This document shows positions 1 to 64,000 of a stretch of 64,000 bases of DNA, piece by piece. The stretch is from an uncultured Spiribacter sp. Its GTDB lineage: Bacteria > Pseudomonadota > Gammaproteobacteria > Nitrococcales > Nitrococcaceae. The stretch's first letter is position 1. The number at the start of each line of letters is the position of its first letter. The DNA is taken from contig CALGDM010000021.1 of assembly GCA_937884605.1 (NCBI GenBank), positions 1-64,000 on the forward strand. Direction: 5' to 3'. A program made the position numbers and the translations under genes. The notes beneath the pieces are model-generated. The model saw only the letters and a list, made by a program, of their open reading frames with translations, did no database searches and was not told where the DNA came from.

Positions 1-78
1 CGATTGGCCTTGCTACAGCGCCTGCAGGATCAGTTTCTGGCCATCGCCGATGTCTCGGCCCTGCCGGAGTCGGCTTGA
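1..78 (+). CDS. glyS: Glycyl-tRNA synthetase beta subunit, C-terminal end (partial)
   Basis: The window opens in frame inside a gene that ends at the TGA at 76-78. The last 25 codons read ...LALLQRLQDQFLAIADVSAL..., which resembles the C-terminus of bacterial GlyS (E. coli ends with a similar NRL...LRELFLRVADISLL segment). GlyS is the beta chain of the alpha2beta2 enzyme that charges tRNA-Gly. The gmhB start follows after 3 bp, an order common in gammaproteobacteria. Only the tail is visible, so identity rests on this short match plus synteny. Confidence 0.75.
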   Translation, partial: RLALLQRLQDQFLAIADVSALPESA

Positions 79-81
79 GCC

Positions 82-611
82 GTGCGACCGCACTGCGTGC
101 TGCTGGATCGGGACGGCGTCATCAACAGGGATTCCGACGCCTACATCCTGAGCGTTGACGACTGGGAGCCCTTACCCGGAAGCGTGACGGCCATCGCCCG
201 TCTCACCCGGGCCGGCATTGCGGTGGCGGTCTGCACCAATCAGTCGGCCCGCGCCCGGGGTCTCATCTCGGCGGCGGCTCTGGCAGCCATCCATCAGCGC
301 ATGACCGCCACCATCGAGGCAGCCGGTGGGCATCTCGCCGGGATTTTCGTCTGTCCCCATGGCCCCGCGGATGATTGCGACTGCCGCAAACCCGCTCCGG
401 GACTGCTCCAGCACGCCCTCGAGGCGCTGGATTGCCGGGCCGATGCGGCGGTTTTCATCGGCGACAGCCGCCGCGATCTGGATGCCGCGCGCCGGGCCGG
501 GGTAACGCCCTGGCTGGTGCGCACCGGCAATGGCCGTGAGACCGAGACCGACCCGGGCGGCCCAGTGCCCGTCCATGACGACCTGGCGGCGGCGGTGGAG
601 GCGCTGCTCGC

Positions 612-615
<4 letters not shown>
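82..615 (+). CDS. gmhB: D-glycero-beta-D-manno-heptose 1,7-bisphosphate 7-phosphatase
   Basis: A 177-residue HAD-superfamily phosphatase that removes the C7 phosphate of heptose bisphosphate during ADP-heptose synthesis for the LPS inner core, in the cytosol. The catalytic DxD motif is LLDRDGVIN near residues 8-16. The zinc-binding cysteine cluster typical of GmhB is seen as CPHGPADDCDCRKP, and the last HAD motif as IGDSRRDLDAA. The start is GTG, 3 bp after glyS. The end overlaps plsC in an ATGA junction, so the two are probably translationally coupled. Confidence 0.93.
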
Positions 616-4925
<4,310 letters not shown>

Positions 4926-4927
4926 CC

Positions 4928-6028
4928 CTACAGGCGCATCGGCATGACGACGTAGCGCGCGTCGCGCATCGTCTCACCCAGAATCAGGGCGCTGCTGTTG
5001 GCGTCGCGGACATAAAGCTGGACCGTGTTTTCATCGATGGCCGCCAGGGCATCCAGCATGTAGCTGGCGTTGAATCCGATTTCCATGGCCTCACCGTTAA
5101 ACGACGCCGGCACCTGTTCTTCGGCTTCTTCCTGCTCGGGGTTATTGGACTGGATCCGCAGTTGATCGGCCTCAAACCCAAACCGAACACCCCGGTACTT
5201 TTCGTTGGACAGGATCGATGCCCGAACCAGCGCCTTGCGCAGCGTCTCGCGGTCGACCACCGCAAAGCTGCCCTCCTCGTCGGGGATGACCCGCTGATAG
5301 TCGGGGAAGCGCCCATCAATGAGCTTCGAGGTAAACCGGATTCCCGAGAGCGTGACCTGGATATGCCCCGGACCCAGATCCAGCTCCACCGATTCCTCGT
5401 CATCCTCGAGCAGCCGCAGCATCTCCTGGATGCCCTTGCGCGGGACGATCACCTGGGTTCTTTCGACCGCATCCTCTGCAGCCGGCACCGCGGCCAGCGC
5501 CAGGCGATGCCCGTCGGTGGCGACGGCCCGCAGCTGACGGGGTTCGAGTTCAAGCAACAGGCCGTTCAGGTAATAGCGCACATCCTGCAGCGCCATGGCG
5601 AAGTGGCTTTTCTCGATCAGCCATTTGAGCTGCGACTGCGCCAATGCAAACCGATGGGAGGGCTCCACATCATCGGCGGTGGGGAAGTCCTCCGCCGGCA
5701 GTGTGGCCAGCGAAAACCGACTCGGTCCGGCCTTGATCACGATCCGCTCCTGCTCCTGGCGCAGGTTGAGCACGGCGTCATCCGGCAGGTTGCGGACAAT
5801 GTCCATGAGCTTGCGCGCCGGCACCGTGACCTGCCCGGTCTGGCCGCCTTCGAGCGGTGTATCGGTCTTGAGCTCCACCTCGAGATCGGTGGCGGTCAGA
5901 CAAAGCCGATCATCGGTCTTGTCGATGAGCACATTGGCAAGGATCGGCAGAGTCTGGCGCCTTTCGACCACGCCGATGATCGCCTGCAGCGGCCGAAGGA
6001 GGGTTGCCCGTTCAATCTGGAATTCCAT
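4928..6028 (-). CDS. dnaN: DNA polymerase III beta sliding clamp
   Basis: A 366-residue processivity clamp, the normal length (E. coli 366). The N-terminus MEFQIERATLLRPLQ and the C-terminal end VVMPMRL are typical, the last forming part of the hydrophobic pocket that binds clamp-interacting peptides. Three clamp domains of about 120 residues are inferred from length. The ATG at 6028 is preceded by a purine-rich AAGAGAAG stretch rather than a strong Shine-Dalgarno. It lies between dnaA, across the candidate oriC, and recF, 2 bp away. Confidence 0.97.
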   Translation of the reverse strand: MEFQIERATLLRPLQAIIGVVERRQTLPILANVLIDKTDDRLCLTATDLEVELKTDTPLEGGQTGQVTVPARKLMDIVRNLPDDAVLNLRQEQERIVIKAGPSRFSLATLPAEDFPTADDVEPSHRFALAQSQLKWLIEKSHFAMALQDVRYYLNGLLLELEPRQLRAVATDGHRLALAAVPAAEDAVERTQVIVPRKGIQEMLRLLEDDEESVELDLGPGHIQVTLSGIRFTSKLIDGRFPDYQRVIPDEEGSFAVVDRETLRKALVRASILSNEKYRGVRFGFEADQLRIQSNNPEQEEAEEQVPASFNGEAMEIGFNASYMLDALAAIDENTVQLYVRDANSSALILGETMRDARYVVMPMRL

Positions 6029-6243
6029 GGCTTGTCTCGTTCTTCTCTTATTACAAGAGTGTGTATTAAAGACTGTTGTAGTGACAAGGCCGGCGCAGAG
6101 CCTTGGATAACCGATTCAAGTCACTGATTAAAAACAGTTTTTATTGATTCATATCCTGTTCATTAAGGTGGCTGTCGCGGGGATGGAGACTGCATAACCT
6201 GTGGACAGAATCGGGCCGGTTTTTTATCAACCGGTTATCCACA
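6029..6243. other. oriC: Candidate replication origin (oriC) between dnaA and dnaN
   Basis: This 215 bp gap has one perfect DnaA box TTATCCACA at 6235-6243. Weaker boxes with two mismatches each are TTATCAACC at 6224-6232, the complement of TGTGGACAG at 6200-6208, and the complement of CTTGGATAA at 6102-6110. An A+T-rich stretch at 6122-6168, including AAAAACAGTTTTT, stands out from the GC-rich surroundings and could be the unwinding element. Genes run away from this zone on both sides. The other usual position, between dnaA and rpmH, shows no DnaA box that I can find. Confidence 0.6.
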
Positions 6244-7584
6244 TCATGATGACAGGGTTCTGGACAGGTTGTGATAGTCCTCATCAAACCGGGCATCCGA
6301 CTCGCGCAGTGACTGCACCTTGCGGCAGGCATGCAGCACCGTGGTGTGGTCGCGACCGCCAAACGCATCCCCGATTTCGGGCAGGCTGTGGCTGGTCAAT
6401 TCCTTGGCAAGCGCCATGGCCATCTGCCGCGGGCGGGCGATGGAGCGACTGCGGCGCTTGGAGAGTAGATCCGAGACACGCACCTTGTAGTACTCCGCCA
6501 CGGTCTTCTGAATATTCTCGGTGGTGACGAGCTTGTCCTGAAGCGCCAGTAGATCGCGCAGGGCCGACTTGGCAAAATCCACCGTGATCGGCTCGCCGGT
6601 GAAATGCGCATTCGCCATGACCCGGCGCAGGGCGCCTTCGAGTTCGCGGATGTTCGAGCGGATGCGCTTGGCAATAAAAAACGCCACCTCGGGGGGCATG
6701 TCGATCCCCGCCTGATCGGCCTTGCTCAGCAGTATGGCCACCCGCGTCTCGAGCTCCGGTGGATCGATGGCGATGGTCAGTCCCCAGCCAAAGCGCGACT
6801 TCAGGCGCTCCTCGAGCCCGTTGATCTCCTTGGGATAGCGGTCGCAGCTCATCACCACCTGCTGATGGCCCTCGAGCAGCGCGTTGAAGGTGTGGAAGAA
6901 CTCCTCCTGCGAGCGCTCCTTGCCGGCAAAGAACTGGATGTCATCGATGAGCAGCGCATCGACCCCGCGATAGTGGCGCTTGAACTCGTTGATGGCGTTG
7001 TGTTGCAGGGCCTTGATCATGTCGGCCACAAAGCGCTCGGAATGCAGGTACAGCACCCGTGCATCGGGCCGGCCGTTCATCAGTGCGTTACCGATGGCAT
7101 GCATCAGGTGGGTCTTGCCCAGACCCACGCCGCCATAGATGAACAGCGGGTTGTAGGCCTGTCCCGGATTGTCCACCACCTGCAGGCTTGCCGCCCGGGC
7201 CAGCTGATTGGACTTGCCCTCGACAAAGGTATCGAAGGTGAAATCGCGATTCAGGTTGGCATTGTGCGGGGTTGAAGCGGGGGCGCTGGTGCGGGCCCGG
7301 GACTCGCGCTCGTCACTCGCCGGTGCCCGGGGTGCCGTGGGCTGGGCGCCGATGCTCATGATCAACTGCGGCGGCGCGTCGGGGAACTGAACGGCGAGCA
7401 GTTCCTCGATCCGCGTCGAGAAATGCTCGCGCACCCAGTCGAGGACAAATCGGTTGGGTGCATACAGGCGCAGCTGATTGCCCTGCTCCTCGGCCTGCAG
7501 GGGCCGGATCCAGGTGTTCAGCTGTTGGTCGGGGAGTTCTTGCTCCAGCCGCTGCAGGCAGCCCTTCCAGAGTGATTCGGACAA
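6244..7584 (-). CDS. dnaA: Chromosomal replication initiator protein DnaA
   Basis: A 446-residue AAA+ initiator that binds DnaA boxes and melts oriC. Seen in order: N-terminal domain I ([20 protein letters not shown]), a short linker, Walker [17 protein letters not shown], Walker [13 protein letters not shown], and the C-terminal DNA-binding signature [16 protein letters not shown]. The frame is open 44 codons upstream, but the TTG at 7584 is preferred because AAGGAAG sits 7 bp before it and homologues begin there. A TAGACT hexamer at 7628-7623 could be its -10. The first perfect DnaA box touches the stop codon. Confidence 0.96.
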
Positions 7585-7682
7585 GAATGCGCTTCCTTCA
7601 AGATCGTCGCGGGACGGGATCGAGTCTATCGTCTGGCCTGATCCTGTACCAGCAGCGTCGCGCCGGCGGCCGCCCACGGCAA

Positions 7683-7712
7683 TTGACACGTCGCTGGCTG
7701 CGACAGTACATT
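7683..7712 (+). promoter_or_regulatory. Sigma70-type promoter for rpmH-rnpA
   Basis: A perfect -35 TTGACA at 7683-7688 is followed by an 18-bp spacer and TACATT at 7707-7712 as -10. It faces rpmH, whose ATG is 46 bp downstream. This gap separates the leftward dnaA cluster from the rightward rpmH cluster. Confidence 0.6.
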
Positions 7713-7757
7713 TCACGGCTGTTTATCTGCTAACCACTTCGATAAGGCGGTCCCGTC

Positions 7758-7892
7758 ATGAAACGGACGTTTCAACCCAGTGTGATCAAGCGCAAGCGCA
7801 ATCATGGTTTTCGCGCCCGGATGGCGACCCGGAACGGTCGCAAGGTACTGGCACGGCGTCGGGCCAAGGGACGCGCACGGCTGACGCCCTGA
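7758..7892 (+). CDS. rpmH: Large ribosomal subunit protein bL34
   Basis: A 44-residue, highly basic protein, [19 protein letters not shown]..., with the invariant bL34 sequence (E. coli 46 aa). It binds 23S rRNA in the 50S subunit. It is the first gene of the rightward cluster and is followed within a few bases by rnpA, the near-universal bacterial arrangement. AAGGCGG at 7744-7750 serves as ribosome site. Confidence 0.97.
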
Positions 7893-7894
7893 CG

Positions 7895-8269
7895 TTGGAT
7901 TCGGCGACGGCGGGCAGCGAGCGGTTTCCCCGCGCTGCGCGGTTGACGCGGTCCCGGGATTTTCGGGCCGTGTTCGCCGATGCCCGTCGCCACGGCGACC
8001 GCCATTTCACCGTGCTGGTGGGACAGGGCGGCGCCGATACCGCGCGCCTCGGGCTGGCGGTCTCCAAGCGTGCGGCACCGCGGTCGGTGGACCGGAGCCG
8101 ACTGAAACGACTGATTCGAGAGCGATTCCGCCACCATCTCGCGCAGCTGCCGGCGGTGGATGTGGTCGTGATGGTTCGACCGGTCGCGCGGCAATGCGAC
8201 AATCCGGTCCTGATCCGGTCACTCGACAAACTCTGGCAACGGATATCCGGCCCATGCGAATCATCCTGA
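7895..8269 (+). CDS. rnpA: Ribonuclease P protein component
   Basis: A protein of about 124 residues that assists the RNA subunit of RNase P in maturing tRNA 5' ends. The RNR signature region is visible as [14 protein letters not shown], with [12 protein letters not shown] near the N-terminus. There is no ATG or GTG at a suitable place. The TTG at 7895, two bases after the rpmH stop, is the most plausible start; the frame is open far upstream through rpmH. The end overlaps yidD by 16 bp. Identity is firm, the exact start is not. Confidence 0.9.
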
Positions 8270-8490
8270 TCGCCCTGCTTCGCGCCTATCGCACTGTCAT
8301 CAGCCCGCTGTTCGGGCCCTGTTGCCGGTTCCATCCGACCTGTTCGTGCTATGCCATCGAAGCGGTCGAGCGCCACGGCGCACTGCGCGGCAGCTACTAC
8401 GCGATCCGCCGGGTGCTGCGCTGCAATCCCTTCCACCCCGGCGGCGTCGATCCGGTCCCGGGCAGTGAAACCACGAGTCGTCACTCATGA
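8254..8490 (+). CDS. yidD: Membrane protein insertion efficiency factor YidD
   Basis: A 78-residue protein of the YidD family (DUF37), which assists YidC-dependent membrane insertion at the inner face of the membrane. It shows the family blocks [20 protein letters not shown] and [17 protein letters not shown], plus [12 protein letters not shown]. An upstream in-frame start would add 20 residues, but the ATG at 8254 gives the usual [13 protein letters not shown] start. It overlaps rnpA (16 bp) and yidC (4 bp). Confidence 0.93.
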
Positions 8491-10157
8491 TGGACAACCA
8501 ACGCCTTTTTCTGGTCGGGGCGCTCGCCCTTGTCCTGCTGCTGATCTGGACCACCTGGCAGCGCGATTACAGCACCCCGCCGCCGCAGGCGGAGTCCACC
8601 GAGGCGACCACCGAATCCAGCGGCCCGGCCCCATCGGCCGAGGCGCCCGAGGCATCGCCCAGCCAGCAGCCGGCCGATGCCCCCGCCCGCGAACCCGGCG
8701 CTGACGCCGACGACCAGACGCGCTTCAGCGGCGACGTCGTCCAGGTCGAGACCGATACATTGTCGGTGCAGATCCCGCTTCAGGGCGGCAATATCGTCCA
8801 GGCGCGACTGCCCCGTCATTCGGTGTCCGAGGACGACCCTGAGCCGTATACCCTGCTGAGTCCCAATGATCCGCTGTTCATGGCTCAGAGCGGCCTGGTC
8901 AGTGCCGAAGGCAGCGCGCCCGACCATCAGGCGCAGTGGAGCGCAGGCGCCGAGCGCTATGTCCTCGAGGAGGGTCAGGATCGTCTCGAAGTGCCGCTTC
9001 GCTGGCGTAATGGCGAGGGTGTCGAGGTGATGCGCACGTACATCTTTCAGCGTGACCGCTATGTCGTGCGCATGGTCCAGAGCGTGGAGAACACCGGCGA
9101 CACCCCCTGGCGGGCCTACCAGTACAACCAGTTGCGCCGCTCGTCGCAAACCGATGGTCCGGGTTTTCTGGGCGCGGCGAGCTACACCGGCGGGGTCATC
9201 TACAGCCCGTCCGAGAAGTACGAAAAGATCAGCTTCGGCGACATGGAAGACAGCAACCTGTCGCGGGACGTCGATAACGGCTGGCTGGCGATGATCCAGC
9301 ACTACTTTCTGGCCGCGTGGGTGCCGCCCCGCGACCGCGAGCTGCGCTATTACAGCCGCTTCGACGACGGCGAGTACGTCCTCGGCCAGAGTTCGCCCTG
9401 GCAGACCGTCGAGCCTGGCCAGACCGTCGTCTTCGAGAATCGTCTGTTCGCCGGGCCCAAGGAGCAGAGCCGCCTGGATGCCGTCGCGGAAGGCCTCGAG
9501 CTCACCGTTGACTATGGCTGGCTGACGATCATCTCCAAACCGCTGTTCATTGCCCTTAGCTGGATCCACGGCGTGGTGGGCAACTGGGGCTGGTCCATCA
9601 TCCTGCTGACCCTCGGCATCAAGCTGGTGTTCTACAAGCTCTCCGAGACCAGTTATCGCTCCATGGCGCGGATGCGCAAGCTCCAGCCCGAGATGCAGAA
9701 GCTGCGCGAGCGCTACTCCGAAGACCGCCAGCAGATGAACCAGGAGCTCATGCAGCTCTACAAAAAGGAGAAGGTGAACCCGCTGGGCGGCTGTCTGCCC
9801 ATCCTCATCCAGATCCCGGTGTTCATCGCGCTCTACTGGGTGCTGCTCGAGAGTGTCGAGCTGCGCCAGGCGCCCTGGATTCTCTGGATCCAGGATCTGT
9901 CGGTGCGCGACCCCTTCTATGTGCTGCCGCTTTTGATGGGCGCGTCGATGTTCCTGCAGCAAAAGCTCAATCCGGCGCCCATGGATCCGATCCAGCAGAA
10001 GATCATGATGGGGCTGCCGTTTGTGTTCACCATCTTCTTCATGTTCTTCCCGGCCGGGCTGGTGCTCTACTGGGTGACCAACAACAGCCTGTCGATCCTG
10101 CAGCAGTGGTTCATTACCCGCCAGATCGAGGCGGGCGACAAGAAGGCGAATGCCTGA
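8487..10157 (+). CDS. yidC: Membrane protein insertase YidC
   Basis: A 556-residue insertase for inner-membrane proteins, including subunits of the ATP synthase encoded downstream. The N-terminal membrane anchor is [15 protein letters not shown]. It is followed by an acidic Ala/Pro/Ser-rich linker, the large periplasmic beta domain, and the conserved C-terminal five-helix core containing [19 protein letters not shown] and [20 protein letters not shown]. Tandem ATG codons open the gene. It overlaps yidD by 4 bp and mnmE by 8 bp. Confidence 0.97.
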
Positions 10158-11475
10158 CGGCACCATCTGTGCGGTGGCGACGCCGCCGGGGCGCGGCGGC
10201 ATTGGTGTGGTTCGACTCTCGGGGCCGGATACCGCGGCGCTGACCGAAGCAGTGGTCGGGCCGCTGCCGGCCCCCCGGCGGGCCAGCATGCGGCGATTTG
10301 CCGGTGATGATGGCAGCGCCATCGACGCGGGGCTGGTGCTCTGGTTTCCCGGCCCGCAGTCGTTTACCGGCGAGGATGTGGCGGAGCTCCATGGCCACGG
10401 CGGTCCGGTGGTCATGGACCGCCTCTTGCAGCGCCTGCTGGGATTGGGTGCGCGGCTGGCAACGCCGGGCGAGTTCAGCCACCGTGCCTATCTCAACGGC
10501 CGCATCGACCTGACCCGGGCCGAAGCCATCGCCGATCTGATCGAAGCGGGCAGCGAATCCGCCGCCCGCGCGGCGGTGCGCTCGCTGCAGGGCGAATTCG
10601 CCGCGACCATCGATGCGCTGGTGCAGCGTCTGACCGATCTGCGCGTGCATCTGGAAGCCGGCATCGACTTTGCCGACGAACCCCTCGAAGGCCTGGCGCT
10701 GGAGGACGTCACCCGTCAGGTGGAAGGGGTGGCCGCCGAGGTGGCGACGACCCGCCAGGCCGCCGGTCGCGGCCAGCAGCTCCAGGAAGGCTTGAGCGTT
10801 GTCATCGCCGGCCGGCCCAATGCCGGCAAGTCGAGTCTGCTCAATGCCCTTGCCGGCCGGGATGCGGCCATTGTGACCGCGCTCGCGGGTACCACCCGGG
10901 ATGTGCTTGAATCGTATCTGCATATCGATGGCCTGCCGCTGCGGGTGCTGGACACCGCCGGCCTCCGCGAGGGCGGGGATGTGGTCGAGCAGGAGGGCGT
11001 CCGCCGGGCCCACAAGGCCATGGCGGCGGCTGACCGTATCCTCAGGGTGGTGGACGATAGCGACCCGGGCGATGAGGCGTTACCGCCGGCGGAATGGCCC
11101 GACCACGTACCGGTGACCACGGTGTACAACAAGATCGACCGCAGCGGTCGGGCCGCCGGCGAGTCGGTGTCAGGCCTCGCGGTTTCGGCGCTGACCGGTG
11201 ATGGCATGGACGCGTTGCGCGGGCATCTGCGTGCCTGTCTGGGCGCGGATGACACCGAGGCGGTTTTCATTGCCCGGCGGCGCCATCTGCAAGCGCTGGA
11301 CGCCGCTGCCGGGCAGATTGACGAGGCCCTCGCGGCGGCCCGCGCCGGCGCGGGCGAGGAATTGATCGCCGAGTCGCTGGCGGCGGCGCAGGCGTCGCTG
11401 GGCGAGATTACCGGGGCAGTGAGCACCGAGGACCTGCTGGGCCGGATCTTCTCGACTTTCTGTATCGGCAAATAA
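10150..11475 (+). CDS. mnmE: tRNA modification GTPase MnmE
   Basis: A 441-residue GTPase that, with MnmG, makes the 5-(carboxy)methylaminomethyl group on wobble uridine of certain tRNAs. The N-terminal folate-binding domain begins TICAVATPPGRGGIGVVR. The G domain has GRPNAGKSSLLNAL (G1), DTAGLRE (G3) and NKID (G4). The invariant C-terminal CIGK, whose cysteine is needed for activity, is intact. It overlaps yidC by 8 bp, and its partner mnmG follows directly. Confidence 0.97.
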   Translation: MPDGTICAVATPPGRGGIGVVRLSGPDTAALTEAVVGPLPAPRRASMRRFAGDDGSAIDAGLVLWFPGPQSFTGEDVAELHGHGGPVVMDRLLQRLLGLGARLATPGEFSHRAYLNGRIDLTRAEAIADLIEAGSESAARAAVRSLQGEFAATIDALVQRLTDLRVHLEAGIDFADEPLEGLALEDVTRQVEGVAAEVATTRQAAGRGQQLQEGLSVVIAGRPNAGKSSLLNALAGRDAAIVTALAGTTRDVLESYLHIDGLPLRVLDTAGLREGGDVVEQEGVRRAHKAMAAADRILRVVDDSDPGDEALPPAEWPDHVPVTTVYNKIDRSGRAAGESVSGLAVSALTGDGMDALRGHLRACLGADDTEAVFIARRRHLQALDAAAGQIDEALAAARAGAGEELIAESLAAAQASLGEITGAVSTEDLLGRIFSTFCIGK

Positions 11476-11490
11476 CGGGTGGATGGGGCT

Positions 11491-13377
11491 ATGCAGTTCG
11501 ATCAGGGCTATGACGTCATCGTGGTGGGCGGCGGCCATGCCGGCACCGAAGCGGCCCATGCGGCGGCTCGCATGGGCGCGCGCACCCTGCTGCTCACCCA
11601 GAGCCTCGAGAGCATCGGCCAGATGAGCTGCAACCCCGCCATCGGCGGGATCGGCAAGGGCCATCTGGTGCGCGAGATCGACGCCATGGGCGGGGTCATG
11701 GGCCGCGCCGCCGATCGCGCCGGCATCCAGTTCCGCACCCTCAACCAGCGCAAGGGCCCGGCGGTGCAGGCAACCCGCGCCCAGGCCGACCGCAGCCTTT
11801 ATCGTCAGGCCGTGCGCAGCATCCTCGACGAAGTGCCCGCCCTGTCGCTGTTCCAGGACACGGTCCATGACCTGATTGTCGAGCGCGACCAGGTCTGTGG
11901 CGTGGTCACCGGCATGGGGCTTGAGCTGCGGGCCGCCGCCGTGGTCCTCACGGTGGGGACGTTTCTGGGTGGCACGATCCATATCGGTGATCACAACCGC
12001 CGCGGTGGCCGCGCCGGCGATGGCCCATCGATTGCCCTGGCGGAGCGGCTGCGCGCCATGCCGCTTCGGGTCGGGCGGCTCAAGACCGGCACCCCGCCGC
12101 GCATCGACGCGGCCAGCATCGACTATGGATCACTCGACGCCCAGCCCGGTGACGATCAGCCGGTGTACTTCTCGCGCTGGAGTCGGGGGGACGAGCATCC
12201 GCGCCAGGTGCCGTGCCATATCACCCATACCAATGCCGACAGTCACGCAATCATCCGCGCGGCGCTGCATCGCTCGCCCATGTACAGCGGCGAAATCGAC
12301 GGCGTCGGCCCCCGCTACTGCCCGTCCATCGAGGACAAGGTGGTGCGCTTTGCCGATCGTGACGGCCATCAGATCTTTCTCGAGCCCGAGGGCCTCGACA
12401 CCCGCGAGGTCTATCCCAACGGCATTTCCACGAGCCTGCCCTTTGATGTGCAGATCGCCATGGTGCGGAGCATTCGGGGTCTGGAGCAGGCCCATATCAC
12501 CCGCCCCGGCTATGCCATCGAGTACGATTACCTCGATCCGCGCGATCTCCATCCCAGCCTCGAGAGCCTGCAGTTGCCGGGCCTGCTGCTGGCCGGCCAG
12601 ATCAACGGCACCACCGGCTATGAAGAGGCCGGGGCGCAGGGACTGCTGGCCGGGATCAATGCCGCGGCGCGCGCCGGCGGCCTGAGCCCCTGGGTGCCCC
12701 AGCGCCACGAGGCCTACATCGGGGTGCTGGTGGACGACCTGACAACCCGCGGCACCCGCGAGCCCTACCGGATGTTCACATCGCGGGCGGAATATCGCCT
12801 GCATCTGCGCGAGGACAACGCCGATCTGCGTCTGATGCCGGTGGCCCGCGCCTATGGGCTGATCAGTGATGCCGCCTGGACCGCCTTTGCCACCTACCGT
12901 GACGCCATCGAGGCCGAGCGCCGGCGGCTCGAGAAGACCTGGCTGCGCCCGGCGGATCTGGGTGACGACCACGGCACACAGCGGCTCGGTCAGCCCCTGC
13001 GCCGCGAGCAGTCGTTGATGAATCTGCTCAAGCGCCCCGAGATGGATTACGCCACCCTGCTCTCCCTGCCCGGCGCGGGCCCGGGTCCGGACGACCCCGC
13101 CGTGTGCCGCCAGGTGCTGATCGGTGCGCGTTATGACGGTTATCTCAAGCGCCAGTCCGATCAGGTCGCCCGCCAGGCGCGTCACGAGGACGAGCCGTTA
13201 CCCGCGGATCTCGACTACCACGCGGTGGCGGGGTTGTCCGCCGAAGTCTGTGAAAAGCTCCACCACCACCGTCCCGCCACCCTCGGCCAGGCCGGCCGTA
13301 TCCCGGGGGTGACACCGGCGGCGGTGGCGCTGCTGCTGGTGCATCTGCGTCGCGGGCGGACCCGCCAGAGCGCCTGA
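11491..13377 (+). CDS. mnmG: tRNA uridine 5-carboxymethylaminomethyl modification enzyme MnmG
   Basis: A 628-residue FAD enzyme (E. coli 629) that forms the alpha2beta2 complex with MnmE. It shows the N-terminal dinucleotide fold [16 protein letters not shown] and the family signatures [20 protein letters not shown] and [13 protein letters not shown]. The ATG at 11491 is chosen over the GTG four codons upstream because GGATGGGG precedes it and it gives the expected N-terminus. mnmE ends 15 bp upstream. Confidence 0.97.
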
Positions 13378-14034
13378 ATGGCCACCGGCGCCGATCGCGA
13401 CGCGGCCCGGCTGCGGGACGGCCTCGAGCAGTGGGGTCTCGACCCGGTGGCGGTGCCGCACCTGATCGCCTATCGCGATCTACTGGCGCGCTGGAATCGG
13501 GTCTATAACCTCTCGGCGGTCCGTGATCCGCAGGCGATGATCCCGCGCCATCTCCTCGACAGCCTTGCCGTGGTGCCGTGGCTGCCCGAGGGCGCGCTGC
13601 TGGATATCGGCTCGGGCGCCGGACTGCCCGGACTGCCGATCGCCATTGCCCAGCCGCAGCGCCCGGTCACCCTGCTTGAGCCCAACAACAAGAAAGTCCG
13701 GTTTCTGCGTCAGGCCTGTCTGGCACTCAAGCTGGATAATGTGACCCTCGTCGCCGCGCGAATTGAGGACTTTGACCCGCCCCGGCCGTTTGCCGCGGCG
13801 ATCTGTCGGGCGTTTACCGACGCCGCCGGGTTCTGGGCGGTGGCGGCGCCGCGGGTCGCCCGAACGGCGCCGGTCATCGCCATGAAAGGGCGCCCCGAGG
13901 CGGAATCATTGGCCGGTCTGGAAGCCGCGGGCGTATCATGCCGGCGTCAGCCGCTGGAGATACCCGGGCTTGATGCGTCACGCCATTTGCTCATCATGGA
14001 GCGATCGATCGCTGCCACGGGGGTGACCCGATGA
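13378..14034 (+). CDS. rsmG: 16S rRNA (guanine(527)-N7)-methyltransferase
   Basis: A 218-residue SAM-dependent methyltransferase (GidB) acting on G527 of 16S rRNA. The SAM-binding motif is LDIGSGAGLPGLPIAI, with HLLDSLAV upstream and LLEPNNKKVRFLRQ downstream, all typical of RsmG. It starts directly after the mnmG stop and overlaps parA by an ATGA junction. Confidence 0.95.
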   Translation: MATGADRDAARLRDGLEQWGLDPVAVPHLIAYRDLLARWNRVYNLSAVRDPQAMIPRHLLDSLAVVPWLPEGALLDIGSGAGLPGLPIAIAQPQRPVTLLEPNNKKVRFLRQACLALKLDNVTLVAARIEDFDPPRPFAAAICRAFTDAAGFWAVAAPRVARTAPVIAMKGRPEAESLAGLEAAGVSCRRQPLEIPGLDASRHLLIMERSIAATGVTR

Positions 14035-14828
14035 ATCAGACACTCGCCATCGCCAACCAGAAAGGCGGCGTCGGCAAGACCACCACCTGCGTCAATCTGG
14101 CCGCGTCGCTGGTCAGTAACGGCCGCCGTGTTCTGCTGGTGGACATGGATCCGCAGGCCAACGCCACCGTGGGCGCCGGCATCGACAAGGACGCGGTGCG
14201 GGCCAGCAACTACGAGCTGCTCATGGGCGAGGCCACGGCGCGGGGTGTGCGCTGCCGCACCGTGCATGGCGGCTTTGACCTGCTGCCGGCCAACGGCGAT
14301 CTGACCGCCGCCGAGGTGGGTCTGATGAGTGTCGGTGAAGGCCGCGAAAAGCGCCTGCAGAGTGCGCTTGCGCCGTGCCGCGATGAATACGATCACATCC
14401 TCATCGACTGTCCGCCGTCGCTCAATCTGCTGACCATCAACGCCTTCGTCGCCGCCGATCACGTCCTCATCCCCATCCAGTGTGAGTACTACGCCCTCGA
14501 GGGGCTGACCGCGCTGCTCAATACCATCGAGCGGGTTCGGCAGACGGTCAACCCGAGCCTCGAGATCGAGGGGCTGGTGCGCACGATGTTCGATGGCCGC
14601 AACAACCTCTCCAACCAGGTCGGGGCGCAGCTGCTGGCGCATTTTCCCGGTCAGGTCTATCGCACCCAGATTCCGCGCAACGTTCGCCTGGCCGAGGCGC
14701 CCAGCCACGGTCTGCCGGTGCTGCAGTACGACCGCAGTTCGCGCGGCGCGGTGGCCTATCTTGCCCTCGCCTCGGAGCTCCTGCGGCGACAGCCACGCAC
14801 AACCGCCGAGGCGGGAGGATTGTCATGA
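14031..14828 (+). CDS. parA: Chromosome partitioning ATPase ParA (Soj)
   Basis: A 265-residue deviant Walker ATPase, ANQKGGVGKTTTCVNLAASL at the N-terminus, with LLVDMDPQANAT and IDCPPSLNLLTINA. It forms nucleoid-bound dimers that move ParB-parS complexes. It has no N-terminal helix-turn-helix, so it is the chromosomal type. It overlaps rsmG and parB by 4 bp each. Its parS targets are visible inside recF. Confidence 0.96.
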   Translation: MNQTLAIANQKGGVGKTTTCVNLAASLVSNGRRVLLVDMDPQANATVGAGIDKDAVRASNYELLMGEATARGVRCRTVHGGFDLLPANGDLTAAEVGLMSVGEGREKRLQSALAPCRDEYDHILIDCPPSLNLLTINAFVAADHVLIPIQCEYYALEGLTALLNTIERVRQTVNPSLEIEGLVRTMFDGRNNLSNQVGAQLLAHFPGQVYRTQIPRNVRLAEAPSHGLPVLQYDRSSRGAVAYLALASELLRRQPRTTAEAGGLS

Positions 14829-15685
14829 GTAACCGACGCAAGGGCCTGGGCCGGGGGCTGGATGCCCTGCTGGGCGAATCCGGCGGCGCCGACGGTGCCG
14901 GAGCCGACGATCTGCGCGACCTGCCGCTGGACCAGCTCGAGGGCGGTCGTTATCAGCCCCGCCGCGAGTTCGACCCCGCCGCGCTCCAGACCCTCGCCCA
15001 GTCGATCCGCACCCAGGGCGTTGTCCAGCCGATCGTCGTGCGCACCCTCCCCGACGGCGAGCGCTACGAGATCGTCGCCGGCGAGCGGCGCTGGCGGGCG
15101 GCGCAACTCGCCGAGCTCGAGACCATTCCCGCCATCATCCGCGAGATCTCCGATGACCGCGCGGTGGCGGTAGCGCTCATCGAGAACATCCAGCGCGAGG
15201 ACCTCAACCCGCTGGAAGAGGCCAACGCCCTGCATCGGCTGACCGAGGAGTTCGGCATGACCCACCAGACCATTGCCGAGGCGGTGGGGCGCTCGCGGGT
15301 GGGGGTCTCGAATCTGCTGCGGCTGCTCGAGCTGGCCCCCGAAGTGAAGGCCCATATTGGCGAGGGCGCGCTGGAGATGGGGCATGGCCGGGCGCTGCTG
15401 GCGCTGGACGCGGCCACTCAGGCCCAGGCCGCGGCGCGCGTGGTCCAGCGCGGGCTTACGGTGCGCCAGACCGAGGCGCTGGTACGCCAGCTGCTGGCGG
15501 GGGACAGCGCCGAGGCCGCCGAGCCCCCGCAAACCGATCCCAATATCCGGCGCCTGCAGGACGATCTGGCCGATCGACTGGGGGCCAATGTGCGCATCGA
15601 GCAGGGTCAGCGCGGCAAGGGCCGGCTGGTGATCCGCTACAACAGCCTCGACGAGCTTGACGGCATTCTCGAGCACATCCGTTGA
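14825..15685 (+). CDS. parB: Chromosome partitioning protein ParB (Spo0J)
   Basis: A 286-residue CTP-dependent DNA clamp that loads at parS. The N-terminal CTPase motif is IVAGERRWRAAQLA (GERRxR). The helix-turn-helix region is TIAEAVGRSRVGVSNLLRLL, and a C-terminal dimerisation domain follows. The start KGLGRGLDALL is the conserved ParA-interacting N-terminal peptide. The -35 of the downstream atp promoter overlaps its stop codon. Confidence 0.96.
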   Translation: MSNRRKGLGRGLDALLGESGGADGAGADDLRDLPLDQLEGGRYQPRREFDPAALQTLAQSIRTQGVVQPIVVRTLPDGERYEIVAGERRWRAAQLAELETIPAIIREISDDRAVAVALIENIQREDLNPLEEANALHRLTEEFGMTHQTIAEAVGRSRVGVSNLLRLLELAPEVKAHIGEGALEMGHGRALLALDAATQAQAAARVVQRGLTVRQTEALVRQLLAGDSAEAAEPPQTDPNIRRLQDDLADRLGANVRIEQGQRGKGRLVIRYNSLDELDGILEHIR

Positions 15686-15710
15686 AGCCCATGGGTGAGT
15701 TCATTATACT
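15682..15710 (+). promoter_or_regulatory. Sigma70-type promoter for the atp operon
   Basis: TTGAAG at 15682-15687, a 17-bp spacer, and TATACT at 15705-15710 form a good sigma70 promoter before atpI. The -35 box overlaps the TGA of parB. The predicted transcript starts near 15717, giving a leader of about 27 nt before the atpI ATG. Confidence 0.7.
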
Positions 15711-15743
15711 CCGAGCACTTTTGCAGCCGCGTGCCGTGGGTGT

Positions 15744-16109
15744 ATGCCGCTGAAGCGCGTCGCGGTGCAGGTCATCCGCTGGCAGATCGCCATCGGGCTG
15801 ATCGCCGCCGGCATCTGGACGCTGGCCAGCGGCAGCGGGGCAGGGCTGGCCGCGATGGCGGGCACGGGGATCAGCGCTTTCATGACGTTCTACGTCGCGA
15901 TGCGCTGGGCCTTGAGAAGCGCGACCGAAGATGACCCGAGGGCGATCCTCGGGGCCTTCTACCGCGCCGAGATGATGAAGCTGCTGCTCGGGACGGTGCT
16001 GATTGTGATGGCCGTCTACGCCTTTCGGGACGAAGCGGCGGCACTGGTGACAACCCTGGCCCTGACACTGGCCGCGTATGGCCTGGTGTTGCTGGGCGAC
16101 ATTGACTGA
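15744..16109 (+). CDS. atpI: ATP synthase assembly/accessory protein AtpI
   Basis: A 121-residue protein with four hydrophobic segments, matching AtpI/UncI in size, topology and position as first gene of the atp operon. AtpI proteins are reported to help c-ring assembly or ion supply; that role is family knowledge, not visible here. Sequence conservation in this family is low, so position and topology carry the call. No strong Shine-Dalgarno precedes the ATG. Confidence 0.85.
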   Translation: MPLKRVAVQVIRWQIAIGLIAAGIWTLASGSGAGLAAMAGTGISAFMTFYVAMRWALRSATEDDPRAILGAFYRAEMMKLLLGTVLIVMAVYAFRDEAAALVTTLALTLAAYGLVLLGDID

Positions 16110-16116
16110 ACGCTGA

Positions 16117-16902
<786 letters not shown>

Positions 16903-16939
16903 GGGGTCGGCCCGACGCCACCCAACGAACCGCTTTTAA

Positions 16940-17233
<294 letters not shown>

Positions 17234-17289
17234 TCCCCTCGGACATCACGACAACCTGCCATTCACCGGCAGCCATCGGAGAGTAGACC

Positions 17290-17760
17290 GTGGGCATTAA
17301 CGCAACGCTGTTCGGACAGATGATCACCTTCCTGGTGTTCATCCTGTTCACCATGAAGTTCGTCTGGCCGCCCATTAAACAGGCCATGAGCGAGCGGCAG
17401 AAGCGGATCGCGGACGGTCTGGCTTCGGCCGAGCGCAGCCAGCACGAGCTGGAGCTCGCCAAGGAGCGGGCCGCCGAGCACATCCGCGAGGCCAAGGCGC
17501 AGGCGGGTGAGATCATTGAGCGGGCCAACCGCCAGGGCGCATCGATTGTCGATGAGGCGCGCGAGGAGGCCCGCACGGTCGCCGAGCGCGAAAAGGCCGC
17601 CGCCGAGGCGCGCATCGAGCAGGAAGTCAGCCAGGCACGGGCCGAGCTCCGTCGCGAGGTCTCGCAACTGGCCATCACCGGCGCGAGTCGCATCCTCGAG
17701 CGCGAGGTCGACCCGAAGGCTCATCAGCAGATGCTCGATGAGCTGGCCGAGCAGGTCTGA
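17290..17760 (+). CDS. atpF: ATP synthase F0 subunit b
   Basis: A 156-residue peripheral stalk subunit (E. coli 156). One N-terminal membrane helix ([20 protein letters not shown]) is followed by a long charged coiled coil rich in Glu, Arg and Ala. The start is GTG at 17290 after GGAGAG. It dimerises and binds subunit delta, encoded 11 bp downstream. Confidence 0.95.
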
Positions 17761-17771
17761 GGCAAAAGGAT

Positions 17772-18308
17772 ATGGCGCAGGAAACCACCGTTGCCCGTCC
17801 CTATGCCGAAGCGGCCTTCCAGCTCGCGCATGCGGCCGACGCCCTCGCCGGCTGGAGTGACGGCCTGGCGATGGCGGCGGCGGTCGTCGCCGACGACCGG
17901 GTCGCTGCGGTGCTGGGGCATCCACGGGTCGATGATGACCGCAAGGCGGGTCTGATTATCGACGTCTGCGGGGATGCCCTCGACGATCAGCAGCGCAATT
18001 TCGTGCGCCTGCTGGTGCAGCGCGACCGCATCGGTGTGCTGCCCGAGATCAGCCATCAGTACGATCGGCTGCGGGCCGAGCACGAGAAGACGCTCAGCGC
18101 CCGGCTCATCACCGCCCAGCCCGTCGACGACGCGGTACGAAGCCGGCTCGAGGCATCGCTCTCGAAGCGGCTCGAACGGGTGGTGAGCCTGGACACCCAG
18201 CTCGACGAATCGCTCATCGGCGGTGCGGTGATCCGTGCCGGCGACCTGGTTATCGATGGCTCGGTGCGCGGTCGGCTCAACCGACTGACCAGCGCCCTCA
18301 GTCGCTAA
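17772..18308 (+). CDS. atpH: ATP synthase F1 subunit delta
   Basis: A 178-residue subunit linking F1 to the b-stalk. The N-terminal pattern TVARPYAEAAFQLA and the C-terminal region (LSKRLERVVSLDTQLDESLI followed by GGAVIRAGDLVIDGSVRGRL) are typical of AtpH. The ATG follows AAAAGGAT. It lies between atpF and atpA in the normal order. Confidence 0.95.
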   Translation: MAQETTVARPYAEAAFQLAHAADALAGWSDGLAMAAAVVADDRVAAVLGHPRVDDDRKAGLIIDVCGDALDDQQRNFVRLLVQRDRIGVLPEISHQYDRLRAEHEKTLSARLITAQPVDDAVRSRLEASLSKRLERVVSLDTQLDESLIGGAVIRAGDLVIDGSVRGRLNRLTSALSR

Positions 18309-18321
18309 GAGGACAGATTAG

Positions 18322-19863
<1,542 letters not shown>

Positions 19864-19885
19864 CGGGTCACAAGGGTAGTACGGT

Positions 19886-20758
19886 ATGTCCGGCGCAAAG
19901 GAAATACGCACTCAGATCAAGAGTGTCGGCAACACGCAGAAGATCACCACGGCCATGGAAATGGTCGCGGCGTCGAAGATGCGGGGCGCGCAGCAGCGCA
20001 TGCAGGCGGCTCTGCCCTATGCCGAGAAGATGCGCCAGGTGATCAGCCATCTGGCCCTGGCCAACCCGGAGTATCGGCACCCGTTTCTGACCACGCCCGA
20101 GAAGGACGAGCGCGTGGGCTACATCGTGGTCTCCAGTGATCGCGGCCTCTGCGGCGGGCTCAACAACAACCTGTTCCGCTCGGTCCTCACGGATCTGCGT
20201 GATCAGGAGGCCGCTGGCCGCGAGGTGCGGCTGTGCACGGTGGGCTCCAAGGCCATTCAGTTCTTCAGCCGCCTGCCCCCGGCGATCGTCGCCGAGGTCT
20301 CGCAGCTGGGTGACCGGCCGGCCCTGCAGGACATCATCGGGACCGTGAAGGTGATGATGGACCAGTACGCCAGCGGCGAGATTGACCGCGTGGTGCTGTG
20401 CTACAACCGCTTCGTCAATACCATGACGCAGAAGCCGACGGTGGAGCAGCTGCTGCCGCTGCCGGCCCCGGAACAGGACGACGGCACCCGCTCGGCGCAC
20501 AGCTGGGACTATCTCTATGAGCCGTCCGCGGGCGAGGCGCTGGATCAGCTGCTCGAGCGCTATATCGAGTCGCTGGTGTTCCAGTCCGTGGTCGAGAACA
20601 TCGCCTGTGAGCAGGCTGCACGCATGGTGGCCATGAAGGCTGCCTCCGATAACGCCGGAAAACTGATCGACGACCTGAACCTCGCCTACAACAAGGCGCG
20701 CCAGGCCGCGATTACCACCGAGCTCTCCGAGATCGTGGCCGGTGCCGAGGCCGTCTAG
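19886..20758 (+). CDS. atpG: ATP synthase F1 subunit gamma
   Basis: A 290-residue central shaft subunit. The N-terminal helix [20 protein letters not shown] and the C-terminal helix ending [20 protein letters not shown] are conserved. The middle Rossmann-like domain has [13 protein letters not shown]. The 54 bp gap to atpD holds only a ribosome site (AGAGGAACC). Confidence 0.97.
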
Positions 20759-20785
20759 CGTGAACGGCAAACCCCAACCGAATAA

Positions 20786-22189
<1,404 letters not shown>

Positions 22190-22201
22190 GGGAGGGCCGC
22201 T

Positions 22202-22630
22202 ATGGGCATTACCATGCATATCGACATCGTAAGCGCCGAGGAGTCGATCCACTCCGGCGCCGCCACCTTCATCGTGGCGCGCTCGGTGGGGGGCGAGGTG
22301 GGCATCTATCCCCGCCACGTGCCCATGCTCCTGCAGCTGAAGCCGGGCGAAGTGACGGTGCGTGACGAGTTTGGCGAGGAGCAGTTCTACTATGTCTCGG
22401 GGGGCACCATGGAAGTGCAGCCCGACGTGGTCACGGTGCTCGCCGATGCCGCGACCCGCGCCCACGACATCGACGAAGCCGCCGCGGAGCAGGCCCGCAA
22501 GCGGGCCGAAGAGGCCCTTGCCAATCGCACCAGCGAGGTGGATTACGCCCGCGCCCAGGCCGAACTGGTCGAGGCCGCGGCCCAGCTGCGAACCGTGCAA
22601 AAGATCCGCAAGGCCGCCAACCGGACCTGA
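22202..22630 (+). CDS. atpC: ATP synthase F1 subunit epsilon
   Basis: A 142-residue subunit that binds gamma and can inhibit ATP hydrolysis. It has an N-terminal beta sandwich (DIVSAEESIHSGAATFIVAR) and a C-terminal helical pair rich in Ala, Arg and Glu. A second ATG four codons in is an alternative start. It is the last gene of the atp operon; no terminator-like hairpin with a T-run separates it from glmU. Confidence 0.95.
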   Translation: MGITMHIDIVSAEESIHSGAATFIVARSVGGEVGIYPRHVPMLLQLKPGEVTVRDEFGEEQFYYVSGGTMEVQPDVVTVLADAATRAHDIDEAAAEQARKRAEEALANRTSEVDYARAQAELVEAAAQLRTVQKIRKAANRT

Positions 22631-22669
22631 TCCCGGCTGGACGGCCCCTGGCGGGCGGGAAGGAGTCCC

Positions 22670-24043
22670 ATGTCCAGTCCCCCCTTGAGTGTTGTTGTCC
22701 TCGCCGCCGGCGAGGGCAAGCGCATGCGCTCCCACACCCCCAAAGTGCTGCACCCGGTGGCGGGCCGGCCCATGCTGGGCCACGTCCTGGATGCCGCCCG
22801 CGCCCTTCAACCCGCGGCCATTCATGTCATCCATGGTCACGGTGCCGAGGCCGTCCGTGCGGCTTTCCCCGATGCCGATCTGCACTGGGTGCATCAGGCC
22901 GAGCGCCTGGGCACGGGCCATGCGGTCAAGCAGGCCCTGCCGCAGATCCCCGATGATCATCAGGTCCTGGTGTTGTGCGCCGATGTGCCGCTGATTCGTC
23001 CGGGCACGCTGCGGGCGCTGGTGGCCGCCGCGCCCCAGGGCGTGTCGGTGCTGACCGTCAATGTCGCTGATCCTGCCGGGTATGGCCGCATTCTGCGCGA
23101 TGGCGGCGATCAGGTGCACGGCATTGTCGAGGAAAAGGATGCCACCGCTGCCCAGCGCGCCATCCGCGAGATCAACACCGGCCTGCTGTGCCTGCCCGCC
23201 GGTCCGTTGCGCGGCTGGCTCGATACCCTCGACACCGGCAATGCCCAGGGCGAGTACTATCTGACCGACTGCATCGGCCTGGCGCATGCCGATAACCGCC
23301 GCATCGCGCCGGTGCTCTGCACCGATCCCGACGAGGTCCAGGGCGTCAACGACCGCCGGCAACTGGCCGGGGTGGAACGTGCCTGCCAGCGTCGGCAGGC
23401 CGAAGCGCTGATGCGCGACCAGGGCCTGGGACTGGCGGATCCCGCCCGGTTTGACCTGCGCGGCACGCTGACCGTGGGCCGGGACTGCTTTATCGATGTC
23501 GATGTGGTCATCGAGGGCCATGTCACGCTGGGTGACGAAGTCCGCGTGGGCCCGTTCACTCGCCTGCAGGATTGCGTCATCGGCACCGGTAGCGAGGTGC
23601 TCGGCCACTGCGATCTGGCTTCGGCAAGCCTCGCCGCGGACTGCCGGGTGGGCCCCTACGCGCGCCTGCGACCGGGGACCGAGCTGGGCACGGCGGCCCG
23701 CGTCGGCAATTTTGTCGAGGTCAAGCAGGCCCGGGTCGGCGCCGGCACAAAGATCAACCACCTCTCCTACATTGGCGACGCCCGTATTGGCGATGGCGTG
23801 AACGTGGGCGCCGGCACCATTACCTGCAACTACGACGGTCGCGCCAAGCACGTCACAGAGATCGGTGATGGGGTGTTCATCGGCTCGAACACCGCGCTGG
23901 TCGCGCCCCTTCATGTCGGCGCCGGGGCAACGCTCGGCGCCGGATCGACCCTGCGCGATGATGTGGCCGCCGACAGCCTTGTGGTCGAGCGTGGCGAGCG
24001 CCGCGACATTCCCGGCTGGCGCCCGGGCCGGGACGAACACTGA
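22670..24043 (+). CDS. glmU: Bifunctional GlmU: GlcNAc-1-P uridyltransferase / GlcN-1-P acetyltransferase
   Basis: A 457-residue cytosolic enzyme that makes UDP-GlcNAc, precursor of peptidoglycan and LPS. The N-terminal uridyltransferase motif is LAAGEGKRMRSHTPKVLHPV. The C-terminal half shows the left-handed beta-helix hexapeptide pattern and the acetyltransferase region around NLVEVKQ-like FVEVKQARVGAGTKINHLSY. AAGGAG precedes the ATG. It is followed by glmS after 15 bp, so two consecutive steps of one pathway are co-transcribed. Confidence 0.97.
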   Translation: MSSPPLSVVVLAAGEGKRMRSHTPKVLHPVAGRPMLGHVLDAARALQPAAIHVIHGHGAEAVRAAFPDADLHWVHQAERLGTGHAVKQALPQIPDDHQVLVLCADVPLIRPGTLRALVAAAPQGVSVLTVNVADPAGYGRILRDGGDQVHGIVEEKDATAAQRAIREINTGLLCLPAGPLRGWLDTLDTGNAQGEYYLTDCIGLAHADNRRIAPVLCTDPDEVQGVNDRRQLAGVERACQRRQAEALMRDQGLGLADPARFDLRGTLTVGRDCFIDVDVVIEGHVTLGDEVRVGPFTRLQDCVIGTGSEVLGHCDLASASLAADCRVGPYARLRPGTELGTAARVGNFVEVKQARVGAGTKINHLSYIGDARIGDGVNVGAGTITCNYDGRAKHVTEIGDGVFIGSNTALVAPLHVGAGATLGAGSTLRDDVAADSLVVERGERRDIPGWRPGRDEH

Positions 24044-24058
24044 CAAGGGGGATGCCGG

Positions 24059-25891
<1,833 letters not shown>

Positions 25892-25920
25892 CGCCAACGC
25901 TTAATTCAAGGAGGTTGATG

Positions 25921-26367
25921 ATGCAACGTCTCAGCGCTGTGCTCTGCGCCGCCGCTCTGCTGGCCGCGATGCCCGTCGCGGCCTCCGAGGCCGACGCCCC
26001 CATGCCACCCGCCGAGCGCTTTCTGGGTGTCTGGGATCTCGACGGCGACGGCCGGGCCACGCTCGAAGAGCTCGAGACCATGCGCGGGCGGGTATTCAAG
26101 AGCTTTGATCGCAACGGCGACGGGGTTCTCGATGCCGCCGAGTATGAGGCCTTTGACGCCGCCCGCGAGGGCGATGTCGCGGGCTACGAGGGCGACGCCC
26201 GGGTGCTCATGCAGCGCATCACCGATGGCATGAGCCTGTCCGCCTCGGACGCGGACGGCGACGGCCGGGTCCAGCGCGCCGAGTTCATCGACGGCACCCA
26301 GGCCTGGCTCGACGATCTTGATCGCAATGGCGACGGAGTGATCACCGCCGACGATCTTGCGCTTTAG
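25921..26367 (+). CDS. Secreted EF-hand calcium-binding protein
   Basis: A 148-residue protein with an N-terminal signal peptide (about residues 1-22, ending PVAAS) and four canonical 12-residue EF-hand loops: DLDGDGRATLEE, DRNGDGVLDAAE, DADGDGRVQRAE and DRNGDGVITADD. It is expected to bind calcium in the periplasm. The ATG at 25921 is chosen over the adjacent ATG at 25918 because AAGGAGG then has 6 bp spacing. Its 3' end overlaps the next gene by 11 bp, suggesting joint function with that membrane protein. No specific role is known to me. Confidence 0.85.
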   Translation: MQRLSAVLCAAALLAAMPVAASEADAPMPPAERFLGVWDLDGDGRATLEELETMRGRVFKSFDRNGDGVLDAAEYEAFDAAREGDVAGYEGDARVLMQRITDGMSLSASDADGDGRVQRAEFIDGTQAWLDDLDRNGDGVITADDLAL

Positions 26368-27643
26368 GCCCCTGCCGGCGACCCTCGCCGGGCTGGCGCT
26401 GGCGGCCTGCATCGGTCTGGGGGCCGTTGCCAGCCTGACCGGTGCCTTGCCCCTGCTGGCCGCCGGGCTGCCGGCCTGGCTGGCCGGCGTCATCCTCTGG
26501 CGCGATGTGCCACGTCGGGTGCGCATCCAGGCCGGCGTGCTGCTGGCCGTGGGGGGGCTGGGTCTGGCTGTCGGCTTTGTCGCCGAAGGTACCGTGGACT
26601 GGCACACCGCCCTTGCCGGCAATGCCCTGCTGATTGCGATGCTGGGCGCGGTGAGCTTTCTGCGCCTGATCGCGGTGCCGCCGACCGCCGAATCGGCCGA
26701 TGTGCCGCAGGGCAAGCGCAGCCTCTTCACCACGCTGGCCGGGGTGCATCTGTTCGGATCCGTGGTCAATCTGCCCACGGTGTTCATTATGGCAAGGCGC
26801 ATGAGCGACGGCCGTACCCTGAGTCGTCAGCAGGCCGTGACCCTGGTGCGCGGGTTTGGCAGTGCGGCGTTCTGGTCACCCTTCTTTGCGGCCATGGCCG
26901 CCGCGCTTACCTATGCGCCGGGGGCCCGGTTGCCGATGCTGCTGGCATTCGGCGTGCCGCTGGCGCTGGTCGCCCTGCTGGTCACTTTTCGTGATGTCAC
27001 CGCCCTGGATGCCGGGGCGTTTGTCGGGTATCCCATCAACTTCAGCAGCCTCTGGCTGCCCGGGTTGCTGGCCCTGGCGATTCTACTGGCGCACAGCTGG
27101 CGGCCGTCGCTGTCGGTGCTGGGCCTGATCGCGCTGCTGGCGCCCACGGTCACCGCCGCCGCGCTGGCGGTCAGCGATCGCCGGCCGGCCCGCACGCTGG
27201 CCGATCATATCCGCCACGGTCTGCCGGCGATGCGGGGCGAACTGGTGCTGTTTCTGTCAGCCGGGGTGATGGCGGCCGGGCTGATGAGCCTGGTGACGGT
27301 CACCGGGCTGTCGCTGCCGTTTGAGCAGTTCGGCGGCCTTCAGGCGGGGTTGTTGCTGACGGTGCTGGTCGGACTGGCGATCGTCGGCGTGCATCCGGTC
27401 ATTGGCGTGGCCGCGGCGGCAGCGGTGGTGGCACCGCTGGACCCCAACCCGAGCCTGCTCGCCAGCTGTTTTCTGGCCGCCTGGGGCATTGGTGTGGCGG
27501 TCAGCCCCCTGTCGGCCCTTAATCTGGCCCTGCAGGGGGCGTATAGCCTGCGTCCGCTGCAGATCCTGCGCTGGAACGGGCCCTATGCCGCGGTCATGAT
27601 CGCGGTGGCGGCAGGGCTTTTCATGCTTCATCCGGCCGGTTGA
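26357..27643 (+). CDS. Uncharacterised polytopic membrane protein (permease-like)
   Basis: A 428-residue, very hydrophobic protein with roughly 11-12 predicted membrane helices. Two similar-looking regions, FWSPFFAAMAAALTYAPG near the middle and WGIGVAVSPLSALNLALQ near the end, are reminiscent of re-entrant segments in ion-transporter superfamily permeases; this is only a visual resemblance. I cannot assign a family. The start is probably the TTG at 26357, inside the EF-hand gene, since no ATG or GTG is near; it has no strong ribosome site, so translation may depend on the upstream gene. Confidence 0.7.
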   Translation: MRFRPLPATLAGLALAACIGLGAVASLTGALPLLAAGLPAWLAGVILWRDVPRRVRIQAGVLLAVGGLGLAVGFVAEGTVDWHTALAGNALLIAMLGAVSFLRLIAVPPTAESADVPQGKRSLFTTLAGVHLFGSVVNLPTVFIMARRMSDGRTLSRQQAVTLVRGFGSAAFWSPFFAAMAAALTYAPGARLPMLLAFGVPLALVALLVTFRDVTALDAGAFVGYPINFSSLWLPGLLALAILLAHSWRPSLSVLGLIALLAPTVTAAALAVSDRRPARTLADHIRHGLPAMRGELVLFLSAGVMAAGLMSLVTVTGLSLPFEQFGGLQAGLLLTVLVGLAIVGVHPVIGVAAAAAVVAPLDPNPSLLASCFLAAWGIGVAVSPLSALNLALQGAYSLRPLQILRWNGPYAAVMIAVAAGLFMLHPAG

Positions 27644-28076
27644 ACAGCGCCGCCATGCGATCGGCCTCTTCGCGCGCCGTCACGATGGGCGTGATGTCGT
27701 ACTGCACGCCCAGGTAGTAGATCAGCTGGCCGTTTTCGTCGTGCAGCGGCTGCACGGTGAGCTGATTGTGGAAAAGCTCGCCGTTGCGCCGGTAGTTGCG
27801 CAGGACCACTTCGACCCGGGACTCGGTGCGCATCGCCTCGCGGATCGACTCGAGCCCGGGCTGATCGCGATCGTCGCCGTGCAGAAAGCGGCAGTTGCGG
27901 CCAATGATCTCTTCCTGCGGATAGCCGGTCATGTCCTCGAACACCTTGTTGGCAAACACGATCGGGTTATCCGGCTGATCCGGGTCCGACAGCGTGATGC
28001 CGTTCACGCAGGTATCGAGGATCTGGGTGAGCATGTTGGGGATAAGGCCGGTGTCTTTCTCGGGGGTGAATGCCAT
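27621..28076 (-). CDS. Short LOV-domain blue-light photoreceptor
   Basis: A 151-residue single PAS/LOV domain with short flanking helices and no effector domain. The flavin-cysteinyl motif is GRNCRFLHGDDRDQ with Cys62. The other flavin-contact residues are in place: Asn94 (LRNYRRNG), Asn104 (FHNQLTV) and Gln125 (YLGVQYDIT). Size and sequence resemble the short LOV proteins of Pseudomonas putida (PpSB1-LOV type). The ATG at 28076 overlaps the stop of the upstream SRPBCC gene by one base and has AGGAGA before it, so the two are translationally coupled. Its 3' end overlaps the convergent membrane-protein gene by 23 bp. Confidence 0.9.
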   Translation of the reverse strand: MAFTPEKDTGLIPNMLTQILDTCVNGITLSDPDQPDNPIVFANKVFEDMTGYPQEEIIGRNCRFLHGDDRDQPGLESIREAMRTESRVEVVLRNYRRNGELFHNQLTVQPLHDENGQLIYYLGVQYDITPIVTAREEADRMAALFNRPDEA

Positions 28077-28552
28077 CACTGCTCTCCTGAGGGGGCGCGG
28101 GCGGGGTCGGGTGTTTCCGATTCCACCAGGTGCTTGAGATTGCGGGCAACGCGGTCAACGCCGGTCTGCACCGCGTGGGTGATGAGCTTTTCGAATGGCC
28201 GAAACGCCATGCCCAGCTGGCCGAGCTCAAAGCGGAACGTCAGCCGGGTGGCCTGCCCGCCCTCGTCGCCAAAGTGGAAATCGATGTAGTACGGATCCTT
28301 GACACCCTGAAAGCTGATCCGCTGGGGCCGCTCGAAGGCGATCACCTCGAAGTCGGTGGTGGTCTTGCGGCCCTGGTCGACACGCATCTGCCGGCCTCTC
28401 CAGCCCAGATCGAGGGGCCCCGCCGACAACGCCTTCAGGCTTTTGACCTCGGGCGACCAGCGGGGGTAATTATCAATAAAGCCATCGACCACAAAGGCGA
28501 ATACCACGGGGCTGGGTCGGCGGATCATCGCGCTGGCGCTGGTTTTGACCAT
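28076..28552 (-). CDS. SRPBCC/START-like domain protein
   Basis: A 158-residue protein with the pattern of the SRPBCC (polyketide cyclase/dehydrase, START-like) fold. It begins with a strand-helix segment (RPSPVVFAFVVDGFIDNYPR) followed by strands ending in the long C-terminal helix (GMAFRPFEKLITHAVQTGVD). Such proteins bind hydrophobic ligands in a deep cavity; the ligand here is unknown. The ATG at 28552 follows GGGAGAG; a TTG seven codons upstream is less likely. It is the first gene of a two-gene unit with the short LOV protein. Confidence 0.8.
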   Translation of the reverse strand: MVKTSASAMIRRPSPVVFAFVVDGFIDNYPRWSPEVKSLKALSAGPLDLGWRGRQMRVDQGRKTTTDFEVIAFERPQRISFQGVKDPYYIDFHFGDEGGQATRLTFRFELGQLGMAFRPFEKLITHAVQTGVDRVARNLKHLVESETPDPARAPSGEQ

Positions 28553-28665
28553 GTCTCTCCCGATGGGGCGCAAGCCGCTGCGTTGATTGCACTCTAACCC
28601 GATGTCGAAGAAGATCGGAAGCGTGTTGTCACAGGGTGTGTACCCGTTTTAGAGGATGATTCGCC

Positions 28666-29133
28666 ATGTTGGTTTCGCGATTCTGCCAGAGCCTGTGCGC
28701 CGGTCTGCTGATTGCCGGAATGGCCAGCGCCAGCGAGCCGCCGGTCCCGGGGCCGGACCTGGCCGCCCGCGAGGTGGTGCAGATCCAGCTTGATGCCCTC
28801 AGTGACAATGACGATCCGACACCCAATGCCGGGATCGAACGGGTCTGGGCATTTGCCCATCCCGACAACCGCGCGGTGACCGGGCCGCTGTCGCGCTTCA
28901 AGCGCATGCTCAAGGGGCCCGGCTATGGCGTGCTCATCAATCACAGCCGCGCCGAGATCGTCCCCCTGGGCGAGGGCGATCGCCGCGCGGCCTACCGGGT
29001 TCGGGTGCTGGCCCGGGATGGCGGCTTCTACCGCTTTCGCTGGCAGCTTGAAAAGGCTTCGATCGATGCCGGTCCGGCGTGGATGACCACCGGCGTGACA
29101 CCGGGCCGCAACACCGGCGAGAAAATGCTGTGA
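28666..29133 (+). CDS. Exported DUF4864 domain protein
   Basis: A 155-residue protein with an N-terminal signal peptide (about residues 1-23, ...GMASAS). It then has the DUF4864-like block QIQLDALSDNDDPTPNAGIE and AFAHPDNRAVTGPLSRF. The function of DUF4864 is unknown. It is divergent from the SRPBCC-LOV pair and overlaps the start of the FAH-family gene by 4 bp, which suggests co-expression with it. Confidence 0.75.
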   Translation: MLVSRFCQSLCAGLLIAGMASASEPPVPGPDLAAREVVQIQLDALSDNDDPTPNAGIERVWAFAHPDNRAVTGPLSRFKRMLKGPGYGVLINHSRAEIVPLGEGDRRAAYRVRVLARDGGFYRFRWQLEKASIDAGPAWMTTGVTPGRNTGEKML

Positions 29134-29819
29134 GTGACACGGTGATTCCGCTGCCGCCGCGCTGGATGCTGCCGGTTACCGATGGTGGCCGCTTTCCGGT
29201 GCGGCGGGTGTACTGCGTGGGACGCAATTACGCCGATCACGCCGCCGAGATGGGTCATGACGCGGATCGCGAGCCGCCGTTCTTTTTTCAGAAAAACCCC
29301 GAGAACCTGCGCACCGACGGGCGTTTCCCCTACCCGGCGGGCAGCCGTGACGTGCAGCACGAGATCGAGTTGATGGTGGGGCTTTGCCAGGGCGGACGCG
29401 ATATTCCCGTCGCGCAGGCACTGGGCTGTGTCTGGGGTTATGGCGTGGCGCTGGATATGACCGCCCGCGATCTGCAGGCCCGGGCCAAGGCGCGGGGCCG
29501 GCCGTGGATTGATGCCAAGGCCTTCGACGATGCCGCGCCCTGCTCGGCGCTGGCCCCGGCGGGGCAGTGCGGGGATCACGCCGAGGGCGCCATCGAACTG
29601 GCGGTCAACGGCGAGGTGCGCCAGCGCGGCAACCTCAATCAGCAGATCTGGTCGCTGCCCGAGGTGATCGCCGCCCTGTCGGCGCGGTTCACGCTGGCCG
29701 CGGGGGATATCATCCTGACCGGAACGCCGGCCGGCGTGGCGCCGGTGACGCCGGGGGATCGGCTGGTGGGCCACATCGAGGCCATGGGCTCGGTGGCTGT
29801 GACCGTCACCACCGACTGA
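29130..29819 (+). CDS. Fumarylacetoacetate hydrolase family protein
   Basis: A 229-residue protein of the FAH superfamily, which cleaves or decarboxylates 2-oxo acids such as acylpyruvates using a divalent metal. Family features seen: VYCVGRNYADHAAEMG at the N-terminus, FQKNPENL, the metal-binding HEIEL, WGYGVALDMTARDLQ and the C-terminal ILTGTPAGVAPV. It resembles fumarylpyruvate/acylpyruvate hydrolases (YcgM type), but the exact substrate is not clear. It starts with GTG overlapping the upstream stop. Confidence 0.88.
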   Translation: MSDTVIPLPPRWMLPVTDGGRFPVRRVYCVGRNYADHAAEMGHDADREPPFFFQKNPENLRTDGRFPYPAGSRDVQHEIELMVGLCQGGRDIPVAQALGCVWGYGVALDMTARDLQARAKARGRPWIDAKAFDDAAPCSALAPAGQCGDHAEGAIELAVNGEVRQRGNLNQQIWSLPEVIAALSARFTLAAGDIILTGTPAGVAPVTPGDRLVGHIEAMGSVAVTVTTD

Positions 29820-29869
29820 GCCGCCGCCGAATCGGCGATCCGGCGGCCGTTGCTGAACGTCCAGCGCCC
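29820..29869. other. Intergenic hairpin between convergent genes
   Basis: Between the FAH gene and ohr, GCCGCCG at 29820-29826 pairs with CGGCGGC at 29841-29847. There is no T-run on either strand, so it is at best a weak or Rho-assisted terminator. Confidence 0.25.
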
Positions 29870-30292
29870 TCAGGCGATGGTCGTGGTGACGTCGATATTG
29901 CCCTGGGTGGCGTAGGAGTAGGGGCAGACCACGTGGGCGGCCTCGACCAGCTTCTCGGCGTCGGCACGGTCCACGCCCGGCAGATCCACCGACAGATCCA
30001 CGCCAATCGCAAAGCCCTGGCCATCATCGCGCTTGCCCAGCGCAACGTCGGCGGTCACCTTGGTGTCGGCCGGCACCTGAATGCCCGCCTGGCCGCCGGC
30101 AAACTGCATGGCGCCCAGAAAGCAGGCGGAGTAGCCGCAGGCAAACAGCTGCTCGGGGTTGGTGCCTTCGCCGCCCGGGCCGCCGAGCTCCTTGGGGGCG
30201 GTCAGCTTGACGTCGAGCGAACCGTCGCGGGTGGCGGCGTGGCCATCGCGACCGCCGCTGGCGGTGCCCGTCGTGGTGTAGAGAACGTCCAT
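29870..30292 (-). CDS. ohr: Organic hydroperoxide resistance protein Ohr
   Basis: A 140-residue OsmC/Ohr-family peroxidase that reduces organic hydroperoxides. The catalytic cysteine pair is visible as Cys57 in FACGYSACFLGAM and Cys123 in VVCPYSYATQGN. The N-terminus VLYTTTGTASGGRDG is typical of Ohr rather than OsmC. The ATG at 30292 has AGGAG seven bases upstream. No ohrR regulator is adjacent. Confidence 0.93.
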   Translation of the reverse strand: MDVLYTTTGTASGGRDGHAATRDGSLDVKLTAPKELGGPGGEGTNPEQLFACGYSACFLGAMQFAGGQAGIQVPADTKVTADVALGKRDDGQGFAIGVDLSVDLPGVDRADAEKLVEAAHVVCPYSYATQGNIDVTTTIA

Positions 30293-30470
30293 GGTTTTGC
30301 TCCTGTTGCTTGCATGAGAACCCGTACGGGAAGCCTTGAGCATACACCCCGGCGGCCCGGTCATCAGCCTTGCCACCGTGGGGTTGGGTGGCGCCGGCCC
30401 CTGCCCCTTGCGAGCCCCGCCAATCCTGCCATGCTGAGGGCCCATGGCCCGGGATCAGAAGGAGACAAGC

Positions 30471-31658
30471 GTGGGACGCGGGACGCGACTGGTGCACGGC
30501 GCACGACCGCCGTATGTCGATGGCCGGCGGCCGGTGAATCCGCCGGTGGTGCGCGCGGCCACGGTGGATTTTGCCTCGATGGCCGACATGGCCGCCGCCC
30601 AGCAACCCGGCAGCGCCGGTGCGCAGTCGTTTACCTACGGGGTGCGCGGCACGCCCACCGGTTTTGCCCTCGAGGACCTGATCACCGACCTCGAGAACGG
30701 CCACGGCACCAAGCTCTACAGCTCGGGGCTCGAGGCCATCGCCGCGGTGCTGCTGGGCTTTCTGCGCCCCGGCGACCACCTGCTCGTGGTGGACACGGTC
30801 TACGCCCCGGTCCGCGAGCTGCTGGATCGGTTTCTGCACGAGCGGGGTATTCGCTACGACTTCTACAGCCCGCGTGAGCCTGACCTGGCGCGGCTGCTGC
30901 AGCCGACCACCCGCATGATCTACACCGAAACCCCCGGCTCGGTGACCATGGAGTTGCAGGACATCGCCGGCATCGCCGCCATCGCCCGCGCGCACGGGGA
31001 TGTCCGGGTGGTCTGCGACAACACCTGGGCGTCGGGCTACTGCTATCGGCCGCTGGAGCATGGCGCGGACCTGTCCATCGTCGCCGGCACCAAGTATCTG
31101 GGCGGGCATTCGGATGTGCTCATGGGCTCGGTCACCGCCACCGCCGAGGCCTTCGAGACGCTGCACGAGGCCAGCGTTCTGCTGGGGCTGGCGGTGTCCG
31201 CCGACGACTGTGCGCTGGTGCTGCGCGGGGCGCGCACCCTGCATATCCGCTATCCCGCCCATGCCGAGCGGGCGTTGCGGCTGGCGAGCTGGCTGAAGGG
31301 CTGTGACGAGGTGGCGGCGGTGCACTATCCGCCCCTGCCCGACAGCCCCGATCACGCCCAGTGGCGCGCCCAGTTCGACGGCGCGGCGGGGCTGTTCAGC
31401 ATTGAGCTTGCCCCCGGCGTCGCGCATCGCGCCGCCGCCTTCGTCGATGAGCTGGCCCTGTTTGGCCGCGGCGCGTCGTGGGGCGGTTTCGAGAGCCTGG
31501 CCCTGCCCTGCAGCCTGCGCGACACACGCAGCCTCGAGACCGGCGCGGACCGTGGGCCCCTGGTGCGCCTGAGCGTGGGTCTGGAGGATCCGGACGATCT
31601 GATCGACGATCTGTCCCGGGCGCTGGATGCCACCCGGGCCGGCCGATCGCCGGGCTAG
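30471..31658 (+). CDS. metC: Cystathionine beta-lyase
   Basis: A 395-residue PLP enzyme of the Cys/Met metabolism family that converts cystathionine to homocysteine, pyruvate and ammonia. The PLP lysine is Lys208 in SIVAGTKYLGGHSD. The MetC-type blocks YGVRGTPTGFALEDL and ETPGSVTMELQDI agree with cystathionine beta-lyase rather than MetB. The GTG at 30471 is chosen over the ATG at 30444 because AAGGAG lies six bases before it and the N-terminus then matches E. coli MetC. Confidence 0.87.
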   Translation: MGRGTRLVHGARPPYVDGRRPVNPPVVRAATVDFASMADMAAAQQPGSAGAQSFTYGVRGTPTGFALEDLITDLENGHGTKLYSSGLEAIAAVLLGFLRPGDHLLVVDTVYAPVRELLDRFLHERGIRYDFYSPREPDLARLLQPTTRMIYTETPGSVTMELQDIAGIAAIARAHGDVRVVCDNTWASGYCYRPLEHGADLSIVAGTKYLGGHSDVLMGSVTATAEAFETLHEASVLLGLAVSADDCALVLRGARTLHIRYPAHAERALRLASWLKGCDEVAAVHYPPLPDSPDHAQWRAQFDGAAGLFSIELAPGVAHRAAAFVDELALFGRGASWGGFESLALPCSLRDTRSLETGADRGPLVRLSVGLEDPDDLIDDLSRALDATRAGRSPG

Positions 31659-31664
31659 CCGGCG

Positions 31665-32063
31665 CTAGATCTCGCCGGTGACGTCGTACTGCACGGCGAC
31701 GTGGTGGGTGACCCGGCCGTCCTGCATGACCGGCACCACCTTCCACTCAAGGATGAACTCGCGGCCGTCCTTGCGGTAGTTGACCGTCTCGCCATGAAAG
31801 ACCTCGCCGCGGCGGATCTGCTCACCCAGGCGCTGCAGCACGGCGGCCTCGGTCTTGGGGCCCTGGAGCATACCCGGGGTCTTGCCGACGACCTCGTCGG
31901 CGGTATAGCCGGTCATCTCGGTGAACGCCGGATTGACGTAGATGATCGGTCCGGCGCTGCCATCCTCCGCCGCCTCGGTGATGGTGATGGCGTTCAGCGA
32001 GTGGTCGGCCGTGGCCTTGAAAAGCGCATGGCCGAGGGATTCATCAATCTGTGGAAGATCCAT
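31665..32063 (-). CDS. Single PAS-domain protein, LOV-like but lacking the photoactive cysteine
   Basis: A 132-residue protein made of one PAS domain. Where LOV domains have GxNCRFLQG, this one has GKTPGMLQG (residues 60-68), so the adduct-forming Cys is replaced by Pro63. NYRKDG and VAVQYDVT resemble LOV sequence, but the second flavin asparagine is not conserved. It may sense another ligand or redox state; flavin binding is uncertain. No output domain is present. The upstream open frame (through znuB) is not coding. GGAG lies nine bases before the ATG. Confidence 0.8.
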   Translation of the reverse strand: MDLPQIDESLGHALFKATADHSLNAITITEAAEDGSAGPIIYVNPAFTEMTGYTADEVVGKTPGMLQGPKTEAAVLQRLGEQIRRGEVFHGETVNYRKDGREFILEWKVVPVMQDGRVTHHVAVQYDVTGEI

Positions 32064-32125
32064 TCCAGCGTGCTCCGTTGCGGTTGTGACAATGGCCTTC
32101 ACGCTCCCAGCCCCACCGGGCCGTG

Positions 32126-32932
32126 TCAAACCGCCCCATGGCGGCCGGGCAGGCTGCGCGCCAGACCCGCCAACACAGCGAACAGCGTGGCGGATACACA
32201 GACGATGGTCGGCCCGGTGGGCGTGTCCCACTGCCACGACCCCCACATGCCGCCCAGCACCGCCAGCGCCCCCAGGCCGGCCGCGGCCATCGCCATGCGC
32301 TCGGGCGTGCGGCTGAACGGTCGCGCGGTGGCGGCGGGAATGATCAGCAGCGCCGCGATCAGCAGCACCCCCACCACCTTGATGGCCACCGCCACCACAA
32401 TCGCCAGCGCCAGGGTCAGGATCAGCCGCTCGCGCGACGGATCCATGCCTTCGGCATAGGCCAGATCGGCATTGACCGTGGTCAGCAGCAGCGCCTGCCA
32501 GCGCCACAGGGTCAGACCCAGCACCAGCAGCGAGCCGCCCCAGATGATTGCCAGGTCGGTGCGACCCACGGCCAGGATATCGCCGAACAGGTAGGCCATC
32601 AGGTCAATGCGCACATCGCTGAGAAACGACACCGCCACCAGGCCGAAGGCCAGCGACGAGTGCGCCATCACCCCCAGTAGCGTGTCCATGGCATAGCCCC
32701 GATCGCTGAGCAGACTGACCGTGACCGCCATCAGCAGCGAGACCGCGAGCACCCCCACGAACACCGACATCGACAGCGCCAGTGACAGCGCCACGCCCAG
32801 CACCGCGGCATGGGCAGTGGCCGCGCCAAAAAAGGCCATTCGCCGCCACACCACGAAACAGCCCAGCGGTGCCGCGGCCAGTACCACGCCCAGGCCCGCA
32901 AGGGTGGCGCGAACCATGAAGTCATCCAGCAT
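32126..32932 (-). CDS. znuB: Zinc ABC transporter permease ZnuB
   Basis: A 268-residue ABC-3 family permease with eight or so hydrophobic helices (for example AGLGVVLAAAPLGCFVVWRR and LTLALAIVVAVAIKVVGVLL). It forms the membrane channel of the high-affinity zinc importer. The ATG at 32932 is chosen over upstream starts; the gene then overlaps znuC by 11 bp. znuCB lies divergent from znuA across a Zur-like site. Confidence 0.92.
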   Translation of the reverse strand: MLDDFMVRATLAGLGVVLAAAPLGCFVVWRRMAFFGAATAHAAVLGVALSLALSMSVFVGVLAVSLLMAVTVSLLSDRGYAMDTLLGVMAHSSLAFGLVAVSFLSDVRIDLMAYLFGDILAVGRTDLAIIWGGSLLVLGLTLWRWQALLLTTVNADLAYAEGMDPSRERLILTLALAIVVAVAIKVVGVLLIAALLIIPAATARPFSRTPERMAMAAAGLGALAVLGGMWGSWQWDTPTGPTIVCVSATLFAVLAGLARSLPGRHGAV

Positions 32933-33677
32933 GATCAGGCTCCGTATGCGCGTCGTGGGGATGGTGATGGGGGTTATGGCGGAACAGCGCCAGCGCGGTC
33001 TCGTCATCGGTGCCGAACAGGGCGCGGTATTCCGGGGCGGCGCTCACCGCCTCGGGCCGGCCCTGGCAGCAGATGTGGTGATTGAGGCAGATCACCCGAT
33101 CGGCGGCCCGCATCACCACGTGCAGGTCATGGCTGACCAGAAGAATCCCGCAGCCAAGGCGGTCGCGAATGTGCTCGAGCTGGCGGTAGAAATCCGCCGT
33201 ACCGGCCTGGTCGAGCCCCTGCGAGGCCTCGTCGAGCATCAGTAGATTGGGCGCGTCGATCAGTGCCCGGGCCATCAACGCCCGCTGAAACTGTCCGCCG
33301 GACAGCGCCGTCAGGGGACTATCGGCACGCCCGGGGATGCCGGCCTGCTCGAGGGCCTCATCGATGGCGCGCCGGGCGTGGCGGCGGGGCAGGTTCAGAA
33401 ACCGCCGCACACTGAGCGGTAGCGTGGGATCGATATGCAGGCGCTGGGGGACATAGCCCAGGCGCAGGCCGGCCGCGCGGGTGATGCGGCCGCTGGTCGG
33501 TGTCATGGCGCCGATCAGCGCGCGCAGCAGCGTCGACTTGCCCGACCCGTTGGGGCCGACCACGGTCACGATCTCGCCGGCGGACAGGCTCAGCGTGATG
33601 TCCTGCAGGATCGGGTTGTCATTGATCCGCAGATTGAGGCCATCCGCCTGAATCAAGGGAGTCTGTGGAAGCGCCAT
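32922..33677 (-). CDS. znuC: Zinc ABC transporter ATP-binding protein ZnuC
   Basis: A 251-residue ABC ATPase: Walker [17 protein letters not shown]-loop PQRL, signature LSGGQFQRALMARAL, Walker B NLLMLDEA and the switch histidine in LVSHD. The C-terminus is His-rich (FRHNPHHHPHDAH), common in zinc-transport ATPases. The ATG at 33677 is used; longer in-frame starts run into the divergent promoter. Confidence 0.93.
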   Translation of the reverse strand: MALPQTPLIQADGLNLRINDNPILQDITLSLSAGEIVTVVGPNGSGKSTLLRALIGAMTPTSGRITRAAGLRLGYVPQRLHIDPTLPLSVRRFLNLPRRHARRAIDEALEQAGIPGRADSPLTALSGGQFQRALMARALIDAPNLLMLDEASQGLDQAGTADFYRQLEHIRDRLGCGILLVSHDLHVVMRAADRVICLNHHICCQGRPEAVSAAPEYRALFGTDDETALALFRHNPHHHPHDAHTEPDHAG

Positions 33678-33698
33678 AGTGAAACCCGTGCGAAGATT

Positions 33699-33711
33699 GT
33701 TATAGTATATC
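33699..33711. promoter_or_regulatory. Zur-like operator between znuC and znuA
   Basis: GTTATAGTATATC is a near-perfect match to the gammaproteobacterial Zur box core GTTATAwTATAAC (one mismatch outside the centre). It lies in the 67-bp gap between the divergent znuC and znuA starts and overlaps TATAGT/TATACT hexamers that could be -10 boxes. Zinc-loaded Zur binding would shut off both sides. Confidence 0.7.
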
Positions 33712-33744
33712 GTTACATAAGCAGCCTGCGAAGGAGAGTTTCTC

Positions 33745-34800
33745 ATGAAACGCCCGTCCTCATCCGCCTTTCCGCGTCCCCGTGCCGCCCTGCTGGGCCT
33801 GGCCATCGGCGTCATCGCCGCGCCGGCGCTGGCGGCGCCCCGAGTGGCCACCGATGTCGCGCCGGTGCAGTCGCTGGTCACTCAGGTGATGGCCGGCGTG
33901 GCCGAGCCGGAGCTGGTCATCCAGCGCGGCGCTTCGCCGCACAATTATTCGCTGCGCCCGTCCGAGGCCGCCACCCTCGAGAATGCCGATGTCGTGTTCT
34001 GGGTGGGCGACGAGCTGACCCCGTGGCTGACCGACGCACTGGGCAATATGGCCGGCGATGCCGAAACGGTGGCGCTGCTGCACCACGAGGGCACCCTGCG
34101 ATACGACTTTCGGGACCGAGTGCTGGCAAGCGCCGAGGGTGCCGACGCGCACGACGAGCATGACGGCCACGACGAACATGACGGCCACGACGAGCATGAT
34201 CACGGCAGTCACGATGAGCATGACGGGCACGAGGAACATGATCATGACGGCCACGACGGCCACGACGAGCACGACCATGCCGGCGCGGATCCCCATGCCT
34301 GGCTGGATCCGGTCAACGCACAGCACTGGCTCGGCGTGATCGCCGACACACTGGCCCGGCAGGACCCCGCCAACGCCGAGCGCTATCAGGCCAATGCCGA
34401 GGCGGCGCGCGACCGCATCGACGGGCTGATCAGCGAGGTGCGCGGCGCGGTCGAACCGGTCCATGACCAGGCCTTTATCGTGTTCCACGACGCCTACCAG
34501 TATTTCGAGCGCCGCTTTGACATGAACACGGTGGGTGCCATCTCGCTCAGTGACGCCCGCGATCCGGGCCCGGCCCATATCGCCGAGATCCAGTCCATCG
34601 TCGCCGAACAGGACGTGCAGTGCGTATTCGCCGAGCCGCAGTTCAACCCGGCGCTGGTGGAGACCGTGCTCGAGGGCACCGAAGCCCGCACCGGGGTGCT
34701 GGATCCGCTGGGCAGCGAGATTCCGGCCGATGGCGATTACTACACCACACTGATCCGCCAGCTCGGCGATCGGCTGGCGACCTGCCTGGCCGCCGGCTGA
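33745..34800 (+). CDS. znuA: Zinc ABC transporter substrate-binding protein ZnuA
   Basis: A 351-residue periplasmic cluster A-I metal-binding protein with a signal peptide (cleavage after ...APALA, about residue 30). Zinc ligands are expected in ASPHNYSLRPS, in DPHAWLD and in FHDAYQYFE. Residues about 135-180 form a long loop of repeated HDEHDGH-like units with about 17 histidines, the metal-capturing loop typical of ZnuA. AAGGAGAG precedes the ATG. Confidence 0.95.
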   Translation: MKRPSSSAFPRPRAALLGLAIGVIAAPALAAPRVATDVAPVQSLVTQVMAGVAEPELVIQRGASPHNYSLRPSEAATLENADVVFWVGDELTPWLTDALGNMAGDAETVALLHHEGTLRYDFRDRVLASAEGADAHDEHDGHDEHDGHDEHDHGSHDEHDGHEEHDHDGHDGHDEHDHAGADPHAWLDPVNAQHWLGVIADTLARQDPANAERYQANAEAARDRIDGLISEVRGAVEPVHDQAFIVFHDAYQYFERRFDMNTVGAISLSDARDPGPAHIAEIQSIVAEQDVQCVFAEPQFNPALVETVLEGTEARTGVLDPLGSEIPADGDYYTTLIRQLGDRLATCLAAG

Positions 34801-34811
34801 CTCGCACAACC

Positions 34812-34865
34812 GGGCCGATCCCGCGCTAGAATGGGGATCTTTCGGATGTCCCTCGGGATCGGCCC
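34812..34865. promoter_or_regulatory. Perfect 12-bp inverted repeat around the oxyR promoter
   Basis: GGGCCGATCCCG at 34812-34823 and CGGGATCGGCCC at 34854-34865 are exact inverted copies separated by 30 bp. A TAGAAT hexamer (possible -10) at 34827-34832 lies just inside the left arm. The right arm ends immediately before the oxyR ATG and covers its ribosome-binding region. Confidence 0.6.
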
Positions 34866-35783
34866 ATGAATCATGTCAACTTTCGCGATCTGCGCTACCT
34901 CGTCGCCGTCGCCGACCATCAGCATTTTGGCCGGGCGTCGGCGGCGTGTTTTGTCAGCCAGCCCACCCTGAGCACGCAGATCAAAAAGCTCGAGGCCTAT
35001 CTCGAGGTGCAGCTGGTGGAGCGCACCAGCAAACGGGTGCTGGTCACGCCCATCGGTCGCATGATCACCGAGCGGGCGCGCCAGATCCTCGACGAGGTGG
35101 ATGATCTGGTCAGCGTGGCGCGCGCGGCGGGGGATCCGATGAGCGGGGATCTGCGCATCGGCATCATTCCCACCCTCGGTCCCTACCTGATCCCGCATCT
35201 GTTCCCGATCCTGCAGGCGCGCTATCCCAAGCTGCGCCTGCTGCTCCACGAGGAGCGTACCCGCGGGCTCATCGACCGGCTTCGCGAGGGCACCCTCGAC
35301 GCCGCCATCATGGGCGCGCCGGTCCCCGACGAGGGGCTGATCGCGCAGCCGTTGTTCAAGGAGCCCTTCGAGGTCGCCCTGCCGCAGTCGCATCCACTGG
35401 CCGCCCAGGCCGAGATCGCCCGGGATGACCTGGATGCCACGCCCATGCTGCTGCTCGAGGAAGGCCATTGCATGCGCGATCAGGCGCTCGACTTCTGCTC
35501 GCGGGTGGGGGCGCAGCAGCATCAGGACTTTCGTGCCACCAGCCTCGAGACCCTGCGCCAGATGGTGGCCACCGGCGCCGGCGTGACCCTGTTGCCCACC
35601 CTGGCGGTGCAGGCAGCGGGCAATGCCACCGACGGGCTGGCGGTGCGCCCGTTTGCCGGCCGTCCGCCGGTGCGCGAGCTGGCCATCTATCGTCGCCGCG
35701 GTTGTGCCCGCGAACCGGTGGTCAGTGCCCTCGCCGAACTCATCCGCGATCTGCCGCCGGTCAGGGCGCTCGCCACCCCCTAG
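34866..35783 (+). CDS. oxyR: Hydrogen peroxide-responsive LysR-family regulator OxyR
   Basis: A 305-residue LysR-type regulator with an N-terminal winged helix (NFRDLRYLVAVADHQHFGRA). In the sensing domain, Cys202 and Cys211 in EEGHCMRDQALDFC match the two OxyR redox cysteines (E. coli Cys199 and Cys208, same spacing). It is expected to activate peroxide-defence genes when the disulfide forms. Length is the same as E. coli OxyR. A perfect inverted repeat lies directly upstream. Confidence 0.92.
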   Translation: MNHVNFRDLRYLVAVADHQHFGRASAACFVSQPTLSTQIKKLEAYLEVQLVERTSKRVLVTPIGRMITERARQILDEVDDLVSVARAAGDPMSGDLRIGIIPTLGPYLIPHLFPILQARYPKLRLLLHEERTRGLIDRLREGTLDAAIMGAPVPDEGLIAQPLFKEPFEVALPQSHPLAAQAEIARDDLDATPMLLLEEGHCMRDQALDFCSRVGAQQHQDFRATSLETLRQMVATGAGVTLLPTLAVQAAGNATDGLAVRPFAGRPPVRELAIYRRRGCAREPVVSALAELIRDLPPVRALATP

Positions 35784-35796
35784 TCACCGGGCGCGC

Positions 35797-35805
35797 TGAT
35801 ATACT
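35797..35805 (+). promoter_or_regulatory. Extended -10 promoter for uvrD (probably leaderless)
   Basis: TGATATACT is an extended -10 (TG, one base, TATACT at 35800-35805) only 8 bp before the uvrD ATG. No Shine-Dalgarno is present between them. Transcription would start at or next to the A of the start codon. Confidence 0.55.
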
Positions 35806-35813
35806 CCGGCGGC

Positions 35814-37982
35814 ATGGACGTCTCTGATCTCATCGACCCGCTCAACCCCGCGCAGCGCGAGGCTGTCACCGCCCCGCTGGGGCATGCCCTGGTGCTGGCC
35901 GGCGCCGGCAGTGGCAAAACCCGTGTCCTGACCCACCGCGCCGCCTGGCTGGTGCGGGTCGAGGGCGCCACCCCCTGGAACCTGCTGGCCGTCACCTTCA
36001 CCAACAAGGCGGCCGCCGAGATGCGGGCCCGCATCGAATCATTGCTCGGCATCAACGGCTCGGGGCTCTGGGTGGGCACTTTCCATGGGCTCAGTCATCG
36101 GCTGTTGCGTCTGCACTGGCAGGAAGCGGGTCTGCCCCAGGGCTTCCAGATCCTCGACAGCGAGGACCAGCGGCGCCTGGTCAAGCGCGTCATGCGCGAC
36201 CTTGAGGTGGATGAAAACCGCTGGCCGGTGCGCCAGCTGCAGGGCTTTATCAATGCCCGCAAGGATGCCGGCGAGCGCGCCGAAGACCTCGACAGCGCTG
36301 ACCCCTACAGCGGCGAAATGGCCCGGGTCTATGCCGCCTACGAGCAGGCCTGTCGCAGTGCCGGGGTGGTGGACTTTGCCGAGCTGATGCTGCGCACGGT
36401 GGAAATGCTCCAGAACCACCTCGAGCTGCTGGGCCACTACCGCCGGCGCTTTCGCCACGTGCTGGTGGACGAGTTCCAGGACACCAACGGCATTCAGTAC
36501 GAGTGGCTCAAGCTGCTGGCCGGGCCCGAGTCGGACGTGTTCATCGTTGGTGACGACGATCAGTCGATCTATGGCTGGCGTGGTGCACGGGTGGAAAACC
36601 TCGAGCGTTTCCGCAACGACTACTCGCACACCCAGGTGCTGCGGCTTGAGCAGAACTACCGCTCGACCCGCACCATCCTGGATGCCGCCAACACCCTGAT
36701 CGCCCGCAACAGCGACCGGCTGGGCAAAAAGCTCTGGACCGAGGGCGAGGCCGGCGAGCCGATTGCCCTGTACGCGGCGTTCAACGAGCAGGACGAGGCC
36801 CGTTTTGTGGTCGAGCGGCTCATGGCCATGGTCGAGGAACAGGGCCTCGCGCGCAGTGATGTCGCCATCCTGTATCGCTCCAACGCCCAGTCCCGCACCT
36901 TCGAAGAGGCACTGATGGCCCGGCGCATCCCCTATCGGGTCTACGGCGGGCTGCGGTTTTTCGAGCGCGCCGAGATCAAGGATGCCCTGGCCTATCTGCG
37001 CCTGATCGCCAATCGCGATGACAGCGCCGCGCTCGAGCGCATCATCAACACCCCCACCCGGGGCATTGGCAATCGCACCGTCGAGACCCTGCGCCTTGCC
37101 GCCCGCGACCAGGGCATCAGCCTGTGGGCGGCGGCCCGGGGACTGGCAAGCCAGCCCGGCGGGCTGCCGGCCCGGGCCGGCAACGCCCTGCGCGCGTTCA
37201 TCGAACTGATCGACGGACTCGCCAGCGAGACCGCCGACGCCGCGCTGCCCGATCGCATCGAGACCGTCATCACCCGCAGCGGGCTGCGGGGCCATCTGGG
37301 CAAGGACGGTTCCGACCGCGCCCAGGACAAGCTGGAAAACCTTGACGAGCTGATCACCGCGGCCGGCAACTTCGAACAGGACAACACCGCCGAGGCCGAG
37401 ATGGAGCCGCTGACCGCATTCCTCGCCCACGCGGCGCTGGAGGCCGGCGAGGGGCAGGCCGGTGACTGGGAGGACTGTGTCCAGCTCATGACCCTGCACT
37501 CGGCCAAGGGGCTGGAATTTCCGGTGGTGTTTCTGGCCGGGCTCGAGGAGGGGCTGTTCCCGCATCGCATGTCGGTGGAGGAACCCGGCCGGCTCGAAGA
37601 GGAGCGCCGGCTGGCCTACGTCGGCATCACCCGGGCGCGGCAGCGGTTGTTGATCACCTATGCCGAGCGCCGCCGCCTGCATGGTCGCGACGACTTTGCC
37701 ATTGCCTCGCGATTCATCCGCGAGCTGCCGCCGGCGCTGGTGGACGAGGTGCGGGCGCGGTTTTCGGTGACCGGGCCCGATGCCGCGAACAGCGGCCTGG
37801 GCGAGACCCCTGCCACCCAGGCCGAGTTCGGTCTGGGTGAGCGGGTTCAGCACAGCCGTTTCGGCGAGGGTGTGGTGCTGGACTGCGAGGGCAATGGCCC
37901 CAACGCGCGCATTCAGGTCAACTTCAACCAGGCGGGCACCAAGTGGCTTGTGGCCGCATACGCCAACCTCGAACGGATCTAG
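35814..37982 (+). CDS. uvrD: DNA helicase II UvrD
   Basis: A 722-residue superfamily 1A 3'-5' helicase (E. coli 720) acting in nucleotide excision and mismatch repair. The N-terminus DVSDLIDPLNPAQREAV is UvrD-like. Motifs: I AGAGSGKTRVLTHR, II VDEFQDTN, III VGDDDQSIYGWRGA, IV-VI including LMTLHSAKGLEFPVVF and RRLAYVGITRARQRL. The C-terminal region has the RNA polymerase-binding Tudor-like end (GEGVVLDCEGNG). polA follows after 6 bp, so the two repair genes are probably co-transcribed. Confidence 0.96.
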   Translation: MDVSDLIDPLNPAQREAVTAPLGHALVLAGAGSGKTRVLTHRAAWLVRVEGATPWNLLAVTFTNKAAAEMRARIESLLGINGSGLWVGTFHGLSHRLLRLHWQEAGLPQGFQILDSEDQRRLVKRVMRDLEVDENRWPVRQLQGFINARKDAGERAEDLDSADPYSGEMARVYAAYEQACRSAGVVDFAELMLRTVEMLQNHLELLGHYRRRFRHVLVDEFQDTNGIQYEWLKLLAGPESDVFIVGDDDQSIYGWRGARVENLERFRNDYSHTQVLRLEQNYRSTRTILDAANTLIARNSDRLGKKLWTEGEAGEPIALYAAFNEQDEARFVVERLMAMVEEQGLARSDVAILYRSNAQSRTFEEALMARRIPYRVYGGLRFFERAEIKDALAYLRLIANRDDSAALERIINTPTRGIGNRTVETLRLAARDQGISLWAAARGLASQPGGLPARAGNALRAFIELIDGLASETADAALPDRIETVITRSGLRGHLGKDGSDRAQDKLENLDELITAAGNFEQDNTAEAEMEPLTAFLAHAALEAGEGQAGDWEDCVQLMTLHSAKGLEFPVVFLAGLEEGLFPHRMSVEEPGRLEEERRLAYVGITRARQRLLITYAERRRLHGRDDFAIASRFIRELPPALVDEVRARFSVTGPDAANSGLGETPATQAEFGLGERVQHSRFGEGVVLDCEGNGPNARIQVNFNQAGTKWLVAAYANLERI

Positions 37983-37988
37983 ACTGCC

Positions 37989-40718
37989 ATGAGTGACCCC
38001 GACAAGCGCCTGCTGCTGGTGGACGGTTCGTCCTACCTCTACCGCGCCTATCACGCCCTGCCGCCCCTGACCAACGCCTCCGGCGAGCCCACCGGCGCGG
38101 TCTATGGCGTGATCAGCATGCTGCGCCGGCTGATCGATGATTATCGACCGGTGCACATGGGCGTGGTCTTCGACGCGCCGGGCAAGACCTTTCGTGATGA
38201 GCTGTTCGCTGAGTACAAGGCCAACCGTCCGCCCATGCCCGACGACCTGGCCGCCCAGCTCGAGCCCCTCAAGGCGGTGGTACGGGCCATGGGCCTGCCG
38301 CTGATCGAGGTCAGCGGTGTCGAGGCGGATGACGTGATCGGCACGCTGGCGGTGCGTGGCCGGGACGAGGGTCTGACACTGCTCATCTCCACTGGCGACA
38401 AGGACATGGCGCAGCTGGTCAACGGCGGGGTCACGCTGCTCAACACCATGTCCAACACCCTGCTCGATCGCGACGGCGTCATCGACAAGTTCGGTGTGCC
38501 GCCCGAGCAGATCATCGACTATCTGGCCCTGGTGGGGGATACCTCGGACAACATCCCCGGTGTCCCCAAAGTGGGGCCCAAGACCGCCGCCAAATGGCTG
38601 ACCCAGTACCAGTCCATCGACGGGATCCGCGAGCACGCCGGGCAGATCGGCGGCAAGGTGGGCGAAAGCCTGCGCGCGCACCTCGACGAGCTGGATCTCT
38701 CGCGGCAGCTGGCGACGATTCACTGCGACGTCGACCTACCGCTGGCCCCGCTCGCCATCCGGCTGGCAAGCCCCGATCGCGACGAACTGGCCCGCCGCTA
38801 CCGCCACCTTGGGTTCAACACCTGGCTGCGCGAGGTCGAGGCCAACGGCGACGCCGACGCCGACGACCCGCCGGCGACGGTCACCCAGCATGACCCGGCC
38901 GACCCGCAGGCGAGCTATGAATGCATTCAGGACGAGGACCGCCTTGGCGAGTGGATCGAGCGGCTGGCGGCGGCGCCGTGCTTTGCCCTGGATCTTGAAA
39001 CCGACAGCCTCGATTACATGCGCGCGCGCATCGTCGGCGTGTCGTTTGCGGTGACCGCCGGCGAGGCGGCCTACCTGCCGCTGGCGCATACCGGGCCGGA
39101 TCAGCCCCGACAGCTGGACCGCGATGCCAGTCTGGCGCGGCTCAAGCCGCTGCTCGAGGACCCCGACGCCGGCAAGCTGGGGCAGAACCTCAAATACGAC
39201 ATGAGCGTGCTGGCCAATCACGGCATTACCCTGCGCGGCGTGGTCCACGACACCATGCTCGAGTCGTATTGCCTGGACGCCACGGCGGCCCGCCACGACA
39301 TGGACTCGCTGGCGCAGAAGTATCTCAACTATCGGCCCATTGGCTACGAGGCGGTCGCCGGCAAGGGCGCCCGGCAGATCAGCTTTGATCAGGTCGGTCT
39401 GGATCAGGCGGTGGACTATGCCGCCGAAGACGCCGACATCAGCCTGCGCCTGCATGAGTCGCTGTGGCCGTCGCTGGCCGAGCGCAGTGGCCCGCGATCG
39501 GTGTACGAGACCATCGAGCTGCCGCTGCTGCCGGTGCTCTCGCGCATCGAGCGCACCGGCGTGCGCGTGGATGCGGGGCTGCTGGCCACCCAGAGCCGCG
39601 AGCTGGCCGAGACCATGCAGCAGCTCGAGTCGCAGGCCCACGAAGCCGCCGGCGGCCCCTTCAACCTGGGCTCGCCCAAACAGATCCAGGAAATCCTCTA
39701 CGAGCGCCAGGGCCTGCCGGTGCTGGCCAAAACCCCCAAGGGCGCGCCCTCCACCGCCGAGTCGGTGCTCGAAGCCCTCGCCGCCCAGGGCCATGACCTG
39801 CCGCGCATGATCCTCGATTATCGCGGTGTCTCGAAGCTGCGCTCCACCTATACCGAAAAGCTGCCGGGGCTGATCAATCCCGAGACCGGACGGGTGCACA
39901 CCTCGTACCACCAGGCGGTGGCCGCCACCGGGCGGCTGTCGTCGTCGGATCCCAACCTGCAGAACATCCCCATCCGCACGCCCGAGGGTCGGCGCATTCG
40001 CCGCGCGTTTGTGCCCACGCCGGGCTATCGGCTGATGGCGGCGGACTACTCGCAGGTCGAGCTGCGCATCATGGCGCATCTGTCCGGCGACGATGGACTG
40101 CGCCGGGCCTTTGCCGAAGGGCTGGACATTCATGCCGCCACCGCCGCCGAGGTGTTCGGTGGCAAGGCCGCGGCGGTCAGCGACGATCAGCGCCGTGCGG
40201 CCAAGGCCATCAACTTTGGCCTGATCTACGGGATGTCGGCCTGGGGGCTTGCCCGCCAGCTGGGCATCGAGCGCGGCGAGGCACAGAGCTATGTCGATCG
40301 CTATTTCGAGCGCTATCCCGGAGTCCGCGCCTTCATGGACGAGACCCGCGCCCGGGCCCACGAGCAGGGCTATGTCGAGACCGTCTACGGCCGCCGCCTC
40401 TATCTGCCCGAGATCAACAGCCGCAACAATCAGCGCCGCCAGTATGCCGAGCGCACCGCCATCAATGCCCCCATGCAGGGGACGGCCGCCGACATCATCA
40501 AGCGGGCCATGATTGTGGTGGATGACTGGATCACCGGCGAGCAGCCCGATGCGACCCTTGTCATGCAGGTCCACGACGAGCTGGTGCTGGAGGTGCCGGC
40601 GGGCGAGGAGGCCGCCATCGGCGAGCGGATCCGCGGTTTCATGGCCGATGCGGCGGATCTCGATGTGGCGCTGGAAGTGGAAGTCGGTGTCGGTGACGAT
40701 TGGGATACCGCGCACTGA
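37989..40718 (+). CDS. polA: DNA polymerase I
   Basis: A 909-residue three-domain polymerase. The N-terminal 5'-3' exonuclease starts LLLVDGSSYLYRAYHALPPL. The 3'-5' proofreading domain has all motifs: DLETDS (ExoI), NLKYD (ExoII) and YAAED (ExoIII), so proofreading should be active. The polymerase domain has DYSQVELRIMAHLS (motif A), RRAAKAINFGLIYG (O-helix) and QVHDELVLEV (motif C). It fills gaps in repair and replaces Okazaki primers. Downstream lie a probable sRNA and a strong terminator. Confidence 0.98.
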   Translation: MSDPDKRLLLVDGSSYLYRAYHALPPLTNASGEPTGAVYGVISMLRRLIDDYRPVHMGVVFDAPGKTFRDELFAEYKANRPPMPDDLAAQLEPLKAVVRAMGLPLIEVSGVEADDVIGTLAVRGRDEGLTLLISTGDKDMAQLVNGGVTLLNTMSNTLLDRDGVIDKFGVPPEQIIDYLALVGDTSDNIPGVPKVGPKTAAKWLTQYQSIDGIREHAGQIGGKVGESLRAHLDELDLSRQLATIHCDVDLPLAPLAIRLASPDRDELARRYRHLGFNTWLREVEANGDADADDPPATVTQHDPADPQASYECIQDEDRLGEWIERLAAAPCFALDLETDSLDYMRARIVGVSFAVTAGEAAYLPLAHTGPDQPRQLDRDASLARLKPLLEDPDAGKLGQNLKYDMSVLANHGITLRGVVHDTMLESYCLDATAARHDMDSLAQKYLNYRPIGYEAVAGKGARQISFDQVGLDQAVDYAAEDADISLRLHESLWPSLAERSGPRSVYETIELPLLPVLSRIERTGVRVDAGLLATQSRELAETMQQLESQAHEAAGGPFNLGSPKQIQEILYERQGLPVLAKTPKGAPSTAESVLEALAAQGHDLPRMILDYRGVSKLRSTYTEKLPGLINPETGRVHTSYHQAVAATGRLSSSDPNLQNIPIRTPEGRRIRRAFVPTPGYRLMAADYSQVELRIMAHLSGDDGLRRAFAEGLDIHAATAAEVFGGKAAAVSDDQRRAAKAINFGLIYGMSAWGLARQLGIERGEAQSYVDRYFERYPGVRAFMDETRARAHEQGYVETVYGRRLYLPEINSRNNQRRQYAERTAINAPMQGTAADIIKRAMIVVDDWITGEQPDATLVMQVHDELVLEVPAGEEAAIGERIRGFMADAADLDVALEVEVGVGDDWDTAH

Positions 40719-40744
40719 ACTTCGCCGCGACCGGCGCTGTCATT
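40717..40744 (+). promoter_or_regulatory. Candidate sigmaE/AlgU-type promoter at the polA stop
   Basis: GAACTT at 40717-40722, overlapping the polA TGA, is followed after 16 bp by GTCATT at 40739-40744. The first element matches the envelope-stress sigmaE/AlgU -35 exactly; the second matches the -10 (GTCTGA/GTCTAA type) only partly. It would start an RNA near 40751. Confidence 0.45.
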
Positions 40745-40750
40745 ACAGGT

Positions 40751-40878
40751 GCGTCAGTGCCCGGCGCGGCCCGCGACTCCCTCCCTTGAGCGCGGGTCAG
40801 TCTGATCCGGCCGTTTCCCCCCTATGGCCGGGTCAAACGTCCCCGGTATCCATCCCCCCCTGGATACCGGGGTTTTTT
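40751..40878 (+). ncRNA. Candidate small RNA downstream of polA (Spot 42/ErsA locus)
   Basis: The polA-engB gap, where enterobacteria carry Spot 42 and Pseudomonas carries ErsA, can fold into three consecutive hairpins. Stem 1 is CCCGCG 40770-40775 with CGCGGG 40791-40796. Stem 2 is 40804-40812 with 40826-40834 (9 bp including one G-U). Stem 3 is the terminator at 40841-40872. All three loops are C-rich and unpaired (ACTCCCTCCCTTGAG, GTTTCCCCCCTAT, TCCCCCCC), suited to pair with G-rich ribosome sites. The predicted length is about 128 nt. No sequence identity to Spot 42 or ErsA is claimed. Confidence 0.6.
40841..40878 (+). terminator. Rho-independent terminator after polA / sRNA
   Basis: A perfect 12-bp stem, CCCCGGTATCCA (40841-40852) with TGGATACCGGGG (40861-40872), encloses an 8-nt C-rich loop and is followed by six T at 40873-40878. 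It is the clearest intrinsic terminator in the window. The T-run touches the stop codon of the convergent engB. Confidence 0.95.
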
Positions 40879-41482
40879 ATGTCTGCAACCAGTGATCGAG
40901 CTGCTCGCGGGCGGCGTCCACGCCATTGCGCGTCTGTGCCGAAAACAACTGGACGGTCGCCATTTCGCAATGCTCGCCGGCATCGCGCCGGACTGCCTGC
41001 AGGGTGTTGCCCGCCGCGCCCCGGCGCAGCTTGTCGGCCTTGCTGAGCAGGATATGCACCGGCAGTTCGGCGGCATCGCACCAGGCCAGCATCTGCTGAT
41101 CGAGCGGGCCCAGCGGGTGACGGATATCCATGATCAGCACCAGGCCGCGCAGGCTCTCGCGGCCTTCCAGATACTGCGGCAGCACCTGCTGCCAATGGCT
41201 GCGGACCGAGGGCGGCGCCTTGGCATAACCATAGCCGGGCAGATCCATGAGCCGGGTTGCGGCAACATCCCCGGTCAGCGGGAAGACGTTGATCTGCTGG
41301 GTCCGCCCGGGGGTCTTGCTGACCCGGGCGAGCTGCTTCTGGTCGGTGATGGCATTGAGCGCGCTGGATTTGCCGGCATTCGAGCGGCCGGCGAATGCCA
41401 CCTCGGCCCCCTGATCAGGGGGCAGCTGCTCGAGCTCTGCGGCGGACAGAAGGAATTGCGCACGGCGGTAATCTAGTGTCAT
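40877..41482 (-). CDS. engB: Ribosome biogenesis GTP-binding protein EngB (YihA/YsxC)
   Basis: A 201-residue GTPase needed for late 50S assembly. G1 is [15 protein letters not shown]3 DLPGYGYA, G4 SKADKL; the conserved K-TPGRTQ segment ([13 protein letters not shown]) is present. The ATG at 41482 gives the normal N-terminus; a TTG four codons upstream is less likely. It converges on polA and lies next to the candidate sRNA, the same arrangement as in E. coli and Pseudomonas. Confidence 0.95.
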
Positions 41483-41504
41483 TGTCTCAACCAAGACCGC
41501 TGAA

Positions 41505-41533
41505 TTGACCCCTCCGGGGGGCGTTGGTATAAA
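41505..41533 (+). promoter_or_regulatory. Sigma70-type promoter for cytochrome c4
   Basis: TTGACC at 41505-41510, a spacer of exactly 17 bp and TATAAA at 41528-41533 form one of the best sigma70 promoters in the window, about 30 bp before the cytochrome c4 ATG. Confidence 0.75.
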
Positions 41534-41562
41534 GCCATTCTATCCAAGAACTGTCGGACATC

Positions 41563-42201
41563 ATGATCGTTAAGTTGTTATCCGCGCTTGCCGCGCTGTG
41601 CCTTATGAGCGGGGCGGCCCAGGCCCAGCTCGAAAACGCCGACCCGAAACGTGGCGAAGCTGCTTCGGCCACCTGCGTCGCCTGCCATGGTGCCCAGGGC
41701 AACAGCGTTGTGCCCAACTACCCCAACCTGGCCGGGCAGCACGCGGACTACATTTACGAGCACCTGCAGTTCTACAAGTCCGGCGAGCGCGAGAACGCCA
41801 TCATGCTGGGCCAGGCGGCCGGTCTGGACAAGCAGACCATGGCTGATCTGGCGGTGTATTTCTCCGAGCTCGATGCCGAGCTGGGCGAGACCCCCGAGGA
41901 GTTGCTCAGCACCGGGCGCAGCATCTACATGGGCGGCATTGCCGAGAAGGGTGTGCCGGCCTGTGTCAGCTGCCACGGCCCCGGTGGCATGGGCGTGCCC
42001 AGCAGCGGCTACCCGCGGCTGAGTGGCCAGAAGGTGCAGTACACCGTCGAACAGCTGGGGCTGTACCAGTCGGGCAAGCGCTCCGGCTATGGGCAGGCCG
42101 GGATGATGAACGACATCGCCTCGAAGCTTGACGACGAAGAGATTCAGGCCGTTGCCAACTATGTGCGCGGCCTCTACCCAACGGATATTGCAGCCGAATA
42201 G
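41563..42201 (+). CDS. Diheme cytochrome c4
   Basis: A 212-residue periplasmic protein with a signal peptide (LLSALAALCLMSGAAQAQ) and two class I cytochrome c domains, each with a heme-binding CxxCH: CVACH in the first half and CVSCH in the second. Methionine ligands are expected in the IMLGQA/MMNDIA regions. Cytochrome c4 passes electrons to terminal oxidases. It lies upstream of resB-ccsA, the machinery that attaches its hemes, a conserved pairing. Confidence 0.93.
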   Translation: MIVKLLSALAALCLMSGAAQAQLENADPKRGEAASATCVACHGAQGNSVVPNYPNLAGQHADYIYEHLQFYKSGERENAIMLGQAAGLDKQTMADLAVYFSELDAELGETPEELLSTGRSIYMGGIAEKGVPACVSCHGPGGMGVPSSGYPRLSGQKVQYTVEQLGLYQSGKRSGYGQAGMMNDIASKLDDEEIQAVANYVRGLYPTDIAAE

Positions 42202-42295
42202 TTCGCGACCGATGGCAAATCCCCCGTTGGCGGATGGTTAAACCGGCTTCCGACGCGGGGTACCATGGGATCCATAGCGAACAGGTGGGCATTCA

Positions 42296-44365
42296 ATGGT
42301 CCAGAATGCTGCGACAGTGACAGACAGCCCCTCGGGGCCCAAGCGGCGCGACAAGCGGCGCTCCGGCAGCATATGGCTTGAATTCCTGGGGTCGATGAAC
42401 CTGGCGATCACCCTGCTGGTGGTGGTCAGCATCGCCTCGATCATCGGCACCGTCCTGCCGCAGAACAATCCCTACAACGAATATCTCATCCAGTTCGGGC
42501 CGTTCTGGTTTGAAGTGTTCCGCATGCTCAACCTCTACGACGTGTATTCGGCGTGGTGGTTTCTGGGCATTCTCGGCTTTCTGATCCTGTCCACCGGCGT
42601 CTGCGTGAGCCGGCACATCCCCAGCGTCTGGCGCGAAGTCACCCGCTATCGCACCCATGTGCGCGAACGCTCGCTGCTGGCGCTCTCCAACCATCGCCGC
42701 TGGCAGGCCGATTGCGATGCCGAATCCGCCGAGATGCTCGCCGATTCGGCGTTCCGCGGCTATGGCTACCGCACCCGGCGCGAGGTGCGCGGCGACACGG
42801 TGATCCTGGCCGGCATGAAGGGCGGCGCCACCCGGGCGGGTTATGTGCTCACCCATGTCGCCGTGGTGGTGATCGCGGTGGGCGCGCTGATCGACGGCAA
42901 CATCAACCTCAAGATTCGCGAAATGACCGGCGATCTGGCCATCGAGACCCGCGATCTGCCGGTCTCGCAGGTGCCGGGTGAGAGTTGGCTGCCGCCCGAG
43001 AGCGGCTCGTTCCGCGGCAATATCACCATCCCCGAAGGCGCCAACAGCGGTGTCACCTTTTTGCAGGTCCGCGATGGCTACCTGGTCCAGGAGCTGCCCT
43101 TCGAGATCTATCTCGAGGACTTTCGCATCGACCACTACCCCAACGGTATGCCCAGCAGCTACGAGAGTGATCTGGTCATCCATGACCCGGCGCTGGAAGA
43201 ACCGATTCGCAAGACCATCTCGGTCAATGAACCGCTCACCCACCGCGGCCACACGCTGTATCAGGCCTCGTTCACCGATGGCGGGACAGCGCTGGATCTG
43301 ACCGGGCACATCCTCGATGGCTCCGGCGCCTCCATGCCGGTGGATGGCCGCGTGTTCGAAAACCTGCGCCTGCAGCTGGGCGGCACTCAGCGAACGCTCG
43401 AAATCGACGACTTCCAGCTGTTCAACGTCAATCCCGACCCGCGGGCCGTCGAGCGGACCGGCGCCCGGGACGAGTTCCGCAACGTCGGGCCGTCGTTCAA
43501 CTACACCATGCGCGACGACGCCGGCCAGGCGCGCGAATTTCACACCTACATGGCGCCGGTGGAAATCGACGGGCGCTGGTACTATCTGCATGGCGTTCGC
43601 AGCAGCCCCGGCCAGCCGTTCCAGTACCTGCATGTGCCGGCCGACGACGACGCCTCGATGGGGACTTTCCTCGACTTCTACGCCGCGCTGGATGATCCCA
43701 ACCGCGTCGAACAGGCGGCCCGGCGCGCCGCCGATGGTCTGCTCTCGCAGATGGGCGTGGCCAACCCCGACCTGGGCGAACGGGTGGCGGGTACCGCCGA
43801 TGACATGATCACGACTTTGCTTGACGGGGGCTTTGGCGCGGTCAACCGTCAGCTCGAGGCGCGGGTGGCCGGCTCCAATCGCCCCGAGATGCTGCTGGAG
43901 TTTTCCCGCTCGGTGCTTCAGCGCACCCTGTTCGAGATCTATCGCGAGGTGCTCGCCGCGCGGCAGGGCGTGCAGCTGTCAATGGTTCAGACCGATGCCG
44001 ATCAGCGGGGTTTTTTCGAGGACGCGATGAATGCGGTCTCGACGATCTCGGATTACGGGGCGCCGGTGATCTTTAGCATCGATCACTTTGACCACCGTCA
44101 GGCCACGGGCCTTCAAATTACCCGCGCCCCGGGCAAGAATGTGGTGTATGCCGGCTCGGCAATGCTCACGATCGGGGTGTTTCTGCTTTTCTATGTCTCG
44201 CATCGGCGCGTCTGGGCGCTGATCACCCCGCGGGACAACGGGGGTGCCGACCTGCTGATGGCCGGCGCCAATCAGCGCCAGCCCGAGGCCTTTGCCAAGG
44301 AGTTCGGAGAACTGGCGGACGCGGTCGATCAACAGTTCGAGCGCGACAACACGGACCGAGGGTAG
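42296..44365 (+). CDS. resB: Cytochrome c biogenesis protein ResB/Ccs1
   Basis: A 689-residue membrane protein of System II cytochrome c maturation. The N-terminal helices (MNLAITLLVVVSIASIIGTV and WWFLGILGFLILSTGVCVSR) are ResB-typical. They are followed by a large periplasmic part and a last membrane helix (SAMLTIGVFLLFYVSHRRVW). With CcsA it carries heme and keeps apocytochrome thiols reduced. The next gene is ccsA, 4 bp away. Confidence 0.93.
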   Translation: MVQNAATVTDSPSGPKRRDKRRSGSIWLEFLGSMNLAITLLVVVSIASIIGTVLPQNNPYNEYLIQFGPFWFEVFRMLNLYDVYSAWWFLGILGFLILSTGVCVSRHIPSVWREVTRYRTHVRERSLLALSNHRRWQADCDAESAEMLADSAFRGYGYRTRREVRGDTVILAGMKGGATRAGYVLTHVAVVVIAVGALIDGNINLKIREMTGDLAIETRDLPVSQVPGESWLPPESGSFRGNITIPEGANSGVTFLQVRDGYLVQELPFEIYLEDFRIDHYPNGMPSSYESDLVIHDPALEEPIRKTISVNEPLTHRGHTLYQASFTDGGTALDLTGHILDGSGASMPVDGRVFENLRLQLGGTQRTLEIDDFQLFNVNPDPRAVERTGARDEFRNVGPSFNYTMRDDAGQAREFHTYMAPVEIDGRWYYLHGVRSSPGQPFQYLHVPADDDASMGTFLDFYAALDDPNRVEQAARRAADGLLSQMGVANPDLGERVAGTADDMITTLLDGGFGAVNRQLEARVAGSNRPEMLLEFSRSVLQRTLFEIYREVLAARQGVQLSMVQTDADQRGFFEDAMNAVSTISDYGAPVIFSIDHFDHRQATGLQITRAPGKNVVYAGSAMLTIGVFLLFYVSHRRVWALITPRDNGGADLLMAGANQRQPEAFAKEFGELADAVDQQFERDNTDRG

Positions 44366-44369
44366 GGAA

Positions 44370-45536
44370 ATGGTAGCGTCCCGCGAAGAAATGATGCGTC
44401 AGATGCGCCGGCCGCGTCTCTGGCAGCGGCTGACGGCGGGCGACTGGGCCTGGGCGGCTCTGGTTGCCCTGGCAACCGCCGGCACCTTCCAGGTGCTGGG
44501 CGATGTCATGAACGGCTACGAGGTGGTGATCACGCTGTTCACCGCCGGGATGATGATCGGCATCGGCTGGCACTGGAGCGCCTCGAAAATCTATATGGCC
44601 GCGGTCTGTGCGCTCAGCCTGTTCGCGGTCATGCGCTATCCGACGCTGGAGGTCGCGCAGACCGATTTCTTCTTGCAGTACCTGCTGGCCAGCCAGTCCG
44701 CGATCATGTGGATGAGCGCGCTGTTTCCGGCGGCAACGCTGGTCTATGGCATTTCGCTTTTCACCGGCAATGTCTTTACCGGCCGGGTCGCCTCGACGCT
44801 GACCTGGTTTGGCGCGGGTGCCGGCATGGTCGGCCTGCTGGTGCGCTGGCACGAAACCCATCTGTTTGCCGGCGGCATTGGCTATATCCCGGTCAGCAAC
44901 CTCTACGAGGTGTTCGTGCTGTTCGCGGTCATCACCGCACTGATCTATCTCTATTATGAAAAGGCCCAGCAGACCTATTCCATGGGCTTTTTCGTGCTGC
45001 TGGTGATCACCGCCTCGGTGGGCTTTCTGCTCTGGTACCACTTTGACCGCGGCGCCTCGCAGATCGAGCCGCTGGTCCCGGCGCTGAAAAGCTACTGGAT
45101 GAAGATCCATGTGCCCACCAACTTCATTGGCTATGGCTGCTTTGCGATCGCCGCCATGCTGGGTGTGGCCTACCTGATCCGTGCCCGGGTGCCCGATGAC
45201 AGCAAGTGGGCGCAGCGCCTGCCCACGCTCAAGCAGATCGACGATGTGAGCTATCGCAGCATCGCGCTGGGCTTTGCCTTTTTCACCGTCGCCACCATTC
45301 TCGGTGCCCTGTGGGCGGCCGAGGCCTGGGGCGCCTACTGGTCGTGGGACCCCAAGGAGACCTGGGCGCTGATCGTCTGGCTCAACTATGCGGCCTGGCT
45401 GCATCTGCGCTACACCAAGGGCCTGCGCGGCACGCCCATGGCCTGGTGGGCGGTGATCGGTCTGTTCGTCACCACCTTCGCCTTTCTGGGGGTCAACATG
45501 TTCCTCTCGGGACTGCACTCCTACGGCGAGCTGTAG
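44370..45536 (+). CDS. ccsA: Cytochrome c biogenesis protein CcsA/ResC
   Basis: A 388-residue heme-handling membrane protein with about eight helices. The periplasmic WWD heme-binding motif is WGAYWSWDPKETWALIVWL; further histidines are expected to serve as heme ligands. The ATG at 44370 is chosen over a frame that extends into resB; AGGG lies just upstream. It works as a complex with ResB to ligate heme to cytochromes such as the c4 encoded upstream. Confidence 0.95.
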   Translation: MVASREEMMRQMRRPRLWQRLTAGDWAWAALVALATAGTFQVLGDVMNGYEVVITLFTAGMMIGIGWHWSASKIYMAAVCALSLFAVMRYPTLEVAQTDFFLQYLLASQSAIMWMSALFPAATLVYGISLFTGNVFTGRVASTLTWFGAGAGMVGLLVRWHETHLFAGGIGYIPVSNLYEVFVLFAVITALIYLYYEKAQQTYSMGFFVLLVITASVGFLLWYHFDRGASQIEPLVPALKSYWMKIHVPTNFIGYGCFAIAAMLGVAYLIRARVPDDSKWAQRLPTLKQIDDVSYRSIALGFAFFTVATILGALWAAEAWGAYWSWDPKETWALIVWLNYAAWLHLRYTKGLRGTPMAWWAVIGLFVTTFAFLGVNMFLSGLHSYGEL

Positions 45537-45552
45537 GATGAAGGCCTTCATC
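45537..45552. repeat. Perfect 16-bp palindrome between ccsA and dsbA
   Basis: GATGAAGGCCTTCATC begins right after the ccsA stop and lies 20 bp before the dsbA ATG. It could be an operator or processing site; it has no loop and no T-run, so it is not a standard terminator. Confidence 0.5.
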
Positions 45553-45572
45553 ACTTTCAACGGAGCCGTATC

Positions 45573-46223
45573 ATGCGATTGACCCTTTCGATGCGCCGTC
45601 TTGCCCCGGCGGCGCTGGTGCTGCTTGGCCTGGCGGCTGCACTGCTCACCCTGCCGGCGTCCGCCCAGCAGGGCTATTCGGTGCTCGATAACCCCCAGCC
45701 CACCGACGGCACCGGCGACGCGGTTCAGGTGCGGGAGTTCTTCTCGTATGGCTGCCCGCACTGCGCCGATTTCGAGCCGCTGCTGAGCGAGTGGGTGGCG
45801 GACAGTGAGGGTCGTATCGATCTGGTCCATACGCCCATCACCTTTGGTCGCGAGAGCTGGGCGGTGCTGGCCCGGGCCTATTACGCCGCCGAGGCGCTGG
45901 GCATCCTCGATCAGACCCACCGGGCCATGTTTGACGCCATCCACGAGCAGGGCCGGCGTTTTCAGAGCCATGCCGATGTCGCTGCCTTTTACGCCAGCGT
46001 GGCTGACGTCAGCGAGGCCGAGGTGATGGACGCCCTGAACTCGTTTGCGGTCAGCTCCAGCCTCAACCGTGGCGAGCGTCTGGCCGGTGCCTACGGGGTG
46101 CGTGGGACGCCGTCACTGGGCGTCGCCGGGCAGTATCTGGTGGATGTGCGCGAGGCCGGTGGTCAGCGCGGCATGCTGGACGTGGCCGACTCGCTGGTGG
46201 CCACCGAAGCGGGTGAAAGCTGA
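45573..46223 (+). CDS. dsbA: Thiol:disulfide interchange protein DsbA
   Basis: A 216-residue periplasmic oxidoreductase with a signal peptide (VLLGLAAALLTLPASAQQ) and the active site FFSYGCPHCADF (CPHC). The cis-proline loop is visible as YGVRGTPSLGV. It puts disulfides into exported proteins. Placed next to the cytochrome c assembly genes, where thiol chemistry must be balanced. No dsbB is in the window. Confidence 0.93.
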   Translation: MRLTLSMRRLAPAALVLLGLAAALLTLPASAQQGYSVLDNPQPTDGTGDAVQVREFFSYGCPHCADFEPLLSEWVADSEGRIDLVHTPITFGRESWAVLARAYYAAEALGILDQTHRAMFDAIHEQGRRFQSHADVAAFYASVADVSEAEVMDALNSFAVSSSLNRGERLAGAYGVRGTPSLGVAGQYLVDVREAGGQRGMLDVADSLVATEAGES

Positions 46224-46243
46224 ACGGCCCGGGGCCCGAGACC

Positions 46244-47053
46244 ATGGATCGATTGCCGGCCCGGTTGCGGCTGATGAGCTTCAATATCCAGGCCGGCATC
46301 GAGACCCGTTACTACCATCAGTACTTTACCCGCGGCTGGCGGCACGTATTGCCCGATACCGCCCGCGTGCCCAACCTGCGACGCATCGCCGAGACCATCC
46401 GCGACTTTGATCTGGTGGGGCTCCAGGAACTGGATGCCGGCAGCCTGCGCAGCGGCTTTGTCGACCAGACCGCGTTTCTGGCCCAGACGGCGGCCTTCCC
46501 GCACCGCTATATCCAGACCAACCGGCCGCTGGGACGGCTCGCCCAGCACAGCAACGGCCTGCTCTCGCAATGCCCGGCCACCTCGGTGACCGAGCATCGC
46601 CTGCCCGGCCGCATCCCCGGGCGGGGGGCGCTGATGGTGCGCTTCTGCACGCCGGCCGATGACCTGGTGGTGGTACTGCTGCACCTGGCGCTCAGCCAGC
46701 GGGCGCGGCTCAACCAGCTGGCCTATATCGCCGAGTGCATCGCCGACGAGTCGCATGCCATCGTCATGGGGGATCTGAACTGCCACTCGAGCAGCCCCGA
46801 GCTGCGCTACCTATGCGCCGAGACCGGCCTGCGCGAACCGGCCAGCACCCAGCCCACCTATCCAAGCTGGCGCCCGGCGCGCAATATCGACCATATCCTG
46901 GTCACGCCCAGCCTGGCGGTGGAAACGGTCGAGGTGCTGGACGCGCCGCTGTCCGATCACCTGCCGATGACCATGACGGTCAGTCTGCCGCCGGGGCTGC
47001 GGGGTCCGATTCAAGCAGCGGAGCAAGCGCTGACCACACCGTCTCGAGGATGA
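46244..47053 (+). CDS. Endonuclease/exonuclease/phosphatase (EEP) family hydrolase
   Basis: A 269-residue metal-dependent hydrolase. Family motifs: MSFNIQAG near the N-terminus, GLQELD, HLALSQRARLNQL, GDLNCHSSS and NIDHILV, with the C-terminal SDHLPM histidine. The substrate cannot be told: DNA, phosphoinositide-like or other phosphodiesters are possible. No signal peptide. The 3' end overlaps tesA on the other strand by 74 bp. Confidence 0.85.
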   Translation: MDRLPARLRLMSFNIQAGIETRYYHQYFTRGWRHVLPDTARVPNLRRIAETIRDFDLVGLQELDAGSLRSGFVDQTAFLAQTAAFPHRYIQTNRPLGRLAQHSNGLLSQCPATSVTEHRLPGRIPGRGALMVRFCTPADDLVVVLLHLALSQRARLNQLAYIAECIADESHAIVMGDLNCHSSSPELRYLCAETGLREPASTQPTYPSWRPARNIDHILVTPSLAVETVEVLDAPLSDHLPMTMTVSLPPGLRGPIQAAEQALTTPSRG

Positions 47054-47642
47054 TCGGTTGGGCCTTCTGGTTGGGGTGAATGCCGTCCGCCTGCATCAGC
47101 GACGGGTCCTCGGCGACATCGGCGAGCAGCATCGGGATCAGGGGGACGTCGGTGCGCTCGGCGACATCGCGGTAGACTTGACGGAACCGCTCGATGAACG
47201 CGGTGCCATAGTTTGAAGGCAGCCGCACGCCCGCCAGCACCACCCGGGCGCCGGCGGCCCGGGACCGGTCGATCATGGCGAGCAGGTTCTCGCGCATGGC
47301 GGCGGGCGAGATGCCGCGCAGGCCGTCGTTACCGCCCAGGGCGATGATGACGATGGATGGCTGGTGACGCTCGAGGGCGTCGGGCAGCCGGGCCCGGGCG
47401 CCCGAGGTGGTCTCGCCGCTGATCGCCGCATTGATGACGCGCGCGTCGGGGCCGAGGCGCTCGGCCAGTCGCGCCACCCAGCCGGCTTCGGTGGGCATGT
47501 TGTAGGCGGCCGACAGGCTGTCGCCCAGGACCAGGACCCGCTCGTTGGCGGCGCCGGCGCCCATGGCCGGCCCCATCACCAGCAGGGTCAGCCACAGTAA
47601 CCACGACGCATGCAGGAGTCGACCGCGTATGCCCCAACCCAT
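46980..47642 (-). CDS. tesA: Multifunctional esterase/lysophospholipase TesA
   Basis: A 220-residue SGNH hydrolase with a signal peptide (LLWLTLLVMGPAMGAGAA). Block I is VLVLGDSLSAAYNM (catalytic Ser), then ISGETTSG, ALGGNDGLRG and the Asp-His pair in DGIHPN. It acts as thioesterase, esterase and lysophospholipase in the periplasm. It is divergent from ybbA-ybbP, exactly as in E. coli. Confidence 0.94.
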   Translation of the reverse strand: MGWGIRGRLLHASWLLWLTLLVMGPAMGAGAANERVLVLGDSLSAAYNMPTEAGWVARLAERLGPDARVINAAISGETTSGARARLPDALERHQPSIVIIALGGNDGLRGISPAAMRENLLAMIDRSRAAGARVVLAGVRLPSNYGTAFIERFRQVYRDVAERTDVPLIPMLLADVAEDPSLMQADGIHPNQKAQPIILETVWSALAPLLESDPAAPAAD

Positions 47643-47667
47643 GGAATCCTCCCGTCAGGAATCGCCG

Positions 47668-48336
47668 ATGCTTGAAGCGAGCGCGCTGGCGATGCGCTTC
47701 GAAGCCCCGGAAGGCCGGATCAGCCTGTTCGAAAACCTTGATCTTAGCATTGATGCCGGCGACTCCCTGGCGATTCTGGGGACATCGGGATCCGGCAAGT
47801 CGACCCTGCTGGGCCTGCTGGCGGGGCTCGACCTGCCGAGCGGCGGTCGGGTGAGTCTGGCCGGCCAGGATCTGACCGCCCTGGATGAGGACGAGCGCGC
47901 CGCCCTGCGCAGCGGTCGGGTCGGGTTTGTGTTTCAGGCGTTCCACCTGCTGCCGGGCCTGACCGCGCTCGAGAACGTCATGCTGCCCGCGGAGCTCGCC
48001 GGCGAGCGTCAGGCCCGGCCCCAGGCCGCCGCGGCGCTTGAGCGGGTGGGACTGGCGGATCGCGTCGCCCACTACCCCGCGCAGCTTTCGGGCGGCGAGC
48101 AGCAGCGCGTGGCACTGGCCCGGGCGTTTGTCAGTCGGCCGCAGATCCTGTTTGCCGACGAGCCCACCGGCAACCTCGATCATCACACCGGCGAGCAGGT
48201 CATCGATCGGCTGTTTGCCCTCAATCGTGACTATGGCACCACCCTGATCCTGGTCACCCATGACCAGGCCGTTGCCGGGCGCTGTGCCCGGGTGCGCTAC
48301 CTGCGCGATGGCGCGCTGGCCACGGAGGCCGGCTGA
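47668..48336 (+). CDS. ybbA: ABC transporter ATP-binding protein YbbA
   Basis: A 222-residue ATPase of the LolD/MacB-like group: Walker [18 protein letters not shown], signature [15 protein letters not shown], Walker [12 protein letters not shown], switch His in THDQA. The ATG at 47668 has AGGA seven bases upstream; ATG codons at 47629 and 47641 are alternatives. Overlap with ybbP is one base. The YbbAP complex is related to lipoprotein and hydrophobic-compound transporters; its substrate is not established. Confidence 0.92.
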
Positions 48337-50813
48337 TGCTGGCGCTGCGGCTGCTCTACCGGGACTGGCGCGGGGGCGAACTGCGCCTGCTGGCGCTGGC
48401 GCTGATCATTGCCGTGGCCGCCGTTACCGGCGTGTCATGGCTGGCCGACCGGGTGGCCGGCGCCACCGAGGCGCGGGCCGCCGATCTGCTGGCGGCCGAC
48501 CGGGCGGTGGAATATCCCCGCGCCATTCCCGATGCCTGGCAGAGCGAGGCCGAGTCGCGGGGCCTGACCACGGCGCGCACGGCGGTATTCCCCACCGTGG
48601 TCCTCAATGATCAGGCCAGCCGGCTGGTCTCGGCCAAGGCCGTGAGTGACCGCTATCCCCTGCGCGGCAGTCTGCGCATTCAGCGCGGCCCCGGCGCCGA
48701 AGAAGTCGTCCCCGATGGCATTCCCGCCCCGGGCACCGCCTGGATCGAATCGCGCCTGCTGGGGCTGCTGGATGTCTCGGTGGGCGAGACCCTCGAGATC
48801 GGCGCCCATACCCTGGAGGTGGCCGGGATCCTGAGTTTTGAGCCCGATCGCGGTCAGGGCTTTGGTGGACTGGCGCCGCGGTTGATGTTCAACCACGCCG
48901 ATCTGCCCGCCACCGAGCTGCTCGGCGAAGGCAGCCGGGTCCGGCATAAGCTGCTGCTGGCCGGGCCCCTGCCGGCGCTCGACGGGTTCACCGATCAGCT
49001 CGTGGCCCGCGAGGGCAATGCCGTGGAGATTGAACGGCCCAGCGAGCAGGGCCGCGGCGCCTCGGAGATCATCGAGCAGGCCAAGCGCTTTCTGGGCCTG
49101 GCGGCGCTGCTGACGGTGATTGTGGCCGGCGTGGCGGTGCTGCTGACGGTGCGCCACTACGCCGAGCGCCAGATTACCGGTGTCGCGGTGATGCGCGCCA
49201 TTGGCGCGACCCGGCGCCAGGTGCTGGCGCTGATGATCGGCAAACTGCTGTGGCTGGGACTGTTCGCCGGGGCGATCGGCGCGGGTCTGGGTTATCTGCT
49301 GCACCTGGGCATGCTGGCGCTGGTCGCGGAGCTGCTCGACACCCGCCTGCCCCCGGCCGGCTGGCAACCGCTGGCCACCGGCTGGCTGACCGCGGCAGCG
49401 GCGCTGGTGGGATTTGCCCTGCCCACCCTGGCGCGCCTGCGCAACGCACCCCCCATGCGGGTGCTGCGCCAGGATCTGGGCAGCGGCCTGCTGGGTGCCG
49501 GTGTCCCGCTGCTGGCGGCAGCTGGCGTTATCGTCGCGTTAATGGCCTGGCAGGCCGGCGATCTGCGGGTCACGCTGAGTGTACTGGGGGCGGTGACGGC
49601 CACCCTGGCCATGCTGACCGCGGTGGCAGCGGCGGTGGTGTATGGCGCCCGGGCCTGGTCGCGGCGCGGCGGCAACCGCCGGTTGCTGTGGCTGACCGGC
49701 TTCACCCGCCGGCCGGTCACCGCCATCATCCAGATCGTCGCCGTGGGCGTGGGCCTGATGAGCCTGTTCCTGCTGGCGGTGGTGCGCAACGACCTGCTGA
49801 GCGCCTGGGAAAGCGAGATCCCGGCGGATGCGCCCAACCAGTTCCTGATCAACATCCAGCCGGACGAGCTGGACGGGGTTCGCTCGCGGCTGGCCGAGGC
49901 GCAGATCGACACGCGCTTCTACCCCATGGTGCGGGCGCGGCTGACCGCGTTGAACGATGCCCCGGTGCAGGCCGGCGACTATGACAGCGCCCAGGCCCGG
50001 CGCCTGGCGCGGCGCGAGTTCAACCTGTCGTGGACCACCGAGCTGCAGGCGGATAATCGCCTCGTCGCCGGCGACTGGTGGGGCGACGTCGACGATCCGC
50101 GGCCGCAGCTGTCGGTGGAAACCGATTTTGCCGAGGAAATCGGCGTCGAGCTGGGCGACCGCATGACCTTCAGTTCGGGCGGTCAGCGCGTCACCGCCCA
50201 GGTCACCAGCCTGCGCGAGGTGCGCTGGGAGAGCTTTAACGTCAACTTCTTTGTGCTGGCCTCGCCCGGGACCTTCGATGATCTGCCCGCGACCTGGCTG
50301 ACCAGCTTTCATCTGCCGCCGGAGCAGGGCCAGGTGCTCAACGACCTGGTCCGCACCTATCCCAGCGTGACCCCGATTGATGTGAGCAGCGTGCTGCGGA
50401 TCGTGCGCACCATTATCGATCAGGGATCGAGCGTGGTGGAGCTCATGGCGCTGCTGACCCTGGCGGCGGGTGTGCTGGTGCTGCTGGCGGCCCTGCAGAT
50501 CACCGGCGAGCAACGCCGCTTTGAGAGCGCCCTGCTGCGGGCCCTGGGCGCCAGTGGCCGGCGCATCCGCCGCATGGCGCGGCTGGAGTTCTGGCTGGTG
50601 GGCCTGGTGGCCGGTGGTCTGGCTGGTCTGTCGGCCACGGCCGCCGGTATGGTGGTGGCCGAGGTGCTGTTCAGCCTGGATTATCCGTTTCGGCCGCTGA
50701 CCCTGGTGGTCGGCGCGCTCGTCGGCCTTGTCACCGTCTGGGCCGCCGGCGCCCTGGGGGCGCGGCGCTACTACCGGGCGTCGCCGATGCGGTTGCTGCG
50801 GGAAGGGGGATAA
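48336..50813 (+). CDS. ybbP: FtsX-like ABC transporter permease YbbP
   Basis: An 825-residue permease with an N-terminal membrane helix (LLALALIIAVAAVTGVSWLA), a periplasmic domain, a first FtsX block (FLGLAALLTVIVAGVAVLLT), internal helices and a second C-terminal FtsX block (ELMALLTLAAGVLVLLAALQ). About ten membrane helices, as in E. coli YbbP. It partners YbbA encoded directly upstream. A repeat element starts 10 bp after its stop. Confidence 0.92.
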   Translation: MLALRLLYRDWRGGELRLLALALIIAVAAVTGVSWLADRVAGATEARAADLLAADRAVEYPRAIPDAWQSEAESRGLTTARTAVFPTVVLNDQASRLVSAKAVSDRYPLRGSLRIQRGPGAEEVVPDGIPAPGTAWIESRLLGLLDVSVGETLEIGAHTLEVAGILSFEPDRGQGFGGLAPRLMFNHADLPATELLGEGSRVRHKLLLAGPLPALDGFTDQLVAREGNAVEIERPSEQGRGASEIIEQAKRFLGLAALLTVIVAGVAVLLTVRHYAERQITGVAVMRAIGATRRQVLALMIGKLLWLGLFAGAIGAGLGYLLHLGMLALVAELLDTRLPPAGWQPLATGWLTAAAALVGFALPTLARLRNAPPMRVLRQDLGSGLLGAGVPLLAAAGVIVALMAWQAGDLRVTLSVLGAVTATLAMLTAVAAAVVYGARAWSRRGGNRRLLWLTGFTRRPVTAIIQIVAVGVGLMSLFLLAVVRNDLLSAWESEIPADAPNQFLINIQPDELDGVRSRLAEAQIDTRFYPMVRARLTALNDAPVQAGDYDSAQARRLARREFNLSWTTELQADNRLVAGDWWGDVDDPRPQLSVETDFAEEIGVELGDRMTFSSGGQRVTAQVTSLREVRWESFNVNFFVLASPGTFDDLPATWLTSFHLPPEQGQVLNDLVRTYPSVTPIDVSSVLRIVRTIIDQGSSVVELMALLTLAAGVLVLLAALQITGEQRRFESALLRALGASGRRIRRMARLEFWLVGLVAGGLAGLSATAAGMVVAEVLFSLDYPFRPLTLVVGALVGLVTVWAAGALGARRYYRASPMRLLREGG

Positions 50814-50823
50814 AGACGGGGGC

Positions 50824-51104
50824 GCGGTGCGGTGGCGCTCCCGGTGCGGTGCCGCTTCCGTCCCCTTTCCCCGCGCTCACACGATGCGGGGCGCCTCGAG
50901 ATCGCACGGTGAAAGGGGACGGAATCGGCAATCCCCGGATCGGGTGGCGCGCCCGGCATTGGCGATCCCGTTGCCCTGGATCGGGCGACCTCGGGACGCC
51001 GGGGTGTGTGGGATCCACTGCGTGAAGTGCCCCGCGTACCGCGCGAGCCCGGGCCAGGGCAACGGGATCGACACCGCACTGCAATGGAAGCGCCACCGCA
51101 CCGC
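50824..51104. repeat. REP-like palindromic repeat, copy A
   Basis: This element fills most of the 354-bp gap between ybbP and phaC; no gene is seen in the gap. It is bounded by 19-bp inverted ends, 50824-50842 and 51086-51104, with one mismatch. Inside, 50844-51070 is repeated in copy B after phaC (9 differences in 227 bp, only 3 in the first 207). A long hairpin pairs 50851-50869 with 50911-50929 (18 of 19), carrying the CCGTCCCCTTTC motif. A second exact 17-bp hairpin pairs 50963-50979 with 51054-51070. It resembles composite REP/BIME or MITE-type non-autonomous elements. Confidence 0.8.
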
Positions 51105-51167
51105 CTAATGGAACCCGGCCCGATGCCCCCGAGCCCAAAGGAATAGAGCGTCACGAAAGGAAGCGCC

Positions 51168-52919
51168 ATGACACGACTGGACCACGCCTTCTCCGAGCAA
51201 GTCACCGATCCCGTCGCCTGGGATCGACTGTTGCATGCCCTGATCGGGCGCATGACCGGCGGGATCTCGCCGACCGCGCTGCAGCTGGCGTTTTTTGACT
51301 GGGCCGGCCATCTGGCGCTCAACCCCGGCCGTCAGGGCGCGCTTCAGGAAAAGGCCCTGCGCAAGGCGCTGCGGCTTGCCGCCTACTCCGGTCACTGCCT
51401 TGCCGAGGACGGGGAGACGCGCTGCATCGAGCCGCTGGCCGACGATCAGCGCTTCGAGGCGCCGGCCTGGGGGCGCTGGCCGTTTTCGCTGATCCATCAG
51501 GGGTTTCTGCTCCAGCAGCAGTGGTGGCATGTGGCGACCACCGGGGTGCCCGGCGTGAATCCGCATCATGAGGAGGTGGTCAACTTTACCGTCCGCCAGA
51601 TGCTTGACGTGTTCTCGCCGTCGAATTTTCTGCCCACCAACCCCGAAGTGCTCGAGCGCACCGTCAACGAGCGCGGCGTCAACCTGCTCCGCGGTGGCTC
51701 GAACTGGCTCGAGGATGTGCAGCGCGAACTCGCCGGCCGGCCGCAGAAGGGTCACGAGGACTATCAGGTGGGCCGCGATCTGGCCGTCACGCCGGGCAAG
51801 GTGGTCCATCGCAACGCCCTCATGGAGCTGATCCAGTACGAGCCCACCACCGACACCGTCCACCCCGAGCCGGTGCTGATCGTGCCGGCGTGGATCATGA
51901 AGTACTACATCCTCGACCTGCAGCCGGGGCGCTCGCTGATCGAATACCTGGTCAATCAGGGCCATACGGTGTTCGTGGTGTCGTGGAAAAACCCCGGTCC
52001 CGAGGACCGCGAGATGGGCATGGCTGACTATCGGCGTCTGGGCGTGAACGACGCGCTGGATGCGGTGAACCGCATTATTCCCGATCAGAAGGTGCACGGC
52101 GTGGGGTATTGTCTGGGCGGCACGCTGCTGACCCTGGCGGCGGCGGCCATGGCGCGCGACGGCGATGATCGGCTGGCCACGCTGTCGCTGCTGGCCGCGC
52201 AGACCGACTTTACCGAGCCGGGCGAGCTGGATCTGTTTATCGACGAGTCGCAGGTGTCATTCCTTGAGGATGTGATGTGGGCGCGGGGCTATCTGGGCCG
52301 TGATCGCATGGCCGGCGCCTTCCATCTGCTGCGCTCCCAGGATCTGGTGTGGTCGCGGATGGTGCGTCACTACCTGATGGGCGAGCGCGAGGAGATGTTC
52401 GATCTGATGGCCTGGAACGCCGATGCCACCCGCCTGCCCTACCGCATGCACAGCGACTATCTGCGCGATCTGTTTTTGCATAATGATCTGGTGGAAGGGC
52501 GCTACGATGTCGGCGGACAGCCCGTGTCGGTGAGCGATATCCAGGTGCCGATCTTTTCGGTGGCCACGCGCAAGGACCACATCGCCCCGTGGCATTCGGT
52601 CTACAAGATCATCCGCCTGGCACGCACCGACGTGACCTTTCTGCTGACCCGGGGCGGGCACAACGCCGGTATTGTCAGCGAGCCGGGCCATCCGCGCCGG
52701 CATTATCAGATCAAGCATTTCAAGCCGCTGGAGCCCACCTATCCGGCGGAGCGGTTCGAGCGCGAGACGCCCAGCGAGGAAGGCTCGTGGTGGCCGGCCT
52801 GGCAGCAGTGGCTGGCTGGTCGCTCGGGTCAGGCCGTTGCGCCGCCGGCGATGGGCGCGCCTCAGGAGGGTTACGCGCCGGGCGTGGCGGCGCCGGGGGA
52901 ATACGTACTCATGCCCTAA
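51168..52919 (+). CDS. phaC: Class I poly(3-hydroxyalkanoate) synthase PhaC
   Basis: A 583-residue alpha/beta-hydrolase-fold polymerase that joins hydroxyacyl-CoA units into storage polyester. The lipase-like box is GVGYCLGGT with catalytic Cys315; the catalytic His is in RGGHNAGIVS, and the Asp is expected in VATRKDHIAPW. Its length and N-terminal domain (FSPSNFLPTNPEVL) fit class I. AAAGGAAGCGCC precedes the ATG. No phaA, phaB, phasin or depolymerase is nearby. It is flanked by two direct repeats. Confidence 0.95.
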   Translation: MTRLDHAFSEQVTDPVAWDRLLHALIGRMTGGISPTALQLAFFDWAGHLALNPGRQGALQEKALRKALRLAAYSGHCLAEDGETRCIEPLADDQRFEAPAWGRWPFSLIHQGFLLQQQWWHVATTGVPGVNPHHEEVVNFTVRQMLDVFSPSNFLPTNPEVLERTVNERGVNLLRGGSNWLEDVQRELAGRPQKGHEDYQVGRDLAVTPGKVVHRNALMELIQYEPTTDTVHPEPVLIVPAWIMKYYILDLQPGRSLIEYLVNQGHTVFVVSWKNPGPEDREMGMADYRRLGVNDALDAVNRIIPDQKVHGVGYCLGGTLLTLAAAAMARDGDDRLATLSLLAAQTDFTEPGELDLFIDESQVSFLEDVMWARGYLGRDRMAGAFHLLRSQDLVWSRMVRHYLMGEREEMFDLMAWNADATRLPYRMHSDYLRDLFLHNDLVEGRYDVGGQPVSVSDIQVPIFSVATRKDHIAPWHSVYKIIRLARTDVTFLLTRGGHNAGIVSEPGHPRRHYQIKHFKPLEPTYPAERFERETPSEEGSWWPAWQQWLAGRSGQAVAPPAMGAPQEGYAPGVAAPGEYVLMP

Positions 52920-52923
52920 GGTA

Positions 52924-53150
52924 GTGCGGTGCCGCTTCCGTCCCCTTTCCCCGCGCTCACACGATGCGGGGCGCCTCGAGATCGCACGGTGAAAGGGGAC
53001 GGAATCGGCAATCCCCGGATCGGGTGGCGCGTCCGGCATTGGCGATCCCGTTGCCCTGGATCGGGCGACCTCGGGACGCCGGGGTGTGTGGGATCCATTG
53101 CGTGAAGCGCCCCGCGTACCGCGCGAGCCCGATTCAGGGTAATGGGAGCG
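52924..53150. repeat. REP-like palindromic repeat, copy B
   Basis: A direct copy of 50844-51070 beginning 4 bp after the phaC stop, identical over its first 108 bp and about 96% identical overall. The CCGTCCCCTTTC hairpin is intact. The outer 19-bp inverted ends of copy A are missing here. Instead the right side (about 53133-53157) can pair with the internal arm GGCATTGGCGATCCC. The 263-bp gap between phaC and cysQ holds no gene. Confidence 0.8.
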
Positions 53151-53182
53151 CCAATACCCCCGAATCGCACCGAGTATGCCGG

Positions 53183-54031
53183 CTAGCGCTCCTCCACCGG
53201 CAACCCGTCAAGCGCCGCCGTCCAGGGCCATTGCGGATCGCCGATCACCACAAAGTTGGGGTTAAGCGTTGACGGTTTGGTGTTGTAGCGCAGCGGCGTG
53301 CCATCGGGGCGGATGACCGCGCCGCCGGCGGCCTCGACGATGCATTGGGCCGCCGCGCTGTCCCACTCCGAGGTGGGGCCGAAGCGCGGATAGCAGTCGG
53401 CCTCGCCCTCGGCCACCAGGCAGAACTTGATGGAACTGCCCATGGAGCGGGTCTGGTAGGCGGGCAGGCGCTCGAGCAGCGCTTCGACCTGCGGATGGCG
53501 GTGCGAACGACTGACCACCAGGGTCAGGTCGGTGGGCGGCGTGCGCCGGGTCTGGATGGCGCGCTGGCCCTCGGCATCGTGGCGCCGCGCCCAGCCCAGG
53601 GCGGTTTCCCCGTCGCGGGCCGGGCGATGGACGGCCTCCCAGGTGCACTCGAGGACCGGCGCGTGGACCACGCCAAAGATCGGCCGACCGGCCTCGATGA
53701 GGGCGATGTTGACCGTGAACTCGCCATTGCGCTTGACGAATTCGCGGGTGCCATCCAGCGGATCCACCAGCCAGTAGGTGGTCCAGGCCCGGCGCTCGGC
53801 ATAGTCGGGCAGGCCGCCCTCCTCGGAGACCACCGGGATGTCGGGGGTCAGCGCCTGCAGGCGTGCTTCGATCAGCGCGTGGGCGGCGTTGTCGGCGGTG
53901 GTCAGCGGCGAGTCGTCGGCCTTGGCCTGGACCTCGAAGCCGTTGGCATAGATGCCGAGGATCTCGCGGCCCGCGGCCTCGGCAATGGCGACGGCCTGTT
54001 CGGCCAGGTGGGGGAGTGTCTGATTATCCAT
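53183..54031 (-). CDS. cysQ: 3'(2'),5'-bisphosphate nucleotidase CysQ
   Basis: A 282-residue Li-sensitive, Mg-dependent phosphatase of the inositol monophosphatase fold that hydrolyses PAP formed in sulfate assimilation. Metal-binding motifs: VVSEEGG, WLVDPLDGTREFVKRNGEF and the C-terminal SEWDSAAAQCIVEAAGG. The ATG at 54031 is chosen; TATATT lies 7 bp before it, so the mRNA may be leaderless. Confidence 0.93.
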   Translation of the reverse strand: MDNQTLPHLAEQAVAIAEAAGREILGIYANGFEVQAKADDSPLTTADNAAHALIEARLQALTPDIPVVSEEGGLPDYAERRAWTTYWLVDPLDGTREFVKRNGEFTVNIALIEAGRPIFGVVHAPVLECTWEAVHRPARDGETALGWARRHDAEGQRAIQTRRTPPTDLTLVVSRSHRHPQVEALLERLPAYQTRSMGSSIKFCLVAEGEADCYPRFGPTSEWDSAAAQCIVEAAGGAVIRPDGTPLRYNTKPSTLNPNFVVIGDPQWPWTAALDGLPVEER

Positions 54032-54038
54032 GGACCCC

Positions 54039-54066
54039 AATATACAGGCTATTTGACACCGGTGAA
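54039..54066 (-). promoter_or_regulatory. Candidate cysQ promoter
   Basis: On the minus strand TTCACC (54066-54061) is followed after 16 bp by TATATT (54044-54039). The -10 ends 7 bp before the cysQ ATG, placing transcription start at or within a base or two of the start codon. Confidence 0.45.
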
Positions 54067-54199
54067 TCAGGGGGCTAGCCTTCGACCTACAAGCCCTTCC
54101 GGGCGATGTCCCCTTAGCCATTTTCATTGATTTGACGGGCGATCCGTTCGACCGGCCCGATCTCGATCAGCGACCGATACCCCTTTGGAGGAATGCTTC

Positions 54200-54526
54200 G
54201 TGAGCGACAATATCGTCCACGTGTCCGACGCCAATTTTGAATCCGAAGTCGTCAATGCCGACCAGCCGGTCCTTGTGGACTACTGGGCGGAGTGGTGCGG
54301 CCCCTGCAAGATGATCGGCCCGATTCTCGAAGAGATTGCCGGCAGCTACGAGGGCAAGCTTCGAATCGCCAAGCTCAACATCGATGAGAACCCCGAGACC
54401 CCGCCCAAGTACGGGATCCGTGGTATTCCCACGCTGATGCTGTTCAAGAATGGCGGTGTCGAGGCCACCAAGGTGGGCGCCCTGTCGAAGGCGCAGCTCT
54501 CCGCGTTCATCGACAGCAACCTTTAA
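54200..54526 (+). CDS. trxA: Thioredoxin 1
   Basis: A 108-residue thioredoxin with the active site [12 protein letters not shown] (WCGPC) and cis-Pro in [14 protein letters not shown], the same length class as E. coli TrxA. The GTG at 54200 is chosen because TTGGAGG lies 8 bp upstream and the N-terminus SDNIVHVSD then matches. It is followed by rho, the usual trxA-rho order. Confidence 0.96.
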
Positions 54527-54601
54527 CCTGCGGGACCCCCTCGGGGTGCGTCCCCTCCCACCAAGGCAGCGGTCGTCCGTCGGGCGGCCCCTCTAGCAAA
54601 A

Positions 54602-55858
54602 ATGAATCTCACCGAACTCAAGCATAAGCGCGCCGCCGAGCTTGTCGAGCTGGCGCAATCCCTCGGCATCGAAAACATGGCGCGGTCGCGCAAGCAGGAT
54701 GTCATCTTCTCGCTGCTCAAGGCCCACGCCAAAAAGGGTGAGGACATCTGGGGCGACGGCGTCCTCGAGATCCTCCAGGACGGCTTTGGCTTTCTGCGAA
54801 CGGCGACCAGCTCGTACATGGCCGGGCCCGACGACATCTACGTCTCGCCCAGCCAGATCCGGCGCTTCAGCCTGCGCACGGGCGACACCATCTCGGGCAA
54901 GATCCGCCCGCCCAAGGATGGCGAGCGCTACTTTGCCCTGCTCAAGGTTGATCAGATCAACTTCGAGAAGCCTGAATCGGCCAAGCACAAGGTGCTGTTC
55001 GAGAACCTCACGCCGCTGTTCCCCAAAGAGCGCATGACGCTCGAGCGCGGCAACGGTTCCACCGAGGATCTCACTGCGCGGGTGATCGATCTGAGTGCGC
55101 CCATCGGCAAGGGCCAGCGCGCCCTGATCGTCTCGCCGCCCAAGGCCGGCAAGACCATGCTGCTGCAGAACATCGCCCAGTCCATCACCTCCAACAACCC
55201 CGAAGCCTACGTCATCGTCCTGCTCATCGACGAGCGCCCCGAAGAGGTGACCGAGATGGAGCGCACGGTGCGTGGCGAGGTGGTGTCGTCGACCTTTGAC
55301 GAGCCGGCCAGCCGCCATGTCCAGGTGGCCGAGATGGTCATCGAAAAGGCCAAGCGCCTGGTCGAGCACAAGCGCGACGTGGTGATCATGCTCGATTCCA
55401 TCACGCGGCTGGCGCGGGCCTACAACACCGTGGTGCCCAGCTCGGGCAAGGTGCTGACCGGTGGTGTCGACGCCAATGCGCTGCATCGGCCGAAGCGCTT
55501 TTTTGGCGCCGCCCGCAATATCGAGGAAGGCGGCAGCCTGAGCATCATCGCCACCTCGCTGATCGAGACCGGCTCGCGCATGGACGATGTGATCTACGAG
55601 GAGTTCAAGGGCACCGGCAACATGGAGGTGCACCTGGACCGGCGCATTGCCGAGAAGCGCATCTACCCGGCGATCAACATCAACCGCTCGGGCACCCGCC
55701 GCGAAGAGCTGCTGATGACGCCCGAAGAGCTCCAGAAGGTCTGGATCCTGCGCAAGCTGCTGCATCCGATGGATGAGCTGGCGGCCATCGAGTTCCTGCT
55801 CGACAAGCTCAAGGATACCAAGACCAACAACGAGTTCTTCCAGGCCATGAAGCGCTAG
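54602..55858 (+). CDS. rho: Transcription termination factor Rho
   Basis: A 418-residue hexameric RNA helicase (E. coli 419). The N-terminal RNA-binding domain starts [20 protein letters not shown], with the OSB fold containing GFGFLRT. The ATPase core has [15 protein letters not shown] (Walker A) and [15 protein letters not shown]. The Q- and R-loop regions ([20 protein letters not shown]) are conserved. The 75-bp gap after trxA holds a GC-rich hairpin but no T-run. Its 3' end overlaps folA by 4 bp, convergent. Confidence 0.98.
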
Positions 55859-56352
55859 TCAGTCGCGGGCTGGCGTTCCCAGACTTCAAAATCCATCGCC
55901 CAGGCATGCTCGGCATCCGCCGGGTGATGGGTGATCGCGGTGCGGGCCCAGTCCGGGCCCTCGAACAGGGGCAGCCAGGTGTCGCCCTCCAGCTCGGTGC
56001 GCACCCGGGTCAGCTCAATGCGATCAGCCCGGGGCAGGAACGCCGCGTAGATGTCGGCACCGCCGATCACCATCAGCTCGGCCACGTCCCCCGCCGCCGC
56101 GATGGCGGCTTCCATCGAATGCACCGTCTCCACCCCCTCGGCCGACCAGTCCGGCTGGCGGGTCATGACGATGTTGTGTCGCCGCGGCAGCGGCCGGCCG
56201 ATGGACTCGAAATTGCGGCGGCCCATGACAATCGGCTTGCCCCGAGTCAGCGCCACAAAATGGCGCATGTCATCGGGCAGCCGCCAGGGCAGGTCGTTGT
56301 TCTGGCCGATGACGCGGTTTTCGGTCATGGCAACCACGAGGGTGATCTGCAT
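55855..56352 (-). CDS. folA: Dihydrofolate reductase
   Basis: A 165-residue enzyme that regenerates tetrahydrofolate with NADPH. The N-terminus [20 protein letters not shown] and the following [20 protein letters not shown] are the signature region; NADPH contacts [15 protein letters not shown] and [13 protein letters not shown] are present. It lies 12 bp downstream of thyA in the same direction, a functional pair, since ThyA produces dihydrofolate. Confidence 0.96.
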
Positions 56353-56364
56353 GGGTCTACGCTC

Positions 56365-57159
<795 letters not shown>

Positions 57160-57183
57160 GGCGGGGACAGACTCCTGATTGAG

Positions 57184-57981
57184 CTAGGACGAGGGGGTCG
57201 CGGCCGGGCGGCGCCAGGCCCAGGCCAGCAGCGCGACGCCGGCGATGATCATGGGCAGGGACAGCAACTGGCCCATGGTCAGCCAGCCGCCCCACAGATA
57301 ACCGATGTGCGCATCGGGCAGACGCACGAATTCCACCATGAGCCGGGCGACACCGTAACCGGCCAGGAACAGCCCGGTGACCGCCCCCGTGGGCCGGGGC
57401 CGGGCCGAGTAGAGCCAGACCACCACAAACAGCACCAGCCCCTCGAGGGCGAGTTCGTAGAGTTGCGAGGGATGGCGGGGTTCGGGCCCCAGCGGCGGAT
57501 AGACCATGCCCCAGGGCAAGGTGGTCGGCGCGCCCCAGAGCTCGCCGTTAATGAAATTACCCAGCCGCCCGGCGGCCAGGCCCGGCGGGATCAGCGGCGC
57601 GACGAAATCCCCCAGCGCCAGCGGCGTGATGCGGTGGCGCCAGGCGTACACCGCCATCATGACGATGACGCCGATCAGCCCGCCGTGAAAGGCCATGCCG
57701 CCTTCCCACAGGCGCAGCAGCGATAGCGGATCGGCCAGCAGATCGCCGCCGCTATAGAAAAGCGCATAGCCCATGCGCCCGCCCACCACGACGCCGATGG
57801 CGCCGAACAGCAGTAGATCGTCCATCTGCGCCGGGGCCACCGGACTGTCGGGGCGGGTCGCGCGGCGCCGGCCCAGCCACCAGGCCAGACCAAAGCCGAT
57901 GGCATACATCACCCCATACCAGTGGATGTCCAGCGGGCCCAGCGAGATGGCGATCGGGTCGATGGCGGGATAACGGATCAT
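57184..57981 (-). CDS. lgt: Prolipoprotein diacylglyceryl transferase Lgt
   Basis: A 265-residue inner-membrane enzyme that attaches diacylglycerol to the lipobox cysteine. The signature [13 protein letters not shown] is present, as are [18 protein letters not shown] and the essential His region [12 protein letters not shown]. About seven membrane helices. First gene of the lgt-thyA-folA unit, a common gammaproteobacterial order. Confidence 0.96.
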
Positions 57982-58090
57982 GGGCGCATTGTGACCCAGC
58001 CGGCGGCGATGGCAAAGGCGCCGGGTGTCCTGCGGCCAAGGCGTCAGCTAGACTGGCGTATTACCAACTGACGGAAACACGGGGGCTTGG

Positions 58091-58771
58091 GTGCGGCATT
58101 CGAAACGGGCAACGGGTAAGGCGCTGGCGCTGGGCGGGCTGATGGCCATCGCCATGGCCGGCAGCGGCGTCGCACTGGCGCAGACCACGGCATATGTCAC
58201 CGACGCCCTCGAAATCACCCTGCGCAGCGGCCAGGGCAATGACTATCGCATCCTGCGCCTGCTCGAATCCGGCACCGAGCTGGAGGTGCTGCAGCGCGGT
58301 GATACCTGGACCCGGGTGCGTGCCGGCAACGACGAGGGCTGGGTGCGCAGCGTCTATCTGCAGGCCGAGCCGGGCGCCGCCGCGCGACTCGAGCAGGTGG
58401 TGGACGCGCGCGATGCGCTGCGCGACGAAAACCGCGAGCTCACCGATCAGGTGGCCAACCTTGAGTCGCGGGTCGAGACCCTCGGCAACGAGAATGAGCA
58501 GCTGCGCGAAGACAATCAGCGCATGACCGAGCGCCTGCAGGAGGCCGACGAAGGCCTGGCCCTGGCCGACGAAAACCAGGCCCTGCGCAAGCAGGTGCTC
58601 GACCTCGAGCGCCAGGTCAACGATCTGAGCCGCGAGGCCAACCGCGCCGCCGATCAGGAAAGCCGGGACTGGTTTATCGCCGGCGCCGGCGTGATTGTCT
58701 TTGGCATGCTGCTGGGCATCCTCGTCACCCGCATCCGCTGGCGGCGGCGCAGCAACTGGAGCGAGCTCTAG
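58091..58771 (+). CDS. SH3-domain membrane protein of the TIGR04211/YgiM type
   Basis: A 226-residue protein with a signal peptide (ALGGLMAIAMAGSGVALAQ). A bacterial SH3 domain spans about residues 33-92 (TLRSGQGNDYRILRLLESGT), then a long coiled coil from about 98 to 190. It ends in a C-terminal membrane helix (WFIAGAGVIVFGMLLGILVT) and a basic tail. The layout matches YgiM/TIGR04211 proteins, whose role in the envelope is not settled. The start is GTG. A TAGACT hexamer at 58049-58054 may be its -10. Confidence 0.88.
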   Translation: MRHSKRATGKALALGGLMAIAMAGSGVALAQTTAYVTDALEITLRSGQGNDYRILRLLESGTELEVLQRGDTWTRVRAGNDEGWVRSVYLQAEPGAAARLEQVVDARDALRDENRELTDQVANLESRVETLGNENEQLREDNQRMTERLQEADEGLALADENQALRKQVLDLERQVNDLSREANRAADQESRDWFIAGAGVIVFGMLLGILVTRIRWRRRSNWSEL

Positions 58772-58783
58772 GGGGCGCCGATC

Positions 58784-60103
58784 ATGACCGACCGCCTTGA
58801 CGCCTGGGTGGACTGGTTCCGCCACAGCTCGCCGTTCATCCACGCCCATCGTGGCCGCACCTTTGTGGTCAGCGTCGGCGGCGAGGCCCTCAGCGAAGGC
58901 ACCGCCGCGGCGCTGGTCCACGACCTGGCGCTGCTGAACGGCCTGGGCATCCGCCTGGTCCTGGTGCCGGGCGCGCGACCGCAGGTGGAGGAACGGCTCA
59001 ACGCCCGCGGCGCGGCCATTCGCTACGCCAACGGCCTGCGGGTGACCGACGCCGAGGCACTGGATGCGGTGGTGGATGCCGTGGGCAGCGTGCGGCTGGC
59101 CATCGAGGCGCTGTTCTCGATGGGCCTTGCCAACTCGCCCATGGCCGGCCTGCGGTTGCAGGTGGCGAGCGGCAACTTTGTCACCGCCCGGCCGCTGGGG
59201 GTGCGCGATGGCGTCGACCATCAGCACACCGGCGAAGTGCGGCGCATTGATACCGCGGCCGTGCGGCAGCGCCTGGATGATGGCGCCGTGGTGCTGATGA
59301 GCCCGCTGGGCGTCTCCCCCACCGGCGAGCAGTTCAACCTGTATGCCGAAGACGTGGCGGTGGCGGCGGCCCGGGGTCTGCAGGCCGACAAGCTGCTCTT
59401 TTTGCACGAGGGCGAGGGCCTGGTGGATGCCGCGGGTGCGCCGCTGGGCGAGCTGACGCTGGAGGAGGCCCGCGAGCGCTTCGAAGCGGCCCCGGCGGAT
59501 GCCGGGCCGCGTGGGGCGCAGGTCAACCGGGCGATAGCGGCGTGTCGCGGCGGCGTCCCGCGGGTGCATCTGCTGCCCCGCCAGCGCGACGGCGCCCTGC
59601 TGGGCGAGCTGTTCTCGCGCGATGGCGTGGGCACGCTGATCACGCCCCGGGCCTTCGAGCGGCTGCGCCCGGCCGGGGTGGATGACATCAACGGCATCCT
59701 GGCGCTGGTGGCGCCGCTGGAGAACGACGGCACCCTGGTGCGGCGCCCCCGCGAGCGGCTTGAGACCGAGATCGGCGACTTTACCGTGATGGATCGCGAG
59801 GGGACGGTGGTGGCCTGCGCCGCGCTGCAACCCATTGACGCGACGGCGGCCGCCGAGATCGCCTGTCTGGTGGTGCATCCGGACTATCGCGACGGCCACC
59901 GTGGCCGCCAGCTGCTGGAGCACCTCGAGCGTGATGCCCTGGCGGCGGGCTGCGAGCAGCTCTTTGTGCTCACCACCCGCGCGGTGCACTGGTTCAGGGA
60001 ACAGGGTTTCGCCCCGGCGGGGGTCGATGCACTGCCCGCCGAGCGCCAGGCGCTCTATCCGCCGGGGCGGGGCTCGAAGGTGCTGGTCAAGGCGCTCGGC
60101 TAG
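58784..60103 (+). CDS. argA: Amino-acid N-acetyltransferase (N-acetylglutamate synthase)
   Basis: A 439-residue fusion of an amino-acid kinase-like domain (about residues 20-290; VVSVGGEALSEG, LVLVPGARPQVEERL) and a C-terminal GNAT acetyltransferase domain (about 295-439; CLVVHPDYRDGHRGRQLLEH, the acetyl-CoA loop). It makes N-acetylglutamate, the first step of arginine synthesis, and is probably inhibited by arginine through the N-terminal domain, as in this family. It overlaps the convergent Bax-like gene by 4 bp. Confidence 0.95.
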   Translation: MTDRLDAWVDWFRHSSPFIHAHRGRTFVVSVGGEALSEGTAAALVHDLALLNGLGIRLVLVPGARPQVEERLNARGAAIRYANGLRVTDAEALDAVVDAVGSVRLAIEALFSMGLANSPMAGLRLQVASGNFVTARPLGVRDGVDHQHTGEVRRIDTAAVRQRLDDGAVVLMSPLGVSPTGEQFNLYAEDVAVAAARGLQADKLLFLHEGEGLVDAAGAPLGELTLEEARERFEAAPADAGPRGAQVNRAIAACRGGVPRVHLLPRQRDGALLGELFSRDGVGTLITPRAFERLRPAGVDDINGILALVAPLENDGTLVRRPRERLETEIGDFTVMDREGTVVACAALQPIDATAAAEIACLVVHPDYRDGHRGRQLLEHLERDALAAGCEQLFVLTTRAVHWFREQGFAPAGVDALPAERQALYPPGRGSKVLVKALG

Positions 60104-61041
60104 CGCTGGGCGACCCGCTCGGCGAGCGGCGTCAGGCGGACATTGGCCACCACCTGGCTCAACCGGTTGGTGGTGATCATCGCCCGTACCTCGTCAACGT
60201 AATCCCAGCCGCGCTGGGAGTAGTTCTCGAGCCCGCCGGTCATTTCCGCCGGGGTCATGACCCGGCCGGCGGCCTGGGCCCGGGCGCGCAGCGACCGGAA
60301 CCGGTCATAGGCGTCGTGGGTATTGAGGTTGTTCAGATAGCTGCGCACCGATTCCCGCAGGTTGGTGAACCGCCGCACATAGTGATCGGCATCGGCGGCG
60401 GCATCCCGCGGCGACATGCCCTGGCTGGCATCCCAGGTCCACTCGCCAAACAGATTATTGCCCTGGCGGGCGAAGCGCGATGTGCCCCAGCCGCTTTCCT
60501 TGGCGGCCTGCGCCAGGGCCAGGGCCGGCGGTACGGTATTGACCCGGTTTTTCAGGCTGGCCGCGGTGGTGGCGGCCAGCGGGTCACCGTCAACGCCGTA
60601 TTCCCGTGCCAGCGGGGCGATGATCTCGCGCCGGCGCTCATCGGTAAGGCCCGCCTGGGCGGCCCTGGCCAGCGCCTCGCGCTGGGCCTCGATGCGGGCG
60701 TTTTCCGCCAGCACCAGCGGCAGCAGGGTGCGAAAGAACAGCGACTTCTTGGTGTCGGTGGGCGTATCGGCCAGATCCGGCGGAAAGGCCTGGACGCTGA
60801 CCGGTGGCACCTGCTGCGCCGGCCAGCCATAGTCATAGCCGGTAAAGGCACGCTCGAGCGCCTCGGCACTGCGGGTCTCGATGGGCTGCAGCGGCGGCAC
60901 CTCGCCGTCGCTGTTGGCCACATCCGGCCAGCTCAGCCACGCCAGTGCCACGCCGAACAGCGCCGCGGTCAGCGGCAGGGCATCGATCAGGGCCCGCCCT
61001 CGGGTGGCGAGGGTGGGCGTGTTATCGGTTGTTGGGGTCAT
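60100..61041 (-). CDS. Bax-like glucosaminidase-domain protein
   Basis: A 313-residue protein with an N-terminal membrane anchor (LPLTAALFGVALAWLSWP) and a C-terminal glucosaminidase (GH73-like) domain. That domain contains VPPALALAQAAKESGWGTSR with the expected catalytic Glu, and GNNLFGEWTW. It resembles E. coli Bax, a predicted peptidoglycan hydrolase. Its start overlaps the EVE-domain gene by 20 bp. Confidence 0.88.
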   Translation of the reverse strand: MTPTTDNTPTLATRGRALIDALPLTAALFGVALAWLSWPDVANSDGEVPPLQPIETRSAEALERAFTGYDYGWPAQQVPPVSVQAFPPDLADTPTDTKKSLFFRTLLPLVLAENARIEAQREALARAAQAGLTDERRREIIAPLAREYGVDGDPLAATTAASLKNRVNTVPPALALAQAAKESGWGTSRFARQGNNLFGEWTWDASQGMSPRDAAADADHYVRRFTNLRESVRSYLNNLNTHDAYDRFRSLRARAQAAGRVMTPAEMTGGLENYSQRGWDYVDEVRAMITTNRLSQVVANVRLTPLAERVAQR

Positions 61042-61504
61042 CCTGCTTTTCCATGTCGAGGATATGCTGCCACTGCGCCTCGGTGACCGGCATCACGGAC
61101 AGGCGATTGCCGCGCTGGACCAGTCGCATGTCGGCGAGCGCCGGATCGGCCTTGAGCTCGGCCAGCGAGATCAGCCGGTCGAGGTGGCGCACATAGCGCA
61201 CATCCACCATCAGCCAGCGCGGGTTGTCGGGATCACTCTTGGGGTCGTAGTACTTTTCGTCGGGGTCAAAGGCGGTGTGGTCGGGATAGGCCTCGCTCAC
61301 TACCTCCATGACACCGACGATCCCCGGCACCTTGGTGTTGGAGTGATAGAAAAACGCCTGGTCGCCCACCTGGAACTGATCCCGGAACAGGTTGCGGACC
61401 TGATAGTTGCGGATGCCATCCCAGTGCTCCACCCCATCCGGCTCGGCGGCGAGATGATCGATGCCATAGACATCCGGTTCGGATTTCATGAGCCAGTAAG
61501 CCAT
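61022..61504 (-). CDS. EVE domain-containing protein
   Basis: A 160-residue single EVE-domain protein (YTH-like fold), related to thymocyte nuclear protein 1. Seen: YWLMKSEPDVYGIDHL, WDGIRNYQVRNLFRDQFQVG and FFYHSNTKVPGIVGVMEV. EVE domains are thought to read modified bases in DNA or RNA; the ligand here is unknown. It lies after fau on the same strand, a conserved neighbourhood. An ATG at 61504 is chosen over a longer open frame. Confidence 0.92.
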   Translation of the reverse strand: MAYWLMKSEPDVYGIDHLAAEPDGVEHWDGIRNYQVRNLFRDQFQVGDQAFFYHSNTKVPGIVGVMEVVSEAYPDHTAFDPDEKYYDPKSDPDNPRWLMVDVRYVRHLDRLISLAELKADPALADMRLVQRGNRLSVMPVTEAQWQHILDMEKQDDPNNR

Positions 61505-61545
61505 TGCTGCGTCCACCCGCGGCGTTGATCGTCTGACCGACCATG

Positions 61546-62136
61546 CTAACAGACATGGACGGCGCGATCGGTGACCACTCGGTCGAGGCGCTGATCCCAC
61601 CGGTCATGGGGAATGGCGGGCCGCTGCTGGACGGCATGGGCCAGGCCCACGCGCAGCGGGCGACGCCCTCGCCCGCGTCCCGCCAGGGTGCGGTCGTAGA
61701 AGCCGCCGCCCATGCCCAGCCGATGACCGGCGCCATCAAACCCCACCAGCGGCATGATCAGCAGATCGAGCCCCGCCAGGGGCTGCCGCGGCGCGCCGGC
61801 GGCGACTGGCACCAGCAGGCCAAAGCGGCCCCGGCGCAGCGGCGCCCCCGGCGTGTAGCGACGGAACACCAGATCGCCGGTGTGCCGGCGGATCACCGGC
61901 AGATAGACGCGCTTGCCGGCCCGAAGCGCGGCATGAATGAGCGGGCGGGTGTCGATTTCGCCATCGGTGGGCAGATAGACCGCCACATGCCGGGCGCGGC
62001 CCCAGGCGGCGAGTTGTTTCACCCGGCGGGCGGCCTGGGTGGCGGCGTGGCGCGCCGGCCGGCCGCGGATGCGGCGGCGTCGGGCCCGCAGCGCGCGGCG
62101 CAGGTCCGACTTGGTGTCAGGGTGGGCCCCCATCAT
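61546..62136 (-). CDS. fau: 5-formyltetrahydrofolate cyclo-ligase
   Basis: A 196-residue enzyme (YgfA) that converts 5-formyl-THF to methenyl-THF using ATP. It shows the N-terminal basic helix (LRRALRARRRRIRG), VAVYLPTDGEIDTRPL, and the ATP-binding GHRLGMGGGFYDRTL. The tandem ATG at 62136/62133 is the natural start, since the upstream open frame runs through 6S RNA. No Shine-Dalgarno is near; AAGGG is about 17 bases upstream. The start lies inside the predicted 3' arm of 6S RNA. Confidence 0.92.
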   Translation of the reverse strand: MMGAHPDTKSDLRRALRARRRRIRGRPARHAATQAARRVKQLAAWGRARHVAVYLPTDGEIDTRPLIHAALRAGKRVYLPVIRRHTGDLVFRRYTPGAPLRRGRFGLLVPVAAGAPRQPLAGLDLLIMPLVGFDGAGHRLGMGGGFYDRTLAGRGRGRRPLRVGLAHAVQQRPAIPHDRWDQRLDRVVTDRAVHVC

Positions 62137-62280
62137 GCCGTTCGGGCAACGCCCTTGAACCCTTTGGTTCAGGTCGGGGAGGTCGAATGACGTCTTAGGC
62201 TTTCCGCACGCGGCGGACCTGCACACCAACGGCATTACGCCACCTCCCCTGAGGCGCATGATTGTAGGGTCAAGAATGCA
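62118..62280 (-). ncRNA. ssrS: 6S RNA
   Basis: Between zapA and fau, the standard gammaproteobacterial locus, the minus strand carries the 6S core. The hairpin CCTGAACCAAAGGGTTCAAG (62173-62154) matches E. coli CCUUGAACCAAGGGUUCAAG. GTTGGTGTGCAGGTCCG and GGAAAGCCT line up with E. coli GGUUGGUGAGC...GGUCCG and GAAGCCU. The terminal stem and 3' bubble are clear. The closing stem is probably ATCATGC (62262-62256) with GCATGAT (62138-62132). Both ends are approximate. It mimics an open promoter and binds sigma70-RNA polymerase. Confidence 0.82.
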
Positions 62281-62343
62281 AAAGCCCGGTGTCGAACACG
62301 ACAGGAACCCGCCACGCAGTCTGCCTACCGGACCGGCCTGCGT

Positions 62344-62658
62344 CTAGCGTCGGCGCAATTCGGCGGGGACATCGACATCGGCCAGATAGTCGCCGATGCG
62401 CGCCTCCAGCGCCTGCAGCCGATCGCCCAGCTCGCCATCGTGACGGGACTGCGCGCGGGCCTCGAGCAGCTCGTGCATCAGGTTGAGGGCGGCCATGATG
62501 GCGATGCGATCGGTGCCCACCACCCGGCCGCCGTCGCGGATCTCGCGCATGCGGGCGTCGAGCTGGCGGGCGGATTCGTGCAGATCCGCCTGCTGCTCGG
62601 GCGGGGCGGCCACCATGAAGTCGCGATCGAGAATATTGACCTTGACCGGTTCGCTCAT
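62344..62658 (-). CDS. zapA: Cell division protein ZapA
   Basis: A 104-residue FtsZ-ring stabiliser. The N-terminal globular part VKVNILDRDFMVAAPPEQQ and LDARMREIRD is typical, followed by the long C-terminal coiled coil. It starts 4 bp inside the end of the ZapB-like gene, so the two are coupled. 6S RNA and fau follow. Confidence 0.93.
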   Translation of the reverse strand: MSEPVKVNILDRDFMVAAPPEQQADLHESARQLDARMREIRDGGRVVGTDRIAIMAALNLMHELLEARAQSRHDGELGDRLQALEARIGDYLADVDVPAELRRR

Positions 62659-62873
62659 CCGTCCTGCTCCAGGGCCTTCAGCCGGCTGATCATCGCCTCG
62701 ATGCGGGCGCGGGCGGTTTCGTTTTTCTCGAGCAGGGCGGCGCGCTCGGCATTCAGTGATTCCTGGGCGCGCAGCAGCACCCGGTTCTCGTCACGCAGCT
62801 GTTCACAGAGCTGGATCAACCGCTCTACGCGCTGCTCGAGTCGGTCTGCCTGTTCGCTAACGGAATCAACCAC
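62655..62873 (-). CDS. ZapB-like coiled-coil protein (TIGR02449 type)
   Basis: A 72-residue protein that is almost wholly coiled coil (DRLEQRVERLIQLCEQLRDE ... RIEAMISRLKALEQ). Such proteins sit before zapA in many gammaproteobacteria and are thought to be division-related. The start is GTG with GGGGA eight bases upstream. Its promoter is one half of a palindromic divergent promoter shared with ygfB. Confidence 0.85.
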   Translation of the reverse strand: MVDSVSEQADRLEQRVERLIQLCEQLRDENRVLLRAQESLNAERAALLEKNETARARIEAMISRLKALEQDG

Positions 62874-62900
62874 TTGCCACGTCCCCTTGAACTGCCGTTG

Positions 62901-62922
62901 AGTCTAGCAGCAATGCTAGACT
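62901..62922. promoter_or_regulatory. Palindromic divergent promoter (ygfB / ZapB-like gene)
   Basis: AGTCTAGCA (62901-62909), a 4-bp spacer GCAA, and TGCTAGACT (62914-62922) are perfect inverted copies. Each arm reads TGCTAGACT outward, an extended -10 (TG, one base, TAGACT). The right one ends 7 bp before the ygfB ATG. The left one ends 27 bp before the GTG of the ZapB-like gene. No -35 boxes are evident. Confidence 0.65.
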
Positions 62923-62929
62923 ACTGCCC

Positions 62930-63517
62930 ATGAACGAATCCGAACGCTATACCGATGTGGTCGCGGCGCTGGCGGGCGTCGAGGCCGAGATTTCCGCCGC
63001 CGAGGCGCAGGGCATGCTCTGCGGGCTTTTCTGCAGCACCGACACGCCCGAGGCGGCGCCGTGGATCGCCCAGGTGCTGGACGGTCTGTCGCCCAAGGGT
63101 GAGCCGGCCCGCGAGGTGCTCGAGGCGCTGACCGCGCTCTATCAGGACACCCGCGACCGGCTGGAAAACGACAGCCTCGAGTTTGAGCCGCTGCTGCCGG
63201 ATGACGACGCCCCCATCGGCGAGCGGGCCGCGGCGCTGGGGCACTGGTGCGAGGGGTTTCTGTTTGGCATTGGCGTGGCGGGCAGCCATGACCCGGCGCA
63301 GTTGCCCCGCGAGGCCAACGAGGTGATCAGCGACCTGACCGAGATCGCCCGCATCGACCCCGATGCCGAGCTGGATGAGGACAACGAGATCGCCTACACC
63401 GAGCTGGTGGAGTACCTGCGTGCCGCCACCCTGCTGGTGCGCGAGCACACCGCGCTGCCCTCCTCCGCTCAGCCGGTGGACCCCGGGGACCGCGCCGATC
63501 CCGATGTGCTGCATTGA
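62930..63517 (+). CDS. ygfB: UPF0149 family protein YgfB
   Basis: A 195-residue YgfB-like protein (SAEAQGMLCGLFCS at the N-terminus, ALGHWCEGFLFGIGVAG in the middle). It lies upstream of pepP as in E. coli. In Pseudomonas, YgfB has been linked to control of the AmpDh3/ampC beta-lactamase pathway; whether that holds here is unknown. The ATG has no Shine-Dalgarno and lies 7 bp after an extended -10. Confidence 0.93.
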   Translation: MNESERYTDVVAALAGVEAEISAAEAQGMLCGLFCSTDTPEAAPWIAQVLDGLSPKGEPAREVLEALTALYQDTRDRLENDSLEFEPLLPDDDAPIGERAAALGHWCEGFLFGIGVAGSHDPAQLPREANEVISDLTEIARIDPDAELDEDNEIAYTELVEYLRAATLLVREHTALPSSAQPVDPGDRADPDVLH

Positions 63518-63534
63518 GCGGAGACGCCCACGCC

Positions 63535-64000
63535 ATGGATGCCAGTGAATACGCCCGCCGCCGCGACGCCCTGATGGCCCGCATGGGCGATGACGCCATT
63601 GCGGTCATTGCCGGGGCCGGCGAGCGTCCGCGCAACCGCGATGTCGATTATCCGTTTCGTCAGGACAGCGACTTTCGCTATCTGACCGGGTTCATCGAGC
63701 CGGACGCTGTCGCGGTGATCGCGCCGGGGCGGGCCGAAGGCGCGTTCATCCTTTTCTCGCGCGAACGCGACCCGCTGCGCGAGACCTGGCAGGGGCGCAC
63801 CATCGGCCAGGACGCCGCGCAGTCGGACTATGGCGCCGACACCGCCCACCCCATCGACGACCTGGATGCGCTGATGCCCGGCCTGCTCGCCGACCGGCGG
63901 TGGCTGTACTGCGCGCTGGGGGCGGACGCTGATCTGGACCAGCGCCTGATCGCGTGGGTCAGCGAGGCGCGCTCGCGCTACGGCGAGCGGGCGCCCCGGG
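63535..64000 (+). CDS. pepP: Xaa-Pro aminopeptidase PepP, N-terminal part (partial)
   Basis: An open frame runs from the ATG at 63535 off the end of the window (155 codons seen). It shows the N-terminal creatinase-like domain of aminopeptidase P: YARRRDALMARMGDDAIAVI, FRQDSDFRYLTGFIEPDAV and LFSRERDPLRETWQG. The catalytic metal-binding C-terminal domain lies outside the window. It follows ygfB by 17 bp with GCGGAG upstream, the known ygfB-pepP order. Confidence 0.93.
   Translation, partial: MDASEYARRRDALMARMGDDAIAVIAGAGERPRNRDVDYPFRQDSDFRYLTGFIEPDAVAVIAPGRAEGAFILFSRERDPLRETWQGRTIGQDAAQSDYGADTAHPIDDLDALMPGLLADRRWLYCALGADADLDQRLIAWVSEARSRYGERAPR

Follow-up and report, generated by a model that had tools for sequence, protein, structure and literature searches.

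The polA–engB gap of an uncultured, halophilic Spiribacter holds a small RNA (sRNA) gene that, judged from its sequence, is a member of a widespread polA/engB-locus group that includes sX13 and ErsA and mostly has an RpoE-type promoter. We think it probable, about three parts in four, that the gene encodes a trans-acting sRNA of this C-loop group that is transcribed by RpoE and represses mRNAs by means of its loops.

Gene, fold and promoter element

In the 64,000-nucleotide stretch of DNA that we analysed (the window), polA (37989 to 40718, plus strand; DNA polymerase I, Pfam DNA_pol_A, 524.7 bits) ends in a stop codon at 40716–40718, which is overlapped by an RpoE/ECF-type promoter element on the same strand (40717 to 40744). 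Direct reading gives GAACTT at 40717–40722, a 16-nt spacer and GTCATT at 40739–40744, just as a first-pass annotation of this DNA had described. The sRNA gene, of about 128 nt, occupies 40751 to 40878 on the plus strand with a putative 5′ end 33 nt past the polA stop, and thus lies downstream of polA, the location that characterises sX13. On its other side, the convergent GTPase gene (40877 to 41494, minus strand; Pfam MMR_HSR1, 64.8 bits), which from its place and family we take to be engB, also called yihA, has a stop codon that shares the last two T of the sRNA terminator. The sRNA sits between polA and engB, as does ErsA.

The predicted fold of 40751–40880 has an energy of −72.3 kcal/mol; shuffled versions average −45.58 (z −7.57), and none of 200 matches the native value. 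The reverse strand of 40719–40880 also beats its shuffles, less strongly (z −3.94). The three consecutive stem-loops proposed in the first-pass annotation are all present on the plus strand, and both reading and fold confirm that their loops are C-rich: H1 (40768–40798), with CUCCCUCCC in its loop, H2 (40803–40835), with UUUCCCCCC, and H3 (40841–40878 with its T6), with the loop UCCCCCCC. What had been missed is a fourth, 5′-terminal hairpin, H0 (GCGUC-AGUGCCC-GGCGC, 40751–40767, plus strand), which is the most conserved element of all. H3 and T6 form the intrinsic terminator, a perfect 12-pair stem (40841–40872) followed by T6 (40873–40878), again as first described; it is the sole terminator found by a scan of 40500–41100 (shuffle mean 0.4), and a scan of the same interval found no sigma-70-type promoter. 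No long unpaired stretch occurs in the predicted fold.

The gene is conserved across Spiribacter and its order (35 loci), and the alignment of these 35 sequences has 24 invariant columns, contrary to the earlier expectation of little primary sequence conservation. Over H0 to H3, 94.9% of the paired cells are formed, against 83.7% in shuffles, and both-sided changes are found at 22 of the 29 pairs, against 12.6 in shuffles. Both-sided changes affect 7 of 8 pairs in H1 (94.6% of cells paired), 6 of 6 in H2 (95.4%) and 8 of 10 in H3 (92.3%). For H0, all 5 pairs are formed in 35 of 35 sequences, with 4 of them invariant and 1 showing a both-sided change in a single sequence, and its predicted structure is supported more by sequence conservation than by covariation. 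The loop C-runs are kept while the stems vary, and fold and covariation together give the three stems with C-rich loops that are typical of sX13.

Such constancy of the loops could also be expected if the C-runs bound a protein and not mRNA, the sRNA serving as a sponge or decoy. Four copies lying close together at the locus, as in each of two genomes from a single genus (L123 and L153), would suit titration. Known CsrA sponges, however, use GGA loops, whereas those of the Spiribacter sRNA are C-rich. Moreover, mutants in the loops of sX13 alter target mRNA levels, according to passages of the sX13 paper (PMC3771888), and we regard protein binding in place of mRNA pairing as improbable.

Our preferred reading, a repressor of mRNAs under RpoE control, draws on the promoter element. 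Of the 35 order loci, 34, that of the window included, have a motif of the form GAAC-N17-19-TC at −30 to −32 (shuffles, 1.7; upstream control, 2/35). The covariance comparison of related polA–engB gaps that the first-pass annotation had advised found both the C-rich loops and the GAAC element conserved. In the window's own genome, the region upstream of rpoE contains GAACTT-N15-GTCATT, that is, the hexamers of the sRNA promoter at a spacing of 15, and 7 of 8 rpoE loci carry the strict motif, a count that has no shuffle control. An RpoE match above the cut-off is present in 13/13 genomes, with a single RpoE-type match apiece in the 8 genomes of the same genus. By its sequence, position and conservation, then, the element is of the RpoE/AlgU type that marks ErsA, in keeping with the sigmaE control suggested at first, and RpoE probably controls the Spiribacter sRNA.

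Distribution across Gammaproteobacteria and orientation relative to polA

R1, a covariance model built from the sequences of the order, scores the window sRNA at 106.3 bits by construction, the window copy being part of the training set; with this match and polA and engB as neighbours, the sRNA falls within the polA/engB-locus C-loop group. R1 matches 107 of 369 gammaproteobacterial genomes, and polA or engB lies within the fetched flank at 92 of 108 match loci, a count from which G000 and G015, with polA already located, were left out and in which three matches resembling, by eye, chance hits in coding sequence (L155, L160 and L161) are retained. These figures, together with the retrieval of sX13, ErsA and anti-hemB described below, mean that the sRNA belongs to a widespread group and is not lineage-specific, contrary to what had first been assumed. 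A class-wide model, R2, matches 204/369 genomes; from its additional places, 20 of the best were taken, two coming from genomes where R1 has a match at another place, and G262 and G279 were passed over. E-values from both of these own-built models are rough. The promoter motif is found in 68 of the 92 class loci adjoining polA or engB (shuffles, 4.2; control, 7/92) and is absent from 24, among them the sX13 locus L084; of the 16 non-adjacent matches, 1 was left out of the promoter count owing to its short upstream region.

Among 56 known polA places, 50 were examined, including the window's own (G044, G049, G036, G055, G056 and G057 were left out), and the flanks of 12 of these 50 gave no sRNA match, 7 of the 12 belonging to one family, f5. 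In the order, the sRNA lies on the same strand directly after polA in 23 of 34 loci, the window included, and at class match loci with polA in the flank (n = 72) it has the same strand in 68. This arrangement is what one would expect of a polA 3′ UTR with a terminator, or of an sRNA cut from polA mRNA, in either case with no promoter of its own. The gene is, however, inverted relative to polA in 11/34 order loci and 4/72 class loci, with the promoter element at an unchanged distance, and Aquisalimonas lutea has an additional copy (L171) next to a permease gene, the 8 kb of this locus containing neither a polA nor an engB match. Because of the inverted copies, the sRNA is not just the polA 3′ UTR; we reject that reading in its pure form and consider an origin from the polA transcript very unlikely.

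Outside Gammaproteobacteria, R2 at E 0.001 listed 9 genomes, from which 8 loci were fetched (L272–L279; G458 was left out), and 0/8 had polA or engB and 0/8 had the promoter motif. Passages of the sX13 paper mention alpha-r7 RNAs (PMC3771888), and in these eight loci from outside the class we found no link to them.

Relation to sX13, ErsA, anti-hemB and Spot 42

In Rfam, the window sRNA is under the cut-off for every family. The best match by E-value is sX13 (RF02232), with 37.8 bits and E 6.6e-6 over the whole RNA, below the gathering cut-off of 50 bits; the first-pass annotation had overlooked this family. Both RNAs lie downstream of polA and have three C-loop stems and a terminator, and R1 retrieves two sX13 loci, L078 and L084 (Rfam 124.5 and 103.2 bits). 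In the predicted fold of L078 there is a 5′ hairpin like H0, in a region that parts of the sX13 paper call unstructured (PMC3771888). The same parts describe sX13 as exclusive to Xanthomonadaceae, as of 2013, and its C-rich loops as repressing G-rich targets. The promoters differ from that of Spiribacter, L084 being without the motif and L078 having a loose form only. Hfq-independent action through the loops is a further trait of sX13; the Spiribacter genome carries an hfq gene.

The ErsA family (Pseudomon-1, RF01719) gives the window sRNA 27.8 bits, its cut-off being 50. R2, whose training set was free of f164, the family holding ErsA, nevertheless retrieves it in 7 genomes, and all 7 fetched loci lie between polA and engB with a GAAC-type promoter, like that of Spiribacter; ErsA is sigma22-dependent according to a part of PMC5819304. 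Its final two hairpins, terminator included, also have C-rich loops. In contrast to the Spiribacter sRNA, its 5′ half is weakly folded, the model alignment leaves most pairs of H1 unformed, and one ErsA sequence folds little better than its shuffles (z −0.99). Anti-hemB of Burkholderia (RF02837; 26.8 bits against 49.5) is also retrieved by R2, and locus L281, between hemB and engB, shares the C-rich H1 loop, a terminator and a short 5′ hairpin in its fold (z −1.40, little better than its shuffles); it differs in being shorter and in having a terminator loop without a C-run. The consulted part of PMC5688073 gives only the name of anti-hemB.

The first-pass annotation had placed the sRNA in one positional family with Spot 42 and ErsA, of which the resemblance to ErsA stands, while the grouping with Spot 42 is by position only. 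Spot 42 is an Hfq-dependent regulator of carbon use that acts via unpaired A/U-rich regions. An orthologous role in Spiribacter would fit the shared gap between polA and engB/yihA in Enterobacteria and the hfq gene, as well as the top R2 match in 3 kb of E. coli, which is Spot 42 itself, with a weak 13.3 bits and E 0.026 in 6 kb. Against this, the window sRNA has no Rfam match to Spot 42 (RF00021) up to E 10, lacks a long unpaired region and has an ECF-type promoter; orthology as a strong claim was rejected on the 13.3 bits, and we hold this explanation to be highly improbable. Passages of the sX13 paper also draw a comparison with Spot 42 (PMC3771888).

Searches of a library of open-access papers listed none that contains both sX13 and ErsA, and the available parts of PMC9788540 and PMC8632094 contain nothing on an sRNA locus at polA/engB. 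It seems to us an evenly balanced question whether sX13, ErsA, anti-hemB and the Spiribacter sRNA descend from one RpoE-controlled C-loop ancestor at the gammaproteobacterial polA/engB locus. The class would then have a widespread envelope-stress sRNA, for the most part unannotated, at a single conserved site, with Spot 42 perhaps a derived form that has lost the sigmaE promoter.

Proposed action and its meaning

Most likely, envelope stress triggers synthesis of the Spiribacter sRNA, whose loops then repress mRNAs by pairing to G-rich ribosome-binding sites. RpoE (sigmaE) would act at GAACTT-N16-GTCATT to give a separate transcription unit that begins at about 40750 and is ended by the intrinsic terminator at about 40878. 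The product would be almost wholly double-stranded, a 5′-terminal hairpin followed by three stems with C-rich loops, and H0 may shield the 5′ end against decay. When the envelope is under stress, base pairing of the loops to G-rich sequences, in Shine-Dalgarno regions or early in the coding sequence, would keep several mRNAs from being translated. A pattern search before ATG in 7 genomes gave 26 matches to G-rich sites, one site being covered by two overlapping matches, versus 8 for the reversed pattern. The target prediction that had been recommended from the outset yielded no target common to all 7 genomes; recurring candidates were 3 ortholog pairs only, which appear by eye, from the translations, to be ppc, a cfa-like gene and atpC.

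What Rfam lists as three families, with names given in different lineages, seems to belong to a single group with a shared address and loop chemistry. Its sRNAs, hitherto under separate names, would be linked by the polA/engB locus and a promoter type common to most of the loci looked at. The group can be tested in harmless halophiles that have one RpoE-type match per genome, as in the 8 genomes of the same genus. If this reading is true, it would provide a candidate sRNA arm for RpoE regulons outside Enterobacteria and Pseudomonas.

The sRNA gene and its conservation in the order

The gap between polA (stop codon at 40716-40718, +) and engB (stop codon at 40877, −) presents, in this order, GAACTT, 16 bases, GTCATT, four hairpins and a T6 run. 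The promoter-like pair described in the first-pass annotation is thus present at 40717-40744, with GAACTT at 40717-40722 (+) and GTCATT at 40739-40744 (+), 16 bases after it, all read in the sequence. The three C-loop stems also stand, as H1, H2 and H3, and the earlier count has to be extended by a fourth hairpin, H0 (GCGUC-AGUGCCC-GGCGC, 40751-40767, +), which opens the RNA. The predicted fold of the window RNA has a z of -7.57. The fold of ErsA, from Pseudomonas, is itself weak (z -0.99). A DNA search found a single copy in the window's own genome, where R2, our class-wide covariance model, gave a second, weak match (E between 0.001 and 0.01).

In an alignment of 35 sequences from the order, 24 columns are invariant. 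The 29 predicted pairs are formed in 94.9% of cells, against 83.7% in shuffles that ignore relatedness, and 22 of them show changes on both sides, against 12.6 in the same control. Pairing falls to 45-47% when the structure is slid by one column, a comparison that favours the unslid structure, as this is the alignment's own consensus. H0 is paired in all 35 sequences and, since four of its five pairs are invariant, the covariation supports mainly H1 to H3.

The sequences downstream of polA were read at 50 loci, including the window's own, and an sRNA with the H0 motif was recognisable in 35. R1, the covariance model built from order sequences only, recovered three of the remaining 15 (38/50 in all); there was no sRNA match in 12 of the 50 flanks, seven of them from a single family (f5) and read for about 900 bases past polA. 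The exact H0-H1 pattern matched 18 stretches in named genomes, of which 16 score strongly with R1 (87-126 bits), those of Spiribacter, Nitrococcus, Aquisalimonas, Methylonatrum, Ectothiorhodospiraceae and one other gammaproteobacterium; of the two in Paraburkholderia, one gave 20 bits and the other no match. The sRNA runs in the direction of polA in 23 of 34 loci and against it in 11, the 35th (L034) having a polA stub too short for a match. One metagenome-assembled genome, G003, carries the sRNA on each of two polA contigs (L006 and L032), and is perhaps a mixed bin.

A putative RpoE-type promoter

The GAACTT element proposed earlier also has counterparts in relatives. In 34 of the 35 order loci, a 78-base stretch spanning the start contains GAAC-N17-19-TC, always -30 to -32 from the match start (1.7 expected from shuffles; 2/35 in a control farther upstream). 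It is likewise found in 68 of 92 class loci with polA or engB (shuffles, 4.2; upstream control, 7/92), at scattered positions, of which most fall at -30 to -34. Nine of 15 other class loci have it as well (0.5 and 0/15, respectively).

RpoE (TIGR02939) scored above its cut-off in all 13 genomes tried, and Hfq is likewise present in 13 of 13. No second TIGR02939 match appeared in eight same-genus genomes, so that there is one evident reader for an ECF-type promoter there. In E. coli, RpoE reads its own promoter. The strict promoter motif was found upstream of rpoE in seven of eight loci (400 bases scanned, without a control), and as GAACTT-N15-GTCATT in the window's genome; we assume by analogy that RpoE would be autoregulated here too.

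Reach across the class and named families

At E 0.01, R1 matched 107 of 369 class genomes. Among 108 loci fetched from 105 of these, polA lies in 72 flanks (within 1000 bases in 68), engB in 78 and at least one of the two in 92; where polA is present, the sRNA follows its direction in 68 of 72 loci and opposes it in four. Of the 16 loci with neither gene, L116, L122, L149 and L154 match the window's cytochrome c gene (41563-42201), which follows engB, and three of these four also match its neighbour ResB; none of the four window neighbours was found in the other 12. R2, built from 116 matches, extended the reach to 204 of the 369 genomes. Among 20 places found by R2 only, polA or engB lies close by in 16 and the promoter motif is present in 15; two of the four without polA or engB have cytochrome c. 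Given that location enters neither model, the neighbourhood is independent support.

Other arrangements were observed. The sRNA is flanked by cytochrome c and ResB, with engB not adjacent, in L122, L149, L154 and L215, where a gene judged nuclease-like by eye lies on its other side. Four copies cluster at the polA/engB locus in L123 (3052-3802) and L153 (2161-3082), and two nearby copies in L076, L081, L093, L104, L112, L127 and L139; two genomes of one genus (G223 and G330) have four copies apiece. Aquisalimonas lutea has a polA-engB copy (L169) and another, away from polA (L171, 2995-3103), adjoining an Asp-Al_Ex permease gene. In another genus, the sRNA lies away from polA beside an rlmL-like gene (L107, L109 and L151; Pfam tested in L109), and a further copy adjoins engB. 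In two genomes of one family, the cspA thermoregulator lies shortly upstream of the sRNA (L069, 1011-1444; L070, 957-1397).

At Rfam's cut-offs, no family covers the window RNA, and five loci of the order that were tried (L002, L021, L027, L037 and L042) are equally nameless; the sole match in the whole window is 6S RNA (62123-62310, −, 83.5 bits). At a loose threshold, sX13 is best by E-value (6.6e-6, 37.8 bits, 40756-40879), followed by anti-hemB (2.0e-4), 6C (8.9e-4; 38.3 bits, covering H2 and H3 only), ErsA (1.1e-3) and Scr3202 (2.0e-3), all under their own cut-offs. Among 40 of the 108 R1 loci, Rfam named two sX13 and seven anti-hemB at cut-off and left 31 without a name at the match. The ErsA model matched 13 of 369 class genomes, one above cut-off, and eight of the 12 weak matches coincide with R1 matches.

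In a phylum sample, R2 matched seven genomes of f164, the family holding ErsA; in each of the seven, the locus is flanked by polA and engB, the promoter motif is present and Rfam assigns the RNA to ErsA (107-136 bits). An eighth member, G214, had no match there at E 0.001, although a search restricted to its locus gave 30.3 bits, and further unmatched members may stand among 244 genomes outside the listing. Because R2 was trained on both sX13 loci and six anti-hemB-type loci (L060, L063, L065, L072, L081 and L096), independence is limited to ErsA and to anti-hemB loci fetched anew. One of the latter, L281, has the order hemB-sRNA-engB, with the anti-hemB RNA at 2488-2585, and the name anti-hemB may reflect position rather than function. 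Spot 42 of E. coli scores 13.3 bits with R2. The window RNA is a further member of an already known kind of sRNA. The open-access literature searched contained no report of the bolder proposal that one class-wide group may stand behind the three Rfam names.

Possible targets and function

G-rich sites precede ATG 26 times, against eight for the reversed pattern, an enrichment equally expected from ordinary Shine-Dalgarno sites by themselves. This pattern search of seven genomes returned no target common to the whole genus. The start of a gene that looks atpC-like by eye (22202-22630) is preceded by AGGGAGGG (22189-22204), with which the H1 loop might pair; among the seven genomes, only the ortholog in G013 has a site of this type.

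The C-rich loops of sX13 are reported to repress G-rich targets; its activity is Hfq-independent, and high salt, a temperature of 37 °C and minimal medium each raise its levels (PMC3771888). ErsA is driven by sigma22, represses algC and raises amrZ, the last of these without Hfq (PMC5819304). Loops of this kind are found in the window RNA, which also shares the promoter type of ErsA. Thus, by analogy, the best reading is that it would repress or modulate G-rich translation starts under envelope stress.
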